Of a stretch of 64,000 nt of DNA, positions 1-64,000 are shown in pieces (position 1 is the first letter of the stretch; every line of letters starts with the position of its first letter). The DNA is taken from contig NZ_HE578923.1 of assembly GCF_000313565.1 (NCBI RefSeq), positions 433,445-497,444 of the forward strand. The letters are read 5' to 3'. The notes under the pieces were generated by a model that was not told the DNA's origin, searched no databases, and saw only the letters and a program-made list of their open reading frames with translations. The stretch comes from Dielma fastidiosa (GTDB taxonomy: Bacteria > Bacillota_I > Bacilli_A > Erysipelotrichales > Erysipelotrichaceae). Both the position numbers and the translations under genes were made by a program.

Positions 1-1
1 G

Positions 2-157
2 CCTGGTATGTATAAGAAAATGCTTGCTTATGCCAAACAAAATAAGCTGACGCTTACAGGTTATGCTTATGAGATCGGCTTGAATGAGTTTGCCATCTCT
101 GATCCGATGGAATATGTTACAAAGATCATGATTATGATTGAAGATACTATTTATTGA
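2..157 (+). CDS. C-terminal end of a GyrI-like effector-binding protein (partial)
   Basis: This is an open frame from the left edge to a TGA stop; its start lies outside the window. The visible 51 residues end in a pattern (GYAYEIGLNEFAI, then DPMEYVTKIMI) that resembles the last strand-helix-strand of GyrI-like effector-binding domains. Those domains are found at the C terminus of MerR or AraC multidrug-responsive regulators, or as stand-alone proteins. The family call is an inference from this short tail. A hairpin about 30 bases downstream fits the end of the transcript. Confidence 0.5.
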   Translation, partial: PGMYKKMLAYAKQNKLTLTGYAYEIGLNEFAISDPMEYVTKIMIMIEDTIY

Positions 158-188
158 CTGCAGATATTAAAGCAACTAATTATAAAAA

Positions 189-216
189 GGACGCTGGTTA
201 GGCGTCCGTAAGTTTT
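189..216 (+). terminator. Probable intrinsic terminator
   Basis: GGACGC (189-194) pairs with GCGTCC (202-207) around a 7-base loop, followed after GTAAG by a short T run. It lies downstream of the partial gene at the left edge and just past the end of the convergent deaminase gene. Confidence 0.6.
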
Positions 217-234
217 TATATCTGTCTTAATAGC

Positions 235-1167
235 TTATTTGATGAAGGAAGCGCGGTAAGCTGTTTCATTCATCTGTTTGATTTCCTCATCGGTGAAATG
301 ATAATGCTTTTTGATAAATTCGTATTCCTTTTTCAGATTTGTGTTTGACATTGTCATGTTGTCAGTGTTGATTGTAACGAGGATGCCATAATCAAATAAT
401 TTTCTTAATGGATAGTCCTTCATGTCATCCACCACTTTTGTATGCAGATTGCTGATTGGGCATACTTCAAGGACGATTTTCTCATCGCGAACCCGTTTCA
501 TTAATTCAGGATCTTCATATACACGGATACCATGACCCAATCGTTTGGCACCGAAATCCAAAGCAGCTTTAATGCTTTCAGGGCCGTCGCCTTCACCGGC
601 ATGAATTGTATATGGAACACCTAAAGCACGTGCTTTGGCAAATAAATCAGCATATAGATGTGTTTTAAACACAATTTCAGCACCGGCAATATCAAAGGCA
701 ATTACACCTTTGCCAAGATATTCCTTCACTAGCAGCAGGGTTTCCATATTGTCTTCAAATGAATTGCCGCGCATCGCACAAAGAATCAAGCCTGCCTTCA
801 TACCAGTTTCCTGAATACCGCGGTTTAAACCACGGATCGCGGCTTCCACAATTTCCTTTTGATCGGCAGTTCCGGCACATGATTTAGGGGCGAAACGCAA
901 TTCAGCCTGATCCAATCCCTGGGCTGCCAGATCAATCAATAATTCATAAGTAACCCGTTCAACAGCGGCCGGTGTGCGGATTACCTGCAGCGGCAGTGTG
1001 AAGCGTTCAAGATATTCTTCCAGACTGCGGCAGTCTTCAGGAACTTGAATAAAAGGCAGCAGCCCTTCTACACTATCAGCCGGCAGCGAAATATTCATTT
1101 CTTTAGCTAATTCATAAATAGTCTGCGGTCTAAATGACCCATCGATATGTAAGTGTAAATCTATCAT
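235..1167 (-). CDS. add: Adenosine deaminase
   Basis: Deaminates adenosine or deoxyadenosine to inosine or deoxyinosine in cytosolic purine salvage. The 310-residue protein begins MIDLHLHIDGS, with the metal-binding HxH pair at residues 5 and 7. It has HAGE near residue 189, GHGI near 212 and NTDN near 269, the metal-ligand and catalytic positions of the adenosine/AMP deaminase family. The frame could extend five codons upstream to a TTG, but the ribosome site AAGGAG overlaps that stretch and is spaced correctly for the ATG at 1167. A -10 hexamer TATAAT lies on the minus strand at 1212-1217. The gene stands alone, convergent with the partial gene at the left edge. Confidence 0.9.
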   Translation of the reverse strand: MIDLHLHIDGSFRPQTIYELAKEMNISLPADSVEGLLPFIQVPEDCRSLEEYLERFTLPLQVIRTPAAVERVTYELLIDLAAQGLDQAELRFAPKSCAGTADQKEIVEAAIRGLNRGIQETGMKAGLILCAMRGNSFEDNMETLLLVKEYLGKGVIAFDIAGAEIVFKTHLYADLFAKARALGVPYTIHAGEGDGPESIKAALDFGAKRLGHGIRVYEDPELMKRVRDEKIVLEVCPISNLHTKVVDDMKDYPLRKLFDYGILVTINTDNMTMSNTNLKKEYEFIKKHYHFTDEEIKQMNETAYRASFIK

Positions 1168-1533
1168 AGTATCTCCTTGCAATTGACAGTTTTCGTCAGT
1201 GATTTAATTCATTATACATGAAAACAATTAAAATAGGTAGTCATTCATCAAATTAATTAAACGGAATAAGCCCTTCAATAAAAAGCTTACAAAATAGACT
1301 CTTTGCGGTTATATTTGAGAGTGGGAAAGGCATGGATTTAAATTTTAAAAAAACCAGTTTCTTTGACTGGTTCAGCTTATTGATGATGGCTTCAATTGCC
1401 TTTATTTGGTAATCGGGAAACAGTGGTTTTTCCCCTTACGCTTCCATTATACACGATTTGAAAATAAAAGAACAGACTGTTAGTTAGAAAAAGATAACGT
1501 ATAATATTAAGTATAGATAAGGAGGGATTTTAG
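1168..1533. other. Intergenic region between add and hpf
   Basis: No protein gene is supported here. The stretch holds the minus-strand -10 of add (about 1212-1217), the probable small RNA described separately with its own promoter and terminator, and the plus-strand -10 hexamer TATAAT of hpf at 1500-1505. The two promoters near 1450-1505 are divergent. Confidence 0.6.
1346..1439 (-). ncRNA. Candidate small RNA, about 94 nt, upstream of add
   Basis: On the minus strand a -10 hexamer TATAAT (complement of 1446-1451) is followed by a sequence with no usable reading frame. It contains a hairpin (TTTCCC 1429-1434 with GGGAAA 1415-1420, reading on the plus strand), a small GGC/GCC stem (1388-1400), and a terminator hairpin (AACCAGT 1352-1358 with ACTGGTT 1366-1372) followed by a T run. 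Promoter, structured body and intrinsic terminator together suggest a discrete transcript. It could instead be a leader or attenuator of add, whose start codon is about 180 bases further on. I do not recognise it as a known RNA family. Confidence 0.45.
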
Positions 1534-2058
1534 ATGAAAGTCCAAATCTACGGTAAGAATGTTACAATTACTCCTGGTATGCAGGAAAAGGTTGAGACAA
1601 AGCTGAAATTCTTAGAGAAATATTTTATTATTGATGATAGTGTCACAGCTAATGTGTTGGTGAAAATCCACAAAAAGGATATTAAAATTGAAATTACAAT
1701 CCCAACAAAGATGGCTGTTTTAAGAGCTGAGGTCGCCCACCCTGATTATTATGCGGCGGTGGATCTGGCAATAGATAAATTAGAGGATCAGATCAGAAGA
1801 CAAAAGACACGCCTTGAAAGAAAGCATAAGGATAAATTAGCGATGGCCTTTATCGGTGAAGCATTAGAAGATGAAGAAGAGGATGTATTAGTTAAGACGA
1901 AGACGATTGCTCCTTCTGTAATGGATCTTGAAGAAGCTATCATGCGTATGGAAATGCTGGGTCATTCATTCTTTATTTATCGTGATGAAGAAAGTGAAAC
2001 CGTATCCGTAGTTTATAAACGCAATGACGGCGGTTATGGCTTAATTGAAACTGAATAA
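1534..2058 (+). CDS. hpf: Ribosome hibernation promoting factor, long form
   Basis: Long-type HPF binds the 30S decoding centre and dimerises ribosomes into inactive 100S particles in stationary phase or stress. The N-terminal 100 residues (MKVQIYGKNVTITPGMQ onward, with the basic stretch RRQKTRLERKHK) form the S30AE ribosome-binding domain. A charged linker leads to the C-terminal dimerisation domain (EAIMRMEMLGHSFFIYRDEE, then VVYKRNDGGYGLIE). The length of 174 residues fits the long form. A strong ribosome site (AAGGAGG) precedes the ATG and a -10 TATAAT lies at 1500-1505. The gene is monocistronic, ending in a terminator. Confidence 0.95.
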   Translation: MKVQIYGKNVTITPGMQEKVETKLKFLEKYFIIDDSVTANVLVKIHKKDIKIEITIPTKMAVLRAEVAHPDYYAAVDLAIDKLEDQIRRQKTRLERKHKDKLAMAFIGEALEDEEEDVLVKTKTIAPSVMDLEEAIMRMEMLGHSFFIYRDEESETVSVVYKRNDGGYGLIETE

Positions 2059-2068
2059 ACTAATAGTG

Positions 2069-2094
2069 GGAACAGAGTGATCTGTTCCTTTTAT
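2069..2094 (+). terminator. Terminator of hpf
   Basis: GGAACAG (2069-2075) pairs perfectly with CTGTTCC (2082-2088), followed by TTTTA. Confidence 0.8.
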
Positions 2095-2334
2095 TTTGGG
2101 CATCTGAAGGTTGCATTTAATGTAGGAATTGAGCGGGATCAAAGCGATAGGAATGATGATTGAATAGGCAGGCTCATACGCTTCCTATTATCATTTACTA
2201 TGTGGTTGTAACCCTTGATAAATGCTGACTGCTAAACATATCAATGAATCACTTATCTAAAATGTGGGCAAATAAATGATTGCTTCAAAATTCATATGAT
2301 ATGATAAGAATAAAGTTAGATAGAGGTGAAGCTG

Positions 2335-3027
2335 ATGTGTGAAAATAAGTGGGAAGCATTAAAGCAAAAGGCTGCTCAGCAAGGCTGTATGTATATTCAT
2401 GATGGTATGAAGGTTGGGTTAGGCAGCGGTTCAACCATGGTTTATGCGTTAAAATATTTGGGTGAGCTGGTCAAAGCAGGATTGCGGATACAAGCCGTTT
2501 GTTCATCTGATAAAACAGAAGCGCTGGCCCGTGAATTGAAGCTGCCGATGATTGAAGATCCATCTAAGATTTCCCTTGATATTAATCTTGATGGTGTGGA
2601 TCAAATCGATCCTCATGGTAATGTTATCAAGGGCGGCGGGGCAGCGTTAACCAGAGAAAAAATGCTTGCCCAATGGGCAGCAAAAACAATCTGGATCATG
2701 GATGAGCGGAAAATAGTTGACAAGCTTGATCAATATCTGCTGCCGGTGGAGGTTCTGCCGTTTAATCATGAGCATATGCGCACCGTTTTGATTACGATGG
2801 GTTATCAGGTGACGCTAAGAAAGCATCAAGGTCAGCCGCTGATTACGGATAACGGCGGTTTAATTTTTGATGTTCGCATACCGATCGGTAAAACAATGAG
2901 TCAAGCTCATCAGGAGCTGATTCAGCTGGCAGGCGTCGTTGAAACCGGTTATTTTGAAAAACGGCTGTCAACAGCTGTCATTGCCGGCAGCGAGGGTATC
3001 AAAATCATTGATTTTAAGGATCAATGA
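2335..3027 (+). CDS. rpiA: Ribose-5-phosphate isomerase A
   Basis: Interconverts ribose 5-phosphate and ribulose 5-phosphate in the non-oxidative pentose phosphate pathway. The 230-residue protein has the family motifs VGLGSGST near residue 27, DGVDQID near 86 and KGGGAALTREK near 98, the last carrying catalytic and phosphate-binding residues. An in-frame GTG at 2326 is possible, but GAGGTGA at 2324-2329 is better placed as the ribosome site of the ATG at 2335. The partner pentose-phosphate enzyme rpe lies at 31.6 kb and is not co-transcribed. Confidence 0.93.
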   Translation: MCENKWEALKQKAAQQGCMYIHDGMKVGLGSGSTMVYALKYLGELVKAGLRIQAVCSSDKTEALARELKLPMIEDPSKISLDINLDGVDQIDPHGNVIKGGGAALTREKMLAQWAAKTIWIMDERKIVDKLDQYLLPVEVLPFNHEHMRTVLITMGYQVTLRKHQGQPLITDNGGLIFDVRIPIGKTMSQAHQELIQLAGVVETGYFEKRLSTAVIAGSEGIKIIDFKDQ

Positions 3028-3076
3028 ACCTTTTAATTATGATGATGAATGTCAGAAGCGGCAGTGAATCTTAGTC

Positions 3077-3106
3077 TTGCATTTATTGGTCGCTTCTAGC
3101 TATAAT
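3077..3106 (+). promoter_or_regulatory. SigA-type promoter of the response-regulator gene
   Basis: TTGCAT (3077-3082), an 18-base spacer and TATAAT (3101-3106), 25 bases before the start codon at 3132. Confidence 0.6.
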
Positions 3107-3131
3107 AAGTAAACAAAGACCGGGTGAGAGT

Positions 3132-3791
3132 ATGAAGATTTTGATCGTAGAAGATGATGCGGCAATTAATCAAATGATTTGTGATTATTTAAGGAAGCGT
3201 TCCTACCTTTGTAAATCTGCCTATTCAGGCAGTGAGGCTGAACTGATTCTTAATAATGAAAGCTTTTCTTGTATCATTCTGGATTTAATGCTGCCTGGCA
3301 TCAGCGGTGAAGAATTGATGCGGAAGATTCAGGATAAAAAGATCCCAACAATTGTTTTATCAGCCAAGGATTCTGTGGAAAGTAAAGTTAACTTACTTCA
3401 AAACGGTGCAGACGATTATATGTGCAAACCCTTCGATTTACAAGAATTAGAGGTGCGAATTCAGGTTCAGATCAGAAAGCATATAAATACTGGTATGGAT
3501 AAGTGTATGGGCAGTCTTGTGTTAAAACCGGATTATCGCAGTGTACAAGTTGAAGGGCATACCCAAACACTGACTAAGCATGAATATAAAATATTAGATT
3601 TGCTGGTCAGCAATCCACAGCGTGCGTTTACTAAAAAAGAAATTTATGAATATGCATGGGAAGATGATTATTATGGTGATGATAAAACAATTAATGTACA
3701 TATCAGTAATTTGCGCAGCAAGCTGTCAAAATTCAGTAAGCATGAATATATTCAAACTATTTGGGGAATCGGATTCAAATTAAAAATCTGA
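3132..3791 (+). CDS. OmpR/PhoB-family response regulator
   Basis: A 219-residue DNA-binding response regulator. The receiver domain (1-115) shows the acidic pair in ILIVEDD, the phospho-acceptor Asp in IILDLMLPG near residue 52, and the conserved Lys in CKPFD near 101. The winged-helix effector domain (125-219) has KHEYKILDLL and NVHISNLRSKL. The first gene of a module that continues with an ABC ATPase, a permease, a histidine kinase and a papain-like hydrolase, so the cognate kinase is probably the one at 5508-6410. The target is likely the ABC genes, by analogy with peptide-antibiotic detoxification modules; that is inference. Confidence 0.9.
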   Translation: MKILIVEDDAAINQMICDYLRKRSYLCKSAYSGSEAELILNNESFSCIILDLMLPGISGEELMRKIQDKKIPTIVLSAKDSVESKVNLLQNGADDYMCKPFDLQELEVRIQVQIRKHINTGMDKCMGSLVLKPDYRSVQVEGHTQTLTKHEYKILDLLVSNPQRAFTKKEIYEYAWEDDYYGDDKTINVHISNLRSKLSKFSKHEYIQTIWGIGFKLKI

Positions 3792-3875
3792 TTCTTTTTC
3801 TTTATACTTTCTTAACCTTTGCTTAGCTTTTATTAAATATTTGAATGATAAACTATTCATATAAAGGAGATGAAC

Positions 3876-4799
3876 ATGATGGCTGAGAATATTCTTGAGG
3901 TGTATGAGCTTACCAAAATGTACAATCATTTTACGGCTTTGGATCATATAAGCATAACCATTGAAAAGGGTGCAGTTTATGGCTTAATTGGGCAGAATGG
4001 CGCCGGTAAATCAACGTTGATGAAGTTAATCAGTGATTTGGCGCATCCAAGCAGCGGCAGTTTTAAGCTTTTTGGACATGCTCCTAATGATGATCCGTAT
4101 GTCTATCGAAGAGTGGGAGTTTTAATTGAGAATTCAGGTCTTTATCCTTCATTAAATGCATTTGATAATATGAAAATGAAAAGCTTGGCTATGGGCTGTT
4201 TTAATCGAGCTAAAATTCTGAATCTATTAGCTTTATGCGGTTTGAAGGATTGTGGTTCAAAACTGACTAAAAATTTCTCTATGGGCATGAAGCAGCGATT
4301 GGGAATAGCCATGGCGCTGCTGAATGATCCGGAGTTTCTGATTCTTGATGAGCCGACCAATGGTCTTGATCCGCAGGGAATTCTGGAAATAAGAAATTTA
4401 TTAATTAAATTAAACCGTGAACAGGGGTTAACGCTTTTAATAAGCTCTCATATTTTGGAAGAGTTGAGTAAAATTGCGACGCATTATGCGATTATCAAAA
4501 ATGGCAGACTGGTAGAATGCTTAACCAGTGATGAACTTTTTGAAAAATGCAAGGATTGCTTGGAAATACATGTCGATGATTCATCAAAAGCGGTTTTATG
4601 CTTGGAGCAGCAATGTGGTGTGATCAATTATAATGTCTTGGCAAAGAATGTAATTCATATCTATGATCATTATGATAAGCCGGAAATTATTGTGAAGGAA
4701 TTGGTAATGCGGGATGTGCTTGTTTACAATATAACAATGAATAAATTAAGTCTTGAAGATTATTATTTAAAGAAATGTGGTGATGAAGATGTTGATTAA
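3876..4799 (+). CDS. ABC transporter ATP-binding protein (ABC-2 export type)
   Basis: The cytosolic ATPase of an ABC-2-type exporter. It shows Walker A (GQNGAGKST near residue 43), a signature loop reading FSMGMKQRLG in place of LSGGQ, Walker B with LILDEPTNGLDP near 155, and the H-loop in SSHILEEL. The C-terminal 80 residues are a variable tail. An ATG at 3870 overlaps the ribosome site AAGGAG, so the ATG at 3876 (or 3879) is preferred. An extended -10 (TGATAAACT, 3846-3854) sits just upstream, so the gene may also have its own promoter. The stop overlaps the permease start, showing tight coupling. This type often serves lantibiotic or bacitracin immunity; substrate unknown. Confidence 0.88.
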   Translation: MMAENILEVYELTKMYNHFTALDHISITIEKGAVYGLIGQNGAGKSTLMKLISDLAHPSSGSFKLFGHAPNDDPYVYRRVGVLIENSGLYPSLNAFDNMKMKSLAMGCFNRAKILNLLALCGLKDCGSKLTKNFSMGMKQRLGIAMALLNDPEFLILDEPTNGLDPQGILEIRNLLIKLNREQGLTLLISSHILEELSKIATHYAIIKNGRLVECLTSDELFEKCKDCLEIHVDDSSKAVLCLEQQCGVINYNVLAKNVIHIYDHYDKPEIIVKELVMRDVLVYNITMNKLSLEDYYLKKCGDEDVD

Positions 4800-5487
4800 T
4801 TATTTAAAAATGGATATGTATCGGATGGTTCGGCAGAAATCGTTTTATGTATGTACAGCTATGTTGCTGATTTTATTTAATACATCAAATCATGCCATGA
4901 ATAATTTCCTGTATTATTTCCCTAAGGCACTGCTGCTTCCATTTTCTGTCTTGTTATTCATGGCTTTATTTATTAATGAAGAAATTACCAGCGGTTTTAT
5001 TAAACATATCTATCCGCTCTATCAAAAAAAATGGCAGATGCTTGCGGAACGTTTCTTATTTACATGTGTTGTATATTTAAGTATGTGGCTGTTTGTTGTT
5101 ATTATAGCTCTGGTTTTAGGAGTGCTGAATATCTTTACAATAAGTGCGTTTTCTGTCTTTGATTATCTTGCTTATATTGTTATGCAAATGTTGGTGATTG
5201 CTTCGGTAAGCAGCTTTGTTACAATGCTGTATATGCTTACGCGAAGCCATGTGATTACTGTGCTTTATGTAATCGGGTATTCATTTTCTATCTTTTATGC
5301 ACTGCATATGTATCTATCTGACGCGTTTATTTCATATTATGAATATACGTTATATCATATAGGGATTACACTGCCGGAGACATTTGATATGCTGACATAT
5401 GGCAAATCATTGTTGATTATTATAACCAGCGCATTCTTATATAACGGTATCACCCTGTTGATTCTTAAAAAACGGGATATAGCTTAA
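4783..5487 (+). CDS. ABC-2-type transporter permease
   Basis: A roughly 234-residue membrane protein with about six hydrophobic segments, including LLLPFSVLLFMALFI, LSMWLFVVIIALVLGV and LLIIITSAFLYNGITLLIL. It starts with an amphipathic MLINYLKMDMYRMVRQKSF, typical of lantibiotic-immunity-like ABC-2 permeases. GTG 4777, ATG 4783 and ATG 4789 are all possible starts; the overlap with the ATPase stop at 4799 means coupled translation. Together with the ATPase it forms one exporter or immunity transporter. The substrate cannot be read from the sequence. Confidence 0.8.
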   Translation: MKMLINYLKMDMYRMVRQKSFYVCTAMLLILFNTSNHAMNNFLYYFPKALLLPFSVLLFMALFINEEITSGFIKHIYPLYQKKWQMLAERFLFTCVVYLSMWLFVVIIALVLGVLNIFTISAFSVFDYLAYIVMQMLVIASVSSFVTMLYMLTRSHVITVLYVIGYSFSIFYALHMYLSDAFISYYEYTLYHIGITLPETFDMLTYGKSLLIIITSAFLYNGITLLILKKRDIA

Positions 5488-5507
5488 AAAGCTTGAGAGG
5501 TAAATAT

Positions 5508-6410
5508 ATGGTCTTAATGCTGGCGGTGAGTTTGCTTATTAATATGGTATTGATATTTCTTTATACTTCATTAAAGCGTGATTTAAAGGAGCTTAGAAGT
5601 CAAATACAATATGCGAATGAAAATAATAGCCGTTTTCCTTTCTTTACCGGCAGTGTGAATCATGATTTGAAAAAGATTATCTGTTTATTGAATATTAAAA
5701 AGGAAGAAAGTATAAAAATAATGAATCAGATATGCCGGATGGATCAAAACTTAAAGGATATGATTGCTGATATCGCGCATGATATTCGCACACCGTTAAC
5801 AAGTGTCTGCGGGTATGTGCAATTGTTAGAAGAATGTGATGATCAAGCAGATAAGGCCCGCTATTTTGAAATCATTAAACAGCGGCTGGCTTATCTTAAA
5901 ACCTTGCTTGAGGAGCTGTTCTTCTATACTAAGCTGGTAAATGGCAGCATAGACTTTACTTTGAGTAAAGTATGTCCGGCCGAGGTGCTGCGTAAGACGC
6001 TGATGCATTTTTATAATCAATTTGAAGCAAAGCAGCTTGCTTTAACCTTAGATATTGAAAATGAAAATTGTATGATTGAAAGTGATGAATTGTATCTGCA
6101 GCGGATTTTAGATAATTTATGCGGCAATGTGTTAATGCATGGTGCTCATTATCTAAAAGTAACTCAGCATGTCTATGATGATTTTATCTGTATTCAATTT
6201 AAAAATGATTATGCAGGGGACGCTTTGCAGGCTGATCAGCTTTTTCAAAGATATTATACGAGTTCTGTTCATCAGCAAGGCAGCGGTCTAGGTTTAGCAA
6301 TCGTGAAGGAGCTCGCTGAGGGATTGGCGGGAAGTGCAGATGCACAGATAGAAGCAGGTGAGCTTTGTATCAGTTTGTACTTTCAAAAACGTTTAACTCA
6401 ATATGAATAA
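5508..6410 (+). CDS. Sensor histidine kinase with a short membrane anchor
   Basis: A 300-residue kinase. One hydrophobic N-terminal segment (about residues 2-20) is followed by a coiled linker and no extracellular domain. The phospho-acceptor His lies in IAHDIRTPLTS (near residue 94), with the N box LDNLCGN near 203 and the G box GSGLGLAIVKEL near 260. GAGAGG precedes the ATG at 5508; an upstream in-frame TTG at 5493 is less likely. Intramembrane-type kinases without a sensor domain commonly take their signal from a partner ABC transporter, and the ABC genes lie directly upstream. The probable partner regulator is at 3132-3791. Confidence 0.88.
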   Translation: MVLMLAVSLLINMVLIFLYTSLKRDLKELRSQIQYANENNSRFPFFTGSVNHDLKKIICLLNIKKEESIKIMNQICRMDQNLKDMIADIAHDIRTPLTSVCGYVQLLEECDDQADKARYFEIIKQRLAYLKTLLEELFFYTKLVNGSIDFTLSKVCPAEVLRKTLMHFYNQFEAKQLALTLDIENENCMIESDELYLQRILDNLCGNVLMHGAHYLKVTQHVYDDFICIQFKNDYAGDALQADQLFQRYYTSSVHQQGSGLGLAIVKELAEGLAGSADAQIEAGELCISLYFQKRLTQYE

Positions 6411-6436
6411 AAACATTGTGTTTTCAGGGAGGTTTT

Positions 6437-6964
6437 ATGATAAAACGTAAGATCTTTATATTATTGCTTCATTTTTCAGATATTGGTTCTTTAGCAATGC
6501 AGTATTGTACTGACTTTTATTATACTCATGCTTCAATTGGACTGGAAGAGGATATGAATACATTTTATAGCTTTGTATATAAGGGTTTTTTAGTAGAAAA
6601 GCTGACATATTATGCGATGAAGGAGGCAAAAAAGGCATGCTTATTATATGAGATTGAGGTTAAGCCTGAAGTTTATCAGCAGGTCAGAGAGCAGCTGCTG
6701 GCATTTAAAAAGCAGGCATCTGTTTTCAGCTATACGCGTATCGGTTTATTGCTTGCCTTGCTGCATCTGCCTTTTAAATGGCCGGGACACTATTTCTGTT
6801 CACAATTTGTTGCAGAGATTTTAAAAAAGAGCGGAGCCGTGCGGTTAAATAAGCGATGCTGTCTCTGCCTGCCTTATGATTTTACTTTATTAGCTGAAGC
6901 GAAATGCTGTTTTGAAGGCAGCATAACCGGTTTACTTCATCGCTTCAATCTGAATTATAGTTAA
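6437..6964 (+). CDS. YiiX/NlpC-P60-like permuted papain-fold hydrolase
   Basis: A 175-residue protein. A His in YTHASIGL (near residue 33) comes before a Cys in HYFCSQFVAEIL (near 122). That is the circularly permuted His-then-Cys order of YiiX/YycO-type papain-like enzymes, which act on amide, ester or peptide bonds of wall peptides or lipids. The N terminus is hydrophobic but is not a clear signal peptide. It starts 26 bases after the kinase stop, with the ribosome site GGGAGG, so it is likely the last gene of the regulator-ABC-kinase module. A wall or lipid-modifying role in envelope stress is inference. Confidence 0.65.
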   Translation: MIKRKIFILLLHFSDIGSLAMQYCTDFYYTHASIGLEEDMNTFYSFVYKGFLVEKLTYYAMKEAKKACLLYEIEVKPEVYQQVREQLLAFKKQASVFSYTRIGLLLALLHLPFKWPGHYFCSQFVAEILKKSGAVRLNKRCCLCLPYDFTLLAEAKCCFEGSITGLLHRFNLNYS

Positions 6965-7050
6965 AAAAGTCTATATAGGACGGTGCCGATCCCCATCATT
7001 AGATTTGGGTCTGACTTTCGGATGTTACCTCTGTTCTATATAGACTTTTT
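6964..7050. terminator. Long structured hairpin between convergent genes
   Basis: A 15-bp perfect inverted repeat (6964-6978 with 7036-7050, core GTCTATATAG / CTATATAGAC) encloses 57 bases. Inside it, CCGA/TCGG, GGT/ACC and GATCCC/GGGTC segments can pair further. The outer arms end in A5 and T5, so both strands would end in a U run. It acts at least as a bidirectional terminator for the hydrolase gene and the small membrane protein at 7123. The elaborate interior is more than a terminator needs. Confidence 0.6.
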
Positions 7051-7122
7051 AGTTTGTTATAAAAAATGTGAATACGCGCGGGATTGTAATACAATCAGGC
7101 TTTCAGTATAATGAAACTGAAT

Positions 7123-7344
7123 TTATTTCTTTTGCTTTTGGTCAGCTGCCTCTGACTGTGCGTTATCCAATTTACGGATTCGGGATTGAAAAACACTGGC
7201 TGCGACAAGAAAAAACACGGTCAGCATGCCAAATAAATAAGTGAAAAAGGCATTGCCTGCCCAGCGGAAATAGATTGTAAGGGCAAAGGTTATGCACCAG
7301 CAGATTAAAGCGGTGCGGCGGTGGGATTGGTTTTCTTTTTTCAT
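7123..7344 (-). CDS. Small two-helix membrane protein, unknown
   Basis: A 73-residue protein with two membrane segments (about residues 11-27 and 31-52) and a charged, Gln-rich tail ending ADQKQKK. It is preceded by the ribosome site AGAGGTGAC at good spacing from the ATG, which supports a real gene. It is convergent with the papain-like hydrolase and divergent from the acetyltransferase at 7420. I do not recognise the family. Confidence 0.65.
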   Translation of the reverse strand: MKKENQSHRRTALICWCITFALTIYFRWAGNAFFTYLFGMLTVFFLVAASVFQSRIRKLDNAQSEAADQKQKK

Positions 7345-7419
7345 AAGTCACCTCTAAACACGGTTAGTATAACATATTTCTTTATCATTGTGCGAATGAA
7401 TCAGGAAAGGATGATTCCT

Positions 7420-7950
7420 ATGGAAACAAAACGATTAATACTGCGTAAATTCGCTCAGCGTGATTTGTTTGATTTTTTTGAGTATGCGAGTCAATCTGAT
7501 GTGGGAATCAATGCGGGTTGGAAACCCCATGTCAAAATCTCTGAAAGCTTTGAAATATTGAAAAATTTTATAGCCTCTGATGAAATTTTAGGCATCGAAG
7601 AAAAAGCAAGTCATAAGCTGATTGGATCAGTGGGGCTGCATCTTGATGAACGTTTTCGTCGCGGGATTGCCAGCCGTGAATTAGGCTATGTTTTAAATCA
7701 TGATTATTGGGGGCATGGCTATATGAGTGAAGCGGTCAGCGCGGTGCTGTATGTTGGGTTTGTTAATATGCATCTGGAAATCATCACTTGCGGACATTAT
7801 CCAAAAAATGATCGAAGCCGCAAAGTCATCGAAAAAAATGGCTTTAAATATGAGGGCCTGATCCGTCATCATTCACGTTTATATACCGGGGAGATCATGG
7901 ATCTCTGTCAATATTCAATCACCCGCGAAGAATACATACAGAAAAAATAA
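7420..7950 (+). CDS. GNAT-family N-acetyltransferase (RimJ/RimL-like)
   Basis: A 176-residue acetyltransferase of the Acetyltransf_3 group, which use acetyl-CoA to acetylate protein N termini or small molecules. It opens with METKRLILRKF, has ELGYVLNHDYWGHGYMSEA near residue 90 (the acetyl-CoA pyrophosphate-binding region), and ends with SRKVIEKNGFKYEG. The frame is open further upstream, but AGGAAAGG at 7403-7410 fits the ATG at 7420. The substrate cannot be predicted. Confidence 0.85.
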   Translation: METKRLILRKFAQRDLFDFFEYASQSDVGINAGWKPHVKISESFEILKNFIASDEILGIEEKASHKLIGSVGLHLDERFRRGIASRELGYVLNHDYWGHGYMSEAVSAVLYVGFVNMHLEIITCGHYPKNDRSRKVIEKNGFKYEGLIRHHSRLYTGEIMDLCQYSITREEYIQKK

Positions 7951-7953
7951 CCA

Positions 7954-8382
7954 TCAGTGAGACGGTTTTGCTTTATGATATGTATAGCCGACGCCAATTA
8001 TTGCAAGGATTAATAGAAAAGGCAGTACAATTCTCATATCATCAGGTTTATTTAAATCATCAATATCTGCCGCGCATGGATTCTTTGTGATTTCAATCAG
8101 TAATTCAATCTGGGTATCAGTAAAGCCGATCTGATGCAGCTGGGTAAGCTGACTATCATCTAATTCACTGCTGCCGTTGATGATCCTGCGGGCTTCCTCA
8201 AGCATCCCAGCATCAAATTCAAAACGATTGTTTGGATTTTTATGGCTTGTATCAGTGTCTGTTGCAATCGGTGTTTCTGATGCATGAACAAGTGCTGACT
8301 GGGTAAAGGAAAGGGTAAAAATCATTGTAAGCAGCAGGCCCATTACTAGTATGAATTTATAGAAATATTTATTTTTGACCAT
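7954..8382 (-). CDS. Exported membrane-anchored protein next to a two-component system
   Basis: A 142-residue protein with an N-terminal signal segment (FILVMGLLLTMIFTLSFTQS), a soluble region of about 80 residues, and a C-terminal membrane helix (VLPFLLILAIIGVGY) followed by a short basic tail. The middle holds a helical piece (LTQLHQIGFTDTQIELLIEI) that looks like a small helical binding domain. The start at 8382 is chosen because GAGGTGATGGC precedes it and the -10 TATAAT (complement of 8405-8410) would place transcription just upstream. The histidine kinase operon ends in a terminator before it, so it is separately transcribed. Function unknown. Confidence 0.65.
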   Translation of the reverse strand: MVKNKYFYKFILVMGLLLTMIFTLSFTQSALVHASETPIATDTDTSHKNPNNRFEFDAGMLEEARRIINGSSELDDSQLTQLHQIGFTDTQIELLIEITKNPCAADIDDLNKPDDMRIVLPFLLILAIIGVGYTYHKAKPSH

Positions 8383-8453
8383 GCCATCACCTCGATTTTT
8401 AATCATTATAAGTGGTAATTGTGAAAATTAGCTGAACAATTGCGGAAAATATG

Positions 8454-8485
8454 ATGAAAAAGACATATCATTTCGATATGTCTTT
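8454..8485 (-). terminator. Terminator of the two-component operon (minus strand)
   Basis: AAAGACATATC (8459-8469) pairs perfectly with GATATGTCTTT (8475-8485). On the minus strand the hairpin is followed by a U run. The kinase stop codon lies inside the stem. Confidence 0.8.
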
Positions 8486-9973
8486 AAGCGGTAATTCAAA
8501 CCAGAAGGTCGTTCCTTTATTTAATTCAGAGCTGACACCAAATTGAGCATGATGCTGTTCAAGAATACGCTTGACAATACTCAAGCCGATGCCGCTGCCG
8601 ACTTTGGCACGCGTGTGATCGCTGTTGGTTCGATAGTAGCGTTCCCAAATTTTATCAATTTCTTCTTCGCGGATGCCTTCACCGGTATCAATGATTGCTA
8701 TCTTTATCGTCTGATCATGGATGCTTTGTACGATGCGCACCGTTTTATCTTCACCAGTATAATTGATTGCATTGGTACAGAGGTTATAAAGTACCTGTGA
8801 AATCTGCAGTTCATCAGCTTCGGTATAAACTTTATCATGATAATCAAAGTGTATATGATAACCCTCTTGACTGGTTAATGCCTGAAGCCGCTCGATGACA
8901 GCAAGGATGGAATCGGTGATACAATACGTTTTTAACGTACATTCACTGGCGCCGGAACGCAGTTTAGAAAGATCAAGGACATCATTGACCAAGCGGCTTA
9001 AATGATTAGTTTCATCAAGGATCACCTGGATATTCTCCGGCGTGTTTTCACCTGGCAGATCCCGCATCATTTCCGCATAGCCGCTGATCATTGTCAAAGG
9101 GGTACGCAGATCATGAGAAATATTGGCAATCAATTCATTGCGCAGCTTTTCAACCTGCTGGAGATCCTCGGCGGCCTGATTCAGCGTTACTGACAGCTTC
9201 TGTACTTCACGGTAGCCATTTACGATTTGATGCACATCATAATCACCGCTTGCCAGCTGCTGCGCCTGTTCCGTAATTGTTAATAGCGGTTTAGTAATCT
9301 GCTTGGAAAGCAGCCAGCCAAGCCATAATGCAAAGAGGGACAGGATGACAGTAACCATAACTAAAAGGATTCGAATCAGATCGACAGTTGAATCCAGCGG
9401 TGTCAGACGGGCATCAAGCATAACGATATAAGTACGATTTTCGGTATGCACAATACCGGTATAACTGATCTGTTTAATAATCCGCATTGTCTGCTTGAAT
9501 TTAATTGAACCGGGATCAGAAGCATTGATATCAAATACGGGTTCTTCCTTGAAAAATGTATTTACATAGATTCCGTTATGAATCTGCGCATCATGAATCC
9601 GCAGCATAAAATCATCCAGCGAGATCTTGGCGTTGCAGTCACGATTATTGATGCCTGAGTAGATTGAATTGCCAAATTCATCGGTAACTGCCACACAGAC
9701 ATCATCCTCACGGGAGATTTTTTCTATCAGCTTGTCCGCGTGTTTTTTATCAACCTCTTCAACAATGCGGTTGCCGGCGCGGGTTAATGAATCCTGCTTA
9801 ACAAAGGTATAGATGTTTTCAAAAAACACAACCTCTACCAGCCATAAGAGAATTAAGGTCGTTAAGACAAAAACCAACAGGTAGAAGGGCAGCTTAACTT
9901 TAATCGAGCTGTTTTTAAGGTCGAACTGTTTCAGCTTATCTAATAAGCTTTTTATTTTATTCTTCAGTTTCAA
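8468..9973 (-). CDS. Sensor histidine kinase with extracytoplasmic domain and HAMP
   Basis: A 501-residue membrane kinase. It has a first membrane helix (about 29-47), an extracellular sensor region of roughly 150 residues, a second helix (about 198-218), and HAMP (LSKQITKPLLTITEQA). The phospho-acceptor His is in NISHDLRTPLTMISGYAE near residue 289, followed by an N box (LYNLCTNAINY) and G boxes (GEGIREEEI, GSGIGLSIVKRIL). The start is a TTG inside the end of the upstream response-regulator gene (17-base overlap), so the two are translationally coupled. PhoR-like architecture suggests sensing of envelope state; signal unknown. Confidence 0.9.
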   Translation of the reverse strand: MKLKNKIKSLLDKLKQFDLKNSSIKVKLPFYLLVFVLTTLILLWLVEVVFFENIYTFVKQDSLTRAGNRIVEEVDKKHADKLIEKISREDDVCVAVTDEFGNSIYSGINNRDCNAKISLDDFMLRIHDAQIHNGIYVNTFFKEEPVFDINASDPGSIKFKQTMRIIKQISYTGIVHTENRTYIVMLDARLTPLDSTVDLIRILLVMVTVILSLFALWLGWLLSKQITKPLLTITEQAQQLASGDYDVHQIVNGYREVQKLSVTLNQAAEDLQQVEKLRNELIANISHDLRTPLTMISGYAEMMRDLPGENTPENIQVILDETNHLSRLVNDVLDLSKLRSGASECTLKTYCITDSILAVIERLQALTSQEGYHIHFDYHDKVYTEADELQISQVLYNLCTNAINYTGEDKTVRIVQSIHDQTIKIAIIDTGEGIREEEIDKIWERYYRTNSDHTRAKVGSGIGLSIVKRILEQHHAQFGVSSELNKGTTFWFELPLKDISK

Positions 9974-10625
9974 ATCGATAACCTACCCCTCGGCATGTGA
10001 CGATGCAGCTGCCATAAGCACCAAGATTCTTTCTCAGTGTTTTGATATGGGTATCCAATGTGCGGTCATCACCATAGAAATCATATCCCCAAACCGTAGA
10101 CAGACATTGTTCACGGGAAAGAGCAATTCCTTTATTTTTTACTAAATAGAAAAGTAAATCATATTCTTTTGGAGACAGATGCAGCTTCTCACCATCGACA
10201 CTGACCGTCCGCGCAGAAAAACTGATTTTTAATCCTTTATAAGTAAATTCATTCAGATCGCTGCCCTGTGTTCTTTTGATGATTGCGGCAATCCGCATCA
10301 TCAGTTCACGAACCGAAAACGGTTTGACTACATAATCATCAACGCCAATTTCAAATCCATGAATACGGTCATATTCTTCACCCTTAGCGGAGAGCATGAT
10401 CACCGGTGTCTGAGCTGTTTTGCGGATCTCCTTGACCGCGGAATAACCATCAAGCTCAGGCATCATGATATCCATCAGAATCAGATCAAAGCGCATACTC
10501 GCGCATTTCGCGATGGCCTCAAAGCCATTCGCCGCTTCCACAACTTCATAGCCTTCAAAAACAGCATATTTTTTAATCAGGGTACGAATTTTTTCTTCAT
10601 CATCTACGATCAGCAGCTTAGCCAT
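9957..10625 (-). CDS. OmpR/PhoB-family response regulator
   Basis: A 222-residue regulator. The receiver domain shows KLLIVDDEEKIR, the phospho-acceptor Asp in LILMDIMMPELDG near residue 51 and Lys in VVKPFS near 100. The C-terminal winged helix has LSPKEYDLLFYLVKN and TLDTHIKTLRKNLG. GAGGTG precedes the ATG at 10625; a GTG nine bases upstream overlaps the ribosome site and is less likely. It forms an operon with the kinase at 8468-9973 and is divergent from the carboxypeptidase gene at 10755, a plausible regulatory target. Confidence 0.92.
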   Translation of the reverse strand: MAKLLIVDDEEKIRTLIKKYAVFEGYEVVEAANGFEAIAKCASMRFDLILMDIMMPELDGYSAVKEIRKTAQTPVIMLSAKGEEYDRIHGFEIGVDDYVVKPFSVRELMMRIAAIIKRTQGSDLNEFTYKGLKISFSARTVSVDGEKLHLSPKEYDLLFYLVKNKGIALSREQCLSTVWGYDFYGDDRTLDTHIKTLRKNLGAYGSCIVTCRGVGYRFETEE

Positions 10626-10754
10626 TTCATTCACCTCATTCTTTTCTTAATTATGCCATAAATTTGTGAAGACTGGCTGAAATTCTTAAAAAAAGTCCAA
10701 GTTTTTAGTTTCTTTAGAGTATAATAAGTAATGAATACAGAGTAAGGAGCTATC

Positions 10755-11993
10755 ATGGGGAAATTTTTGAAAGGATTCATATCAATATGCTGCTGTCTGA
10801 TCTTCACTCAGCCATTATCAATTTCGGCTGATGAGATTGCCAGTCAGTATTATGTTCTGATGGATGCGAAAACATCAAGAGTGATTGAGGGCAAGGGTGA
10901 AGATGATCTTATTTATCCTGCCAGTATGACAAAAATCATGACGCTGCTTGTAGCGGTTGAACAGCTGAAGGATTTAGATGAAAAAATAACGATCACAGAT
11001 GAAATGCTGGCGGGTTTGGCGGAAGCAAATGCCAGTGTAGCCGGTTTTGTCAGCGGTGAAACAGTCAGTGTCCGTGATTTGTTTTATGGCCTGATGCTGC
11101 CGAGCGGGGCTGATGCGTGTGTGGCATTGGCTGTGCGGATTGCCGGCAGTGAAGCGGCCTACGTGGAGCTGATGAATGAGCGGGCAGCTGAATTAGGTTT
11201 GACGCAGACGCATTTTGTCAACACGACGGGTCTGCATGAGGACGCGCATGTATCAACGGTAAGAGAGATTGCTTTGCTGCTGAAAGCGGCGCTGCGAAAT
11301 CCAGTCTTTAAAAATATATTTGAGACTAAGGAAATTATCACTGAAACAACATGGGCCCATCCTGAAGGCATCTATCTGATCAGTTCTACCTTCCGCTATG
11401 CAGATCCATCTATGGATTATCTAATCGGCGGCAAGACCGGTTTTACTTATGAAGCAGGGCTTTGTTTAGCCAGTGCCGCTGAAAAAGAGAATATGAGTCT
11501 GATTCTAGTGACGGCAAAGGCGCCGGTTGAACTGGGTTATCAGCCTATTCATATTCAGGATGCGAAGCTGATCTATGACAGAGCTTTTGATGAGTATCAT
11601 CAAGTGGTTCTGTTAAGTAAAGATGAAGCATTGCCGGCACTGACAATCAAACAGAAATTCAAAGCGAATGAGATTGATTTAAAGGCACCTGAGACAATCA
11701 CAGCCATTTTGCCGAAGAACATTGAGCGGGAAAGCTGCAGCTATACTTATCTGAATGAATCACTGACACCGCCGATAACTCAGGGGGAATTGATTCAGAC
11801 ACTGATGATAACATGTCAGGGAGAAGCGATTGCCAGTCTGCAATTTACGGCCGAGGAGAATATTGAAAAGGATTTGCTTTTCCAGTTGTTTACTAAGGAG
11901 AATACAGCCCTGCTGTTTGTCATTCTATGCGCGGTAACCGCATTTATATATCGGTTTTTACACCGCAGGGATAAAATAAATAATGAAGTATAA
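10755..11993 (+). CDS. D-alanyl-D-alanine carboxypeptidase (DacA/DacF family PBP)
   Basis: Trims the terminal D-Ala from peptidoglycan stem peptides outside the membrane. The 412-residue protein has a signal peptide (about 1-25). The penicillin-binding motifs are SMTK near residue 57 (active Ser and Lys), SGAD near 115 (in place of SGN) and KTG near 224. A C-terminal anchor helix (TALLFVILCAVTAFIYRFL) is followed by basic residues. AAGGAG precedes the ATG and a -10 TATAAT lies at 10720-10725. SGAD instead of SGN is an unusual second motif that should be compared with relatives. Confidence 0.9.
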   Translation: MGKFLKGFISICCCLIFTQPLSISADEIASQYYVLMDAKTSRVIEGKGEDDLIYPASMTKIMTLLVAVEQLKDLDEKITITDEMLAGLAEANASVAGFVSGETVSVRDLFYGLMLPSGADACVALAVRIAGSEAAYVELMNERAAELGLTQTHFVNTTGLHEDAHVSTVREIALLLKAALRNPVFKNIFETKEIITETTWAHPEGIYLISSTFRYADPSMDYLIGGKTGFTYEAGLCLASAAEKENMSLILVTAKAPVELGYQPIHIQDAKLIYDRAFDEYHQVVLLSKDEALPALTIKQKFKANEIDLKAPETITAILPKNIERESCSYTYLNESLTPPITQGELIQTLMITCQGEAIASLQFTAEENIEKDLLFQLFTKENTALLFVILCAVTAFIYRFLHRRDKINNEV

Positions 11994-12017
11994 AAGACGC
12001 ATCAAGTGTCTTTTTCT
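11992..12017 (+). terminator. Terminator of the carboxypeptidase gene
   Basis: AAAGAC (11993-11998) pairs with GTCTTT (12008-12013), followed by a T-rich stretch. Confidence 0.65.
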
Positions 12018-12049
12018 TTATTTATTGGTTTAATGTTTAACTGGAATTT

Positions 12050-13150
12050 TCAGTTTTTATCATAGATGCAGCGTGTGCCCTGATGAGCCTGCATGCCGCC
12101 CAGACATTTCTTGTTGCAGGCCATGCAGTAATGAATTTCATTTTCACGTCCGGCATTGACTTTATTCAGCCATTGATCATCAGCTAACAGCTGCCGGCTC
12201 ATTGCGGCTAATTGAATGCGTCCTTCAGACAGCTGTTTTTCAATCATATCAGGATGTGTCAGACGGCCGACGCCGCATAAGGGTTTATCACTTAATTCAC
12301 GCACCTCATCACAATACTTCAGAAAGCAGCCTTCCGTTTTGAAGTATGGGTGGGTTAAGGGCGGTATTGTATCAGATAAGTCAGAATGATTTGCTAAAGC
12401 AACATGAAAAGCATCAGCACCGGCGGCTTCAAGCAGCGGCACGAAAACAGCTAATTCACTTTCTAATACACCGGCATTGCCGTAATGGGGATTTTCCTGA
12501 CGAATTGCCAGCTTATAATCGATAGGCATATCGGGTACAGCTTCACGCACCGCCATGATTGCTTCACAGGCAAAACGGGCGCGATTTTCAGGACTGCCGC
12601 CATATTCATCAATGCGATGATTATAAATGCTTGAAGACATACTGCCGCACATGCGGTCGCCATGGATCTGAATGATATCAAAGCCAGCCTTCTGCGCCAG
12701 TTTTGCCGCCTCGCCAAACTGTTTAATAATTGTTTTGATTCGATCAATCGGCATTGAGGTTATATAATCCGCAGTCAGATCATTCAGTAAAGCGCGCAAT
12801 TGATTTGGCGAATAACGGCCAGCTTTAATATCCGGCATATATTTCATCATACCCTTAATGTCAGAATCAGACATATGCAGCTGAGCCGCGGCTAACGCGC
12901 CGAATTCATGGATATGCGTTATCAGTTTTTGATAGGTTATAAAGCCATTTTCTTCAAATAGGGAAGACCCGCGCGCCGGTTCAATAGCAACATCGCCAAG
13001 AATGATCAAGGCAGCTCCGCCCTTGGCTATACGTCCCAGCTTTTCCATTGCTTCATTGGCTGAAAGTCCCAATGTCGTAGGGGCAAATACAAGCCGGTTT
13101 TTAAGTATTACGCCTCGCAGTGTAAAAGGTGAATTTAAAAAATCGTACAT
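12050..13150 (-). CDS. Old-yellow-enzyme-like oxidoreductase with C-terminal Fe-S motif, no flavin-NAD module
   Basis: A 366-residue FMN-type TIM-barrel protein related to the N-terminal part of 2,4-dienoyl-CoA reductase and trimethylamine dehydrogenase. It has LKNRLVFAPTT, QIHGDRMCGS where the family usually has a His-rich active-site segment, and RIDEYGGSPENRARF. A C-terminal four-Cys pattern CMACNKKC...C suits a [4Fe-4S] cluster. Full-length relatives are about 650 residues and carry FAD/NADPH domains after this point; here the gene stops just past the last Cys. A good ribosome site (GGAGATAAAGAATG) marks the start. The electron donor must therefore be separate. Substrate unknown. Confidence 0.8.
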   Translation of the reverse strand: MYDFLNSPFTLRGVILKNRLVFAPTTLGLSANEAMEKLGRIAKGGAALIILGDVAIEPARGSSLFEENGFITYQKLITHIHEFGALAAAQLHMSDSDIKGMMKYMPDIKAGRYSPNQLRALLNDLTADYITSMPIDRIKTIIKQFGEAAKLAQKAGFDIIQIHGDRMCGSMSSSIYNHRIDEYGGSPENRARFACEAIMAVREAVPDMPIDYKLAIRQENPHYGNAGVLESELAVFVPLLEAAGADAFHVALANHSDLSDTIPPLTHPYFKTEGCFLKYCDEVRELSDKPLCGVGRLTHPDMIEKQLSEGRIQLAAMSRQLLADDQWLNKVNAGRENEIHYCMACNKKCLGGMQAHQGTRCIYDKN

Positions 13151-13206
13151 TCTTTATCTCCAATCCGCTGATCCTTTGATCAGAACTTTATTTATTGAGA
13201 AGTATT

Positions 13207-13285
13207 TGACTTTTATGAAGCATAAGCTTGTCAATAAATACTTGACAAAGTCAATAATACACCTTTATATGACTAAGTCAAGTAA
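13207..13285. promoter_or_regulatory. Cluster of TTGAC/GTCAA operator-like palindromes
   Basis: Upstream of the oxidoreductase gene lie TTTGAC (near 13207), TTGTCAA (13228-13234) with TTGACAA (13242-13248), an overlapping TTGAC (13242-13246) with GTCAA (13250-13254), and GTCAAG near 13279. Two overlapping perfect dyads in under 30 bases suggest a repressor-binding region. The cognate regulator is not evident. Confidence 0.5.
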
Positions 13286-13349
13286 TTTGGTATTGGATTG
13301 AAGAACAAGGGATTCTAAAGCTTAAAAAGGGATATCTACCGACAGTCGA

Positions 13350-13378
13350 TTGTAATTTTTGTCTATGCACGGTACTAT
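13350..13378 (+). promoter_or_regulatory. Promoter of the XRE-membrane regulator gene
   Basis: TTGTAA (13350-13355), a 17-base spacer and TACTAT (13373-13378), 18 bases before the start codon. Confidence 0.5.
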
Positions 13379-13395
13379 TTTAGCGAGGTGATACA

Positions 13396-14157
13396 ATGGT
13401 ACAGATCGACAATCAGAAAATCGGCGCTTTCATTGCGGCAAAGCGTAAAGAAGGGAATATGACACAGAAGGAGTTAGGAGATAAGCTGTTTGTATCCGAT
13501 AAGACGGTAAGTAAATGGGAGCGCGGCTTAAGCATTCCTAATGTGGTTTTATTGATTCCGCTTGCCGAGGTCTTGCATGTCAGCGTTACTGAGCTTTTGC
13601 GGGGTGAACAGATCAATGAGGATCAGGTATTGAATGCTGATGAGGTAGAGCGTTTAGTTACTGATTCTTTGGACTTAACGCTGCAGCATACGATAAAACA
13701 AAGACGTCAGGGCTGGCGGCTGGCTTATTTGATCTGCCTTTTAATTGGGGCTGCTGAAATTACTTTACTGCTGCGGATCGGCTTGACATGGCATGCATTA
13801 GCGGAAAATGTTTTGCTGTTTATGGGCATGATGTATTTGTTTGCCGGCTGGTTCTGCTTCTTTGCCAAAGAACTGCTGCCAAGCTATTATGATGAAAATA
13901 AGATTAATTATTATGCGCAGGGTGTTTTTCGCATCCATCTGGCAGGTCTGCGATTTAATAATAGTAATTGGCCGATTATCAGCATTGTTATGAAAGCCGG
14001 CATGCTTTTAGGCGCGCTTCTTTATCCATTCATTTGCTTAGTGAGCGTCACATATTTTGGCATCGCTTTTTGGGATACAATAAAAATTTTTGTGATGTTT
14101 GGTTTATTGCTTGCATTGCTGCTTGCTGTTTATGCGGCTGGCAAGAAATATGAATAA
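13396..14157 (+). CDS. XRE-family regulator with a membrane domain
   Basis: A 253-residue protein. Residues 8-65 form a helix-turn-helix of the XRE type (MTQKELGDKLFVSDKTVSKWERG). The C-terminal 150 residues hold about four membrane helices (for example LAYLICLLIGAAEITLLL, ENVLLFMGMMYLFAGWFCFF and IFVMFGLLLALLLAVYAAG). Membrane-tethered XRE proteins are common in the Bacillota and probably link an envelope signal to transcription. GAGGTG precedes the ATG. A terminator follows directly, so it is monocistronic. Target genes are unknown; the adjacent palindrome cluster is one candidate site. Confidence 0.8.
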   Translation: MVQIDNQKIGAFIAAKRKEGNMTQKELGDKLFVSDKTVSKWERGLSIPNVVLLIPLAEVLHVSVTELLRGEQINEDQVLNADEVERLVTDSLDLTLQHTIKQRRQGWRLAYLICLLIGAAEITLLLRIGLTWHALAENVLLFMGMMYLFAGWFCFFAKELLPSYYDENKINYYAQGVFRIHLAGLRFNNSNWPIISIVMKAGMLLGALLYPFICLVSVTYFGIAFWDTIKIFVMFGLLLALLLAVYAAGKKYE

Positions 14158-14186
14158 GAAGGGCTGATATTTGAAGAATCAAAGGG

Positions 14187-14213
14187 AGGTGCTTGTGTCA
14201 AGCATCTTTTTGC
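14187..14213 (+). terminator. Terminator of the XRE-membrane regulator gene
   Basis: AGGTGCTTG (14187-14195) pairs with CAAGCATCT (14199-14207), with one G-U pair and a 3-base loop, then a T run. Confidence 0.75.
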
Positions 14214-14230
14214 TTTTCTGTTATAAAAAA

Positions 14231-14264
14231 TCCGACAAACTTTACTGAGCGCTTCCATTATACT
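14231..14264 (+). promoter_or_regulatory. Putative Spo0A-dependent promoter of spoIIGA
   Basis: A -10-like TATACT lies at 14259-14264. Upstream, TCCGACAAA (14231-14239) is the reverse complement of TTTGTCGGA, one mismatch from the 0A box TGTCGAA. CCGACA (14232-14237) would be a -35 with a 21-base spacer. The B. subtilis spoIIG promoter also has an over-long spacer and needs Spo0A, so the layout fits. This is inference from two short motifs. Confidence 0.4.
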
Positions 14265-14281
14265 CATAGGGGAGGTGAAAC

Positions 14282-15034
14282 ATGGAAAGTTATGTGGAGG
14301 TTGCTTTCATTCAAGCGCTTCTGGTCAATCTGGTAAGTGTGCTGACTGCCCTCTATGCGGCGGCCTATCCGCTGGCCTTAAGAAAATGTGTGAGCTATGC
14401 GGTTTTACTTGCGGCCCTTGCCAGCTTTTGTTTCCATCCTTGGGCTGCTGCTTTGCTGCTGATCATCGAAGGGCTGTGCGCCTGGCTGTTTTTTCGATAT
14501 CGGCTCAGCGCTTATTTCGCATCAATCGCTCTGCGCCTATTGATAACTGGCAGCTGTTTCAAGCTGGCCGGCGGCAGTATCTATAACTTTACATGGTTTC
14601 CGCCCCTTGATTATAATCCGTTTTTGATCTGGCTGCTTTTGCTGATCATATTAGCGGCTTTGATTATGAAATGGGGACATACTTTGAACCAGCTGGCTTT
14701 TGTCTATGCGGTTGAATGCTGTTCACTGACGCTTCGCGGTTACTTAGACAGCGGCAATAACTGTGTGATTCAAGGCTATCCCGTCATGTTTGTACGTCCT
14801 AAAGTTTTTGAAAAAATCAAAGGCAGAGACATAATCAAGGGAAAAATGCATACATTGTCTAATGAAGTAGAAATAGAAGGAAAATTGAGTGATGTCAGGG
14901 TCAAAGGAGGAAATTGGATGAGTGTAATGGTAGTTGTTGGTGATCAGCATTTCCCGATGCAGGCAGACTGCTTGCTGAATCTGCGGCAGATAAGTGAGGT
15001 GGATAAACATGAAATTCATAAAACGAATCTTTGA
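14282..15034 (+). CDS. spoIIGA: Sporulation sigma-E factor processing peptidase
   Basis: The membrane aspartic protease that cleaves pro-sigma-E in the mother cell after engulfment signalling. The 250-residue protein has about five N-terminal membrane helices (residues 1-130). The protease domain contains the catalytic Asp in GYLDSGN near residue 157, followed by GYPVMFVRP. It is shorter than the roughly 310-residue Bacillus protein, lacking part of the C terminus. GGGGAGGTG precedes the ATG. Its end overlaps sigE by 26 bases, the classic spoIIGA-sigE operon, which confirms the identification. Confidence 0.9.
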
Positions 15035-15707
15035 TTTTTTATTTCGGGAAAAGGCTGAGCAGGAGGTTTATTACATTCAGGGAAGTGATGTACTGCCGCA
15101 GCCGTTAAGCGCACAGGAAGAAAAGGAAGCAATCAAACGCTGGGAAGATGGCGATCTTGAAGCCCGCAATCTGCTTGTGGAACATAATCTTCGATTGGTT
15201 GTTTACATAGCCAAACGTTATGAAACCAACCCGATTTTTATGGAAGATCTGATCAGTATCGGTTCCATTGGTCTGATTAAAGCGGTGAACACCTTTAAGA
15301 GTGATAAAAATATTAAGTTAGTAACTTATGCGTCCCGCTGTATTGAAAATGAAATTCTGATGTTTTTGCGCAAGAAAAGCAAACGGCGCAGTGAAGTATC
15401 GCTGGATGAACCGCTGAATGTCGATTATGACGGCAATGAATTACTGCTGAGTGATATTATCGGTACAGATGATGATTTAGTAACTAAGGAATTTGAAAAG
15501 AATGAAAATAAACGTGAGCTGCTGAAGGCAATGGATTCCTTGAAGGACAGAGAAAAGCTGATTTTACAGATGCGCTATGGCATTGAACATGATGAATGTA
15601 CACAAAAGGATATCGCGCAAAAGCTTGGTATTTCACAAAGCTATATCTCCAGACTTGAAAAAAGAATTATCGCTCAGCTTAAAGTGCAGCTGAATCATAC
15701 AAAATAG
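15009..15707 (+). CDS. sigE: RNA polymerase sporulation sigma factor E (pro-protein)
   Basis: The mother-cell sigma factor. The 232-residue protein has an amphipathic pro-sequence ([18 protein letters not shown]) before EVYYIQGSD, the region cut by SpoIIGA. It is about six residues shorter than in B. subtilis. Region 2 follows ([45 protein letters not shown]), then [22 protein letters not shown] and region 4 ([21 protein letters not shown]). GAGGTGG lies before the ATG at 15009, inside the end of spoIIGA. In B. subtilis ftsA-ftsZ precede this pair and sigG follows; here ftsAZ is 27 kb away and sigG is separated by six genes. Confidence 0.95.
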
Positions 15708-15764
15708 ATTGTTGATCCCCTTATTTTGTGCTAAACTATTCGCAATATTATGCGGAGGTTAGAT

Positions 15765-16673
15765 ATGAAACAAAAGGGGATTTTTTATACGATATTATCA
15801 GCGGTTTCTTTTGGCATCATGCCATTGCTTTGCTCACAGGCTTATGATTTGGGAGCCAATGCGGAAACGCTTGTATTTTTGAGAAATGTATTTGCGATTA
15901 TGATCCTTTTTGTGCTGATGAAACAAAAGCACATTTCCTTTGCTATCAGCCGCAAGGATTTTAAGAATACGGCTCTGGTCGGCATCTTTGGCATAACGCT
16001 TACCGCTTTGCTGCTGTATAATGCTTATTCTTATATTTCACTGGGAACAGCGACGACCCTGCACTTCCTTTATCCCGCCTTTGTAGCTTTGATTAATTAT
16101 GTGTTTTATAAAGAACATTTAGCAAAGTCAACGGTGTTGGTGCTGCTGGCTGCAACGCTGGGCATCTTCTTCTTTTTTGAACCGGGCAATGGTAATTCTT
16201 CAATAGGTATCCTTCTAGCTATCGCCTCCAGCATCTCCTACGCGTTTTATATGACGGGTGTGGAACGGCGCCGCTTAAATCAGTTAAATTCATACAAGCT
16301 GACATTTTATCTGGCGCTGATTGCCTGCTTTGTAATGTTTTTCTACAATTTAGTGTTAAATAAGATGGTTTGGCAGCTGCCGCTTGCCGCTTATGGGTAT
16401 GCTTTTTTGATTGGTTTTGGCTGTTCGTTTTTTGCGGTATTTACTTTACAGCTAGGCATTAAGTATCTGGGTGCTTCTACGGCGGCTATTTTCTGTATGT
16501 TTGAGCCAGTGACGGCAGTGCTTGCGGAATGGATGTTATTCGGCGAGGCATTAAGCGTTAGTAAAATCATAGGCTGTCTGTTGATTTTGGGAGCGGTGAG
16601 CGTACTGATTTTATTGGATAAAAAGCAGTCATCAGCAAGCCGGGAAGAGCTGATTGAACAATTTGCGGATTAA
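15765..16673 (+). CDS. EamA/DMT-family transporter
   Basis: A 302-residue membrane protein with about ten helices in two EamA repeats, typical of drug/metabolite transporters that export or import small metabolites. The second repeat shows LNSYKLTFYLALIACFVMFF and AAIFCMFEPVTAVLAEWMLF. GGAGG precedes the ATG at 15765; an upstream in-frame start at 15750 is less likely. An extended -10-like TGCTAAACT lies near 15729. The substrate cannot be predicted. Confidence 0.85.
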   Translation: MKQKGIFYTILSAVSFGIMPLLCSQAYDLGANAETLVFLRNVFAIMILFVLMKQKHISFAISRKDFKNTALVGIFGITLTALLLYNAYSYISLGTATTLHFLYPAFVALINYVFYKEHLAKSTVLVLLAATLGIFFFFEPGNGNSSIGILLAIASSISYAFYMTGVERRRLNQLNSYKLTFYLALIACFVMFFYNLVLNKMVWQLPLAAYGYAFLIGFGCSFFAVFTLQLGIKYLGASTAAIFCMFEPVTAVLAEWMLFGEALSVSKIIGCLLILGAVSVLILLDKKQSSASREELIEQFAD

Positions 16674-16691
16674 AACGCAACAAGGGGTTGC

Positions 16692-16720
16692 TTGCCGGGC
16701 AGTTTTGGCAATGATAGAAT
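16692..16720 (+). promoter_or_regulatory. Promoter of the XRE zinc-ribbon regulator gene
   Basis: TTGCCG (16692-16697), a 17-base spacer and TAGAAT (16715-16720), 20 bases before the start. Confidence 0.5.
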
Positions 16721-16740
16721 GAGATAAAGGAGGCATTATC

Positions 16741-17205
16741 ATGGAAACAAAAGAGGTAATCCTTGATTTACGCAAAAAACTGAAATTGTCTCAGGATGAA
16801 TTTGCGGCTAGATTATTTGTCACAAGACAGGCAGTCTCACGCTGGGAGACAGGCGAAACGATTCCCAATGTTGATACGTTAAAGCTGATTGCGAAAACCT
16901 TTGACATCTCTGTGGATGAACTATTGGGTCAGCCAGTCAGCATTTGTCAAAGCTGCGGTATGACAATGACGAAGGAAAGTGATTTAGGGAGTGAAAGTGA
17001 TGGCCGCCGTTCTCACGAATACTGCGCGTTTTGTTATCAGCACGGCGCCTTTACAGCAGATCTGACAATGGCTGAATTGGCTGAACAGAATTTACAATCA
17101 CTGGCTGAATGGAATAAAGAAAACAACTTGAACCTGAATGTTGAAGAAGCGAGAGAACAATTATTGGCGTATCTGCCGACATTAAAGCGCTGGCAGGGGA
17201 AATAA
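16741..17205 (+). CDS. XRE-family regulator with C-terminal zinc ribbon
   Basis: A 154-residue protein. Residues 5-60 form an XRE helix-turn-helix (LSQDEFAARLFVTRQAVSRWETG). Residues 68-102 contain CQSCGMTM and YCAFCYQHG, two CxxC knuckles of the putative zinc-ribbon domain often fused to XRE proteins. The C-terminal helical tail is about 50 residues. AAGGAGG precedes the ATG. Such fusions are common stand-alone regulators in the Bacillota; ligand and targets are unknown. Confidence 0.85.
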   Translation: METKEVILDLRKKLKLSQDEFAARLFVTRQAVSRWETGETIPNVDTLKLIAKTFDISVDELLGQPVSICQSCGMTMTKESDLGSESDGRRSHEYCAFCYQHGAFTADLTMAELAEQNLQSLAEWNKENNLNLNVEEAREQLLAYLPTLKRWQGK

Positions 17206-17215
17206 ATCTATGAGA

Positions 17216-17240
17216 ATGGGCATTTAATGCTCATTTTTTT
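17216..17240 (+). terminator. Terminator of the zinc-ribbon regulator gene
   Basis: ATGGGCA (17216-17222) pairs with TGCTCAT (17228-17234), with one G-U pair, followed by a run of seven T. Confidence 0.75.
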
Positions 17241-17267
17241 GTGTTACCCGCTTTGATGCAGTATAAT
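17239..17267 (+). promoter_or_regulatory. Promoter of the three-gene exported-protein operon
   Basis: TTGTGT (17239-17244), a 17-base spacer and TATAAT (17262-17267), 58 bases before the first start. The -35 overlaps the T run of the preceding terminator. Confidence 0.5.
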
Positions 17268-17324
17268 AAAAATATAGAAAACAATGAATGAATTATTTAT
17301 TGTTGGACAGTGGGAGGAATGTGT

Positions 17325-17750
17325 ATGAAGAAGTACCTTATATTAAGTATTGCTGCAGTTATTCTATTTACCTCCGTATATTTCTACATCACTTTTAATC
17401 AAAATCCTATAACGCTTAATATTTATATTGAACCAACAAATATTTCCGAACAGAATATCAGTACGGTAACCTTTTGTACAGAGTATGATCAGAATGCGAA
17501 ATTCAGTCAGACCATTGACGCGGATTTAATTCTTCAGCTGATGGAATTAGCACCTGAAGGCAACCCTAATAATCAGACGCCGTCAGCGAAAAATCATTGT
17601 ACAAGTGAGACAAAGATATTGATTGATATGAACAAAACAACAAATGATGAGCTGATTGATCTATTAGCTCAAAAGGAAATTTTATATGGTATTGATGATA
17701 AAAAGGGCACGATAATTATCGAGAAGGATATGATTCACGTTTTGGATTAA
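17325..17750 (+). CDS. Short membrane-anchored exported protein, unknown
   Basis: A 141-residue protein with an N-terminal anchor (YLILSIAAVILFTSVYFYITF) and an external domain of about 115 residues with two Cys (TFCTEYD and KNHCTSE) that could form a disulphide. It ends in a strand-rich stretch (ILYGIDDKKGTIIIEKDMIHVL). GGGAGGA precedes the ATG at 17325; the upstream in-frame GTG and ATG overlap that site. It is first of three consecutive genes for exported proteins. I do not recognise the family. Confidence 0.65.
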   Translation: MKKYLILSIAAVILFTSVYFYITFNQNPITLNIYIEPTNISEQNISTVTFCTEYDQNAKFSQTIDADLILQLMELAPEGNPNNQTPSAKNHCTSETKILIDMNKTTNDELIDLLAQKEILYGIDDKKGTIIIEKDMIHVLD

Positions 17751-17799
17751 ATATAAAATATATTAAGATAGAGTATAGACCCTGAAAGGGGAGGGTTTA

Positions 17800-18579
17800 A
17801 TGAAACGATATATTTTGGTCATGCTTGGCTTTTTGTTATTCAATTCCTCAGCATTATCTCAAAACGATCTACACAAGATTCATCCGGAAAATGATTATGT
17901 CTACTATTTAGATGCGGCAGTTGAAAATGAAACAGAAGGTGACTGGTTCAAAACAAGGACCGGTTCATTTTACTTGCCTTTTATCAATGTTGATAATGAA
18001 GAAGTATCCAAATTTAATCAGAATCTTGAATTATTGTATTATACATTTTATCCATATGTGGTAAATCATACGGATGATGAACAGGTGTATATTTTAGAAG
18101 CAAAGCAATTTCAATCAGAGGACATGGTAACTGTATTATTTAAGTTCATTAGAACTTACAACTATTATGATAGTATCATAGACACGGCTTTCACAATATT
18201 GCCTGTTAATATTGATTTAAATAATAATCGCATACTTACCCAAGAAGAAGTATTAAAGCGTTCAGGCTACACTATGTCTGAAATGATTGACTATATCGAA
18301 AAACAGATCTTGTTGAAGGGATATTATATTAATGAAACAAATGTATTTCCTTTAGAATTAGAGGACGGAGTTTTGCTTTGGGATAAATATACTCACCACT
18401 TACAACAATCACAGCGGCTTGAGTATTTTAATAGTTCTCCTACTATTCATTTGTTTTTTGATGATAACGGTCAGCTTAATATTATCGTGCCAATCAAGAG
18501 TATGCGTAATCAATTTATTAATCACCAGCCTGTTTATTATGAAAGCTTTGTTATGCCGATAAAGGAGGAAGCAGAATGA
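17800..18579 (+). CDS. Secreted protein related to its downstream neighbour
   Basis: A 259-residue protein with a signal peptide (ILVMLGFLLFNSSALSQ). It has a segment TGSFYLPFINVDNEEVSKFN (near residues 52-71) that closely parallels TGAFIYPFININNEEASQVN in the next protein. The layout (a conserved N-terminal strand, a long middle with FTILPVNIDLNNNRILTQEE, and a C-terminal LFFDDNGQLNIIVPI) resembles DUF3298/RsiV-type extracellular domains. That resemblance is weak. AAGGGGAGG precedes the ATG. It overlaps the next gene by 4 bases (ATGA). Function unknown. Confidence 0.65.
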   Translation: MKRYILVMLGFLLFNSSALSQNDLHKIHPENDYVYYLDAAVENETEGDWFKTRTGSFYLPFINVDNEEVSKFNQNLELLYYTFYPYVVNHTDDEQVYILEAKQFQSEDMVTVLFKFIRTYNYYDSIIDTAFTILPVNIDLNNNRILTQEEVLKRSGYTMSEMIDYIEKQILLKGYYINETNVFPLELEDGVLLWDKYTHHLQQSQRLEYFNSSPTIHLFFDDNGQLNIIVPIKSMRNQFINHQPVYYESFVMPIKEEAE

Positions 18580-19463
18580 AATATTTAATAATTTTTCTGC
18601 TTCTGATGCTAAGCGGCTGTCAAAGTAGTGTAAATCATATAAATGTACGGCAGAAAGCTATTCAGCCAGTGTATGTATTATTAAAAGTGGATAAAAACAA
18701 ACGGCTTTTCAGTACAGAGATTACCCCGCAAAATCAGGTGCAGCTAATAAACTCTTCCTCTGAAAAAGATGCGGTGAAAATAATTCCTGATCAAGAATAT
18801 GTGTTTGTTTATAATGTTGCACAAGAAAGTACAGGTGTCTGCGAGGATTGGCTGAATTGTACAACCGGTGCTTTCATCTATCCATTCATCAATATCAATA
18901 ATGAAGAAGCTTCACAAGTGAATCAAATGACATATCGCAGAGTAAGCGGAACTTATCAAAAAGACAAATTTATAGAAAATGATATAAAGGCAGTCCATGA
19001 ATTTAAAACATATGAGAATGATCATTGCTTATCTGTGTTATTGAAATGGCAGAGTTTCTATTCAAAAGCAGCTGGTGGTATGTGGAATATTGATGATGAT
19101 CGAATTTTTATAGCCTATAATTATGATTTTAGCACGCATAAAACATTATCAAATCTTGATTTATTAGCTACGTTTGGTTATACGGCGGAAACCTATGAAG
19201 AGAAGATAACTGAACAATTAGCGGAAATGGGAATTAATGTAGTTGATATTCCATTGGGCGTTTTTGATAAAGATGTAGAAGAAAATGAACATTATGTTTA
19301 CTATTCAACAGAAAAATATCACTGGTTTGATCCGTATGGTGTACAGCTCAATGAAGAAAGTTCTTGCCTTTATATTGATGAAAACGGTAAACTATCTGTG
19401 ATTCTTGGGGTGAATATTGGTGAAGATGTTAATAAGCGATACTATATCAAAATGAATGTTTAA
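18576..19463 (+). CDS. Lipoprotein related to its upstream neighbour
   Basis: A 295-residue lipoprotein with signal peptide and lipobox (MKYLIIFLLLMLSGC; Cys near residue 15 would be lipidated). The extracellular part contains TGAFIYPFININNEEASQVN, DFSTHKTLSNLDLLATFGYT and LYIDENGKLSVILGV. These match the upstream protein's counterparts and the general plan of DUF3298-like domains. AAAGGAGG precedes the ATG inside the end of the upstream gene. The two genes probably arose by duplication and may act together at the outer membrane face. Role unknown. Confidence 0.7.
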   Translation: MKYLIIFLLLMLSGCQSSVNHINVRQKAIQPVYVLLKVDKNKRLFSTEITPQNQVQLINSSSEKDAVKIIPDQEYVFVYNVAQESTGVCEDWLNCTTGAFIYPFININNEEASQVNQMTYRRVSGTYQKDKFIENDIKAVHEFKTYENDHCLSVLLKWQSFYSKAAGGMWNIDDDRIFIAYNYDFSTHKTLSNLDLLATFGYTAETYEEKITEQLAEMGINVVDIPLGVFDKDVEENEHYVYYSTEKYHWFDPYGVQLNEESSCLYIDENGKLSVILGVNIGEDVNKRYYIKMNV

Positions 19464-19479
19464 GTGAATCAATAGACAA

Positions 19480-19514
19480 AAATGGTCAGCTAATATGCCT
19501 GACCATTTGTTATT
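19480..19514 (+). terminator. Terminator of the exported-protein operon
   Basis: AAATGGTCAG (19480-19489) pairs perfectly with CTGACCATTT (19499-19508), followed by GTTATTT. Confidence 0.75.
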
Positions 19515-19517
19515 TAT

Positions 19518-20034
19518 GCTGTAAATAAAAGAAAATGCCCTGATTGAATATCCTTAGCAAGTTAGTTTTTTCAATCAGTCAAATAAATTTTTCATTTCTT
19601 AGTTTTAAAGTTTTTAACAGCTGTGCCTATCACTATGCCAACAATCATCCCTAAAACAAGTCCTAAACACATAAATGTCCCCATCTTGCCCTGAGAAATG
19701 CCTGCAAAACAGCCTATTGCCAGTCCAGCCAGCATCCCTGTAAACATCCAAATTGTAACCAATTGATTATTGCTGTTCATAAATGCTCCTTTTGATTTAT
19801 CAAGATTGCTTTACTTTAACGCTTTAAACAAATCTGATTGTATTTTCTCAATTATATAACTGCTGAAACAATCCGTCAATTGCGGTACAGCTTGCGTCTT
19901 ATGCTATCATATTAAACAGCCAGCAGCTGCAAAATGCTAAGCATATTTTCCGCAATTATCCTCTTTGAATTTGGTTCCTGCTGCCGCTGTAAATAAAAGG
20001 AAATGCCCTGCCTGCTGAATATCCCTAACAACTT
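19518..20034. repeat. Diverged direct repeat pair flanking a small gene
   Basis: Copy 1 at 19518-19564 and copy 2 at 19986-20034 share GCTGTAAATAAAAG, AAATGCCCTG and TGAATATCC, with a 3-base indel and a few substitutions. The two lie on the same strand about 470 bases apart, bracketing the small membrane-protein gene at 19592-19780. Copy 2 lies in the leader of sigG. Confidence 0.6.
19592..19780 (-). CDS. Small glycine-rich two-helix membrane protein
   Basis: A 62-residue protein with two membrane helices rich in Gly (WMFTGMLAGLAIGCFAGI and MCLGLVLGMIVGIVIGTAV) and a basic tail. AAGGAG lies at good spacing before the ATG. It resembles short glycine-zipper membrane proteins of unknown role. 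It is flanked by a diverged 47-49-base direct repeat, which may mean it was inserted or mobilised. Confidence 0.6.
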   Translation of the reverse strand: MNSNNQLVTIWMFTGMLAGLAIGCFAGISQGKMGTFMCLGLVLGMIVGIVIGTAVKNFKTKK

Positions 20035-20068
20035 AAGGGGACAATGAAATCATGCAGGAGGGATCGTT

Positions 20069-20845
20069 GTGAGTCGTTATAAAGTAGATATTTGTGGCAT
20101 CAACACAAATGAATTGAAGGTTTTAAATAATGCGGAAATGGTACGTTTGTTCCAAGCCTTGCAGGCGGGGGATCTAAGTGCCAAGGAAACATTAATTCAA
20201 GGTAATTTAAAACTGGTATTAAGCATTGTACAGCGTTTCGCATCGCGCTGTGATAATATGGATGATTTATTTCAGGTTGGCTGTATCGGCTTGATTAAAT
20301 CAATCGATAATTTTGATTTAAAGCATGAGGTGCGTTTTTCGACTTATGCGGTACCGATGATTATGGGTGAAATTAAGCGCTATCTGCGTGATAATCAGGT
20401 CATGCGGGTATCTCGTCACTGCCGGGATTTGGCTTATCAGATCTTCAAAATAAAAGAAGCCTATATGCATGAAAACAGCTGTGAACCAAGCATTGAATAT
20501 CTGGCGCAGGCGTGTGAGGTCAAAGTCAAGGATGTTGTGGAAGCATTGGATTCAGTACAGAGTGTCGTTTCTATTTTTGAGCCGATGTATAACAGTGACG
20601 GTGATGAGATGATGCTTGTTGATCAGATTAAGGACAGCAAGGATGAAATTGCTTTGCTGAATAATCTGCTGACTTTAAAGAAGAGTATGAAAAATCTTCA
20701 GCCTAAGGAATTAGAGATTCTGCGTAAACGCTATTTTCTCGACAATACGCAAAGTGAAATAGCCCGCGAAATGGGGATTTCACAGGCTCAGGTGTCAAGG
20801 CTGGAAAAGAGTGCGATTGCCTGTTTAAGAAAAGAATTTGATTAA
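20069..20845 (+). CDS. sigG: RNA polymerase sporulation sigma factor G
   Basis: The late forespore-specific sigma factor. The 258-residue protein begins MSRYKVDICGINT, close to the SigG N terminus of Bacillus. It contains LVLSIVQRF, DDLFQVGCIGLIKSIDNFD, RFSTYAVPMIMGEIKRYLRD (region 2) and a C-terminal region 4 (QSEIAREMGISQAQVSRLEKS). The start is GTG, with AGGAGG six bases upstream. The SigF paralogue is less likely given the N terminus and the neighbouring ylmC/sepF context. A TGAATA like the -35 of SigF/SigG promoters occurs in the leader, but no convincing -10 partner is visible. Confidence 0.93.
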   Translation: MSRYKVDICGINTNELKVLNNAEMVRLFQALQAGDLSAKETLIQGNLKLVLSIVQRFASRCDNMDDLFQVGCIGLIKSIDNFDLKHEVRFSTYAVPMIMGEIKRYLRDNQVMRVSRHCRDLAYQIFKIKEAYMHENSCEPSIEYLAQACEVKVKDVVEALDSVQSVVSIFEPMYNSDGDEMMLVDQIKDSKDEIALLNNLLTLKKSMKNLQPKELEILRKRYFLDNTQSEIAREMGISQAQVSRLEKSAIACLRKEFD

Positions 20846-20892
20846 ACAGGAACTTTTTTTAAATTTCACCATAGACTAGAATAGGTGATCAT

Positions 20893-21153
20893 ATGAAGCT
20901 GAATGAATTGCTGCACAAAAAAGTAATCAGTGTTGACGGCAAGGAGCTTGGCCTGATCAGTGATATGGAGCTGGATCAGTGTCTTTGTGTAAAAACGATT
21001 TATGTCTGTGAAATAAAACGGGGAATTGCACGTTTTTTGCCATGGCTGTTTAATGACTGCTGTGAAAAGATTAATGTCGAACAGATTACCAATATCGGAG
21101 AAGATGTCATATTAGTGAAGAAAGAACGTGTCTTTGTCGATAAAAGTCGATGA
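20893..21153 (+). CDS. ylmC: YlmC/YmxH-family PRC-barrel protein
   Basis: An 86-residue protein with the YlmC/YmxH pattern MKLNELLHKKVISVDGKELG, typical of PRC-barrel-like sporulation-associated proteins. It continues LISDMELD and ends in VILVKKERV. It lies 47 bases after sigG, as in Bacillus where sigG is followed by ylmA/ylmC, and before sepF. Its molecular role is not well defined. A terminator follows. Confidence 0.85.
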   Translation: MKLNELLHKKVISVDGKELGLISDMELDQCLCVKTIYVCEIKRGIARFLPWLFNDCCEKINVEQITNIGEDVILVKKERVFVDKSR

Positions 21154-21168
21154 AAATTCTGTGAAAGA

Positions 21169-21200
21169 AAGGAAAGTTTTGACTTTTCCTTTTTTTTATT
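21169..21200 (+). terminator. Terminator after ylmC
   Basis: AAGGAAAGT pairs with ACTTTTCCTT around a short loop, followed by a long T run. It separates sigG-ylmC from the sepF operon. Confidence 0.7.
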
Positions 21201-21210
21201 GGAAGGGATA

Positions 21211-21219
21211 TGATATAAT
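21211..21219 (+). promoter_or_regulatory. Extended -10 promoter of sepF
   Basis: TGATATAAT (TGn followed by TATAAT) lies 25 bases before the sepF start, directly after the ylmC terminator. Confidence 0.55.
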
Positions 21220-21243
21220 GAAAAAGCATATGGAGGAGTCATT

Positions 21244-21645
21244 ATGGGAATCAAAGATAAATTTAAAGAATTTATAGCTCCAATGGATGAAGATGAAGTA
21301 CTGGAACTAGACCCTGAGGAAGTTCAGGCAATCAGTAAATACGAAGCACCTAAGTCTAAAGTTGTTTCTAATGCCAGTTTTGATACAAAAATGGTATTGT
21401 TTGAACCACGTTCTTTTGATGAGGCTCAAGAGATTGGACGCCGTTTAAAGGATAATAAAGCTGCCGTGATTAATTTACATAAGTTACAGCGTGATTATGC
21501 TCAGCGTACAATTGACTTTTTGACAGGTGTTGTTTTTGCACTTGATGGAACGATTCAGAAAATTGGTCAGAATGTTATCCTGTGCGCGCCGAAATCAATT
21601 GGTGTAAATGGTAAGATCAACGTTGATGGTGAAGATGAACAATGA
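21244..21645 (+). CDS. sepF: Cell division protein SepF
   Basis: Binds the FtsZ C-terminal peptide and anchors and bundles FtsZ filaments at the septum. The 133-residue protein has an N-terminal amphipathic membrane-targeting helix (MGIKDKFKEFIAPMDED), a short linker, and the SepF core from about residue 45 (FEPRSFDEAQEIGRRLKDN, then RTIDFLTGVVFALDGTIQKI). GGAGG precedes the ATG. It overlaps ylmH by 11 bases. ftsZ, its partner, lies 21 kb downstream in this window. Confidence 0.95.
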   Translation: MGIKDKFKEFIAPMDEDEVLELDPEEVQAISKYEAPKSKVVSNASFDTKMVLFEPRSFDEAQEIGRRLKDNKAAVINLHKLQRDYAQRTIDFLTGVVFALDGTIQKIGQNVILCAPKSIGVNGKINVDGEDEQ

Positions 21646-22393
21646 TTGGCTGATTCATTTTAAAGGATATGAAGAACAAGCAAAACGGTTTGATGATCTA
21701 GTAGATGCGGTTGTGTTTAAGCATCGTCAGATTATCACACCTTTTTTAAATGAACCTGAGCAGGAAGTGCTGAAGAAGGTTGTTGGCAGCCGCTGTTTTA
21801 TGAAGCTTGACGGCGGTTATCCAGAAGCGGAGAAAAAACGGGCGCTGCTATGTTTTGATGAATCAGAAGATCAAAAAGTCGATCTGACACTTTTGAAGGC
21901 GGAGTATGCTCAGACCTATGTTAAGCTGAGTCATCGGGATGCGCTGGGTGCTTTGCTGAATATTGGCCTGCGCAGCGATCAGTTTGGTGATATCAGTGTT
22001 AAAGAGGGTGTGATTTATGTATATACTGTCAGTGAGGTAGCACAATATATTATTGATGAATGCCGTAAGATTGGCCGGGCTTCAATCCGCTTTAAAATCT
22101 GTGATCAGCCGGCTGTCATTGAAAAGGATATCCGCTGGATACAGAAAATTGTCTCCGGCAATCGTTTGGATACCTTGGTTGCTGCTTGCTGCAATTTGTC
22201 CAGAAGCAAGGCTGCGGCTTTGATTAAGGGCGGAAATGTGCAGGTGAATCATCTTCTGCTTGAAGATTGCAGCGCATTGTGCAATAATAATGCTGTGCTT
22301 TCAATCCGCGGATATGGACGTTTTATCTATAAAGGTATATGCAAGCAGACAAAAAAAGAGCACTATGTGATTGAACTGGGACTATTTCAGTAA
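21635..22393 (+). CDS. ylmH: YlmH-family RNA-binding protein with S4 domain
   Basis: A 252-residue protein: an N-terminal YlmH domain, then a C-terminal S4 RNA-binding domain (RLDTLVAACCNLSRSKAAAL, then IKGGNVQVNHLLL). YlmH family members bind the ribosome/peptidyl-tRNA and have been linked to ribosome rescue. The ATG at 21635 lies inside the end of sepF after GGTGAAG, giving coupled translation. An in-frame upstream start at 21608 is not supported. Usual YlmG between sepF and ylmH is absent. Confidence 0.9.
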   Translation: MNNDWLIHFKGYEEQAKRFDDLVDAVVFKHRQIITPFLNEPEQEVLKKVVGSRCFMKLDGGYPEAEKKRALLCFDESEDQKVDLTLLKAEYAQTYVKLSHRDALGALLNIGLRSDQFGDISVKEGVIYVYTVSEVAQYIIDECRKIGRASIRFKICDQPAVIEKDIRWIQKIVSGNRLDTLVAACCNLSRSKAAALIKGGNVQVNHLLLEDCSALCNNNAVLSIRGYGRFIYKGICKQTKKEHYVIELGLFQ

Positions 22394-22405
22394 GGGGTGA
22401 GCACA

Positions 22406-22864
22406 ATGTCAAAGATACAATTTGAAATAATGCGTAACGGTTATAACCGCTATCAGGTCGATGATTGCATCGGGCGCATGAGTGATGACCTTGACGAACT
22501 GAAAAAAAAGCTGGAGCTGTATACGGATCGCTGTGAAACATTAGAAAAGCAATGTCAGGATATGAAAGAAAAATATACGACATTGTCAGGTGAACTGCGG
22601 ATGAAGGAACAGGCGGCTGAAGATATCGCACGGATTGCTTTGCGTGAGGCAAATGTGATCGTAGCGACGGCCCAGGATAATGCGGATGTGATTATTCAGG
22701 AGGCATTGGCTTCGGCTAAGCAGATTCTGCTTGAAGTCAGCAAGCTTGGTGAAGAAACCGGTGAGGTAAAAAGCCGGATGATGGAACAGCTTGAAGAACT
22801 GACGAATGCATTGGAATCGTTTGAAGTTCCGCCGCTGCCGGATTTGAGTTTATTAAAAGATTAA
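22406..22864 (+). CDS. divIVA: DivIVA-family cell division protein
   Basis: A 152-residue coiled-coil protein that recognises negatively curved membrane at poles and septa. The N-terminal lipid-binding domain reads FEIMRNGYNRYQVDDCIGRM, with the family's GY-x-x-x-V-D pattern. A long coiled coil (about residues 28-75) and a helical C-terminal part (QEALASAKQILLEVSKL) follow. AGGGGTGAG precedes the ATG at 22406. Last gene of sepF-ylmH-divIVA, directly before the ileS T-box, as in Bacillus. Confidence 0.9.
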   Translation: MSKIQFEIMRNGYNRYQVDDCIGRMSDDLDELKKKLELYTDRCETLEKQCQDMKEKYTTLSGELRMKEQAAEDIARIALREANVIVATAQDNADVIIQEALASAKQILLEVSKLGEETGEVKSRMMEQLEELTNALESFEVPPLPDLSLLKD

Positions 22865-22867
22865 AAG

Positions 22868-23090
22868 TAAAAGCTGTGAATAAGACGTGCCTTATGAATG
22901 AATGCATAGAGATCTGATGGCTGGTGGAAATCAGAGTGAAGTTCATATGGAGATCACTTAGGAGCTGATTTTCTGAATTGAGTAGGGAAATCCGTAAAGC
23001 CTTGCGTTATAGGGGAAAGAGTGCACAGTGCAAGCTGTGAACTAAGGTGGTACCACGTTGTCAGCGTCCTTAGATGAGGACGTTTTTTTA
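22868..23090 (+). promoter_or_regulatory. T-box leader of ileS
   Basis: A roughly 220-base leader between divIVA and ileS. It holds the conserved T-box bulge AAGGTGGTACCACG (about 23044-23057), an upstream structured stem region with a candidate Ile specifier codon ATC at 22953-22955, and a terminator hairpin CGTCCT (23065-23070) / AGGACG (23077-23082) with a T run. Uncharged tRNA-Ile would favour antitermination and read-through into ileS. The exact specifier codon is my inference. Confidence 0.85.
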
Positions 23091-23112
23091 TGTTTCAGGG
23101 AGGAAAAGAGAA

Positions 23113-25866
23113 ATGGATTTTAAAGACACATTACTGATGCCCAAGACTGAATTTGAAATGAGAGGGAAACTGCCAAGCAAAGAACCAAAATTTCAAGAGC
23201 GTTGGGAATCAATGCATCTCTATGAGAAGATGCTGGAAAAAAGAGCGGGGGCAGAGGATTTTGTATTGCATGACGGGCCTCCGTATGCCAATGGCGCTAT
23301 GCATATCGGTCATGCGCTGAATAAGACATTAAAGGATATTATCAATCGTTCTAAGTTTATGGAAGGCTACCGAGTTGATTTTGTGCCGGGCTGGGATACT
23401 CACGGCTTGCCAATTGAAAATGCGATGCAGAAGCTTGGTTATGACCGTAAGAAAATGGAATTAGCTGAATTCAGAAAGCACTGCTATGATTATGCGATGG
23501 AGCAGGTAGCGAATCAGATGAAGGATCAAAAGGCACTGGGTACAGTCGCTGATTATGATCATCCTTATATTACATTACAGAAGGAATTTGAAAGCCGCCA
23601 GATTGAGATTTTTGGCAAAATGGCGATGGATGGTTTAATTTATAAGGGGCTAAAGCCTGTTTATTGGTCACCATCCAGTGAAAGTGCGTTAGCTGAGGCT
23701 GAAATTGAGTATCATGATATCAAATCACCGACTATTTTCGTTAAGTTTAATGTTGAAGACGGCAAAGGCTTGCTGAATCCAGAAACGGACAGTTTTGTTA
23801 TTTGGACAACAACCCCGTGGACTATCCCGGCGAATCTGGCAATCTGCTTAAATGAACGTCTGGAATACGCTTTAGTGAAGAGTGAAAAGGGTAATTTGGT
23901 TGTCTTAAAAGAATTGGTTGACAGCTTATGGGAAAAATTTGGTTTACAGGAAAAAGAAATCCTGAAAACATTTAAGGGCAAAGAGCTTGAAATGATTACG
24001 ACCAAGCATCCGTTCTATGACCGCACCAGTGTGATTATTCTGGGTGATCATGTTACGGCGGAAGCTGGTACAGGCTGTGTACATACGGCTCCGGGACATG
24101 GTATGGATGACTTCATCGTTGGCTGTAAATATGGCTTGCCTGCCTTGTGTCCGGTAGATGAGCATGGCTGTCTGACGGCTGAGGCCGGTGATTTCTTAAA
24201 GGGTCAGTTTGTGGATGACGCCAATAAGACAGTTGTGATGAAATTGGATGAATTAGGCGCGTTGATGAAGATGGAATGGATCACTCACTCCTATCCGCAT
24301 GACTGGCGTACCAAAAAGCCGATTATTTTCCGTGCAACGGATCAGTGGTTTGCTTCCATTGATAAGATTCGTGAAAAGCTGCTGGAACAAATCAAAGAAG
24401 TAAAATGGACACCGGCATGGGGTGAGACACGCCTTTACAACATGATTCGTGACCGCGGTGACTGGTGTATTTCCCGTCAGCGTGCATGGGGTGTGCCAAT
24501 TCCTATTTTCTATGCTGAAGATAATACGCCGATTATGGATGAAAAGGTGTTTAAGCATGTAGCTGGCCTGTTCCGTGAATTCGGCAGTAATGTATGGTTT
24601 GAACGTGAAGCGAAGGATCTGCTGCCGGCAGGCTTTACGCATCCTGGTTCACCGAATAACCAATTCCGTAAAGAACTGGATACGATGGATGTTTGGTTTG
24701 ACTCCGGTTCATCACATACTGGTGTATTAGTTGAACGCGGCATGAAATTCCCGTCAGATCTATATTTAGAAGGCAGTGATCAATACCGCGGCTGGTTTAA
24801 TTCATCTTTAATTATTGCTGTTGCGATGTACGGTGTTGCACCTTATCGCCAAGTATTAAGCCATGGCTTTATTCTTGACGGCAAGGGTGAGAAAATGTCT
24901 AAATCAGGCGGTAATTCAGTATCACCGGAAAAGGTAATGAAACAGTATGGTGCTGATATTCTCCGCTTATGGGGCGCTTCTATCGATTATCAGGCAGATG
25001 TTCGTGTATCTGATGATATTTTGAAACAATGTGCGGAAAACTATCGTAAGGTTAGAAATACTTTCCGTTTCTTGTTAGCCAATATCAATCCTGAAGATTT
25101 CACGGAGCATGAACTGGTAGCTGTCAAGGATCTTACAGATATTGATCAATACATGATTATCAAGCTGAATGAAGTGATTGAAGAGGTTATCAAGAGCTAT
25201 GATGAATTTGATTTTGCGAATGTAACCAGCACTTTAACAAATTACATGACGAATGAGCTGAGTGCTTATTATCTGGATTTCACAAAAGATATCCTGTATA
25301 TTGAAGCGAAGAATGATCCGCGCCGCCGTCAGGTACAAAGTGTTTTAGCTATGTGCTGTGATGCGCTACTGCGTCTGTGGGCGCCGATTCTCGTTCATAC
25401 AGCTGAAGAGATTAATGATTTCTTTAAGCCAGGCAGTGAAAGCATCCATCTGCAGACTTTCCCTAAGGCTGTGGAAATGGAAAATGCGGAAGCGATTAAA
25501 GCGAAGATGGAACGTCTGCTGCTGATTCGCTCGGATATTTTTAAGGCATTGGAAGAAGCCCGTGCTGAGAAGATTATCGGTAAATCATTGGAAGCTAAGG
25601 TTCTTGTGAATCTGAGTGAAGAAGATGCGAAAATCGTTGATGAAATGCTGGGCGGCAAGTTTGCACAATGGCTGATTGTCTCAGAAGCGGTATTGACAAA
25701 TACAGCCCTGAAAGCCTATGAGGTATGTTCAGTTGCCGTTGAAAAGATGGACGGCATCGTATGTCCTCGCTGCTGGACTGTTCATAATGATACCAATGAG
25801 CATGGTCTGTGCGACCGCTGTGCTGAGGTTGTAAAGAGGGAATATCCTGAATTCAAACCTGAATAG
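23113..25866 (+). CDS. ileS: Isoleucyl-tRNA synthetase
   Basis: Charges tRNA-Ile with isoleucine and edits misactivated valine. The 917-residue class I synthetase has the HIGH motif in [14 protein letters not shown] near residue 63, an editing domain with [11 protein letters not shown] near 233, the KMSKS motif in [11 protein letters not shown] near 595, and C-terminal Cys pairs (CPRCW, CDRC) of the zinc-binding domain. The frame runs upstream to 23074, but that start lies in the T-box terminator; GGGAGG precedes the ATG at 23113. A strong terminator follows. Confidence 0.97.
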
Positions 25867-25875
25867 AAATAAAAG

Positions 25876-25917
25876 AATCCTCTTGATAGGCTGGTGCCTG
25901 TCAGGAGGATTTTCTTG
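25876..25917 (+). terminator. Terminator of ileS
   Basis: AATCCTCTTGATAGG (25876-25890) pairs almost fully with CCTGTCAGGAGGATT (25897-25911), then TTCTTGTT. Confidence 0.85.
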
Positions 25918-25998
25918 TTAAGAAAAAAGAACTGATTGACAGTTCTTAGCAAATAAAATATTGTTAGAATAATTTTGAATTTTCATATGAATAGCTGA

Positions 25999-26460
25999 TT
26001 AGAGGAAACAGCGATTATTGCCAAACCATTCCTCTCTTTCAGATATCAGCCTTTTTAAAATCATTAATTTTTCAGCAAGCATCGCTTTCTTTTTAACCAT
26101 GTCTTCATTATCGTAATCTACAAAGGCTGCCCATTCATCTAAATTCTGACTTATATCATCATAAAGCGCTTGGCAAAATTGCAGCATATTTGTATGAGAA
26201 AGCTCATTGATGACATCTTTTTTATTTAACGGATAGCGTTCATCATCTTCACATATAATATGACAGTTCCAGTAGCTTACAGTACATAAAAAGCGGTTTG
26301 GTTCTAAAAAGCCTTTAACACAAAATGGCAGCATTGTTTCAAGACCGTGGATTGCCTGCGTCACCCATTCGATTGCAATATCATCAAGATAACTCAATCC
26401 ATACACAGAAGTTCCGGCTAATTGAAAATCACTCCAGCCATGCATTGGTTTTGTCAGCAT
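25999..26460 (-). CDS. Protein of unknown function
   Basis: A 153-residue acidic cytosolic protein without signal or membrane segment. It begins MLTKPMHGWSDFQLAG, has aromatic residues early (YGLSYLDDIAIEWV) and a C-terminal helical part (KKAMLAEKLMILKRLISERE). GGGGAGG lies before the ATG. The size and pattern resemble small immunity-type proteins of polymorphic toxin systems, but I cannot assign a family and no toxin gene is adjacent. It is downstream of the CpXC gene on the same strand. Confidence 0.6.
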   Translation of the reverse strand: MLTKPMHGWSDFQLAGTSVYGLSYLDDIAIEWVTQAIHGLETMLPFCVKGFLEPNRFLCTVSYWNCHIICEDDERYPLNKKDVINELSHTNMLQFCQALYDDISQNLDEWAAFVDYDNEDMVKKKAMLAEKLMILKRLISEREEWFGNNRCFL

Positions 26461-26512
26461 TAGTTCAGCCTCCCCTTAAATTGAGTGTTTATCCTCGCTT
26501 AGTTGATTTATG

Positions 26513-27127
26513 CTATTGGTTATTGCTGATTAAGAAGTTATTAAAGGTTTTCAGATTAATCAGCTGGAAATCATCGACCGCTTTGAATTTTAATCCCTTT
26601 GCTAATTCTTCATAAGCGTCTCTTGGATAACTGATAAAGGCATGCTCATGGCCGAGAATCTGAAAAGACAGCTTCTTATCGGAAAGGGCGGCAAAGTAGA
26701 CGCCTTGACTCTTCTGAAGATTTTTCTCTTTCTGAAGCATAACCGCTTTAATTAATTCAATAACAATATCATTCAAATGATTTTCGAAAATCAAAATCTT
26801 TTCGATAAATTCAAAATAAGTACCGGCTATGCGGTATGTATAAGCTTTATCACTTGTATCCGGGAATGTCAGTTGGGCATTCTTACTTTCGTTAGGAATA
26901 TAGTAAATCATGAAATGATTAGTTTTATCAGTATAAAGCAGCGGATAGTTTAAATGATACATCATCTTGCAATGCGGACATACAGCTTTAAATAATTTAC
27001 CGGTCTTTACATCTTCTTTAAACTGCATCTCGGCATTCTCATCTATGGTAATGCTGTCCCAAAAAACAGCTTCTATGGCTTCCTGACAGGTTGGGCATTT
27101 TAATGTTTCTTTATGAAATTTACTCAT
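26513..27127 (-). CDS. CpXC-domain zinc-binding protein
   Basis: A 204-residue protein. The N terminus carries CPTCQEAIEAVFWDSI and, about 35 residues later, CPHCKMMYHLNYPLLYTD. These are the two CPxC knuckles and following strand pattern of the CpXC domain, a family of unknown function common in the Bacillota. AAGGAG precedes the ATG. It lies directly upstream of the unknown gene ending at 25999 (52 bases apart), so the two may be co-transcribed. Confidence 0.8.
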   Translation of the reverse strand: MSKFHKETLKCPTCQEAIEAVFWDSITIDENAEMQFKEDVKTGKLFKAVCPHCKMMYHLNYPLLYTDKTNHFMIYYIPNESKNAQLTFPDTSDKAYTYRIAGTYFEFIEKILIFENHLNDIVIELIKAVMLQKEKNLQKSQGVYFAALSDKKLSFQILGHEHAFISYPRDAYEELAKGLKFKAVDDFQLINLKTFNNFLISNNQ

Positions 27128-27274
27128 TATTATTAATCTCCTTGTTCGTAATGATTATAACATAATGAGCTGGAGTTATCTATGCCGGCTGATTAAAGTC
27201 AAAGCTTAAGATTGTTTTGGCATTTTATTACGTTGATGATTGGAATTTATGGTAAAATATCTAAAGGTGATAAA

Positions 27275-28324
27275 ATGAAAAGTTTATATGATTTAACCTT
27301 TAATCAGCTTCGTGATTTTTGTGTTGATCAGGGATGGAAAAAGTTCCGCGGTCAGCAAATTTTTGAATGGCTGTACCGCAAACGTGTCAACAGCATTGAT
27401 GAAATGAGCGATCTGAGTTTAGATACAAGAGAAAAACTGAAAGAAATGTTTACGCTTGAAGCATGCGTCGTCAAGGAAAAACAAGTTTCAAAAGATGGCA
27501 CAACAAAATATTTGTTTGAATTAAGTGACGGTTCGTTGATTGAAACGGTCATGATGGTGTATGAATTCGGCAAGAGTGTCTGTGTAACATCACAGGTTGG
27601 CTGCAACATGGGCTGTGATTTCTGTGCTTCTGGTTTATTGAAGAAGAAACGGAATCTAAGCAGCGGTGAAATCGTTGCCCAGGTGCTGGCGGTGCAGAAG
27701 GATCTTGATGCTGTGAATGATCGGGTGTCAAATATTGTAGTGATGGGTACCGGCGAGCCGTTTGATAATTTTGAGAATGTCATGGCTTTCTGTGAAATTG
27801 TCAACCATGACCGCGGGCTGGCTATCGGTGCTCGGCATCTGACGATTTCTACATGCGGTATTGTGCCGAAAATCAGAGAGTTTGCGAAGATGCAGGTACA
27901 GTATAATCTGGCTATATCGCTGCATGCGCCTAATGATGAGCTGCGCGATAAGCTGATGCCGATTAATAAGGCTTATCCGCTGAAAGAGCTGATGGCGGCG
28001 ATTCGAGAATATTGTGAATTAAATAATCGGCGTTTAACGTTTGAATATATCTTACTAAGAGGAATTAATGATCAGGATAGTCATGCGGCTCAGTTGGCTA
28101 AGCTGATTCATGGCTTGAATGCGTATGTGAATTTGATTCCTTATAACGAAGTAGATGAACATGGTTATCGCAGTGTTGACCGCGCAAGCGCCATGCGTTT
28201 TTATGATAAGCTGATGAAGCAAGGTGTCCGTGCGACGATCCGCAAGGAGCATGGCGGCGATATTGACGCGGCCTGCGGTCAGCTTCGGGCGAAGCATGAG
28301 CAGCAGAGGATGGAGGGTGAGTAA
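27275..28324 (+). CDS. rlmN: 23S rRNA/tRNA adenine C2-methyltransferase RlmN
   Basis: A radical-SAM enzyme that methylates C2 of A2503 in 23S rRNA and A37 in some tRNAs. The 349-residue protein begins MKSLYDLTFNQL and has the radical-SAM cluster CNMGCDFCASG near residue 110, GTGEPFDN near 157, and a C-terminal DIDAACGQL whose Cys is the catalytic methyl-carrying residue. AAAGGTGA precedes the ATG at 27275; the open frame upstream is not supported. Its stop overlaps the prpC start (TAATG), heading the rlmN-prpC-prkC-rsgA-rpe-thiN operon as in Bacillus. Confidence 0.97.
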   Translation: MKSLYDLTFNQLRDFCVDQGWKKFRGQQIFEWLYRKRVNSIDEMSDLSLDTREKLKEMFTLEACVVKEKQVSKDGTTKYLFELSDGSLIETVMMVYEFGKSVCVTSQVGCNMGCDFCASGLLKKKRNLSSGEIVAQVLAVQKDLDAVNDRVSNIVVMGTGEPFDNFENVMAFCEIVNHDRGLAIGARHLTISTCGIVPKIREFAKMQVQYNLAISLHAPNDELRDKLMPINKAYPLKELMAAIREYCELNNRRLTFEYILLRGINDQDSHAAQLAKLIHGLNAYVNLIPYNEVDEHGYRSVDRASAMRFYDKLMKQGVRATIRKEHGGDIDAACGQLRAKHEQQRMEGE

Positions 28325-29067
28325 TGCATTTTTATGGAATGAGTGATATTGGCCTTGTACGCAGTGTCAATCAGGATAGCTTTTGTGCTACCTTTAATAT
28401 CAATAACGACTTTATGGCCATTGTCTGTGATGGCATCGGCGGCGGTAAGGCCGGCGATGTGGCAAGCTCCTTGGCTGTTGAGAGTATGCGGGCCAGTTTT
28501 TTAAAGAATCCGAGCTTGAATAATGATGAGGATGTACAGCGCTGGCTGCATGAAACAATCAATGAAGTGAATGACGCGATTTTTACGCAATCGACAAGCA
28601 ATCGTTCTCAGCATGGCATGGGTACGACGATGGTTGGCATATTAATTACCAGTTTAAATTCATATGTGTTTAATATCGGTGATTCAAGAGCCTATGCGAT
28701 GTATGATGATCTGATTTGTCTGACCGAGGATCATAATCTTTTAAGCGACTTACTGCGCAGCGGTGAAGTGAGCCGGGAAACAGCGCATAATCATCCGCAG
28801 CGTCATGTGCTGACAAATGCCCTGGGTATATGGGATAATGTCCGGGTGGATATTGCCCGCATCAACAATGATTACAGTCAGCTGCTGATTTGCAGCGATG
28901 GTTTGCATGGCTATGTCAAGGAAGGGGTAATCCATGAGATTCTGCTGATGAATGAGGGAATCAAGGTTCGCACCCGTAAGCTGATTGACAGTGCATTGGC
29001 AGAGGGCGGTTTGGATAATATTACGGTCATTCTGATTGATCAAAGAGAAGGTGACCTGAATGGATAA
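28324..29067 (+). CDS. prpC: PP2C-type Ser/Thr phosphatase
   Basis: Reverses the phosphorylation done by PrkC. The 247-residue metal-dependent phosphatase shows MSDIGLVRSVNQDSF (metal-site Asp), VCDGIGGGKAGDVAS near residue 36, GTTMVGI near 100, NIGDSRAYAM near 117, and GGLDNITVILI near 229, all in order. It overlaps prkC by 8 bases and rlmN by one, indicating coupled translation. Partner kinase PrkC follows. Confidence 0.96.
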   Translation: MHFYGMSDIGLVRSVNQDSFCATFNINNDFMAIVCDGIGGGKAGDVASSLAVESMRASFLKNPSLNNDEDVQRWLHETINEVNDAIFTQSTSNRSQHGMGTTMVGILITSLNSYVFNIGDSRAYAMYDDLICLTEDHNLLSDLLRSGEVSRETAHNHPQRHVLTNALGIWDNVRVDIARINNDYSQLLICSDGLHGYVKEGVIHEILLMNEGIKVRTRKLIDSALAEGGLDNITVILIDQREGDLNG

Positions 29068-30742
29068 GATGATTGCCGAGCGTTATCAAATCATTAAATC
29101 ATTGGGAGAGGGCGGCATGGCTGATGTCTATTTAGCTGTCGATACGATTTTAAACCGTGAGGTAGCGATTAAAATGCTGCGCGGTGAGCTAAGTAATGAC
29201 CCGGTAACCTTGCTGCGTTTTCAGCGGGAAGCGAATGCTGCCAGCAAGCTGAATCATCCCAATGTGGTTCAGGTGTATGATGTAGGCGAATATGAGGGCC
29301 GTCACTATATCGTGATGGAGCATGTGCGGGGACGGACGCTGAAACAGCTGATTCAGCTGCGCGGCGCTCTGCATAAGGAAGAAGCGGTCAATATCATGAA
29401 GCAGGTTGTATCGGCGGTTCAGCATGCGCATGAGCATCATATTATACACCGCGATATCAAGCCTCAGAATATTATGATCAAGGATGACGGCACCGTTAAA
29501 ATCACCGATTTTGGTATCGCGCTGGCTCACGATGCCGTTCAGCTGACACAAAGCGATTCAGTGCTTGGTTCGGCTCACTATCTGGCACCGGAAACGACAC
29601 GCGGTGAACCGGCTACCAATCAGATCGACATCTATGCCTTGGGCATCGTCTTCTATGAATTGCTGAGCGGTGATGTACCGTTCCATGGCGATAATCCGGT
29701 ACAGATCGCGATGAAGCATTTAAGTGAAGAAATTCCAAGCATTCGTGAATTTAATCCATCACTGCCGCAGGCGGTTGAGAATATCATTATCAAGGCAACC
29801 GTTAAGAATCGCGCGCAGCGTTACAAAACCGCTCAGGAAATGTATGAGGATCTGTGCTGCTGTCTGCTTCCGGAATATGCGGATGTGCCTAAAACCACCT
29901 TTGATGAAGTTGTGAATGAGGGCGCTAAAACGATGGTGCTGTCACATGTCAGCGAGGCACCGGCTGAAAGTGAAAAGGAAGCACCGGCTGCCAATCGATT
30001 TATGAGTGTCGTCGGCGTGCTGCTAATTGCTATTACTATTGTCGCGACGGCAGCGATTATATACTTTTCAGGAATGTTTGGCAGTATGTTTGGCCCGGAA
30101 ATGGTAAATATTATTGATGTGACGAATATGAATGTAGAACAGGCGCAGAATGAGCTTGTGGCCGCTGGTTTTGATGTTGTTATCAGTCAGCAGTATGAGA
30201 ATTCAGATACGATTCCTGAAAATAATGTCATCCGCACCAATCCAAGCGTAAATACCGAGGCGGCAAAGGGTTCTACCGTTACGCTGACGATTTCCAAGGG
30301 CGCGCTGTTTACGGTTGAAGATTATACCGGCAGACAATTTGAAGAGGTTGAACAGCTGCTGCGTGAGAAGGGAATAAAGGTAACACCGGTTCAGGTTCAG
30401 AAGAATCCATCGGAAGTTGAAACAGGCACGATTATATCCCAGGATCTGCTTAAAGCGGGCGACCGTATCGATCCGTCAAGCCGCAATAATGTCATCCGTT
30501 TGGAATATGCTGTGGAGCCTGAATTTACAATGATTAACGTGGTGGGCTTATCCATTGAGGATGCGATGCGGCAGCTGATTGAAAAAGGGGCCACACCGAT
30601 TCCTAACCAGCAGTCAACCGATGGATTAAGTGATGAGGAATTGATGAATATCGTTCCCGGAAAGGTAACAAAGACTGATCCTGCCCAAGGTACCTATTAT
30701 AAACAGACCAAGGACAGTGTAATCGCTCTTTACTATTACTAA
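29060..30742 (+). CDS. prkC: Membrane Ser/Thr kinase with PASTA domains
   Basis: Senses muropeptides or lipid II and phosphorylates translation, division and metabolic targets. The 560-residue protein has an N-terminal kinase domain (GEGGMADVYLA; catalytic HRDIKPQN near residue 133; DFG near 155), a membrane helix (about 317-340), and three extracellular PASTA repeats ending at the C terminus. Three repeats match the common Bacillota count. It is coupled to prpC and directly followed by rsgA. In sporulating Bacillota it can trigger germination. Confidence 0.97.
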   Translation: MDKMIAERYQIIKSLGEGGMADVYLAVDTILNREVAIKMLRGELSNDPVTLLRFQREANAASKLNHPNVVQVYDVGEYEGRHYIVMEHVRGRTLKQLIQLRGALHKEEAVNIMKQVVSAVQHAHEHHIIHRDIKPQNIMIKDDGTVKITDFGIALAHDAVQLTQSDSVLGSAHYLAPETTRGEPATNQIDIYALGIVFYELLSGDVPFHGDNPVQIAMKHLSEEIPSIREFNPSLPQAVENIIIKATVKNRAQRYKTAQEMYEDLCCCLLPEYADVPKTTFDEVVNEGAKTMVLSHVSEAPAESEKEAPAANRFMSVVGVLLIAITIVATAAIIYFSGMFGSMFGPEMVNIIDVTNMNVEQAQNELVAAGFDVVISQQYENSDTIPENNVIRTNPSVNTEAAKGSTVTLTISKGALFTVEDYTGRQFEEVEQLLREKGIKVTPVQVQKNPSEVETGTIISQDLLKAGDRIDPSSRNNVIRLEYAVEPEFTMINVVGLSIEDAMRQLIEKGATPIPNQQSTDGLSDEELMNIVPGKVTKTDPAQGTYYKQTKDSVIALYYY

Positions 30743-30743
30743 T

Positions 30744-31607
30744 ATGATTAAAGGAACAATTTTAAAAAATATATCCAATCAGTATATCGTGCTATTTGAA
30801 GATGGCACCAAGCAGCTCTGTGTTGCGATGGGAAAGCTCAGACAAGACCGCAAGCCGCTAGTCGGTGATCATGTATGGGTGGATGAATTTGACCATCAAT
30901 TCGGTATTCAAAAGATTGAGGAACGTAAAAACTACTTGATTCGTCCGGCAATCGCCAATGTCGATCAGGCGGTAATCGTCATGTCCAGCAAAGATCCTGA
31001 TTTTTCCACGGTGCTGATCGACCGGCTGATTTTTCAGATTGTCATGGCGAATATTACACCGGTACTCTGCGTCAGCAAAATGGATCTGGTAAGCGCTGAT
31101 GATCCGATCCATGAAGCGATTGAAGATTATCGCCGCAGCGGTTATGAAGTATATGTCACCGGCCATGATTTTGATGAGAATGAACTAGTGGAATGCTTCA
31201 ATGATAAAATATCGGTCTTAACCGGTCAAAGCGGTGCCGGCAAATCGAGTCTGCTGAACCGCATCAATCCGGAATTTGAATTAAATACTCAGGAGATCAG
31301 CAAGGCGTTAGGCCGCGGTAAGCATACGACACGGCATTGTGAGCTTTATGCTATCGGCAGCGGCTGGGTAGCGGACACACCGGGCTTCTCGTCTTTGGAC
31401 TTTTCAAAAATGGATTTGTTGGAGCTGTCACATCGTCTGCCTGATTTTAAGGATGCAGCGATGCATTGCCGGTATCGTGACTGTGTGCATTTAAACGAGC
31501 CGGGCTGTGAGGTAAAGCAGGGTGTGGAGAATCAGCGTATTTCAGCAATCCGATATCAGAACTATGTAGACGTAGCGGCACTGATCAAGCAAGGCCGCAG
31601 GAGGTAA
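30744..31607 (+). CDS. rsgA: Ribosome small-subunit GTPase RsgA
   Basis: A circularly permuted GTPase that checks late 30S assembly. The 287-residue protein has an N-terminal OB fold, then the permuted G motifs (CVSKMDLV as G4, GQSGAGKSSLLN as G1, ADTPGF as G3). A C-terminal zinc knuckle (HCRYRDCVHLNEPGC) follows. The ATG lies one base after the prkC stop. PrkC can phosphorylate RsgA in Bacillus, which fits the conserved linkage. Confidence 0.96.
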   Translation: MIKGTILKNISNQYIVLFEDGTKQLCVAMGKLRQDRKPLVGDHVWVDEFDHQFGIQKIEERKNYLIRPAIANVDQAVIVMSSKDPDFSTVLIDRLIFQIVMANITPVLCVSKMDLVSADDPIHEAIEDYRRSGYEVYVTGHDFDENELVECFNDKISVLTGQSGAGKSSLLNRINPEFELNTQEISKALGRGKHTTRHCELYAIGSGWVADTPGFSSLDFSKMDLLELSHRLPDFKDAAMHCRYRDCVHLNEPGCEVKQGVENQRISAIRYQNYVDVAALIKQGRRR

Positions 31608-31610
31608 TTT

Positions 31611-32276
31611 ATGAGTGAATTAATCATTGCACCATCGATTTTATCGCTGGATTATTCAAAATTTGAATCACAGTGTGATGAATTGTGCGCCAGTGAAGCA
31701 AAATGGCTTCATTTCGATGTGATGGATGGACATTTTGTACCTAATCTGACATTTGGCCCGGATATTTTAAAAGGCTATAAGAAACGTTGTCCTGACTTAG
31801 TGATGGATGTGCATTTGATGGTTGAAGATCCGACTTTCTTTGCGCCGGTGTTTATCGATGCCGGTGCGGATGTGATCACCTTTCATTATGAAGTGTTTAA
31901 CGATGAAGAAAAATGTATTGAGCTGGCAAGAAAGATTCATGCCTTGGGTGCTAAGGCAGGTATTTCCATCAAGCCAAAAACACTGGCTGAACGTTTAAAA
32001 AACATCCTTCCGGAAGTTGATTTAGTGCTGATTATGTCGGTAGAGCCGGGCTTTGGCGGTCAGGCATTCATGGCGGCGATGCTGGATAAGGTAAGGGTGC
32101 TGCGTCAGCAAATCGATGCGGATCAGTTAGCCTGTGTTATTGAAATTGACGGCGGCATCAAAGATCAGACCGGTAAATTGGCGGTTGACGCGGGTGTTGA
32201 TGTTTTGGTAGCCGGCAGTTATGTATTTAAGGGCGATATCAAAGCCAATGTGCATACGTTAAAATGTCTCAAATAG
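31611..32276 (+). CDS. rpe: Ribulose-phosphate 3-epimerase
   Basis: Interconverts ribulose 5-phosphate and xylulose 5-phosphate. The 221-residue TIM barrel shows APSILSLDYSKFE, HFDVMDGHFVPNLTFGP (metal ligands), MDVHLMVEDP, MSVEPGFGGQAF near residue 142 and EIDGGI near 180. AGGAGG precedes the ATG. It is in the same operon as rsgA, and overlaps the thiN start by 13 bases. Confidence 0.97.
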   Translation: MSELIIAPSILSLDYSKFESQCDELCASEAKWLHFDVMDGHFVPNLTFGPDILKGYKKRCPDLVMDVHLMVEDPTFFAPVFIDAGADVITFHYEVFNDEEKCIELARKIHALGAKAGISIKPKTLAERLKNILPEVDLVLIMSVEPGFGGQAFMAAMLDKVRVLRQQIDADQLACVIEIDGGIKDQTGKLAVDAGVDVLVAGSYVFKGDIKANVHTLKCLK

Positions 32277-32857
32277 TGCTTTTGGCCGGGTTGTGCAAAC
32301 AAGTTCCCGCATTTGAACTGCCGCTGATCGGTATTGACCGCGGTGCGGTTACCGCCATGCGTTTGGGCTGTGAGCTGCTTGCGGCAATCGGTGACTTTGA
32401 TTCCATCAGTGATGATGAGCTGCTTGAGCTTAAGGCCTATACGAAGGTGATACAGCTGAATACACACAAGAATGAGACTGACAGTGAAGCGGCAATCAAC
32501 TACGCGCGTTCGCTTGGCTATGATGAGATCATTCTTTATGGCGGCTTAGGCGGCCGCATCGATCATGAATTGATTAATCTTTCATTACTGGTTAATCAAA
32601 GCAATATCACTCTGATGAATGAGCGTAACCGAATCCGCCTGATTGATCCTGGTACCTATCATCAGCAAAGGGACTATCACTATCTCTCTTTCATGCCGCT
32701 TGAGGAATGTGTGATTACACTGAAGGGTGTTGCGTATCCTTTAGATCATTGTATCGTTCATCCATGGGATACGTTTACCACCAGCAATGAAATTATCGAT
32801 GAAGCAGAAATAATTGTTCATCAGGGGCGGCTGCTGATGATAGAATGTGATGATTAA
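32264..32857 (+). CDS. thiN: Thiamine pyrophosphokinase
   Basis: Converts thiamine plus ATP to thiamine diphosphate and AMP. The 197-residue protein has GDFDSISDDEL near residue 43, NTHKNETDSEAAI near 66 and YGGLGGRIDHEL near 91, the substrate-binding loops of the family. Translation starts inside the end of rpe with no clear ribosome site, implying coupling. Final gene of the rlmN-thiN operon; a terminator follows at once. No spoVM-like gene follows, unlike Bacillus. Confidence 0.93.
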   Translation: MSQIVLLAGLCKQVPAFELPLIGIDRGAVTAMRLGCELLAAIGDFDSISDDELLELKAYTKVIQLNTHKNETDSEAAINYARSLGYDEIILYGGLGGRIDHELINLSLLVNQSNITLMNERNRIRLIDPGTYHQQRDYHYLSFMPLEECVITLKGVAYPLDHCIVHPWDTFTTSNEIIDEAEIIVHQGRLLMIECDD

Positions 32858-32859
32858 TG

Positions 32860-32890
32860 AAGGGCTAGGCGATTAGCCCTTTTCTTTTTG
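32860..32890 (+). terminator. Terminator of the rlmN-thiN operon
   Basis: AAGGGCTA (32860-32867) pairs perfectly with TAGCCCTT (32874-32881), then TTCTTTTT. Confidence 0.85.
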
Positions 32891-32950
32891 CCTGTGTTTA
32901 AAAAGACTGTCAACCTAGATGTCAGCAGTCAGTAACCGTAAGTATAAATG

Positions 32951-33691
32951 TTATAATTCAAAACATTTATTTATTATACCTTCACCAATAGAACCAGATA
33001 CTGAAATATACATATTTAAAGTACCATCTTTTATGAATATACATGATTCATTATTAAGCTGGGTTCCGTAAATTTTCCATAATGCATCTAAATCAGTTTT
33101 CTCTTGATACCCAGCTTCATTTTCTAATAAACTGTTGATTTTACTTTGCAGCTCATCGATATCCAATTCCTTTCTTTTAAGAAATTGTTCATTGTCTAAA
33201 ACCTGTTTTTCTGCTTTATCGATATGATAGCAAGCATAATTTTTCTTTGACGGTCCACCTACGTGATTTGCATATATTATGTCTTTTATGATAATTGTCA
33301 AAATATCACCTGTATCGTAGAGTTCAACCTTGCGGGCTGTAAATACACTCCAATCATCCTTTAACATATTCAAATCATTTTCTTGAATAATTGCATTAAC
33401 TTCACTTTGTAAAATATCATTTAAAAATGCTAACTCTTCCGCAAGAAAAACAATGGTTTGAACATCAGTATATTCATTTCGCAGATGATCATCAAATATG
33501 TATACTTTATCATATATTTCATAATTAAAAATTTCTTCATCAGCTGCACTAATCGTTTCATCAATAGGGTTTTCAGTATTCTGATTTATTTCCGGTATTT
33601 GATTAGAGGGCTTTTCAATAATATTGGGATTATTCGAGGTACAGCCGGTTAAAAATAAGAAGGCAGTTAAAATAAGCATGTGTGCTTTCAT
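32951..33691 (-). CDS. Lipoprotein of unknown function, DUF3298-like layout
   Basis: A 246-residue lipoprotein with signal peptide and lipobox (LTAFLFLTGC), then an acidic, Asn-rich linker. The body (EELAFLNDILQSEVNAII, then KNYACYHIDKAEKQVLDNEQ, then CIFIKDGTLNMYISVSGSI) follows the same order of elements as the two related exported proteins at 17.8-19.5 kb, although similarity is low. AAGGAG precedes the ATG at 33691. It stands alone. Function unknown. Confidence 0.65.
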   Translation of the reverse strand: MKAHMLILTAFLFLTGCTSNNPNIIEKPSNQIPEINQNTENPIDETISAADEEIFNYEIYDKVYIFDDHLRNEYTDVQTIVFLAEELAFLNDILQSEVNAIIQENDLNMLKDDWSVFTARKVELYDTGDILTIIIKDIIYANHVGGPSKKNYACYHIDKAEKQVLDNEQFLKRKELDIDELQSKINSLLENEAGYQEKTDLDALWKIYGTQLNNESCIFIKDGTLNMYISVSGSIGEGIINKCFEL

Positions 33692-33832
33692 CACAATCAC
33701 TCCTTTATCAGGTTAATAAATATAAAATGCGGCCTCTTGGATGATCCAATTATAACATTTGCTTAATAGTTAGCAAATTGAAAGATAAGTTATAAATAGT
33801 TTTACTAATTATTTTTTAAATTAAAAACTGGT

Positions 33833-33861
33833 TTGACATTAAATACAATTTATCTTAATAT
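33833..33861 (+). promoter_or_regulatory. Promoter of the GNAT gene
   Basis: TTGACA (33833-33838), a 17-base spacer and TAATAT (33856-33861), about 40 bases before the start codon. Confidence 0.6.
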
Positions 33862-33900
33862 TTCAACATAACGATAATGCTGTTTGCGAGGAGAAAATAG

Positions 33901-34398
33901 ATGGAAATTACAAATTGTTCGACAATCTATGATGTCAGAAAATTAACGGTTGATGATATAGGTATGATTTATGAGCTGTGCCACAAGAATGAACTCTTTT
34001 ATAAATATCATCCGCCTTTTGTGACTACTGCCAGTATTGCTGAGGATATGCAGGCACTGCCGCCGAATAAACAGCTTGAGGATAAATATTATCTTGGCTT
34101 TTTTGATCAGCAGCTGATTGCGGTGATGGATTTGATTCTGGATTATCCGCAGGCAAAGACGGCTTATATCGGCTTTTTTATGGTTGATAAGAAGGCTCAG
34201 GGAAAAAATATTGGTTCTAAGATAATTGAAGACTGTCTTAACTTTTTAAAATCAATGGGCTTTGAAAAATGCCAGCTTGCGATTGATCGGGGCAATCCGC
34301 AAAGCGAGGCTTTTTGGCTCAAGAATAAATTTGTGAAAACGAAAGAAGAGCGTCCTAATGCGCATTCTGCTTATGTATCGATGCTTCGTCAGCTTTGA
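33901..34398 (+). CDS. GNAT-family N-acetyltransferase
   Basis: A 165-residue acetyltransferase. The GNAT acetyl-CoA loop appears as FFMVDKKAQGKNIGSKIIED (near residue 91-110), followed by ALID-type strand and NPQSEAFWLKNKF. GAGGAG precedes the ATG. Its last 44 bases overlap the end of the convergent EamA gene. Substrate unknown. Confidence 0.85.
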   Translation: MEITNCSTIYDVRKLTVDDIGMIYELCHKNELFYKYHPPFVTTASIAEDMQALPPNKQLEDKYYLGFFDQQLIAVMDLILDYPQAKTAYIGFFMVDKKAQGKNIGSKIIEDCLNFLKSMGFEKCQLAIDRGNPQSEAFWLKNKFVKTKEERPNAHSAYVSMLRQL

Positions 34399-35260
34399 TT
34401 TTGCCTTTCGGTGTTAATTCACTGATCAGCGCTGCGCAAATGATTAATAAACCGCCGAAGAGCTGAATCGGCACAATGGTCTCATGAAGAATCAGCGCTG
34501 AAGTGAGAATCGCCGTCAGCGGGTCGATATAGGTCAAAAGCGCCGCTTTTTGTCCCGATAATTCTTTGATTGCGGAAAAGAACAGGAAATAAGCAAAAGC
34601 GGTATAGATAATACCGAGAATGAATAGATTCAGCAGGCTGGGAAGCGTTATTGATTGAATGCTGCTGCCGTTAAATAAACAGTAGGGCAGCAGAAATACG
34701 ATGGATATACTTAACTGAATCAGGGTGCGTTCCAAACCGCTGGTATGATGAATCGTTTTATTTGCCAGCATGATAATGGCATAGAAAACCGCAGCGCTCA
34801 AGCCAAAGAAAATACCCTTAAGCAACGCCGGCTGCTGATCTAAATGACTGACATTGATAATCAGAATCAGCCCCAGAGTGGAGACAATGAAACAAAGCCA
34901 TTGCCGGCGGTTCATCACTTCATGAAAAAGGAGGGCACTGAACAAAATAATCAGCGTTGGCGCGAAGTAGTAGCACAGCGTTGCGACAGAGACGGATACA
35001 TATTGATAAGCGCTGAACAGCATCGTCCAGTTAAGCCCTAAAGCAGAACCGGATATCAACAGTCCCAGCCAGTCTTTTCGGCATGCCTGCCAGTCAATTT
35101 TCTGATGCAGAAGCACACGCAGCAAAACCAGTGTCACCACCGCGATGATTGCTCGGTATAACGCTATTTCAGCCGATGTCAGATTGATATTCTTTACAAA
35201 CAGCGACATAGTGCCCCACAAGGCCATGGCGCTTAATAATTTGATTTGTGCTGTCCGCAT
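34355..35260 (-). CDS. EamA/DMT-family transporter
   Basis: A 301-residue inner-membrane protein with ten predicted helices in two EamA repeats (for example LYRAIIAVVTLVLLRVLL and LTYIDPLTAILTSALILHE). It starts with an ATG after AGGAGATG. It is a likely exporter of amino acids or related metabolites, but the substrate is not determined. Its 3' end overlaps the GNAT gene on the other strand by 44 bases. Confidence 0.85.
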   Translation of the reverse strand: MRTAQIKLLSAMALWGTMSLFVKNINLTSAEIALYRAIIAVVTLVLLRVLLHQKIDWQACRKDWLGLLISGSALGLNWTMLFSAYQYVSVSVATLCYYFAPTLIILFSALLFHEVMNRRQWLCFIVSTLGLILIINVSHLDQQPALLKGIFFGLSAAVFYAIIMLANKTIHHTSGLERTLIQLSISIVFLLPYCLFNGSSIQSITLPSLLNLFILGIIYTAFAYFLFFSAIKELSGQKAALLTYIDPLTAILTSALILHETIVPIQLFGGLLIICAALISELTPKGKIKADEASIHKQNAH

Positions 35261-35321
35261 ATCATCATCTCCTAATAGTACCTTGTACCTAGTTTACCAC
35301 GATGTCACGTAAGCGTAAAAT

Positions 35322-35339
35322 AAAAACAGCCGCAGCTGT
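35322..35339 (-). terminator. Terminator of ylmE (minus strand)
   Basis: ACAGC/GCTGT inverted repeat just past the ylmE stop; on the minus strand it is followed by TTTTTATTTT. Confidence 0.6.
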
Positions 35340-35340
35340 C

Positions 35341-35988
35341 TTATTGATTATATTGACGTTCACCAAAAATCTTAGAACCGACACGGATTAACGTTGTCCC
35401 ATATTCAAGAGCCAGCGGATAATCATTGCTCATGCCCATTGATAAAGTATCCAGCTGATATTTCTTTTGATAGGTGGTATAGAAATCATGGGCCTGCTGA
35501 AAGCTCTTGCGGATCAGTGCCTCATCCTCACTGTGCGCACCAATCGTCATAATGCCTTTAACCTTGATATTCGCAAATCGCTGGGCTAATTCTAAGGCTA
35601 ACGGCGCTTCTTCCACCGTAAAGCCGGATTTAGTTTCTTCATTGGCAAAATTAATCTGCAGCAGCACCGGCATGCATTTATTCTGCTTTGCCGCTTCCTT
35701 ATCGATGGCAGCTAACAGATGCAAAGAATCAACGGAATGGATCAGGGAAGTCAGCCGCACGGCATCCTTTACTTTATTAGTTTGCAGATGACCGATCATA
35801 TGCCATTCAAAAGGATCATTTTCATGCGCCTTTTCTTTCAGCTCCTGAACCTTATTTTCACCAAATACATGAATCCCTGCCTGCCATGCCGCTTCTACTT
35901 CAGCGCGGCTGCGGGTCTTGCTGACTGCCATCAGGCATACATCAGCCGGTAATTCAGACTTGATTTTCATTACTTCATCCTGTATCAT
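35341..35988 (-). CDS. ylmE: YggS/PLPBP-family pyridoxal-phosphate-binding protein
   Basis: A PLP-carrier protein that maintains vitamin B6 and amino acid balance. The 215-residue protein shows LMAVSKTRS with the PLP-binding Lys near residue 24, FGENKVQEL near 42, EWHMIGHLQTNK near 61, LLQINFANEETKSGF, and SMGMSNDYPLAL near 183. GGAGG precedes the ATG. In Bacillus it belongs to the sepF neighbourhood; here it sits 14 kb away, downstream of rpmB on the same strand, with a terminator between. Confidence 0.95.
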   Translation of the reverse strand: MIQDEVMKIKSELPADVCLMAVSKTRSRAEVEAAWQAGIHVFGENKVQELKEKAHENDPFEWHMIGHLQTNKVKDAVRLTSLIHSVDSLHLLAAIDKEAAKQNKCMPVLLQINFANEETKSGFTVEEAPLALELAQRFANIKVKGIMTIGAHSEDEALIRKSFQQAHDFYTTYQKKYQLDTLSMGMSNDYPLALEYGTTLIRVGSKIFGERQYNQ

Positions 35989-36005
35989 AAATACCTCCGT
36001 GAATA

Positions 36006-36026
36006 GAAAAAAACAGGTTGCCCTGT
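36006..36026 (-). terminator. Terminator of rpmB (minus strand)
   Basis: ACAGG (36013-36017) / CCTGT (36022-36026) hairpin, followed on the minus strand by a run of seven U. Confidence 0.7.
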
Positions 36027-36027
36027 C

Positions 36028-36216
36028 TTATATTCCTTGTTTTTTTAATGTTCTCAATGCACGAGCGGATATACGGATCTTTTGAGGTTTACCATCTACC
36101 ATGACATTGACTTTTTGTAAGTTCACATTCCATTTACGACGTGTAGCACGTAATGAGTGAGAACGCTTGTTTCCAGATAAAGGACCTTTACCAGTAATTG
36201 CACAAACTTTTGACAT
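36028..36216 (-). CDS. rpmB: Ribosomal protein L28
   Basis: The 62-residue 50S protein has the L28 pattern: [20 protein letters not shown], then [13 protein letters not shown], then [14 protein letters not shown] strong ribosome site AAGGGGGT precedes the ATG. This copy lacks the Cys pair of zinc-type L28 beyond a single Cys near residue 5. In Bacillus rpmB follows thiN and spoVM; here it is 3 kb away and inverted. Confidence 0.95.
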
Positions 36217-36443
36217 ACCGTAACCCCCTTTCAGCTTACTTGTACATGACTTGCCTAATTACTATATCATTTAATTTTTATAAAAGCAAGTAAAAGTGAA
36301 GAAAAAAATTCCGATTTTTAGTAAAAAAGGTTTATTATGCTTAAAACATCGCAGAAATCGATCTCCTTTTCCTTAAACCCATCGTAAATTCTATACATTA
36401 AGGTCGATATTTGTTACAATAAAACCGTTATGGAGGATGCACG

Positions 36444-39350
36444 ATGATTAAAAAAATACTAACAGGATTGCTGGCTTTTGCTTTGTGTGTCAATACGGCA
36501 GGTCAAGGGCTGCCGATCAAGGCCGCTTCTTCACCTGATGAGGTAGCGATACAATTGCATGGCAGCGGAACATTAAATATATATAAGGATGCCAGCTGTA
36601 CGGGTACTGTTTTAAGCTACATTAATATGTCAGGCAGCTATGGCGGCGATATGGCGTTGATTGAAGAAACCGCTTCTGCTTATAAGATAAAGATTGCCGG
36701 TGTGACTGGCTGGGTATCTAAAAACAGCGGTTTAACACCGTTAAGTATCAGTGAGGCTAAATATCCTTCTTATTACGGGGTTAACAGCAGCGGTGAAATA
36801 TATCATCAAATCAGCGGTGATCCTACAATTAAGAAATATATGTCAACACAGGTAATGGGGCCTAAGCCTTCTTATCTGAAAAGCGGTACAAATTATTACA
36901 GCTATGACGGTAATTATTTCTATACCGATTATGAGGATATGATTGAGGATTACCGCAATGATACCTTTAAGCATGCGGTTAATACGGATGATCCTTATTA
37001 TAATTATTATCAGTATCTGCCGGTTCACAGCAAGACGAATCTGAGCGCTGATGATATCAATGATTATGTGCGCAAGAGTTTGGGCTATACATCAATTCCT
37101 TCAAGCTATAAGAGCATGGGCTCAAAGGAGTCGATGCTAGTTGAATCCGGACAAGCTTTCCTTGATGTAGAAGATGTTTATGGTACAAATGCGGCATTAA
37201 TTTTTGCGATTGCTTTAAATGAAAGTGCAAGCGGCCGCAGCGAATATGCGGTTGACCGCAATAATTTGTTTGGTTTGGGTGCTTTTGATGCTTCGCCAAC
37301 CGACGCGAAAAAATATGCTTCTATTGAAAAATGCATTGAAACCTTTGCCAGTATGCATCTGAACTGGGGTTTCTTGGATTATTATGACAGCCGGTATAAC
37401 GGCGGCCATGTCGGTGATAAGAACAGCGGGCTGAATGTAACCTATGCTTCTGATCCATATTGGGGAGAAAAGGCAGCCAGTTACTATTATAAATTGGATA
37501 AATACAGCGGCTTAAAAGATTACGGCAGTGAAACAATTGCTATTCATCCAACGGCTGAACGTATGCCGATCCGTAAGGAAGCATCAACGACATCAGCTTC
37601 GATTGGTTCAGTTGCCAGTGTCAGCAACCTCTCTTATGTCGTACTAGGAGAAGAAGGCAAGTTCTATAAGGTACTGCTTGATTTCCATTTAGATAAAAAC
37701 CGCAATGTTATGAAGCATGATGAAAGTCTTTGGTATGAGCCTTATGATTTCAGTAATAATTATGGCTATATCTTAAAGAGTGATTTAGAAATCGTTAACG
37801 AGGGAAGCGGTTCAACGATTCCTTCCGGTTCAGATAAAGAAATTAGTTTCAGTGACAGTAATTTATTAAAGGCTGTCAATAAAGCGCTGGGCAGTACACG
37901 TTTGGCGGATCAGCCAGTCACTGAGAAAGAAGCGCAGACAATTACGGCTCTGACTATTGATGATGCTGTTGCATCTTTTAAGGGCATCAGCGCGTTAAAC
38001 AAGCTGACTACTTTAGTGATGAATCAAGTACAGGCTGATGCGGATATGAGCGAATTAAGTGAGCTTGGACGCTTAAGTGATTTAAGTGTTACTGTTAAAA
38101 AGAGCGCTGAGCTTGATTTTATCAGTAAATGCACTTCACTGCATAAGCTGACAATCAAGAGTGATTTCATCAGCAGCGGTGATGAATTACCGTCATTAAA
38201 GAAATTGAAGAGTCTGACTACTTTAATTATTGACGGCGGTAAGGTGAGTGATGTTTCTTCATTTGAAACACTGCCGGTCACAAGTATTGAAATTATCAAT
38301 CAGCTGATTGCTGTTGAATTAAAGAATAACTCATTTACAAACCCATTAAAGAACGCGAAGGGCAAGAGTATTGATTTAAGCGATGCTGATGCGAACGCGT
38401 CCTTCAGCTATGAAAATGATTTGGTTACAACTTCTGCCGCTTCGATAACAATTAATTTTGATGAGAACTTCAGCGGTACAGTCAGCCGTTTCAGCGGCAA
38501 GCTGACAAGCGGTACTGCAATTAATGCGAATCTGAATCAGCCTGGCTGGCAGCAGTTTGATACTGAATGGGTTTATGTGGAAAATAGTGCCTTGGTTAAG
38601 GGCTGGAAAAAGGTCGGCGATACTTGGTATTATTTCAAAGAGAATGGTTTAATGGCTAAGGGCTGGATTCAGGACAGTTCTAAGTCATGGTATTATTTGG
38701 ATTATACGAGCGGTAAAATGCTGACTGGCTGGCGGGCTGACGGTTCTAAATGGTATTATCTGAATCCGGCGAACGGCATCATGCAGACAGGCTGGCAGAC
38801 GATTGACGGCGCTCAGTATTATCTGTCACCAATGGGTGATATGGCAGTTGGTGATGTAGTCATCGATGGTCATTCTTATACATTTACCGATAAGGGGGTC
38901 TATGTTCGTGATAACGGTGTTGTCAATGAGCCTATCCCGAATGATCCGAATTCACCGGCCGATCCTATCGATCCAGCACTGCCGGTTAATCCAAGCGAGG
39001 AAGTGCCAAGTGAAAATACACCGATTGAATATCCAAAGGGTACATGGGTAAATAACGGTTCTTATGTGTATCAGCTTGCGGACGGCTCGAACTATAAGGG
39101 CTGGCTGCTGGAAAACAATTGCTGGTATCTGCTGGATTATGATACGGGCGTGATGAAGACAGGCTGGGTAGCTTCAGGCTCAGTTTGGTACTATCTGAAT
39201 CCAGCGAACGGCATCATGCAGCTTGGTAAGTGGATTGATGATAACGGCAGCTGGTATTATGTTGATATTACGGGTGCGATGGTAACCGGCAGCAAGGTTA
39301 TTGACGGTGTAAACTATACGTTTGCGGCAAATGGCGTGTTAGCAGAATAG
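36444..39350 (+). CDS. Secreted modular glucosaminidase with SH3, LRR and wall-binding repeats
   Basis: A 968-residue secreted autolysin-like protein. Order: signal peptide (1-27); SH3-like domain (about 30-100); an endo-beta-N-acetylglucosaminidase domain (about 215-345) with the likely catalytic Glu in ALNESASGRSEYAV and NLFGLGAFDASP; a second SH3-like domain (about 365-450); an internalin-like leucine-rich stretch (about 475-640); two blocks of choline-binding-type repeats (WYYFKENGLMAKGW, SKWYYLNPANGIMQTGW) split by a Pro-rich linker. GGAGG precedes the ATG. Probably cleaves peptidoglycan glycan strands in daughter-cell separation or wall turnover. Confidence 0.88.
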   Translation: MIKKILTGLLAFALCVNTAGQGLPIKAASSPDEVAIQLHGSGTLNIYKDASCTGTVLSYINMSGSYGGDMALIEETASAYKIKIAGVTGWVSKNSGLTPLSISEAKYPSYYGVNSSGEIYHQISGDPTIKKYMSTQVMGPKPSYLKSGTNYYSYDGNYFYTDYEDMIEDYRNDTFKHAVNTDDPYYNYYQYLPVHSKTNLSADDINDYVRKSLGYTSIPSSYKSMGSKESMLVESGQAFLDVEDVYGTNAALIFAIALNESASGRSEYAVDRNNLFGLGAFDASPTDAKKYASIEKCIETFASMHLNWGFLDYYDSRYNGGHVGDKNSGLNVTYASDPYWGEKAASYYYKLDKYSGLKDYGSETIAIHPTAERMPIRKEASTTSASIGSVASVSNLSYVVLGEEGKFYKVLLDFHLDKNRNVMKHDESLWYEPYDFSNNYGYILKSDLEIVNEGSGSTIPSGSDKEISFSDSNLLKAVNKALGSTRLADQPVTEKEAQTITALTIDDAVASFKGISALNKLTTLVMNQVQADADMSELSELGRLSDLSVTVKKSAELDFISKCTSLHKLTIKSDFISSGDELPSLKKLKSLTTLIIDGGKVSDVSSFETLPVTSIEIINQLIAVELKNNSFTNPLKNAKGKSIDLSDADANASFSYENDLVTTSAASITINFDENFSGTVSRFSGKLTSGTAINANLNQPGWQQFDTEWVYVENSALVKGWKKVGDTWYYFKENGLMAKGWIQDSSKSWYYLDYTSGKMLTGWRADGSKWYYLNPANGIMQTGWQTIDGAQYYLSPMGDMAVGDVVIDGHSYTFTDKGVYVRDNGVVNEPIPNDPNSPADPIDPALPVNPSEEVPSENTPIEYPKGTWVNNGSYVYQLADGSNYKGWLLENNCWYLLDYDTGVMKTGWVASGSVWYYLNPANGIMQLGKWIDDNGSWYYVDITGAMVTGSKVIDGVNYTFAANGVLAE

Positions 39351-39376
39351 CAACTTAAAGGCAGGGGGAGGATTTT

Positions 39377-39568
39377 ATGTTCAGCAAAGACAATATTAAA
39401 TTTAATATCTTCTTTTATATGCTGATTTTCCTTGGATGGGCATTTATCAGTGATGGTGAGCTGCCTTCCTTTGCCGCCTATTTTTTCCACCCTGTTATAT
39501 TTGTTACGATACTTATTAATTCATTGTGGATCTTAGCGAATGTAATGTATGATAAGCATGATAATTAA
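39377..39568 (+). CDS. Small membrane protein, unknown
   Basis: A 63-residue protein with two membrane helices (about 10-26 and 36-56) and a charged end (MYDKHDN). GGGGGAGG precedes the ATG 26 bases after the glucosaminidase stop, so the two are probably co-transcribed. A terminator follows. Unrecognised. Confidence 0.65.
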   Translation: MFSKDNIKFNIFFYMLIFLGWAFISDGELPSFAAYFFHPVIFVTILINSLWILANVMYDKHDN

Positions 39569-39571
39569 TTC

Positions 39572-39609
39572 AAACCGGAATGCTGAATCCAAAGCCTTCC
39601 GGTTTTATT
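39572..39609 (+). terminator. Terminator of the glucosaminidase operon
   Basis: AAACCGGAA (39572-39580) pairs perfectly with TTCCGGTTT (39597-39605), then TATTTTA. Confidence 0.8.
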
Positions 39610-39674
39610 TTAGAAACATTGAAGCACTCATATAAATTTGTTAAAATGAATTAAAGCCGTGAGGGGGAAGCTTT

Positions 39675-40550
39675 ATGGAATATGATTATAAATATGATCT
39701 GCGTGAAACCGTCAGTGATTTGTTTAAGTGTCTGGTGTATAGCTATCTGTTATCTTTTCTTTTACTTATCCTGCGTACATTCATAGCGAGTTTGTTGCCG
39801 CTGCCGGCTGCCATGACGGAACAGCTGGAGCCAATGTTGGAATATCTTGATTTAGGGATTCCTTTACTTTATCTGTTTATTCGCTTAGGCAGAAATTACA
39901 GCTTTGATACAAAAAGCTGTTTTAAGCGGGTGGCTATTAAAGGTCGTGAACTGTTGTCACTATGCTGCTTGGATGCCGGTCTGGTATTATTGGTAATCTT
40001 AATCATTTCTTGTATCACAGTAGTCGTTATCATGTACATTCCAGAGGTTGGCGAAATTTTTGAGAACGTATCACCAACAAATGATTTACCGGCTGAAATC
40101 CTTACAGCAGTGGTTCTGGCACCAATTTTTGAAGAAATCGTTTTTAGGGGAATCATGCTGAATCTGCTGAAGCCGCATGGTACCCGCTTTGCGATATTAC
40201 TTGTATCATTCCTATTCGCCATTGGACATCCCGGCCCCTTTGGCATGCTCAGTGCTTTTATAGGCAGTATTCTAATGTGTCATATTGTTCTTTATTATCA
40301 ATCGATATGGCCGACGATTGGCATTCATGTCTTACATAATGCATTGGGCTATTTCCCTGATGCATTATTTGTCGTATTATTTCTTGCCATTCTTTGTTTC
40401 TTCTTATATTTCTTGATTAAAGGCGACTATAAGAAATATTTTAAATTGCCGATGGTTCCCAATGATCCAAATTGCTGGGCAAGTTTGGTGAGTCCTGGCA
40501 AAATTATATTGGTGCTACTTCTGATGATTAGTTCTTTAGTAGTTGGTTAA
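39675..40550 (+). CDS. CPBP-family intramembrane metalloprotease
   Basis: A 291-residue membrane protein with about eight helices. It has the three CPBP (Abi) motifs: FEEIVFRGIML near residue 154, FAIGHPGPFGML near 176 and HVLHNALGYF near 219, with Glu and His metal ligands. Members process prenylated or other membrane peptides, and some give bacteriocin immunity. The ATG follows GAGGGGGAAGC. It is the last protein gene before the CRISPR leader; no functional link to the array is implied. Confidence 0.85.
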   Translation: MEYDYKYDLRETVSDLFKCLVYSYLLSFLLLILRTFIASLLPLPAAMTEQLEPMLEYLDLGIPLLYLFIRLGRNYSFDTKSCFKRVAIKGRELLSLCCLDAGLVLLVILIISCITVVVIMYIPEVGEIFENVSPTNDLPAEILTAVVLAPIFEEIVFRGIMLNLLKPHGTRFAILLVSFLFAIGHPGPFGMLSAFIGSILMCHIVLYYQSIWPTIGIHVLHNALGYFPDALFVVLFLAILCFFLYFLIKGDYKKYFKLPMVPNDPNCWASLVSPGKIILVLLLMISSLVVG

Positions 40551-40956
40551 GCTTTTTATATTTTTAAAGATAAAAAGTATATCCCCATATTACGGGTTTA
40601 CGTCATTAAAGAGCTGTATGGCTCTCTATTTTGATGGGCTTCATATCTGTGCAGCTAGTAGAATGCATAAGTGTTATAATTTACTGAACTCACCCTTTCT
40701 TTATGAAGATTCAGTTTCTGATTCATTCAAAAGTTTAGGATGTGGTATAATATAAATATATGTGGGAGTTAACTTAAATGAATGGAGTGCGAATGTGAAG
40801 CAAACATGAAATCTATGGGGGATTCGCACTAATAATTAACGAATAATAATGAAAGCAAAGAGGGTTTATAACTAAAAATAAAGAGTATAAATGTGATTTA
40901 ATGATGATTTTGTTGGCTTATTGGTAATATTATTACTTTTTATGTATAATTTTGCT
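40551..40956 (+). promoter_or_regulatory. AT-rich CRISPR leader region
   Basis: No convincing protein gene. It holds a weak terminator-like AGAGC/GCTCT (40610-40625), two TATAAT -10 elements (near 40675 and 40746), and a perfect 8-bp inverted repeat GTGCGAAT (40787-40794) / ATTCGCAC (40822-40829). The last 120 bases before the first repeat are AT-rich. Position, AT content and the inverted repeat, which from memory resembles the element downstream of cas2 in type I-C loci, identify it as the array leader. Confidence 0.6.
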
Positions 40957-41585
40957 GTCGAGAGTCGTATGACTCTTGTGGATTGAAATATATAAGTAGG
41001 AATGTCTTGATTCAGGATGTAACGTCGAGAGTCGTATGACTCTTGTGGATTGAAATTAAAGCGTATCAGTCAATCTATGGTGAGAGTGAAGGTCGAGAGT
41101 CGTATGACTCTTGTGGATTGAAATTTCTACCCCTAAATACTCCATGAGGTATTCGAAGTCGAGAGTCGTATGACTCTTGTGGATTGAAATTTTGTAGACA
41201 CGATGGATGTCGATGAGTCCAATGTCGAGAGTCGTATGACTCTTGTGGATTGAAATGAGAGATATAGTTAAGCTTAATCCATCAATCTCAAGTCGAGAGT
41301 CGTATGACTCTTGTGGATTGAAATGATGATCAACTGTGACTGATACTGAGCAATCTTGGTCGAGAGTCGTATGACTCTTGTGGATTGAAATATATAAGTA
41401 GGAATGTCTTGATTCAGGATGTAACGTCGAGAGTCGTATGACTCTTGTGGATTGAAATTAAAGCGTATCAGTCAATCTATGGTGAGAGTGAAGGTCGAGA
41501 GTCGTATGACTCTTGTGGATTGAAACTGTTATTATGATGGTGACGAGTACCACGTATTCAGTCAAGAGTCACAAGACTCTTTTTA
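40957..41585 (+). CRISPR. CRISPR array, type I-C-like repeat, 9 full repeats, no cas genes in window
   Basis: Nine 33-nt repeats begin at 40957, 41024, 41092, 41158, 41224, 41292, 41359, 41426 and 41494. They start GTCGAGAGTC, contain the dyad AGAGTC/GACTCT and end GTGGATTGAAAT (the ninth ends GAAAC). Spacers are 33-35 nt. A tenth, degenerate repeat (41561-41585) closes the array. The 3' end ATTGAAAT is that of type I-C repeats, so the array reads left to right with the leader on the left. Spacers 1 and 2 are identical to spacers 7 and 8. No cas gene is present within the window. Confidence 0.97.
41561..41585 (+). terminator. Degenerate last repeat acting as a terminator-like hairpin
   Basis: The final partial repeat reads GTCAAGAGTC then ACAAGACTCTT. 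AAGAGTC pairs perfectly with GACTCTT around a 4-base loop and is followed by TTTT, which the intact repeats lack. Confidence 0.65.
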
Positions 41586-41853
41586 ATTTGTTTTTATATT
41601 TTTTAGGAAAAATATACCAATTTTGTAAATATGTTGAACTATCCTGAATATAAGCATTAAAATAGAAATGGTATCCCTGCTGGCTGAGCAGTCTATGCGC
41701 AGGGTTTGCACTTCTTTGTATATGTTTGTACTTTTTGATTGACCTTTTATCAAAAAAAGCTGTGGAAATATGTTTTTCCTATTTTTAAGTCACTTGAATT
41801 ATGTTATTATATTATAGAATGAAAGTAATAATAGTTAGGGGGCTTCCTAAGAT
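41586..41853 (+). promoter_or_regulatory. Region between the CRISPR array and ftsA
   Basis: No gene is seen. It holds an inverted repeat CCCTGC (41675-41680) / GCAGGG (41699-41704), with a competing CTGCT/AGCAG stem, and an AT-rich promoter-like zone near 41795-41825 (TATTATATTATAG) that probably drives ftsA. Confidence 0.4.
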
Positions 41854-43098
41854 ATGTCGGATAAGCAAATTTATGCATCAGTCGAAATTGCCGATCATGA
41901 AGTTCGACTTGTTGTCGGCGAGTTTTATGAAACTCGTTTTAATATCCTGCGCGTAGAGAAGGTCCGTTTTAATGGTGTTGAAGATAGTATCATTGTGAAT
42001 GAAAGCAACGTTGTAACGGCTTTGATTAAAGCGGTTGACAACGCATCAAATATTTTAGGCTACCGGATTGAGCGAATTTTGCTGGCTATTCCATGTGTTG
42101 ATGTAAAGCGTCACAGCCGCCGTGTCAATGTTATGGTTAAAAGCGGTAAGGTGCGTTTAAGTGATGTTCAAAATGGCATCAATGAAGCGATTCAGTACAG
42201 CCCAGAGGAAAATCTGGAGCTGGTGAATGTCGGCTGCATTAAGTATGTCATTAATGGAATTTCATCAAGAAAGCTGCCGCTGAATGAGGTATGTGATGCA
42301 TTTTCAATGGAAATCGATCTGTTCTATGCCAATAAACGGATTCTTTATTCGTATGCACGCTGTGTAGAGAAAGCGGGTCTGCAGATTCTAGATATCTGTC
42401 TTGACGCTTATGCAATTGCGGAAGAGGCAGCGATTTTTGAACAGACGATTGAGAATTATATTGTATTACTGAATTTATCTCGTCAGAATACGACACTTTC
42501 TTTATTTTCGCATGGTAAACTATTGAGTTGTGAAACCTTGAATGAAGGTTATGGTTCATGGGTTTCAGCGTTGAAGGAAGATTATAACATTAAAACTGAA
42601 AATGCGGTTCGTCTGATTAAAGAAAATGCAACCTTTCAGGATGAACCTAATGGGAATCGTCCGGTTTTTATTTGGGCTGAAAATGATAAGCAGTGTACGA
42701 TTACTTTAAATCAATTGAATAAGGTGATTACACCGCATGCCCTGGCATGGATTGAACGGGTTAATGACGCCTGCTCGCCGATTCTGTCAATGGGTGAAAT
42801 GAAATACATACTTACAGGTGATGGTCTGGATATTCAGGGCCTGCGTCATCTGTTTCCAAAATTAAATGCCCCGGCCAGTGTTTATGTGCCGCAGACGATT
42901 GGCGGCCGCAGCTGTTCTATGACGGTAAGCTTAGGGATGTTCTATGCTTGGCGTACATTAAATGAAATACGGCAGGATACAAGAATCTGTACAGGTCAGC
43001 AAGAGGTTGAACAAGGTATCTTGGGTTCACAGAATCAAGACAGTGAAGAACATGGCTTTACTAAAAAATTAAAAAATATATTAATGAATGAAAAATAG
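41854..43098 (+). CDS. ftsA: Cell division actin-like protein FtsA
   Basis: Tethers FtsZ filaments to the membrane. The 414-residue protein shows an FtsA-like order: YASVEIADHEVRLVV at the N terminus, an SHS2-type insert (LLAIPCVDVKRHSRRVNVMV), phosphate-binding strands (ENYIVLLNLSRQNTTLSLFS) and YILTGDGLDIQGL. The C-terminal amphipathic helix (FTKKLKNILMNEK) is the membrane anchor. It is diverged from the usual sequence, but ftsZ directly downstream confirms it. AGGGGGC precedes the ATG. Confidence 0.9.
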   Translation: MSDKQIYASVEIADHEVRLVVGEFYETRFNILRVEKVRFNGVEDSIIVNESNVVTALIKAVDNASNILGYRIERILLAIPCVDVKRHSRRVNVMVKSGKVRLSDVQNGINEAIQYSPEENLELVNVGCIKYVINGISSRKLPLNEVCDAFSMEIDLFYANKRILYSYARCVEKAGLQILDICLDAYAIAEEAAIFEQTIENYIVLLNLSRQNTTLSLFSHGKLLSCETLNEGYGSWVSALKEDYNIKTENAVRLIKENATFQDEPNGNRPVFIWAENDKQCTITLNQLNKVITPHALAWIERVNDACSPILSMGEMKYILTGDGLDIQGLRHLFPKLNAPASVYVPQTIGGRSCSMTVSLGMFYAWRTLNEIRQDTRICTGQQEVEQGILGSQNQDSEEHGFTKKLKNILMNEK

Positions 43099-43118
43099 GA
43101 GAGAGTGAGGACACGGTT

Positions 43119-44195
43119 ATGAGTGATTTACAGTTTGAACAGGTAGCAAATATAAAAGTATTTGGAATTGGCGGCGCTGGCGGCAATGCTGTTAACCGCA
43201 TGGTCAATGAAGGTGTCAAGGGTGTTGAGTTTTATGTGGCTAATACCGATCTTCAGGTTTTAAATCGGTCAGCAGTTGAAAATAAAATCGTTTTAGGCCG
43301 TGAAGTGACAAGAGGTCTAGGGGCCGGCGGCGATCCTGAAGTAGGACGCAAAGCGGCTCAGGAAAATGAATCTGAAATCCGGGAAGCGATGAAGGATGCC
43401 GATATGGTATTTATCACAGCCGGTTTAGGCGGCGGTACAGGTACTGGTGCGGCACCGCTGTTTGCGAAAATTGCGAAGGAAGAAGGCGCGTTAACCGTAG
43501 GAATCGTTACTAAGCCTTTCTCTTTTGAAGGACGCAAGCGTTCTGAATCAGCAAATTCCGGCTTGAGTGAACTGCGTCAATATGTAGACTCACTGATTAT
43601 CGTGTCAAACAATAACTTACTTGAAGTAATCGGCCGCAAGCCGGTCGGCGAAGCTTTTGAAGCTGCGGATAATGTATTGCGTCAAGGTGTGCAGACAATT
43701 ACCGATTTGATTGCGGTACCGGCAATGATCAACTTGGACTTTGCTGATGTTCGTTCTGTTATGGAAAACCAAGGATCAGCACTGATTGGTATCGGTATGG
43801 CTGAAGGTGATGACAAGGCTAGAGCGGCTGCTGAGAAGGCTATTCAGTCACCATTGCTGGAAGCTCAGATTACCGGTGCTAAGAATGCGATTATTAATGT
43901 TACCGGCGGTGAAAATATTACGCTTTATGATGCGGATGATGCCGCGGCTTATATCCGTGAAGCAGCCGGCAATGAAATTGATACGATTTTTGGTGTTGCT
44001 ATTAATAAAAATCTTGGTGATGCAATTATTGTTACAGTTATCGCCACGGGCTTTGATGAAACTGCTAATGATCCTAAAACTGCTACAACACTGCGTTCAG
44101 CTGCTGTTAAGAAGGAACCGGTACGCAATAGTGCGCCATCCCGCAGTATTGAGGATTTGGATGACGGCGGTATTCCTAATTTCTTTAAGCATTAA
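43119..44195 (+). CDS. ftsZ: Cell division protein FtsZ
   Basis: The tubulin-like GTPase of the division ring. The 358-residue protein has the N-terminal [13 protein letters not shown]-type loop ([14 protein letters not shown]), the GTP signature [10 protein letters not shown] near residue 104, and the T7-loop NLDFADV near 205. A short linker ends in the C-terminal peptide [11 protein letters not shown], the binding site of FtsA and SepF. GTGAGGA precedes the ATG. It is normally next to spoIIGA-sigE, but here it is followed by an unknown gene. Confidence 0.98.
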
Positions 44196-44198
44196 TCT

Positions 44199-44657
44199 AT
44201 GAGACTGCTGTATATTGATTCTTCATTTTTTCTGGAAACGCCTAAATCAACAACAATGCTGATGCGGCTGGTGAAGTATCTGCAGGGGAATGAACCCGAT
44301 GTACTGCTGATTAGTGTGACTCAACAGGTAGCGGTTAAGGAAGTGTTTCAAAGCTTTCTGCTGCTGATGGAACAGGTGGATCTGCATTTGATGGTATCAC
44401 CGACCCGGATTCATCTTGGCAGCATCAATGGTGAAATCAATGAATTTTATGCAGGGATCAATGGCATTAAGCTGAAACCTAGAGAGGGTTCGGCAGTGGA
44501 GCTGATTGCTGAGGGTGATGATCTGAAGATTCAGCGTATTTATCTTGATTTTATGTATGAAGATAAGCGGGCGATTAAGATTCTTTCTGAAAAGGATTTG
44601 GAAGCTTTTTTAAAGAAGTATCTGTCAGTGCCTGTAAATCCTAAGAAATATTCATAA
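44199..44657 (+). CDS. Unknown protein co-transcribed with ftsAZ
   Basis: A 152-residue cytosolic protein, three bases after the ftsZ stop, with no clear ribosome site of its own, so probably translated by coupling. It opens MRLLYIDSSFFLETPKSTTM and has an LLISVTQQVAVKEVF stretch and an acidic strand-rich C-terminal half. A terminator follows, making ftsA-ftsZ-this gene one unit. I do not recognise the family; a division-related role is guilt by association only. Confidence 0.7.
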   Translation: MRLLYIDSSFFLETPKSTTMLMRLVKYLQGNEPDVLLISVTQQVAVKEVFQSFLLLMEQVDLHLMVSPTRIHLGSINGEINEFYAGINGIKLKPREGSAVELIAEGDDLKIQRIYLDFMYEDKRAIKILSEKDLEAFLKKYLSVPVNPKKYS

Positions 44658-44658
44658 C

Positions 44659-44682
44659 AGAACGGTTGATCCGTTCTTTTTT
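44659..44682 (+). terminator. Terminator of the ftsAZ operon
   Basis: AGAACGG (44659-44665) pairs perfectly with CCGTTCT (44671-44677), then a T run. Confidence 0.85.
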
Positions 44683-44721
44683 TGTATGAAGTGCATAAAG
44701 TATCTGTAAAGGAGCGTGAAT

Positions 44722-47292
44722 ATGGCTTATCGAAACAGTATCAAGGAAATAGCGGTACTGACGGATACCAATCTCAATCAAGGTTTAAGTCAGTCCGAGG
44801 CTGAAAAACGATGGCGCCGGGATGGTGCGAATGAACTGGTAGAGGAAAAAAAGGAAAGTCCGATTAAAATCTTTTTGGAACAGTTTAAGGATCCGATGGT
44901 AATTATTCTGATTATCGGTGCAGCATTATCCGTAACATTGGGTGAAGCGATGGATGCCTGCATCATTTTGTTTGTGATTATTATGAATGCATTGATTGGA
45001 ACAGGTCAGGTACTGAAGAGTGAGAAGGCATTGGCAGCGTTGAAGCAGCTGATTCATCCAACCTGTAAGGTCATTCGTGACGGTGTACTTACGGAAATCA
45101 ACAGCAGTGAGTGTGTGGTCGGCGATCTGATTGAATTTGAAGCGGGTGACTGTATACCGTGTGATCTGCGATTGATTTCTACAACGCGCTTAAAGCTGGA
45201 TGAAAGTCTATTGACTGGTGAGAGTGAACCGGCGGAAAAGAATGAGTTTTTTGTGGCTGATGGGCCTTTGGGGCCTGCGGATCAGCGGAATATGGCATTT
45301 ATGTCTACATATGTTACAAGCGGCAGAGGGCGGGGTATTGCGGTACACTGCGGAATGGATAGTGAAGTAGGTAAGATTGCTGCCCTGCTGAATAAGGATA
45401 ACAATGAAATGACCCCCATGCAGCGAAGAATGGCAGAGATGGGCAAGATGCTGGGACTGTTGTCAGTCGTGCTCTGCGCCGTGATGTTTGCGGTGGGAGT
45501 CATTCAGGGCAAGAATATTTTTGATATGCTGCTGTTGGCGATTTCTTTGGCGGTAGCCGCAATTCCGGAGGGGCTGCCGGCGGTTGTGACCATTGTTCAG
45601 GCAATGGGTGTTACCACAATGTCTTCACAGAACGCGATTGTGCGTAAGCTGCATGCGGTGGAGACCTTGGGCTCGGTCAGTGTTATTTGTTCAGATAAGA
45701 CGGGAACGCTGACACAGAATAAGATGAATGTTGTATCTACTTACTCTGACCGTGAATTTGACCAGCCGGTAACGAAGGAATTTCTGACGATCTGCGCGCT
45801 GTGCAACAATGTTGAGACACGCGGTGATACACTGTTAGGTGATCCTAGTGAAAAGGCGCTGGTTGAATTTGCGCAGCGTCATGGCATTGTGAAGCAGCAG
45901 CTTGAATGCTCACAGATCCGCATTGATGAGATACCTTTTGACAGCAGCCGTAAAAAAATGAGTACGATTCATGAGATAGGCCAGGAGAAGGTTGTCTATA
46001 CGAAAGGCGCGGTTGACCGCATCATCAATCAATGTACCCATTTGTTGGTAAATGGTCAAAAGGTATTGATGAGCAGCTATGATAAAAAATGTATCATGGA
46101 GGCCAGTAAAATCATGGGGCAAAAGGCCCTTCGAGTGTTTGCCTTAGCGATGAAATCAGCCCACACACTGCGCGAGGATACACTTGAAAAGGATTGTACA
46201 TTTGTCGGGCTTGCCGGGATGATGGACCCGCCGCGTGAAGAGGTAGCAGAAGCGATTGAAACATGCCGTAAGGCACAGATCAGAGTCGTGATGATTACCG
46301 GTGATTCACCGATAACCGCCTATGCGATCGGCCATCAGTTAAAGCTGGTGAGCCGGGAAGAGGATGTCATGAGCGGTGATGAAATTGATACTTTAAATGA
46401 TGACCAATTGCTTCAGGCATGCAAGCGGGTAAGAATTTTTGCCCGTGTTTCGCCGGAGCACAAGGTGAGACTTGTCGAAAGCTTTAAAAAGAATGGCGGT
46501 ATTGTAGCCATGACTGGTGATGGTGTGAATGACGCACCGGCATTAAAAAGCGCGGATATCGGTATAGCGATGGGTGAGAACGGCAGTGATGTATGCAAGA
46601 GCGCCAGTGATATTTTATTGACTGATGATAACTTTAAAACGATTGTCACGGCTGTGGAGGCAGGCCGCAATATTTACTTGAAAATTCAAAAGGCGGTTTA
46701 TTATCTGCTATCCTGCAATTTAGGTGAAATCATGACTTTGTTTTTGGCCGTACTGTTATTGCCGCATGGCGTACCTGCCTTGTGTGCCATTCAAATACTG
46801 TGGGTGAATCTGGTAACGGATGCTTTTCCGGCTTTGGCTTTGGGTGTAGAACCGGATGATCGTCATGTTATGGAACAGAAACCCCGTGATCCAAAGGAAA
46901 GTCTGTTTGCCCATGGCGGTTATGCCTTTGTCGTATGCAATGGCTTATATATCGGCACGATTTCATTAGTTGCATTTAAGTACGGGCTCGCGCACAGTAC
47001 GGTAATGGCACAGACTATGGCATTCATGGTACTCTCAATGTCACAGCTGTTTCATGCGATGAACTGCCGCAATGACAAGGTATCAATGTTCAGCATCGGC
47101 TTATTTAAGAATAAATGGCTGATTCTGACAATCGTTGTCGGTTTGGCATTACAGGTATTTGTCTGCCACTTCCCGCCGATGAATCTCTTGCTGAAGACGA
47201 TGCCGCTGGCTTTAAAAGAATGGCTGATTGTGTTTGGTTTATCAGCCAGTACCATGGTTATTAATGAGGTCAGCAAACTTTTTAATCATTAA
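44722..47292 (+). CDS. P-type Ca2+ (PMCA/SERCA-like) ATPase
   Basis: An ATP-driven cation pump of the P2 group, most likely exporting Ca2+. The 856-residue membrane protein has an N-terminal cation-ATPase domain, TGESEPAEK near residue 155, the phosphorylated Asp in CSDKTGTLTQN near 324, MTGDGVNDAPALK near 597, and PEGLPAVV in helix 4 (site II ligands). A C-terminal membrane block ends the protein. AAAGGAG precedes the ATG at 44722. Monocistronic; the next gene starts after a regulatory leader. Confidence 0.92.
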   Translation: MAYRNSIKEIAVLTDTNLNQGLSQSEAEKRWRRDGANELVEEKKESPIKIFLEQFKDPMVIILIIGAALSVTLGEAMDACIILFVIIMNALIGTGQVLKSEKALAALKQLIHPTCKVIRDGVLTEINSSECVVGDLIEFEAGDCIPCDLRLISTTRLKLDESLLTGESEPAEKNEFFVADGPLGPADQRNMAFMSTYVTSGRGRGIAVHCGMDSEVGKIAALLNKDNNEMTPMQRRMAEMGKMLGLLSVVLCAVMFAVGVIQGKNIFDMLLLAISLAVAAIPEGLPAVVTIVQAMGVTTMSSQNAIVRKLHAVETLGSVSVICSDKTGTLTQNKMNVVSTYSDREFDQPVTKEFLTICALCNNVETRGDTLLGDPSEKALVEFAQRHGIVKQQLECSQIRIDEIPFDSSRKKMSTIHEIGQEKVVYTKGAVDRIINQCTHLLVNGQKVLMSSYDKKCIMEASKIMGQKALRVFALAMKSAHTLREDTLEKDCTFVGLAGMMDPPREEVAEAIETCRKAQIRVVMITGDSPITAYAIGHQLKLVSREEDVMSGDEIDTLNDDQLLQACKRVRIFARVSPEHKVRLVESFKKNGGIVAMTGDGVNDAPALKSADIGIAMGENGSDVCKSASDILLTDDNFKTIVTAVEAGRNIYLKIQKAVYYLLSCNLGEIMTLFLAVLLLPHGVPALCAIQILWVNLVTDAFPALALGVEPDDRHVMEQKPRDPKESLFAHGGYAFVVCNGLYIGTISLVAFKYGLAHSTVMAQTMAFMVLSMSQLFHAMNCRNDKVSMFSIGLFKNKWLILTIVVGLALQVFVCHFPPMNLLLKTMPLALKEWLIVFGLSASTMVINEVSKLFNH

Positions 47293-47344
47293 TTGTGGTA
47301 ATTGTATGTGATTTATGCTAAACTATCAAAGAACATAGGTCTTT

Positions 47345-47395
47345 AATGAAATCCAGAGAGGTTTCAAAGGCAAAAATCGTGATTTTTTTGCCAAA
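47345..47395 (+). promoter_or_regulatory. PyrR-type attenuator of the uracil permease gene
   Basis: TGAAA (47347-47351) and TTTCA (47362-47366) close a hairpin whose loop is TCCAGAGAGG (47352-47361), the conserved PyrR-binding sequence. A second hairpin, GGCAAAAATC (47369-47378) with GATTTTTTTGCC (47381-47392), can act as terminator. High UMP would let PyrR bind and stop transcription. No pyrR gene is in the window. Confidence 0.75.
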
Positions 47396-47425
47396 GGTTC
47401 TATGCTTTTGATAGGAGGAAAAATC

Positions 47426-48712
47426 ATGGTAGAAGAAAAGAATAATCTGTTAATTGACGTGAATGAAAAGCCAAAGCCGGCACAATGGGCGCTGCTTAGC
47501 TTTCAGCACGTCTTTGCTATGTTTGGGGCAACGGTATTAGTTCCAATCATCACTGGTTTTCCAGTATCGGTTGCATTGTTTGCATCTGGTATTGGTACGC
47601 TGATTTATGTCCTTTGCACAAAAGGAAAAGTACCGGTATATCTTGGTTCATCATTTGCTTATATCTCAGCGGTCTTGATTGCCAAGGAAGCGATGGGCGG
47701 CGATGTCAGCGCGGCTCAGACAGGTTTGATCTTAGTGGGTCTGATTTATGTAGCGGTGGCCTTTATCGTTAAGGTTATCGGTAAGGATTGGATTGACAAG
47801 CTGCTGCCGCCGATTGTAATCGGTCCGATGATCGCGGTAATCGGTTTAGGCTTAGCGGCTAATGCGGTCGGCAATGCTCAGTTTGTAGAAGGCGGTGACT
47901 GGCGCGGCATGCTGGTGGCAGTAGCAACCTTTATCATCACTGCTTTGGTATCTACTAAAGCAAAGGGCTTCTTTAAAATCATACCTTTCCTGGTCGGTAT
48001 CATCTGCGGTTATCTGATTGCTTTAGCGGTGGGTATCGTTGATTTTCAACCGGTGAATGACGTATTGGCAAGCGGTAAGATTTTCTCTCTGCCGCAGTTT
48101 ATCCTGCCGTTTAAAGTGGGTAATTTTGATACCTATCAGCTTTATTTCGGCCCGGAAACATTTGCTTTGCTGCCGGTAGCTATCGTAACGATCTCTGAGC
48201 ATATCGGGGATCATACGGTACTGGGCAAGGTCTGCGGACGCAACTTCTTAAAAGATCCTGGACTTGACCGCACCTTGATGGGTGATGGTATCGCGACTGC
48301 GGTTTCAGCTTTTCTGGGCGGCCCGGCAAATACGACTTATGGTGAAAATACTGGGGTTATCGGCATGACTAAGGTTGCTTCTGTATATGTAACGAGCGGC
48401 GCGGCAATTATCGCTATCTGTCTGTCATGCATCAACATTGTATCTGCACTGATTGAAACAATTCCTAACCCAGTGCTGGGCGGTATGAGCATCCTGCTTT
48501 ACGGTGTCATCGCCAGCAACGGTCTGCGGGTTTTAATTGACAATCAAGTAAACTTTGACAAACAGCGCAATCTGATCATCGCATCAGCAATGCTGGTAAT
48601 CGGCTTAGGCGGCGCGGTATTGCCAATGGGTAAACTGATCACTTTATCAGGTACAGCATTATCCGCCTTTGTCGGTGTTGTATTGAATCTGATTCTTCCC
48701 AAAGAAGATTAA
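47426..48712 (+). CDS. uraA: Uracil permease
   Basis: A uracil:proton symporter of the nucleobase-ascorbate family. The 428-residue protein has about 12-14 helices, QHVFAMFGATVLVPIITG at the N terminus, SEHIGDHTVLG near residue 261 and GGPANTTYGENTG near 300, two conserved substrate-site loops. GGAGG precedes the ATG. The leader contains a PyrR-binding element, so import is linked to the pyrimidine pool. In Bacillus the orthologue pyrP is in the pyr operon near the ileS region. A terminator follows. Confidence 0.95.
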   Translation: MVEEKNNLLIDVNEKPKPAQWALLSFQHVFAMFGATVLVPIITGFPVSVALFASGIGTLIYVLCTKGKVPVYLGSSFAYISAVLIAKEAMGGDVSAAQTGLILVGLIYVAVAFIVKVIGKDWIDKLLPPIVIGPMIAVIGLGLAANAVGNAQFVEGGDWRGMLVAVATFIITALVSTKAKGFFKIIPFLVGIICGYLIALAVGIVDFQPVNDVLASGKIFSLPQFILPFKVGNFDTYQLYFGPETFALLPVAIVTISEHIGDHTVLGKVCGRNFLKDPGLDRTLMGDGIATAVSAFLGGPANTTYGENTGVIGMTKVASVYVTSGAAIIAICLSCINIVSALIETIPNPVLGGMSILLYGVIASNGLRVLIDNQVNFDKQRNLIIASAMLVIGLGGAVLPMGKLITLSGTALSAFVGVVLNLILPKED

Positions 48713-48719
48713 ATATCAT

Positions 48720-48752
48720 GCCTGAAATCATCATCGGTTTCAGGCTTTTATT
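48720..48752 (+). terminator. Terminator of uraA
   Basis: GCCTGAAA (48720-48727) pairs with TTTCAGGC (48738-48745), then TTTTATTTTT. Confidence 0.8.
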
Positions 48753-48800
48753 TTTAAGCAAGAGTCTGCTTTGAAATTGCTTGAATCAGATTTCTTAATC

Positions 48801-48836
48801 AACAAAAAAATGCACTATCATGACATAGTGCATTTT
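48801..48836 (-). terminator. Terminator of glnN (minus strand)
   Basis: AAAATGCACTA (48807-48817) pairs perfectly with TAGTGCATTTT (48826-48836). On the minus strand a T run follows. Confidence 0.8.
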
Positions 48837-48846
48837 GTCTATTATT

Positions 48847-50934
48847 TTATAAGATTGAAATAAACATTTCTTCGTAGCTTGGTACTGGGAAGTTTTCTTT
48901 AGAAATTTCACTCTCAATGCGATCTACGGCTTTACGCAAGCTGTGACGCGCTGATACGATTGTTTCAAATGCATAATAACCTTTTTCACGATTCGTCGCG
49001 CTCTTGCTGACGGCTGTAAGCAGGTTATTTAATTCATCATAGCGTTTCTGAACATTATCGAGGATTTCTAAGAGCGTATTGATTTTAGTTTCATAGAAAG
49101 CATTTTTAATATTCAAAGATGCGTATGCATCAGAATAGAATTTGATTTCCTTAATTAATGCCGGCAATAAGGTTTTCTTAGTCATTGCCATCAGTGTGTT
49201 TGATTCAATCAGAACCTTCTTATAATACTGTTCATAGAGAATGTCTGCACGGGCTTTCAGTTCAACCTCGGAGAGCACTTTATTGCGTTCAAACAAACCG
49301 ATAGCTTTATCACTGATCAATGATTCAATAGAATAGATATATGCAGGGATATTTGGCAAACCGCGTTCTTCAGCTTCTTTGATCCATTCTTTTGAATAAC
49401 CGTCACCGCTGAATAGAATACGTTTATGCTCACGAATAACACGCTGGCAGATTTCTAATGCCTTATCGCGTACATCCTGAATATATTTCAGCGGTTCAAG
49501 TTCATTGGCAAATTCACTGAGACTATCCGCGACAATGGTATTCAATACAATGTTTGTAGTAGCTGCGGAAAGTGATGAACCAACCATACGGAATTCAAAT
49601 TTATTACCAGTGAAAGCAAAAGGTGAAGTACGGTTGCGGTCACTAGTATCTTTCGGTACATAGGAAAGGTTGCTGATTGAAAAAGGTGTTGTTTCAACAT
49701 TATGCTCGATTTTTAAGCTCTTCTCAAGCTGGAAAAGAATTTGTTCGAGTTCCTGTCCCATACAGATGCTGATGATTGCCGGTGGTGCTTCATTGGCTCC
49801 CAAACGCAGATCATTATTAATATCTGAGCTGGCCATCCTCAATAATTCAGGATATGTGTCAACGGCTTTGATAACCGCACAGACAAAAAGCAGAAAGCGA
49901 ATATTTTCATGCGGTTTATCACCTGGTTCCAACAGATTTTGACCGTCATCGGTTACCAATGACCAGTTGTTGTGTTTACCGCTGCCGTTAACGCCTTTAA
50001 ATGGTTTTTCATGAAAAATACAAGCCAGATCATGCAGATCCGCTACCTTTTTCAATACATCCATGATCAGCTGATTCTGATCCACTGCGATATTAGCATC
50101 GGCAAACAGCGGTGCGATCTCAAACTGGCAGGGAGCTGCTTCATTATGCTCGGTTTTGGCATAGATGCCCAATTTCCATAATTCCACGTTAACTTCCTTC
50201 ATAAATGCTTTTACCCGGTTAGGAATCGATCCGAAATAATGTTCAGCAAGATCCTGACCGATCGGCGGCACATTGCCAAACAATGTACGGCCGGTATTAA
50301 TCAAATCACTGCGCTGCTGATACAGATTTTTATCAATTAAGAAGTATTCCTGTTCCAAACCGACCATAGCGGTTACCCGCTTGATATCTTTATCCTTAAA
50401 AGCGTTGACGATGCGTGTCGCTTCTTTATTTAAGGCTTCTAAAGATTTCAACAGCGGTGCTTTCTTATCTAATGTTTCACCGTTATAGGAAACAAAAATA
50501 GTTGGGATACAAAGAATGTTATCGCGTACAAAGGCTGGTGATGTACAGTCCCAATACGTATAGCCGCGGGCTTCAAAGGTAGCTCGTAAGCCGCCGCTTG
50601 GAAAGCTTGAAGCATCGCCTTCACCCTTGATCAGTGATTTGCCGCTGAAACGGGAAATTGCCTGATAGTCGCCAGGTTCTACAAAAGCATCATGCTTTTC
50701 GGCGGTATTGCCGCTCATTGGCTGGAACCAATGTGAATAATGGGTTGCCCCTTTTTCCATTGCCCAAATCTTCATAGCATGCGCAATGGCATCGGCTGTA
50801 TTACGATCTAAAGCGTCTTCCTTGCGGATCGCTGTTTTCCATTTAGTATAAACCGGATATGGAAGTCTTTCCTTCATGACCGACTCACTGAAAAGATTAA
50901 TTCCAAAATCATCAAAAGGATGTTTATCATTCAT
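48847..50934 (-). CDS. glnN: Type III glutamine synthetase
   Basis: Makes glutamine from glutamate and ammonia. The 695-residue size matches GSIII, much longer than the 440-470 residue GSI. Visible motifs include GLEQEYFLID near residue 201, NEAAPCQFEIAPLF, the ATP-site KGVNGSGKHNNWSL near 315 and NDLRLGANEAPPAI. GGAGGAC precedes the ATG with slightly long spacing, and a minus-strand -10 TATGAT sits upstream. It is transcribed away from rubrerythrin and stands alone; no nitrogen regulator is adjacent. Confidence 0.95.
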   Translation of the reverse strand: MNDKHPFDDFGINLFSESVMKERLPYPVYTKWKTAIRKEDALDRNTADAIAHAMKIWAMEKGATHYSHWFQPMSGNTAEKHDAFVEPGDYQAISRFSGKSLIKGEGDASSFPSGGLRATFEARGYTYWDCTSPAFVRDNILCIPTIFVSYNGETLDKKAPLLKSLEALNKEATRIVNAFKDKDIKRVTAMVGLEQEYFLIDKNLYQQRSDLINTGRTLFGNVPPIGQDLAEHYFGSIPNRVKAFMKEVNVELWKLGIYAKTEHNEAAPCQFEIAPLFADANIAVDQNQLIMDVLKKVADLHDLACIFHEKPFKGVNGSGKHNNWSLVTDDGQNLLEPGDKPHENIRFLLFVCAVIKAVDTYPELLRMASSDINNDLRLGANEAPPAIISICMGQELEQILFQLEKSLKIEHNVETTPFSISNLSYVPKDTSDRNRTSPFAFTGNKFEFRMVGSSLSAATTNIVLNTIVADSLSEFANELEPLKYIQDVRDKALEICQRVIREHKRILFSGDGYSKEWIKEAEERGLPNIPAYIYSIESLISDKAIGLFERNKVLSEVELKARADILYEQYYKKVLIESNTLMAMTKKTLLPALIKEIKFYSDAYASLNIKNAFYETKINTLLEILDNVQKRYDELNNLLTAVSKSATNREKGYYAFETIVSARHSLRKAVDRIESEISKENFPVPSYEEMFISIL

Positions 50935-51213
50935 AAGTTTGCTTGTCCTCCAATAGTTAGAATATACGGCATCATATCAAAAAAGTAAACAAAAAATTAA
51001 ATAAATTTTATGTTCTGTTGATAAAATGAGAAAAAAATGACAAAAAATTCAATTTAAAATCATAAATCTGAATTAAAAGCTAAATTAGTATTCTTAGCTT
51101 TACCCACATTTTTTATAGTTATATCCATTGAATGAAGACATAAATTGGGATATAATAACAATAAGGGTAAAATAAGGAAATACGTTAAAGTATATTCCTG
51201 GAAAGAGGTTAAT

Positions 51214-51750
51214 ATGAATTTAAAAGGAACTAAAACAGAACAAAATTTAATGACTGCATTTGCGGGTGAATCACAGGCTACAAATAAGTACACTTATTAT
51301 GCCAGCAAAGCTAAAAAGGACGGTTATGTTCAGATTTCCGACTTATTCATGAAAACAGCCAACAATGAAAGAGAACATGCGAAATTATGGTTCAAACTGC
51401 TTCATGACGGTATGCCTTCAACAGTTGAAAATCTAAAAGACGCGGCAGCTGGTGAAAACTATGAATGGACTGATATGTATGCTACTTTCGCAAAAGAAGC
51501 AAGAGAAGAAGGCTTTACTGAAATTGCTGAAATGATGGAAGGTGTTGCGAAGATTGAAAAACATCATGAAGAAAGATATCGTAAACTGTTAGCTAATATT
51601 GAAGGTAATGTAGTATTTGCTAAAGATGGTGTAGTTGTTTGGGAATGTCTGAACTGCGGTCATCTGCATGTAGGCAGTGAAGCACCTGAAGTTTGCCCGG
51701 TATGTAATCATCCAAAATCTTATTTCGCATTGGACGTAGAAAATTACTAA
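51214..51750 (+). CDS. rbr: Rubrerythrin
   Basis: A non-haem diiron peroxidase that removes H2O2 in anaerobes. The 178-residue protein has a four-helix ferritin-like domain with the diiron ligands in [19 protein letters not shown] and [12 protein letters not shown]-terminal rubredoxin domain ([21 protein letters not shown]) follows. AAAGAGG precedes the ATG at 51214; the longer upstream frame is not supported. A TATAAT lies near 51154. Monocistronic, with a terminator. Confidence 0.97.
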
Positions 51751-51756
51751 AATTGG

Positions 51757-51784
51757 AAATCCGGCTCATAACCGGATTTTTACT
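51757..51784 (+). terminator. Terminator of rubrerythrin gene
   Basis: AAATCCGG (51757-51764) pairs with CCGGATTT (51772-51779), then TTACTTTG. Confidence 0.85.
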
Positions 51785-51880
51785 TTGTGAAAAGCTAAAT
51801 TTATATTGATTTAATTTTTTTATTGTGTAGAATAGAGGGTACTTGTAGTAGCATTGAGTAATGCCTAGAAGGGGATGTGT

Positions 51881-53275
51881 ATGAACTTTATACAAGAAAA
51901 GTTAGCAAAAATGCGAATTTCACGTAAAATAGCCTTAAGCTTTGTGGTAGTTATTTTGATGGGCGCATTTTTGCTGACATTGCCAATCAGTAATCGCGGC
52001 TGGACATGGCTGAATCCATTGGATGCCTTATTTACCGCAACCAGTGCAACGTGTGTGACCGGGTTGGTGACTAAGGTAACCGCTGATCAGTTTACGATGT
52101 TTGGACAGCTTGTCATCCTGCTGATGATTCAAATCGGTGGTTTAGGTTTGATGACAATTGTCGCTATCTTTATTATCCATTTAAAAAGCCGTCTGTCATT
52201 AAATGACAGGCTGATGATGAAGGAGATGCTGAATCAGGACTCTTTATCTGATATGCACAATTTTATTCGCAGTATTCTTCGGTATACGTTAATCTTTGAA
52301 GGCTGCGGCGCCATTTTGCTGGCCATTCGCTTCATTCCGCAATATGCGCCTGAATATGGGATTGTCAGAGGGATATTCAACTCGATTTTTATTTCCATTT
52401 CGGCATTCTGTAACGCTGGTTTTGATACCATGAGCGCTACTTCGCTGATGCCGTATGTCGATGATCCATTGGTGAATATCGTAGTGATGCTGCTGATTGT
52501 TTTAGGTGGTCTGGGCTTTGCTGTCTGGTTTGATTTGCGTGATCGTTTCAGAGATATGCGCAAAGGCAAGTTTACGCCGTCACGGTTTTGGAAATACTTA
52601 TCTTTACATACGAAGCTTGTCTTGCTTATGACATCATTTTTGATTGTTGTACCGGCAGTGCTTATCTTTTGCGTGGAATACAATAATCCGGCTACATTAG
52701 GTGCTTTATCACTGCCAGGCAAGCTGTTTGCGGCTTTGTTTCAGTCGGTGACACTGCGTACGGCAGGCTTTGCATCCTTGGATATCGCGTCTTTGCATCA
52801 AAGCACTAAGTTCTTGATGATTATTTGTATGTTCATCGGCGGTTCGCCGGGCGGTACGGCAGGCGGTGTTAAAACGACAACGATTGCGGTATTGGCGCTG
52901 CTGGTTTTAAATCAGCTGAAAAATCGTGATGAGGTTGTTGCGTTTAAGCGTTCAATTACCCAAAGTGTTGTGATTCGTTCCGCGATGATTTTATTTATCA
53001 ATCTATTCTCGCTGGTGATTGGTTTGTTTATCCTGACCTTGAGTGAAAAGGCAACATTCCTCCATTTGTTCTTTGAGGCAGTATCAGCGATGGCAACCGT
53101 TGGGCTCAGTGCCAATGTAACGCCGACCTTGACGGTTGTGGGAAAAGTGGTTATTATTTTATTGATGTATATTGGTCGTATCGGTGTTATCACACTGATC
53201 ATTTCGATTATCAGAGGAAAAGGCAGTGCCCAGAAGACGCTGAGTTATCCATCTGGTCATGTAATCGTCGGTTAG
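51881..53275 (+). CDS. ktrB: Potassium transporter membrane subunit, KtrB/TrkH family
   Basis: The K+-translocating subunit. The 464-residue protein has the four-fold M1-P-M2 layout with filter-like loops TSATCVTGLVT, CNAGFDTMS, TLRTAGFASLD and MATVGLSANVTP, and GGSPGGTAGGVKTTTIAVL near residue 326 (the gating loop). AAGGGG lies before the ATG at 51881. The cytosolic partner ktrA follows nine bases later. Two-component K+ uptake for turgor and pH homeostasis. Confidence 0.95.
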   Translation: MNFIQEKLAKMRISRKIALSFVVVILMGAFLLTLPISNRGWTWLNPLDALFTATSATCVTGLVTKVTADQFTMFGQLVILLMIQIGGLGLMTIVAIFIIHLKSRLSLNDRLMMKEMLNQDSLSDMHNFIRSILRYTLIFEGCGAILLAIRFIPQYAPEYGIVRGIFNSIFISISAFCNAGFDTMSATSLMPYVDDPLVNIVVMLLIVLGGLGFAVWFDLRDRFRDMRKGKFTPSRFWKYLSLHTKLVLLMTSFLIVVPAVLIFCVEYNNPATLGALSLPGKLFAALFQSVTLRTAGFASLDIASLHQSTKFLMIICMFIGGSPGGTAGGVKTTTIAVLALLVLNQLKNRDEVVAFKRSITQSVVIRSAMILFINLFSLVIGLFILTLSEKATFLHLFFEAVSAMATVGLSANVTPTLTVVGKVVIILLMYIGRIGVITLIISIIRGKGSAQKTLSYPSGHVIVG

Positions 53276-53284
53276 GAGATCTAA

Positions 53285-53962
53285 ATGAAAAAGCTAAATA
53301 ATCGTACATTTGCAGTATTGGGATTAGGTATCTTTGGTTCAACGGTAGCTAAAACCTTAAGTGAATATAACTGTGAGGTTATCGCGGTTGATTTGGATAT
53401 TAAATGCGTTGACCGCATGGCGGATATCTGTACAAGCGCTAATCAGGGAGATATTACTGATTTAGAAACGCTGAGAGCCGCCGGTATCGGTGATTGTGAT
53501 GTTGCTGTCGTAGCGGTAGGGTCGCATCTTGAAGAAAGCATCATGGCAATCATGAATCTTCATGAGTTAAAGGTGCCATATATTGTTGCGAAAGCAAAAA
53601 ATAAACGCTATATGGAGATTCTGAAGGCAATTGGCGCGGATAAGGTCATTCGTCCGGAGAAGGAAATGGGTGAGCGGGTTGCCAAGAGTCTGCTGAGTCA
53701 AAATATTGTGGATATGATCGATATCGATGATACTTATTCAGTTGTCGAAATGAACGCGCCTAGAAGCTGGGTCGGCAAATCGCTGATTGAACTTGATGCC
53801 CGCCGTAAATTTGGTATCAATGTTTTGGGTATCCGTAAAAGCAATGAGTCTCGTTTGAGTATTTCACCGTCTGCGGAATATGTCATTGCTGCTGAAGATC
53901 ATTTGCTGGTTATTGCTGAAATGCAGACATTTGAGAAGTTTGAATTTATTAATAGTATATAA
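53285..53962 (+). CDS. ktrA: Potassium transporter regulatory subunit, KtrA/TrkA family
   Basis: The cytosolic RCK subunit that gates KtrB. The 225-residue protein has an N-terminal nucleotide-binding fold (FAVLGLGIFGSTVAKTL, then VIAVDLD, then GDITD) and a C-terminal TrkA_C domain. AGGAG precedes the ATG. It is directly coupled to ktrB and ends in a terminator. Confidence 0.95.
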   Translation: MKKLNNRTFAVLGLGIFGSTVAKTLSEYNCEVIAVDLDIKCVDRMADICTSANQGDITDLETLRAAGIGDCDVAVVAVGSHLEESIMAIMNLHELKVPYIVAKAKNKRYMEILKAIGADKVIRPEKEMGERVAKSLLSQNIVDMIDIDDTYSVVEMNAPRSWVGKSLIELDARRKFGINVLGIRKSNESRLSISPSAEYVIAAEDHLLVIAEMQTFEKFEFINSI

Positions 53963-53967
53963 AAACA

Positions 53968-53998
53968 AAGCTGAGGTCTTGTGACTTCAGCTTTTAAT
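53968..53998 (+). terminator. Terminator of ktrBA
   Basis: AAGCTGAGGTC (53968-53978) pairs with GACTTCAGCTT (53983-53993), with one G-U pair, then TTAATT. Confidence 0.8.
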
Positions 53999-54016
53999 TA
54001 TAGGACTTTGCAATAC

Positions 54017-54247
54017 TTAATTACTTTTAACCATTTTAGACATGTCTTTCACAAAGCGGCTCATCAGCGGCAAATAGGTTGCAGCCATTAAGGTTGCGGC
54101 ACCGACAGCGACAGTCTTGCGATGCTCCTTTTTAACACTTAAACCAATCAAGACACCGATTGAGCCAAGACATAATTTTAACTGTCCCATTTCAGTAATG
54201 GTCATCGTCTTGATATATGCATCGGCACAGCTGAATAATTTTTTCAT
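54017..54247 (-). CDS. Small membrane protein of unknown function
   Basis: A 76-residue protein with two hydrophobic stretches (LKLCLGSIGVLIGLSV and TVAVGAATLMAATYLPLM). GAGAGGA precedes the ATG. It resembles small proteins common in the Clostridia and relatives that are sometimes labelled as phosphate-transport-related, but no transporter role can be seen. It is divergent from the hydrogenase gene. Confidence 0.6.
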   Translation of the reverse strand: MKKLFSCADAYIKTMTITEMGQLKLCLGSIGVLIGLSVKKEHRKTVAVGAATLMAATYLPLMSRFVKDMSKMVKSN

Positions 54248-54378
54248 ATGCGGTCCTCTCTTTCTGCTTTTAGTATAGCACAGTTATTTAGAGTTGGCGC
54301 ATCTTTTAGGGCAAGAACGTTGACCTGGAAGGGATTGGAAAACTATAATTATTACATTATAGAGAAAGGGTACAAATT

Positions 54379-56076
54379 ATGATAAGTAAACATGAATTTT
54401 CCGCAATTCGGATACCGATAGAAAAGGATAATCCAGCCATTGTGCGAAATGAAGAATTATGTATTAAATGCGGCCAGTGTCGTAAAGTATGCGAAGAGGA
54501 GATCGCAGTTGGCCGAATGTATGATTTAGCGGCTACTAATGATACAGCGGTATGCATCCATTGCGGTCAGTGTGCGAATGTCTGTCCGGTTAACTCAATT
54601 AGTGAGGTGGATGACACTTATAAGATCAAACAGGCAATGCAGGATCCGTCTATGCGGATCGTTGTTTCAACATCACCTTCAGTAAGAGTCGCCTTAGGTG
54701 AGGAATTTGGCATGCCAGCCGGAACATTCGTGGAGGGCTTAATGGTTGCGGCTTTGCGCAGCTTGGGCTTTCATTATGTTTTGGATACAAATTTTTCAGC
54801 TGATCTGACAATTATGGAAGAAGCAGCTGAACTTGTGAAGCGAATCAGCACGCATGGTACTTTGCCGCAGTTTACGAGCTGCTGCCCGGCGTGGGTTAAG
54901 TTTGTGGAAACCTTCTATCCGGAAATGCGCAATCATTTATCGAGCGCAAAAAGTCCAATCGGCATGCAGGGGCCGACAATTAAAACTTATTTCGCGCAGA
55001 AGCAGAAGCTTGCCGCTGATCGTATTTTTAATGTGGCGCTGACGCCATGCACCGCTAAAAAATTTGAAATTGGTCGGCCGGAGATGAATGCAGCAGCTGC
55101 TGAGCTGGATGATGTAAATCTGCGTGATATGGATGCGGTCATTACTACCCGTGAGCTAGCCCGCTGGCTGAAGGCGGAGGGCATTGATCTGAACGCACTG
55201 AAACCAAGTGAATATGATTCATTTATGGGACCGGCATCGGGAGCTGGTATTATCTTCGGCAACACCGGCGGGGTTATGGAAGCGGCAATCCGGACAGCCT
55301 ATTGGATGCTTACCGATGAGAATCCTAAGGCGGATCTTGTGAAGCTGACACCGGTTCGCGGCATGGATGGAATTCGTGAAGCCGAACTTGAAATTAATGG
55401 GATACCGGTCAGGGCTGCGGTCGTTCATGGAACGGAGAATGCCCGTCAGCTGATGGAAAAGATTAAAGCTAAGGCAGTTAATTATGATTTTGTGGAAGTA
55501 ATGACATGCCGCGGCGGCTGTATTGGCGGCGGCGGTCAGCCTAAGAGTGCGGTACCGATGAATGATGAAATCCGTCAGGCACGTATTGATTCACTGTATC
55601 AAAAGGATGCGGACAGCACGATTCGTTTTTCACATGAAAACCCGCAGATTCAAGCGGTTTATAAAGAATTCTATTCGAAGCCTTTAAGCGAAAAAGCAGA
55701 AAGGTTCCTGCATACTGAATATGCGGACCGCAGTGCGATATTGAATGGTGTGCATCCTAAGGTGACGGATATACTGCCAAAAGCTGAACCGGCATCAAAA
55801 CCAGCGACACGCCGTTTTAAATGTATGATCTGCGGATATGTGGCGGAGATGGATGAATTGCCGGAGGATTATAAGTGTCCGATTTGCTTTCAGGGCAGAG
55901 AGATGTTTGAAGAAATCAAACCCCCAAAGCCTGAAGCTGAACCGGCATCAAAACTAGCGACACGCCGTTTTAAATGTATGATCTGCGGATATGTGGCGGA
56001 GATGGATGAGCTGCCTGAGGATTATAAGTGTCCGATTTGCTTTCAGGGCAGAGAGATGTTTGAAGAAATAGTGTAA
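54379..56076 (+). CDS. [FeFe]-hydrogenase with two tandem C-terminal rubredoxin domains
   Basis: A 565-residue iron hydrogenase. Two [4Fe-4S] clusters sit at the N terminus (CIKCGQCRKVC and CIHCGQCANVC). The H-cluster motifs follow: TSCCPAWVKF near residue 167, TPCTAKKFEIG near 222 and MTCRGGCIGGGG near 375. Two near-identical rubredoxin domains (CMICGYVAEMDELPEDYKCP) lie near residues 476 and 527. Rubredoxin tails suggest electron exchange with a redoxin or sensing partner rather than plain ferredoxin. No maturase genes are adjacent. Subgroup not determined. Confidence 0.92.
   Translation: MISKHEFSAIRIPIEKDNPAIVRNEELCIKCGQCRKVCEEEIAVGRMYDLAATNDTAVCIHCGQCANVCPVNSISEVDDTYKIKQAMQDPSMRIVVSTSPSVRVALGEEFGMPAGTFVEGLMVAALRSLGFHYVLDTNFSADLTIMEEAAELVKRISTHGTLPQFTSCCPAWVKFVETFYPEMRNHLSSAKSPIGMQGPTIKTYFAQKQKLAADRIFNVALTPCTAKKFEIGRPEMNAAAAELDDVNLRDMDAVITTRELARWLKAEGIDLNALKPSEYDSFMGPASGAGIIFGNTGGVMEAAIRTAYWMLTDENPKADLVKLTPVRGMDGIREAELEINGIPVRAAVVHGTENARQLMEKIKAKAVNYDFVEVMTCRGGCIGGGGQPKSAVPMNDEIRQARIDSLYQKDADSTIRFSHENPQIQAVYKEFYSKPLSEKAERFLHTEYADRSAILNGVHPKVTDILPKAEPASKPATRRFKCMICGYVAEMDELPEDYKCPICFQGREMFEEIKPPKPEAEPASKLATRRFKCMICGYVAEMDELPEDYKCPICFQGREMFEEIV
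55781..56069 (+). repeat. In-frame tandem duplication encoding the rubredoxin domain
   Basis: Two 136-base copies (55781-55916 and 55934-56069) start 153 bases (51 codons) apart and differ at four positions that I can count. Each encodes a short Pro/Ala-rich linker plus one rubredoxin domain. Confidence 0.9.
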
Positions 56077-56078
56077 AA

Positions 56079-56106
56079 AAAACAAGGCGGAAAATTCTGC
56101 CTTGTT
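56079..56106. terminator. Bidirectional terminator between hydA and coaX
   Basis: AACAAGGC (56081-56088) pairs with GCCTTGTT (56099-56106), flanked by an A run on the left and T residues on the right. Confidence 0.8.
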
Positions 56107-56874
56107 TTAATGATTGCGGTCGTAGATCGTTTTCAGACCTTTGAATGTCAGATCAGGATCATAGGTATCAATCATAGCTGTGTTGCTGCAGATGATGCGG
56201 CCTAAACCGCCGGTCGCAATCACTTTCATATCGCTGATGCCCAGCTCCTTCTTAAACTGTGTGATGATGTACTCGCATTGGCCGATGTAGCCGTAAACTA
56301 AGCCTGCCTGCATTGATGTGATGGTATTTTTCGCAAGAATTGTATCCGGCTTCTTAATTTCAATTTCCGGCAGCTTGGCGGCCTGTGTCCATAGGGCTTT
56401 GGCACTGATTTCTATGCCGGGAGCGGTTATGCCATATTGGAAGATACCATCTTTGCTGACATAGTCATAGGTTGTGGCGGTGCCGAAATCGATGACCAGC
56501 GCGTTGCCGCCATAGTTTGCCATACATCCTGCCAGATCGACAATGCGGTCAGCTCCCACTGAGCGGGGATCGTCAGTGCGGACGGAAATGCCGGTTTTTA
56601 AACCAGGACCAATGATGATCGGTTCTTTATGGATGTATTTGCGGATACTGTTGGTAAAGGCATGCATCACCTTAGGGACTACTGAGGAAATGATTACGTC
56701 TTCAATCGTATTGGCGTGAATATCAAAGGCATGCATGAAATTAATCAGATTGCTGCCATATTCATCACTGGTACGAATGGTTTTCGTTGTCAGACGGAAT
56801 GTTGCCTTGATGGTATCCTCATCAAAAAAGGCGATGGTCATATTAGTATTGCCGATGTCTACTGTCATTAACAT
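56107..56874 (-). CDS. coaX: Type III pantothenate kinase
   Basis: Phosphorylates pantothenate in the first step of CoA synthesis. The 255-residue ASKHA-fold enzyme has TVDIGNTNMTIAFFD at the N terminus, GADRIVDLAGC near residue 102, VIDFGTATTYD near 122 and GGLGRIICSNT near 216. A strong ribosome site AAAGGAG lies before the ATG, inside the end of coaBC. Last gene of panT-coaBC-coaX. Confidence 0.96.
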   Translation of the reverse strand: MLMTVDIGNTNMTIAFFDEDTIKATFRLTTKTIRTSDEYGSNLINFMHAFDIHANTIEDVIISSVVPKVMHAFTNSIRKYIHKEPIIIGPGLKTGISVRTDDPRSVGADRIVDLAGCMANYGGNALVIDFGTATTYDYVSKDGIFQYGITAPGIEISAKALWTQAAKLPEIEIKKPDTILAKNTITSMQAGLVYGYIGQCEYIITQFKKELGISDMKVIATGGLGRIICSNTAMIDTYDPDLTFKGLKTIYDRNH

Positions 56875-56877
56875 GAT

Positions 56878-58068
56878 TTATTTCTCCTTTAAATGGGCTG
56901 CCGCGGTTTTTAATATAACTGCTGCGCAGTCATCTTTGCTCATCAAATCATAGGTTTTCTCCTCTGTTTCAGAGAGAATGGTAATGCGGTTGGTATCGCC
57001 TTGAAAACCGGCGCCGCTTTCACTGATGGAATTTGCTACCAGTAAATCGCAGTTCTTTAGGGCGCGTTTTTTTCGTGCATTCGCCAGTACATTTTCTGTT
57101 TCCATGGCAAAGCCAATCAATAACTGATGTGTCTTATGAGCGCCGCACCATGCTAGAATGTCTTCGTTTTTTACCAATTGCAGTGTCAGTGTTTCACTGG
57201 CCTTTTTTATTTTTTGCTGCGCAGGCTGTGCACAGCGGTAATCACTGACTGCCGCGGCCTTGATTACAATATCCGCTTCATCAAATTGTGCCTTGATTGC
57301 TTCTGCCATGGCGGCGGCGTTGGGCGTGTGAATCGTTTTGATGAACTGCGGCGGCTGAACACTCATTGAGGCGTGTATCAATGTCACATCAGCACCCATG
57401 CGCTGTGCCTGACGAGCCAGTGCGCAGCCCATCTTGCCTGAGGAATGATTGGTGATAAAGCGTACCGGATCGATGGCTTCCATTGTAGCACCGGCGGTGA
57501 TGATTACTTTTTTACCAGCTAATTCATCACTGCTATGCAAACATTGATTAATGGCAGCCTTCAATATCTCAAGATCTGCCAGCTTACCCATGCCCGCATC
57601 ACCGCATGCCAGATGGCCGCTGATCGGCTCAATGATCTGAATGCCATAATGCTTCGCCAGCTTCAGATTATCCTGGGTGATGGGATTTTGAAACATAGCG
57701 GTATTCATTGCCGGTGCAATCAGTTTCGGACACTGGCAGGCGAGAAAGGTTGTCGTCAGCATATCGTCTGCCTGACCATGAACAATTTTCGCAATTACAT
57801 TGGCGGTAGCCGGTGCGATGATGAAGCAGTCAGCTTTTTTCGCGATGCTGATATGCTGAGTTGATTTTTCAAAACGATGATCAAAAGTATCCACCATAAC
57901 GGTATGATTCGTCAGCGCTTCAAAGGCCAGCGGCTGAATAAATTCACAGGCATTTTTAGTCATGATTACCTCGACATCAAGATCGAGCTTTACTAAATCA
58001 CTGACCAGCTGAACAGCTTTAAATGCTGCCACACAGCCGCTGATGCCGACAACTACACATTTACGCAT
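56878..58068 (-). CDS. coaBC: Bifunctional phosphopantothenoylcysteine synthetase/decarboxylase
   Basis: Catalyses the second and third CoA steps. The 396-residue protein has an N-terminal flavin decarboxylase (CoaC; GISGCVAAFKAVQL, PAMNTAMFQNP, GHLACGDAGMGKL) and a C-terminal CTP-dependent synthetase (CoaB; ITAGATMEAIDPVRFITN, HSSGKMG, AAVSDYRC and KIKKASE). It overlaps the end of panT by 8 bases and is followed by coaX three bases later. In Bacillus coaBC is upstream of rlmN; here it sits beside coaX. Confidence 0.96.
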   Translation of the reverse strand: MRKCVVVGISGCVAAFKAVQLVSDLVKLDLDVEVIMTKNACEFIQPLAFEALTNHTVMVDTFDHRFEKSTQHISIAKKADCFIIAPATANVIAKIVHGQADDMLTTTFLACQCPKLIAPAMNTAMFQNPITQDNLKLAKHYGIQIIEPISGHLACGDAGMGKLADLEILKAAINQCLHSSDELAGKKVIITAGATMEAIDPVRFITNHSSGKMGCALARQAQRMGADVTLIHASMSVQPPQFIKTIHTPNAAAMAEAIKAQFDEADIVIKAAAVSDYRCAQPAQQKIKKASETLTLQLVKNEDILAWCGAHKTHQLLIGFAMETENVLANARKKRALKNCDLLVANSISESGAGFQGDTNRITILSETEEKTYDLMSKDDCAAVILKTAAAHLKEK

Positions 58069-58690
58069 GAGGAACTCCTTTCAAAAGCGGTTTGATCGCT
58101 TTATATATCGCAGATACAAGTATCAGTGCCAAGACTGCTTCCAGGATGCCATTGGTTGTAATGGTGCCCCAGATCACTCCCATCAGCGTGTCATAGGCTA
58201 TGCCTTTTACCGCCGCGTAAGCCGGGCCGAAGAAAATATAAATACCTGCCAGAACTAAAACCGTATTGCATAATGAACCGATGATGGCGGCGGCAGCTAC
58301 CGCGATGTTTTCATTGACCTTCAGCTTTTTTAAGCCGAGCATGACTAAGCCAGAGCTGACGCCAATCAAAATTCTTGGCACAAGGGCTACAAGCAATGAA
58401 TTGAAATTGCCATGTAATTCACCGAATGAATAAAAGGGAGTAAATACAAAGCTGACTGGTGTTGGTGTGAGCGTATTCATCACTACACTGGTTAAACCAA
58501 AAACAGCGCCTAAAACAGCGCCTTCTTTCCATCCGCAGGCGACGGCGATTAAGATTACTGGGATATGAAGGGTTGTCGCTTTCAGCGGGCCGATGGGAAT
58601 ATAACCCAGCGGCGTAAGCATAAGGACTAGCTCAAAACCAATAAAAATACCTAATAAGGCCATTCTGCGTGTCTGCATTTTATTTTTCAT
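58061..58690 (-). CDS. panT: ECF transporter S component, probable pantothenate uptake
   Basis: The substrate-binding membrane subunit of an energy-coupling-factor importer. The 209-residue protein has about six helices (for example GIFIGFELVLMLTPLGYIPI and VAAAAIIGSLCNTVLVLAG) and the ECF-S pattern ATTLHIPVILIAVACGWKEG. Placement at the head of coaBC-coaX points strongly to pantothenate. AAGGAG precedes the ATG. The ATPase and T subunits must come from a shared ECF module elsewhere. Confidence 0.85.
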   Translation of the reverse strand: MKNKMQTRRMALLGIFIGFELVLMLTPLGYIPIGPLKATTLHIPVILIAVACGWKEGAVLGAVFGLTSVVMNTLTPTPVSFVFTPFYSFGELHGNFNSLLVALVPRILIGVSSGLVMLGLKKLKVNENIAVAAAAIIGSLCNTVLVLAGIYIFFGPAYAAVKGIAYDTLMGVIWGTITTNGILEAVLALILVSAIYKAIKPLLKGVPHA

Positions 58691-58808
58691 GATGTTCTCC
58701 TTACTGTCACTCTTATAAAAGATGCAACGTAATAATGCGCATACATTATAAAACAGACTGATTTAAGTTTCAAGAAATAGTGTATAATTATTGTAAAGGA
58801 AGTGTTTT

Positions 58809-59279
58809 ATGCGTAAAAGATACTGTTGGGGAATTGTGACCATTGCCGTGCTTATTTTGATATGGGGGAATTCAATGCTGCCGGGCAGCATTTCAGGAAC
58901 CATTTCTTCTGAGGCATCACAGGGAATCCTGAGTGTAATTTATAAGCTGATTCCTAATTTGCCTTTTGATTTTGACAGCTTTCATTCCTTTATCCGCAAA
59001 GCTGCACATTTTGGTGAATATGCCCTGCTTGGTATTTGTTTCTATCAGTTTGTATGTACTTATCGCATAAAGCATCCGCTGATTTATACTTTAATGTTAT
59101 GTGCCGGCTGTGCGTGCATCGATGAATTGATTCAGGCATTTACACCGAATCGTTTATCAAAGCTGAGTGATGTGATGCTTGATAGTATTGGTGCGTATTG
59201 CGGTATGGGTTTATGTCATAGAGTGAAGAGGAGGATGAATGATGCAAGTAATGGATGGCAAAAGAATGCGGGAAGCTGA
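58809..59279 (+). CDS. VanZ-family membrane protein
   Basis: A 156-residue protein with about four helices. It has the VanZ pattern FIRKAAHFGEYALLGICFYQ near residue 60 and CIDELIQAFTPNRLSKLSDV near 105, with conserved His and acidic residues. The family is linked with low-level teicoplanin resistance, but most members are uncharacterised. It overlaps the nnr start by about 38 bases, so the two are coupled. AAAGGAAG precedes the ATG, and a TATAAT is at 58783-58788. Confidence 0.85.
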   Translation: MRKRYCWGIVTIAVLILIWGNSMLPGSISGTISSEASQGILSVIYKLIPNLPFDFDSFHSFIRKAAHFGEYALLGICFYQFVCTYRIKHPLIYTLMLCAGCACIDELIQAFTPNRLSKLSDVMLDSIGAYCGMGLCHRVKRRMNDASNGWQKNAGS

Positions 59280-60768
59280 TGCGATCGCTTTAGAGGAATA
59301 TCAGATTCCGACGCTGCTTTTAATGGATCGCGCAGCCGATGCGCTGATGAAGGAAGTTTTGCGCTGGCAAGTAAAGCGTGTCTGTATTTTATGCGGTTTG
59401 GGCAATAATGGCAGTGATGGGCTGGCGTTAGCGACGCAGCTGCAGCGTTTTACGGATATTAGTGTCAGTGTTGTTATGCTGGGCGAGGGGAATCAGATGC
59501 CGGCGGATGGTCAAGTCTATTATCAGATCATGCGCGCCTTGAATATCCGCTCTTTTATTCAGCCGGGTTTAGAGGATCTGCGGCTTTTGCTGCATGAGTC
59601 TGAGCTGTTGGTGGACTGCTTGTTTGGCACGGGGCTGAACCGTGGGATTGATGGTTTATTTTATGATGTGATTGAAAGTGTAAATGCCAGCGGCAAGCCG
59701 GTGATCAGCTGTGATATTCCCAGCGGAATTCATGCTGATACAGGCCAGGTTTTAGGCACGGCGGTGAAGGCCAAAGTGACGGTTACTTTTCAAAATCCTA
59801 AGCTTGGTCTTTATTTAGAGCCAGGCAGCCTGTACTGCGGGGATATTGTGATCGCGGATATCGGTGTGCCGAATGTGGTGATGGAAAGGCTGAAAAGCGG
59901 CTTTGAATTATTGGATCAAGAGCTTGCGCACCGGCTCTTGCCGCCAAGAGCGCGCAATGCGAACAAGTATACATGCGGTACAGCGCTGATAATCGGCGGT
60001 TCCAAAGGGATGAGCGGCGCTTTGCAGATGTGTGTAAAGGCATGTCTTTACAGCGGCTGCGGACTGACGACTTATGCGGCGCCGGCTTGTATTATGAATG
60101 CGCTGACTTCATCGCTGCCGCAGGCCATGAGCATTGCTGTTTCTGATAAGCAGGGGCATTTTGATAATGAATTTTGTGATGAACTGTTTAAGGCGGCACA
60201 GAACGTTGATGTGATTGCCTTTGGCTGCGGAGCGGGGCGCAGTGAGGATGTGGAGCGTATACTGGAACGGCTTTTGCTGATTGATAAACCGCTGATCATT
60301 GATGCGGATGGTTTATGGGCGTTAAGCCGCCGGCTGCCGCTTTTGAAGAAGCGCCGCAGTGCGACGATACTGACACCGCATATGGGAGAAATGCAGCGGC
60401 TTTGCGCTGTCGATAAGAATGCTCTGCAAAGTGATGTTTTGCGCTATGCCTTTGATTTTGTGAACGAGTATCCGGTGACATTGGTGTTAAAGGGTATGCG
60501 TACCTTGATTTTAGAGAAGGGCCGGCTGAGAATCAATACGACGGGAAATGAGGGGTTGGCAAAGGGCGGCAGCGGCGATGTGCTCTGCGGTATGATTACC
60601 GCTTTGATGGCTCAGCAGAAACAGGCGTTTGATGCCGCTTCTTTAGGTGTTTATCTGCATGGACTTGCCGCTGATCTGCAAAGTCAGCACACAGCGTTTT
60701 ATGCAATGACAGCAAATGAATTAATTCAAGGAATCTCTGATGCCTTCCTTGCCGCTATGGATGAATAA
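59242..60768 (+). CDS. nnr: Bifunctional NAD(P)HX epimerase/dehydratase
   Basis: Repairs hydrated NAD(P)H. The 508-residue protein fuses an N-terminal epimerase (MQVMDGKRMREADA, then VCILCGLGNNGSDGLALA) with a C-terminal ADP/ATP-dependent dehydratase (GTALIIGGSKGMSGAL, then DADGLWALSRRLP, TPHMGEMQRL and NEGLAKGGSGDVLCGMI). AGGAGG precedes two ATGs; 59242 has the better spacing. In many Bacillota this is one fused protein. It is co-transcribed with the VanZ gene. Terminator follows. Confidence 0.96.
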   Translation: MQVMDGKRMREADAIALEEYQIPTLLLMDRAADALMKEVLRWQVKRVCILCGLGNNGSDGLALATQLQRFTDISVSVVMLGEGNQMPADGQVYYQIMRALNIRSFIQPGLEDLRLLLHESELLVDCLFGTGLNRGIDGLFYDVIESVNASGKPVISCDIPSGIHADTGQVLGTAVKAKVTVTFQNPKLGLYLEPGSLYCGDIVIADIGVPNVVMERLKSGFELLDQELAHRLLPPRARNANKYTCGTALIIGGSKGMSGALQMCVKACLYSGCGLTTYAAPACIMNALTSSLPQAMSIAVSDKQGHFDNEFCDELFKAAQNVDVIAFGCGAGRSEDVERILERLLLIDKPLIIDADGLWALSRRLPLLKKRRSATILTPHMGEMQRLCAVDKNALQSDVLRYAFDFVNEYPVTLVLKGMRTLILEKGRLRINTTGNEGLAKGGSGDVLCGMITALMAQQKQAFDAASLGVYLHGLAADLQSQHTAFYAMTANELIQGISDAFLAAMDE

Positions 60769-60776
60769 CAATATTG

Positions 60777-60806
60777 ACAGGTTTCCGCAAGGAACCTGTT
60801 TTTTCT
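60777..60806 (+). terminator. Terminator of nnr
   Basis: ACAGGTTTCC (60777-60786) pairs with GGAACCTGT (60791-60799), then TTTTTTC. Confidence 0.85.
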
Positions 60807-60828
60807 AATTGATGACAGTTTAGTCATT

Positions 60829-60850
60829 CATTTAGATAATTATCTAAATG
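60829..60850. promoter_or_regulatory. 22-bp perfect palindrome, probable ArsR/SdpR operator
   Basis: The left half CATTTAGATAA (60829-60839) is the exact reverse complement of the right half TTATCTAAATG (60840-60850). It lies 4 bases upstream of the -35 element of the sdpR promoter. ArsR repressors of the SdpR type bind TAGATAA-type dyads, so autoregulation is likely. Confidence 0.7.
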
Positions 60851-60853
60851 TTG

Positions 60854-60882
60854 TTGACAGTGACGCAGCTCTTCTCTATACT
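60854..60882 (+). promoter_or_regulatory. Promoter of the sdpR operon
   Basis: TTGACA (60854-60859), a 17-base spacer and TATACT (60877-60882), 24 bases before the TTG start. Confidence 0.75.
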
Positions 60883-60905
60883 GAAGATGACATGGAGGTG
60901 AGGGC

Positions 60906-61172
60906 TTGAGTTTTCAGGAAACATTTAAAGCATTATCCGATCCTACCCGCCGCGAGATCTTGGAAATGCTGAAGCAGCATAAAATGAGTGCTGGGGACAT
61001 TGCTTCTCATTTCAATGTGAGCAATGCAACGATTTCGCATCATTTAACGATCTTAAAAACTGCTGGTTTGATTGATGATGAAAAGGTTGGGAAATATATT
61101 TATTATGAGATTAACTTAAGTGTTGTTGAGGAAATACTCGGCTGGCTGGCCGGCTTAAGTGATACGAGGTGA
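60906..61172 (+). CDS. sdpR: ArsR-family repressor, SdpR-like
   Basis: An 88-residue winged-helix repressor (FKALSDPTRREILEMLKQH, then SAGDIASHFNVSNATISHHL, then LIDDEKVGKYIYYEINLS). It has no Cys metal site, as in SdpR, so it is probably not metal-responsive. The start is TTG after GAGGTGAGG. A 22-bp palindrome sits next to the promoter. Downstream is an SdpI-like immunity gene, matching the Bacillus sdpRI arrangement, in which SdpI sequesters SdpR at the membrane when the toxin is present. Confidence 0.85.
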   Translation: MSFQETFKALSDPTRREILEMLKQHKMSAGDIASHFNVSNATISHHLTILKTAGLIDDEKVGKYIYYEINLSVVEEILGWLAGLSDTR

Positions 61173-61176
61173 TAAG

Positions 61177-61830
61177 ATGAAGATCAAATTTAACTGGCGG
61201 CTCATGCTGCTGCCGTTCATTAATTTAGCTGCAATACTTTGTCTGCTGCCATTTTTGCCTGAACAGATACCGATGCATTTTAATTATCAATGGGAAATTG
61301 ATGGCTATGGGTCAAAACTTTCGTTTATTCTGATGCCGCTTTTGCTGATTGGCTTAGGCTTGCTGTTTCAGCTATTGCCGCATATAGATCCCTTAGGCAA
61401 AAACTATGCGCGATTTCAAAAAAGGGTTGATCATTCATTCATCGCTCTGTCATTGTTTATGATTGGTACTGAACTGATTATGATTCTGGCTGCCGCTTCA
61501 ATTGATTTTATAAAACCAGATATTTTGTTTCAAGGTTTGTTTGGCTTATTATTTATGTTTTTGGGCAATATCTTCCCTAAAATCAAACATAATTATTTTA
61601 TGGGAATAAAAACACCATGGACCATCAGCAATGAAGATAACTGGACAATGACACATCGCTTTGGCGGTAAGCTATGGTTTCTTGGCGGCTTTCTTGCCAT
61701 CTTGTTCATTGTGCTGCCCAAAGAACTGCGGACCATTGCTTTAGTGATTGATCTGATTGTTATCACTTTAGCGCCGATGATTTATTCATATATTTATTTC
61801 AGAAAGACAAGAGGATATGAAAATGCTTGA
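61177..61830 (+). CDS. sdpI: SdpI-family immunity/signal membrane protein
   Basis: A 217-residue membrane protein with about six helices. The N-terminal DUF1648-like part (LPEQIPMHFNYQWEIDGYGSK) is followed by the SdpI pattern NYFMGIKTPWTISNEDNW and TMTHRFGGKLWF. In Bacillus SdpI gives immunity to the SDP cannibalism peptide and recruits SdpR. GAGGTGA precedes the ATG at 61177, after the sdpR stop. It overlaps the ATPase gene by 8 bases. No sdpC-like toxin gene is visible in the window. Confidence 0.85.
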   Translation: MKIKFNWRLMLLPFINLAAILCLLPFLPEQIPMHFNYQWEIDGYGSKLSFILMPLLLIGLGLLFQLLPHIDPLGKNYARFQKRVDHSFIALSLFMIGTELIMILAAASIDFIKPDILFQGLFGLLFMFLGNIFPKIKHNYFMGIKTPWTISNEDNWTMTHRFGGKLWFLGGFLAILFIVLPKELRTIALVIDLIVITLAPMIYSYIYFRKTRGYENA

Positions 61831-62533
61831 AATTAAAAATTTTTCTAAAAGTTATGGTGATAAGAAGGTTGTTGATAATTTGAATCTGAGCGTTGAAAAT
61901 GGTGAGATATTCGGCTTTATTGGCCATAATGGTGCCGGCAAGACCACAACGATTAAGAGTATTGTGGGCATTCTTGACTTTGAAGCCGGTGATATCTTAA
62001 TTGACGGCAAATCAATTAAGAATGATGAAATGGCATGTAAGCGGATTATGGCCTATATTCCTGATAATCCGGATATTTATGAATCTTTGACCGGAATTCG
62101 TTATCTTAATTTTATCGGTGATATTTATAAGGTGGATGCAAGGCTGCGGGAAACTTTGATTCGGCAGTATGCGGACGCGTTTGAATTGACGGCCAATCTG
62201 GGTGATGTGATTGCTTCTTATTCACATGGTATGAAGCAGAAGCTGATGATTATTTCCGCATTGATTCATCAGCCGAAGCTGCTGATTCTCGATGAACCGT
62301 TTGTCGGTTTAGATCCTAAGGCTGCGCATATTTTAAAGCAGCTGATGCGTGAGCTGTGTGATCAGGGTGGTTCGATCTTTTTCTCTACCCATGTTTTAGA
62401 GGTGGTGGAGAAGCTTTGTGACCATGTCGCAATTATTAAGAATGGGTCTATTATTACTGAGGGAAGTATTGATCAGGTTATGGGTGATCAAAGTCTTGAG
62501 GAAGTATTCCTGGAGCTGACGGATCATGAGTAA
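61823..62533 (+). CDS. ABC transporter ATP-binding protein
   Basis: A 236-residue ATPase with Walker A (GHNGAGKTTT near residue 36), Q-loop, signature SYSHGMKQKL near 136 (in place of LSGGQ), Walker B LLILDEPFVGLDPK near 154 and H-loop FFSTHVLEVVE. ATG at 61823 is preferred over an overlapping ATG at 61817, since GAGG lies eight bases before it. It overlaps sdpI and the following permease, so it belongs to the same operon. Export of a toxic peptide or lipid is plausible. Confidence 0.9.
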   Translation: MLEIKNFSKSYGDKKVVDNLNLSVENGEIFGFIGHNGAGKTTTIKSIVGILDFEAGDILIDGKSIKNDEMACKRIMAYIPDNPDIYESLTGIRYLNFIGDIYKVDARLRETLIRQYADAFELTANLGDVIASYSHGMKQKLMIISALIHQPKLLILDEPFVGLDPKAAHILKQLMRELCDQGGSIFFSTHVLEVVEKLCDHVAIIKNGSIITEGSIDQVMGDQSLEEVFLELTDHE

Positions 62534-64000
62534 TTTTATAAATCTTGTAAAGCTGCAGACGAGGAATTTATTATTCAGCAGTATCCGGCATACAAGAAGC
62601 AAGGGGAAACAAGCAGCGGGGATGGGCTTTTTAGCCTTTATGGTGGTTACCTTATTGGCGGTGTCCAGCTTTTATTCAATAACGCTGCTGAATGCGCTTC
62701 AGGGTGAAGAGCGGCAGCTGGCGCTTTATACGATGGCTTTGGCGGCTTTTGTACTGCTGCTGGTTTTTGCGGCATATAACTGCGGCAATCATCTGTTTGG
62801 CAGCAAAGACTATGACCTGCTGCGTTCAATGCCGATTTCTAAAACGGCGCTGGTTGCCAGTAAGCTGCTGTCGTTTTTATCTCTGCAGTATTTCTATGCC
62901 TTGTTTTTGCTGCTGCCGGCAATCCTGCTTTATGGTTTATTTACAGGTCAATCATTATTTTACTATCTGGGCGGGGTTGGAATGTTTTTAGTCCTGCCGA
63001 TGCCGGCGGTGGTTTTATCAGCGTTGTTTTCGTTAGTGATTGGTTATGTCTCCAGTCATTTTAAATATAAGAATTTAGTTAGCAATCTTTTAATGATGAT
63101 CTTTATCGTGTTGGTCTTTTTCGGTTCATTTATGATACAGACACTGGTTGGCAGTGCTGTTGATGTACAAGAAGTTATCCGCAACATGCAGCTTTATCTG
63201 CCATTCTTTGGCTTAATGGTAAAAGGCATGATTGAGGGAAGCCTGCTGAGTTATCTGCTTGGTTTATTATGCAATGTCCTGCCTTTTGTATTCTTTGTGG
63301 TTTTCTTTGCCAAGCGTTTTACGTCTATTAACAGCCGATTGAGAGGCAGCTATCGCGAGAAAAATTATAAGCTGGCTAAAATTAAACAAAGCTCAAGCTT
63401 TAATGCATTGTTTATGAAGGAGGTACGGCGTTATTTTGCCTGCGGTATCTATGTGATGAATACAGCTTTTGGACCGGTTATCATGCTGGGTGCCTCTATC
63501 TTTGCTTTATTCAGTAAACAGAGCTTGATGGCGATCATGAATGAACTGCCGCCGGAATTGACTGCTCAGATCAGCGTGATATTGGCGCTTGGATTGATTT
63601 TCTTAATTGTCATGAGCTGTACAACGAATTCATCAATTTCTCTTGAGGGCAGGCATCTATGGATCATTAAGTCATTGCCCATCCGCACGGAGGAAATCTT
63701 TGCGGCTAAGATCGCGCTGAATCTGATGATTCTGATTCCGGCAGCGATGCTTTCGGTTCTGTTATTGGCACTGTTGTTTTCATTAAATATCGCAGAGCTT
63801 TTATTGCTGCTTCTGTTATGTGCAGTTACGGCATTCTTTACAGCAAGTTTTGGCTTGATTGTGAATCTTAACTTTCCGCGGTTTGATTGGGTCAGTGAGA
63901 CAACGGTCGTGAAGCAGAGTATGGCATGCATGATCAGTATCTTCGGCGGTATGATTTTATCGGGTATCATTGCCTTTATATCGATTCAAGTGATCGGCAG
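62526..64000 (+). CDS. ABC transporter permease, large (partial, runs off the right edge)
   Basis: An open frame from ATG 62526 to the window end, 491 residues with no stop, so its C terminus is missing. It has many membrane helices (for example GFLAFMVVTLLAVSSFYSI, PAVVLSALFSLVIGYVSS and VILALGLIFLIVMSCTT). A cytosolic loop region (SINSRLRGSYREKNYKLAKI) is followed by LEGRHLWIIKSLPI, a pattern seen in large ABC-2 permeases of the Bacillota. It overlaps the ATPase stop by 8 bases. Probably the exporter partner of the SdpR/SdpI-linked ATPase. Confidence 0.85.
   Translation, partial: MSNFINLVKLQTRNLLFSSIRHTRSKGKQAAGMGFLAFMVVTLLAVSSFYSITLLNALQGEERQLALYTMALAAFVLLLVFAAYNCGNHLFGSKDYDLLRSMPISKTALVASKLLSFLSLQYFYALFLLLPAILLYGLFTGQSLFYYLGGVGMFLVLPMPAVVLSALFSLVIGYVSSHFKYKNLVSNLLMMIFIVLVFFGSFMIQTLVGSAVDVQEVIRNMQLYLPFFGLMVKGMIEGSLLSYLLGLLCNVLPFVFFVVFFAKRFTSINSRLRGSYREKNYKLAKIKQSSSFNALFMKEVRRYFACGIYVMNTAFGPVIMLGASIFALFSKQSLMAIMNELPPELTAQISVILALGLIFLIVMSCTTNSSISLEGRHLWIIKSLPIRTEEIFAAKIALNLMILIPAAMLSVLLLALLFSLNIAELLLLLLLCAVTAFFTASFGLIVNLNFPRFDWVSETTVVKQSMACMISIFGGMILSGIIAFISIQVIG

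Follow-up and report, generated by a model that had tools for sequence, protein, structure and literature searches.

How does a CRISPR array come to hold one ordered pair of spacers at two separate places? The question is raised by a stretch of 64,000 nucleotides (here called the window) from the draft genome of Dielma fastidiosa, which comprises 3.6 Mb in 95 contigs and is 98.5% complete. The window lies within contig C1, and the array stands alone in it: no cas gene adjoins. Its neighbours are a membrane-protein gene with similarity to CPBP proteases and, on the other side, an FtsA-like gene, after which comes an apparent ftsZ. An initial annotation proposed that spacers 1-2 are identical to spacers 7-8 and that the pair reflects either recombination between repeats or an assembly error. 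We argue that the pair was repeated by exchange or replication slippage between identical 33-bp repeats, a reading to which we give a probability of roughly 0.83. The features concerned, in window coordinates, are these:

40787-40829, plus strand: conserved palindromic leader element GTGCGAATGTGAAG..AACATGAA...GGGGGATTCGCAC, known from four copies in the genome and two leaders of a relative
40830-40956, plus strand: AT-rich leader, ending in TTTTGCT at the first repeat, as aligned with the leaders of sister arrays
40957-41526, plus strand: CRISPR array of nine 33-nt repeats GTCGAGAGTCGTATGACTCTTGTGGATTGAAAT, the ninth ending in C, from reading of repeats and spacers
40990-41091, plus strand: spacers 1-2 (A-B) with the intervening repeat, first copy, equal to 41392-41493
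41125-41358, plus strand: spacers 3-6 (C-F) with the intervening repeats, single copy
41392-41493, plus strand: spacers 7-8 (A-B) with the intervening repeat, second copy, from sequence comparison
41527-41560, plus strand: spacer 9 (G), at the trailer end; missing from the initial annotation, as is the next feature
41561-41593, plus strand: degenerate terminal repeat GTCAAGAGTCACAAGACTCTTTTTAATTTG...

The whole array thus spans 40957-41593, with nine intact repeats, nine spacers and the degenerate terminal repeat. Repeats of 33 bp fall within the range of CRISPR direct repeats (about 23-50 bp), and the spacers between them are of similar length, 33-35 nt. Flanking them are a leader and, at the opposite end, a degenerate repeat; judged by its terminal repeat and ninth spacer, the array runs from a leader on the left to a trailer on the right. 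The repeats are of type I-C-like sequence and are all identical except for the last base of the ninth, which is C instead of T. With each distinct spacer given a letter, the order is A B C D E F A B G, seven distinct spacers in all.

The claimed identity of the two pairs proved exact in direct comparison. All 102 of 102 bases agree between 40990-41091 and 41392-41493, and the match extends to 167 bp (40957-41123 = 41359-41525), covering repeat, spacer 1, repeat, spacer 2 and repeat. Agreement over 69 spacer bases cannot be due to chance. The match ends at the outer edges of the repeats, with no additional matching base on either side, and on the right it halts exactly at the altered base of the ninth repeat, which places the right-hand breakpoint within a repeat. 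The copies are therefore identical and bounded by repeats, as expected of repeat-mediated spacer duplication. It is this coincidence of the copy boundaries with repeat edges that points to an exchange between repeats.

What events could produce this order? We took every possible order of the seven distinct spacers and enumerated histories in which blocks could only be duplicated or deleted. No single event of these kinds yields A B C D E F A B G; two histories of two events do. In one, ABCDEFG undergoes duplication of ABCDEF and then deletion of CDEF; in the other, CDEFABG undergoes duplication of CDEFAB and then deletion of CDEF. Under these rules the minimum of two events follows from the spacer order itself; which events took place, and in what sequence, we infer. 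The simplest history would be the tandem duplication of a six-unit block and the subsequent deletion of C-D-E-F from one copy; a crossover joining two variants of the array would have the same outcome. That the two A-B pairs are not adjacent counts against an exchange between repeats, since such a layout takes two events and is rarer than a simple tandem duplication.

A second case within the same genome bears on the question. The genome holds five arrays of one repeat family; the other four lie on contigs C2 and C3 and carry variants of the repeat that differ between arrays by at least 2 bases. In a sister array on C3 (L011:14777-14912) one spacer is present twice, at adjacent positions, which brings the spacer duplications in this genome to at least two. 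Spacers are all distinct in the type II array that we examined (16 of 16) and in the two type I-C arrays, of 12 and 14 spacers, of a relative, G077 (26 of 26). These counts fit the duplication reading, in numbers too small for a test.

Could the spacers instead have been acquired twice, a single invader having supplied both sequences in the same order on each occasion? One A-B copy does sit at the leader end, the site at which new spacers are added. Such a re-acquisition would nevertheless require identical ends and lengths on two occasions, together with the same order, and we found no type I-C Cas1 or Cas4 in the genome. In CRISPRCasdb, where duplication candidates make up about 3% of spacers, 86% of these candidates were classed as duplications and about 1% as reacquisitions (PMC11472070). 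The doubt that the initial annotation cast on two independent identical acquisitions is thus well founded, and we regard them as very unlikely. Copying of A-B by homologous recombination, whether the donor was another strain or one of the sister arrays, is comparably improbable. The five arrays of the repeat family would offer donors within the genome, but A and B occur in none of the others, and the repeats here are identical save for the last base of the ninth, whereas repeats from another array would differ by at least 2 bases.

The assembly itself is a more serious concern. In the true array the A-B blocks might differ in number or order, for example because the A-F loop is repeated more often or because two variants in the sample were merged. 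The draft is split into 95 contigs, an exact repeat of 167 bp is longer than many short reads, and duplications are known to create bifurcations in assembly graphs (PMC7708916); our reading is drawn from the assembly of one strain. However, the array, at position 474401, is in the interior of the long contig C1, away from its ends. In each of the joins leader-A, B-C, F-A and B-G the sequence differs to either side of one 33-bp repeat; each therefore needs reads of its own, and by the same reasoning even a wrong merge requires the F-A and B-G joins to exist somewhere in the sample. The alternative of an assembly error put forward in the initial annotation therefore keeps a small share of the probability, and its other alternative, recombination or slippage between repeats, emerges as the best explanation from the repeat-bounded edges, the second duplication in a sister array, and the failure to find a type I-C Cas1 or Cas4.

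If the pair did arise by exchange between repeats, what machinery does the array still serve? The genome encodes a type I-C effector set of Cas8c, Cas7c, Cas5c and Cas3, in an operon of the order cas5-cas8c-cas7-cas3 on contig C3 (L011:8647-14455) that is followed by one of the sister arrays. Profile matches identify Cas8c (E = 2e-193), Cas5c (1e-20) and Cas3c (2e-96); the Cas7 gene matches best the Cas7b profile, labelled I-B and I-C (5e-53), and also Cas7c (1e-35). Several NCBIfam scores for the operon genes fall below the curated cut-offs. The system resembles type I-C systems in its repeat end GTGGATTGAAAT, in its spacers of 33-35 nt and in the Cas5c, Cas7, Cas8c and Cas3c relatives in the genome. 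It departs from them in the order of the effector genes and in that the cas4-cas1-cas2 set of type I-C was not found.

Profile searches of the 95-contig draft found no Cas4; the only Cas1 found is of type II, beside cas9 and cas2; and the C3 effector operon contains no cas4-cas1-cas2 in this incomplete draft, in which an adaptation operon could sit in a gap. The genome thus seems, from its sequence, to have lost the type I-C genes for adding spacers. Another array is preceded, about 135 bp before its first repeat, by a stub of a canonical-type cas3 gene (271 aa) that stops in helicase motif I; beyond it a short piece of recognisable coding continues in another frame and ends before the first repeat. 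This stub matches the cas3 from a complete canonical type I-C operon in G077 more closely (3e-24) than the operon cas3 of its own genome (1e-4), and for that reason appears to be what is left of a canonical operon that was lost. The stub lies on contig C2 (L009:8976-10218), and the array directly after it has a leader without the palindrome described below and one repeat with an internal deletion.

An effector-only cas5-cas8c-cas7-cas3 operon without adaptation genes is common to the two genera (L011:8647-14455 here, L066:8489-14167 in the relative G077). In G077 its cas8c is split over two reading frames, the complete canonical type I-C operon lies elsewhere in the genome, and a cas4-cas1-cas2 set is present in a separate operon.

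One element of the leader is shared as well. The palindrome GTGCGAA...TTCGCAC occurs in four copies in the genome (with up to 3 mismatches), including those upstream of three arrays on contig C3. Each copy lies about 170 bp before a first repeat, so that four of the five type I-C arrays have one. It is kept in two leaders of another genus (L068:8981-9040 and 18253-18312), with the remaining leader diverged. A search of the window leader against Rfam gave no match; the single match returned lay inside the array, far below threshold.

The array presumably still yields crRNAs for the separate cas5-cas8c-cas7-cas3 effector, with A and B in double dose. Since type I-C adaptation genes were not found, the array has probably lost the ability to gain new spacers. 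More tentatively, and at somewhat less than even odds, an effector-only type I-C system may serve five scattered arrays after loss of its adaptation operon, its memory changing only through duplication and loss of existing spacers, as would be visible here twice.

Spacer duplication has precedent (PMC8047081), and the A-B duplication adds one more instance of a known process, ordinary array dynamics, given that about 3% of spacers were duplication candidates in the published survey (PMC11472070). That study, made with SpacerPlacer, attributed identical spacers occurring twice in one array to replication misalignment between repeats; it classified them on groups of related arrays, whereas here there is one strain. 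The genus is represented by a single genome in the collection, and the repeat occurs in no other genome of the family among 195 searched. The CRISPR locus of Mycobacterium tuberculosis offers another parallel. Its array has stopped gaining spacers, and the changes described in it include the duplication of blocks, copies placed away from where they originated, and a duplicated block minus one internal unit (PMC7708916). There too an array without spacer gain is altered by duplication and deletion from repeat to repeat; unlike the present array, in which none is seen, change there is also driven by an insertion sequence.

The duplication matters little in itself, since catalogues of spacer duplications cover many species. 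Should the adaptation genes prove to be lost, the genome would be a small natural example of array change without acquisition, comparable to that of M. tuberculosis. For strain typing by such arrays, the case is a caution that spacer order is no simple time line.

What do the spacers recognize? Spacer D (41191-41223) matches a phage major head protein gene at 27 of 33 bases, with VDTMDVDE encoded in both, and that gene is a plausible relative for the spacer. It came from scans of viral contigs with words of 17-21 bases, which covered spacers A, B, C, D, F and G; the scans gave this one plausible relative and nothing convincing for A and B. In phage and plasmid collections, spacer matches were at chance level only, and a search of the D. 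fastidiosa genome outside the arrays gave no good match that would indicate self-targeting.

Repetition of another kind is found elsewhere in the window. At 54379-56076 lies a gene that we name iron-hydrogenase-like from its sequence; its C-terminal part carries a tandem duplication of a rubredoxin-like segment, KCMICGYVAEMDELPEDYKCPICFQGREMFEEI, with a period of 153 bp and 97% matches. At 36444-39350 the window encodes a secreted-looking protein of 968 aa, which combines a part resembling peptidoglycan hydrolases with repeats of the choline-binding type.
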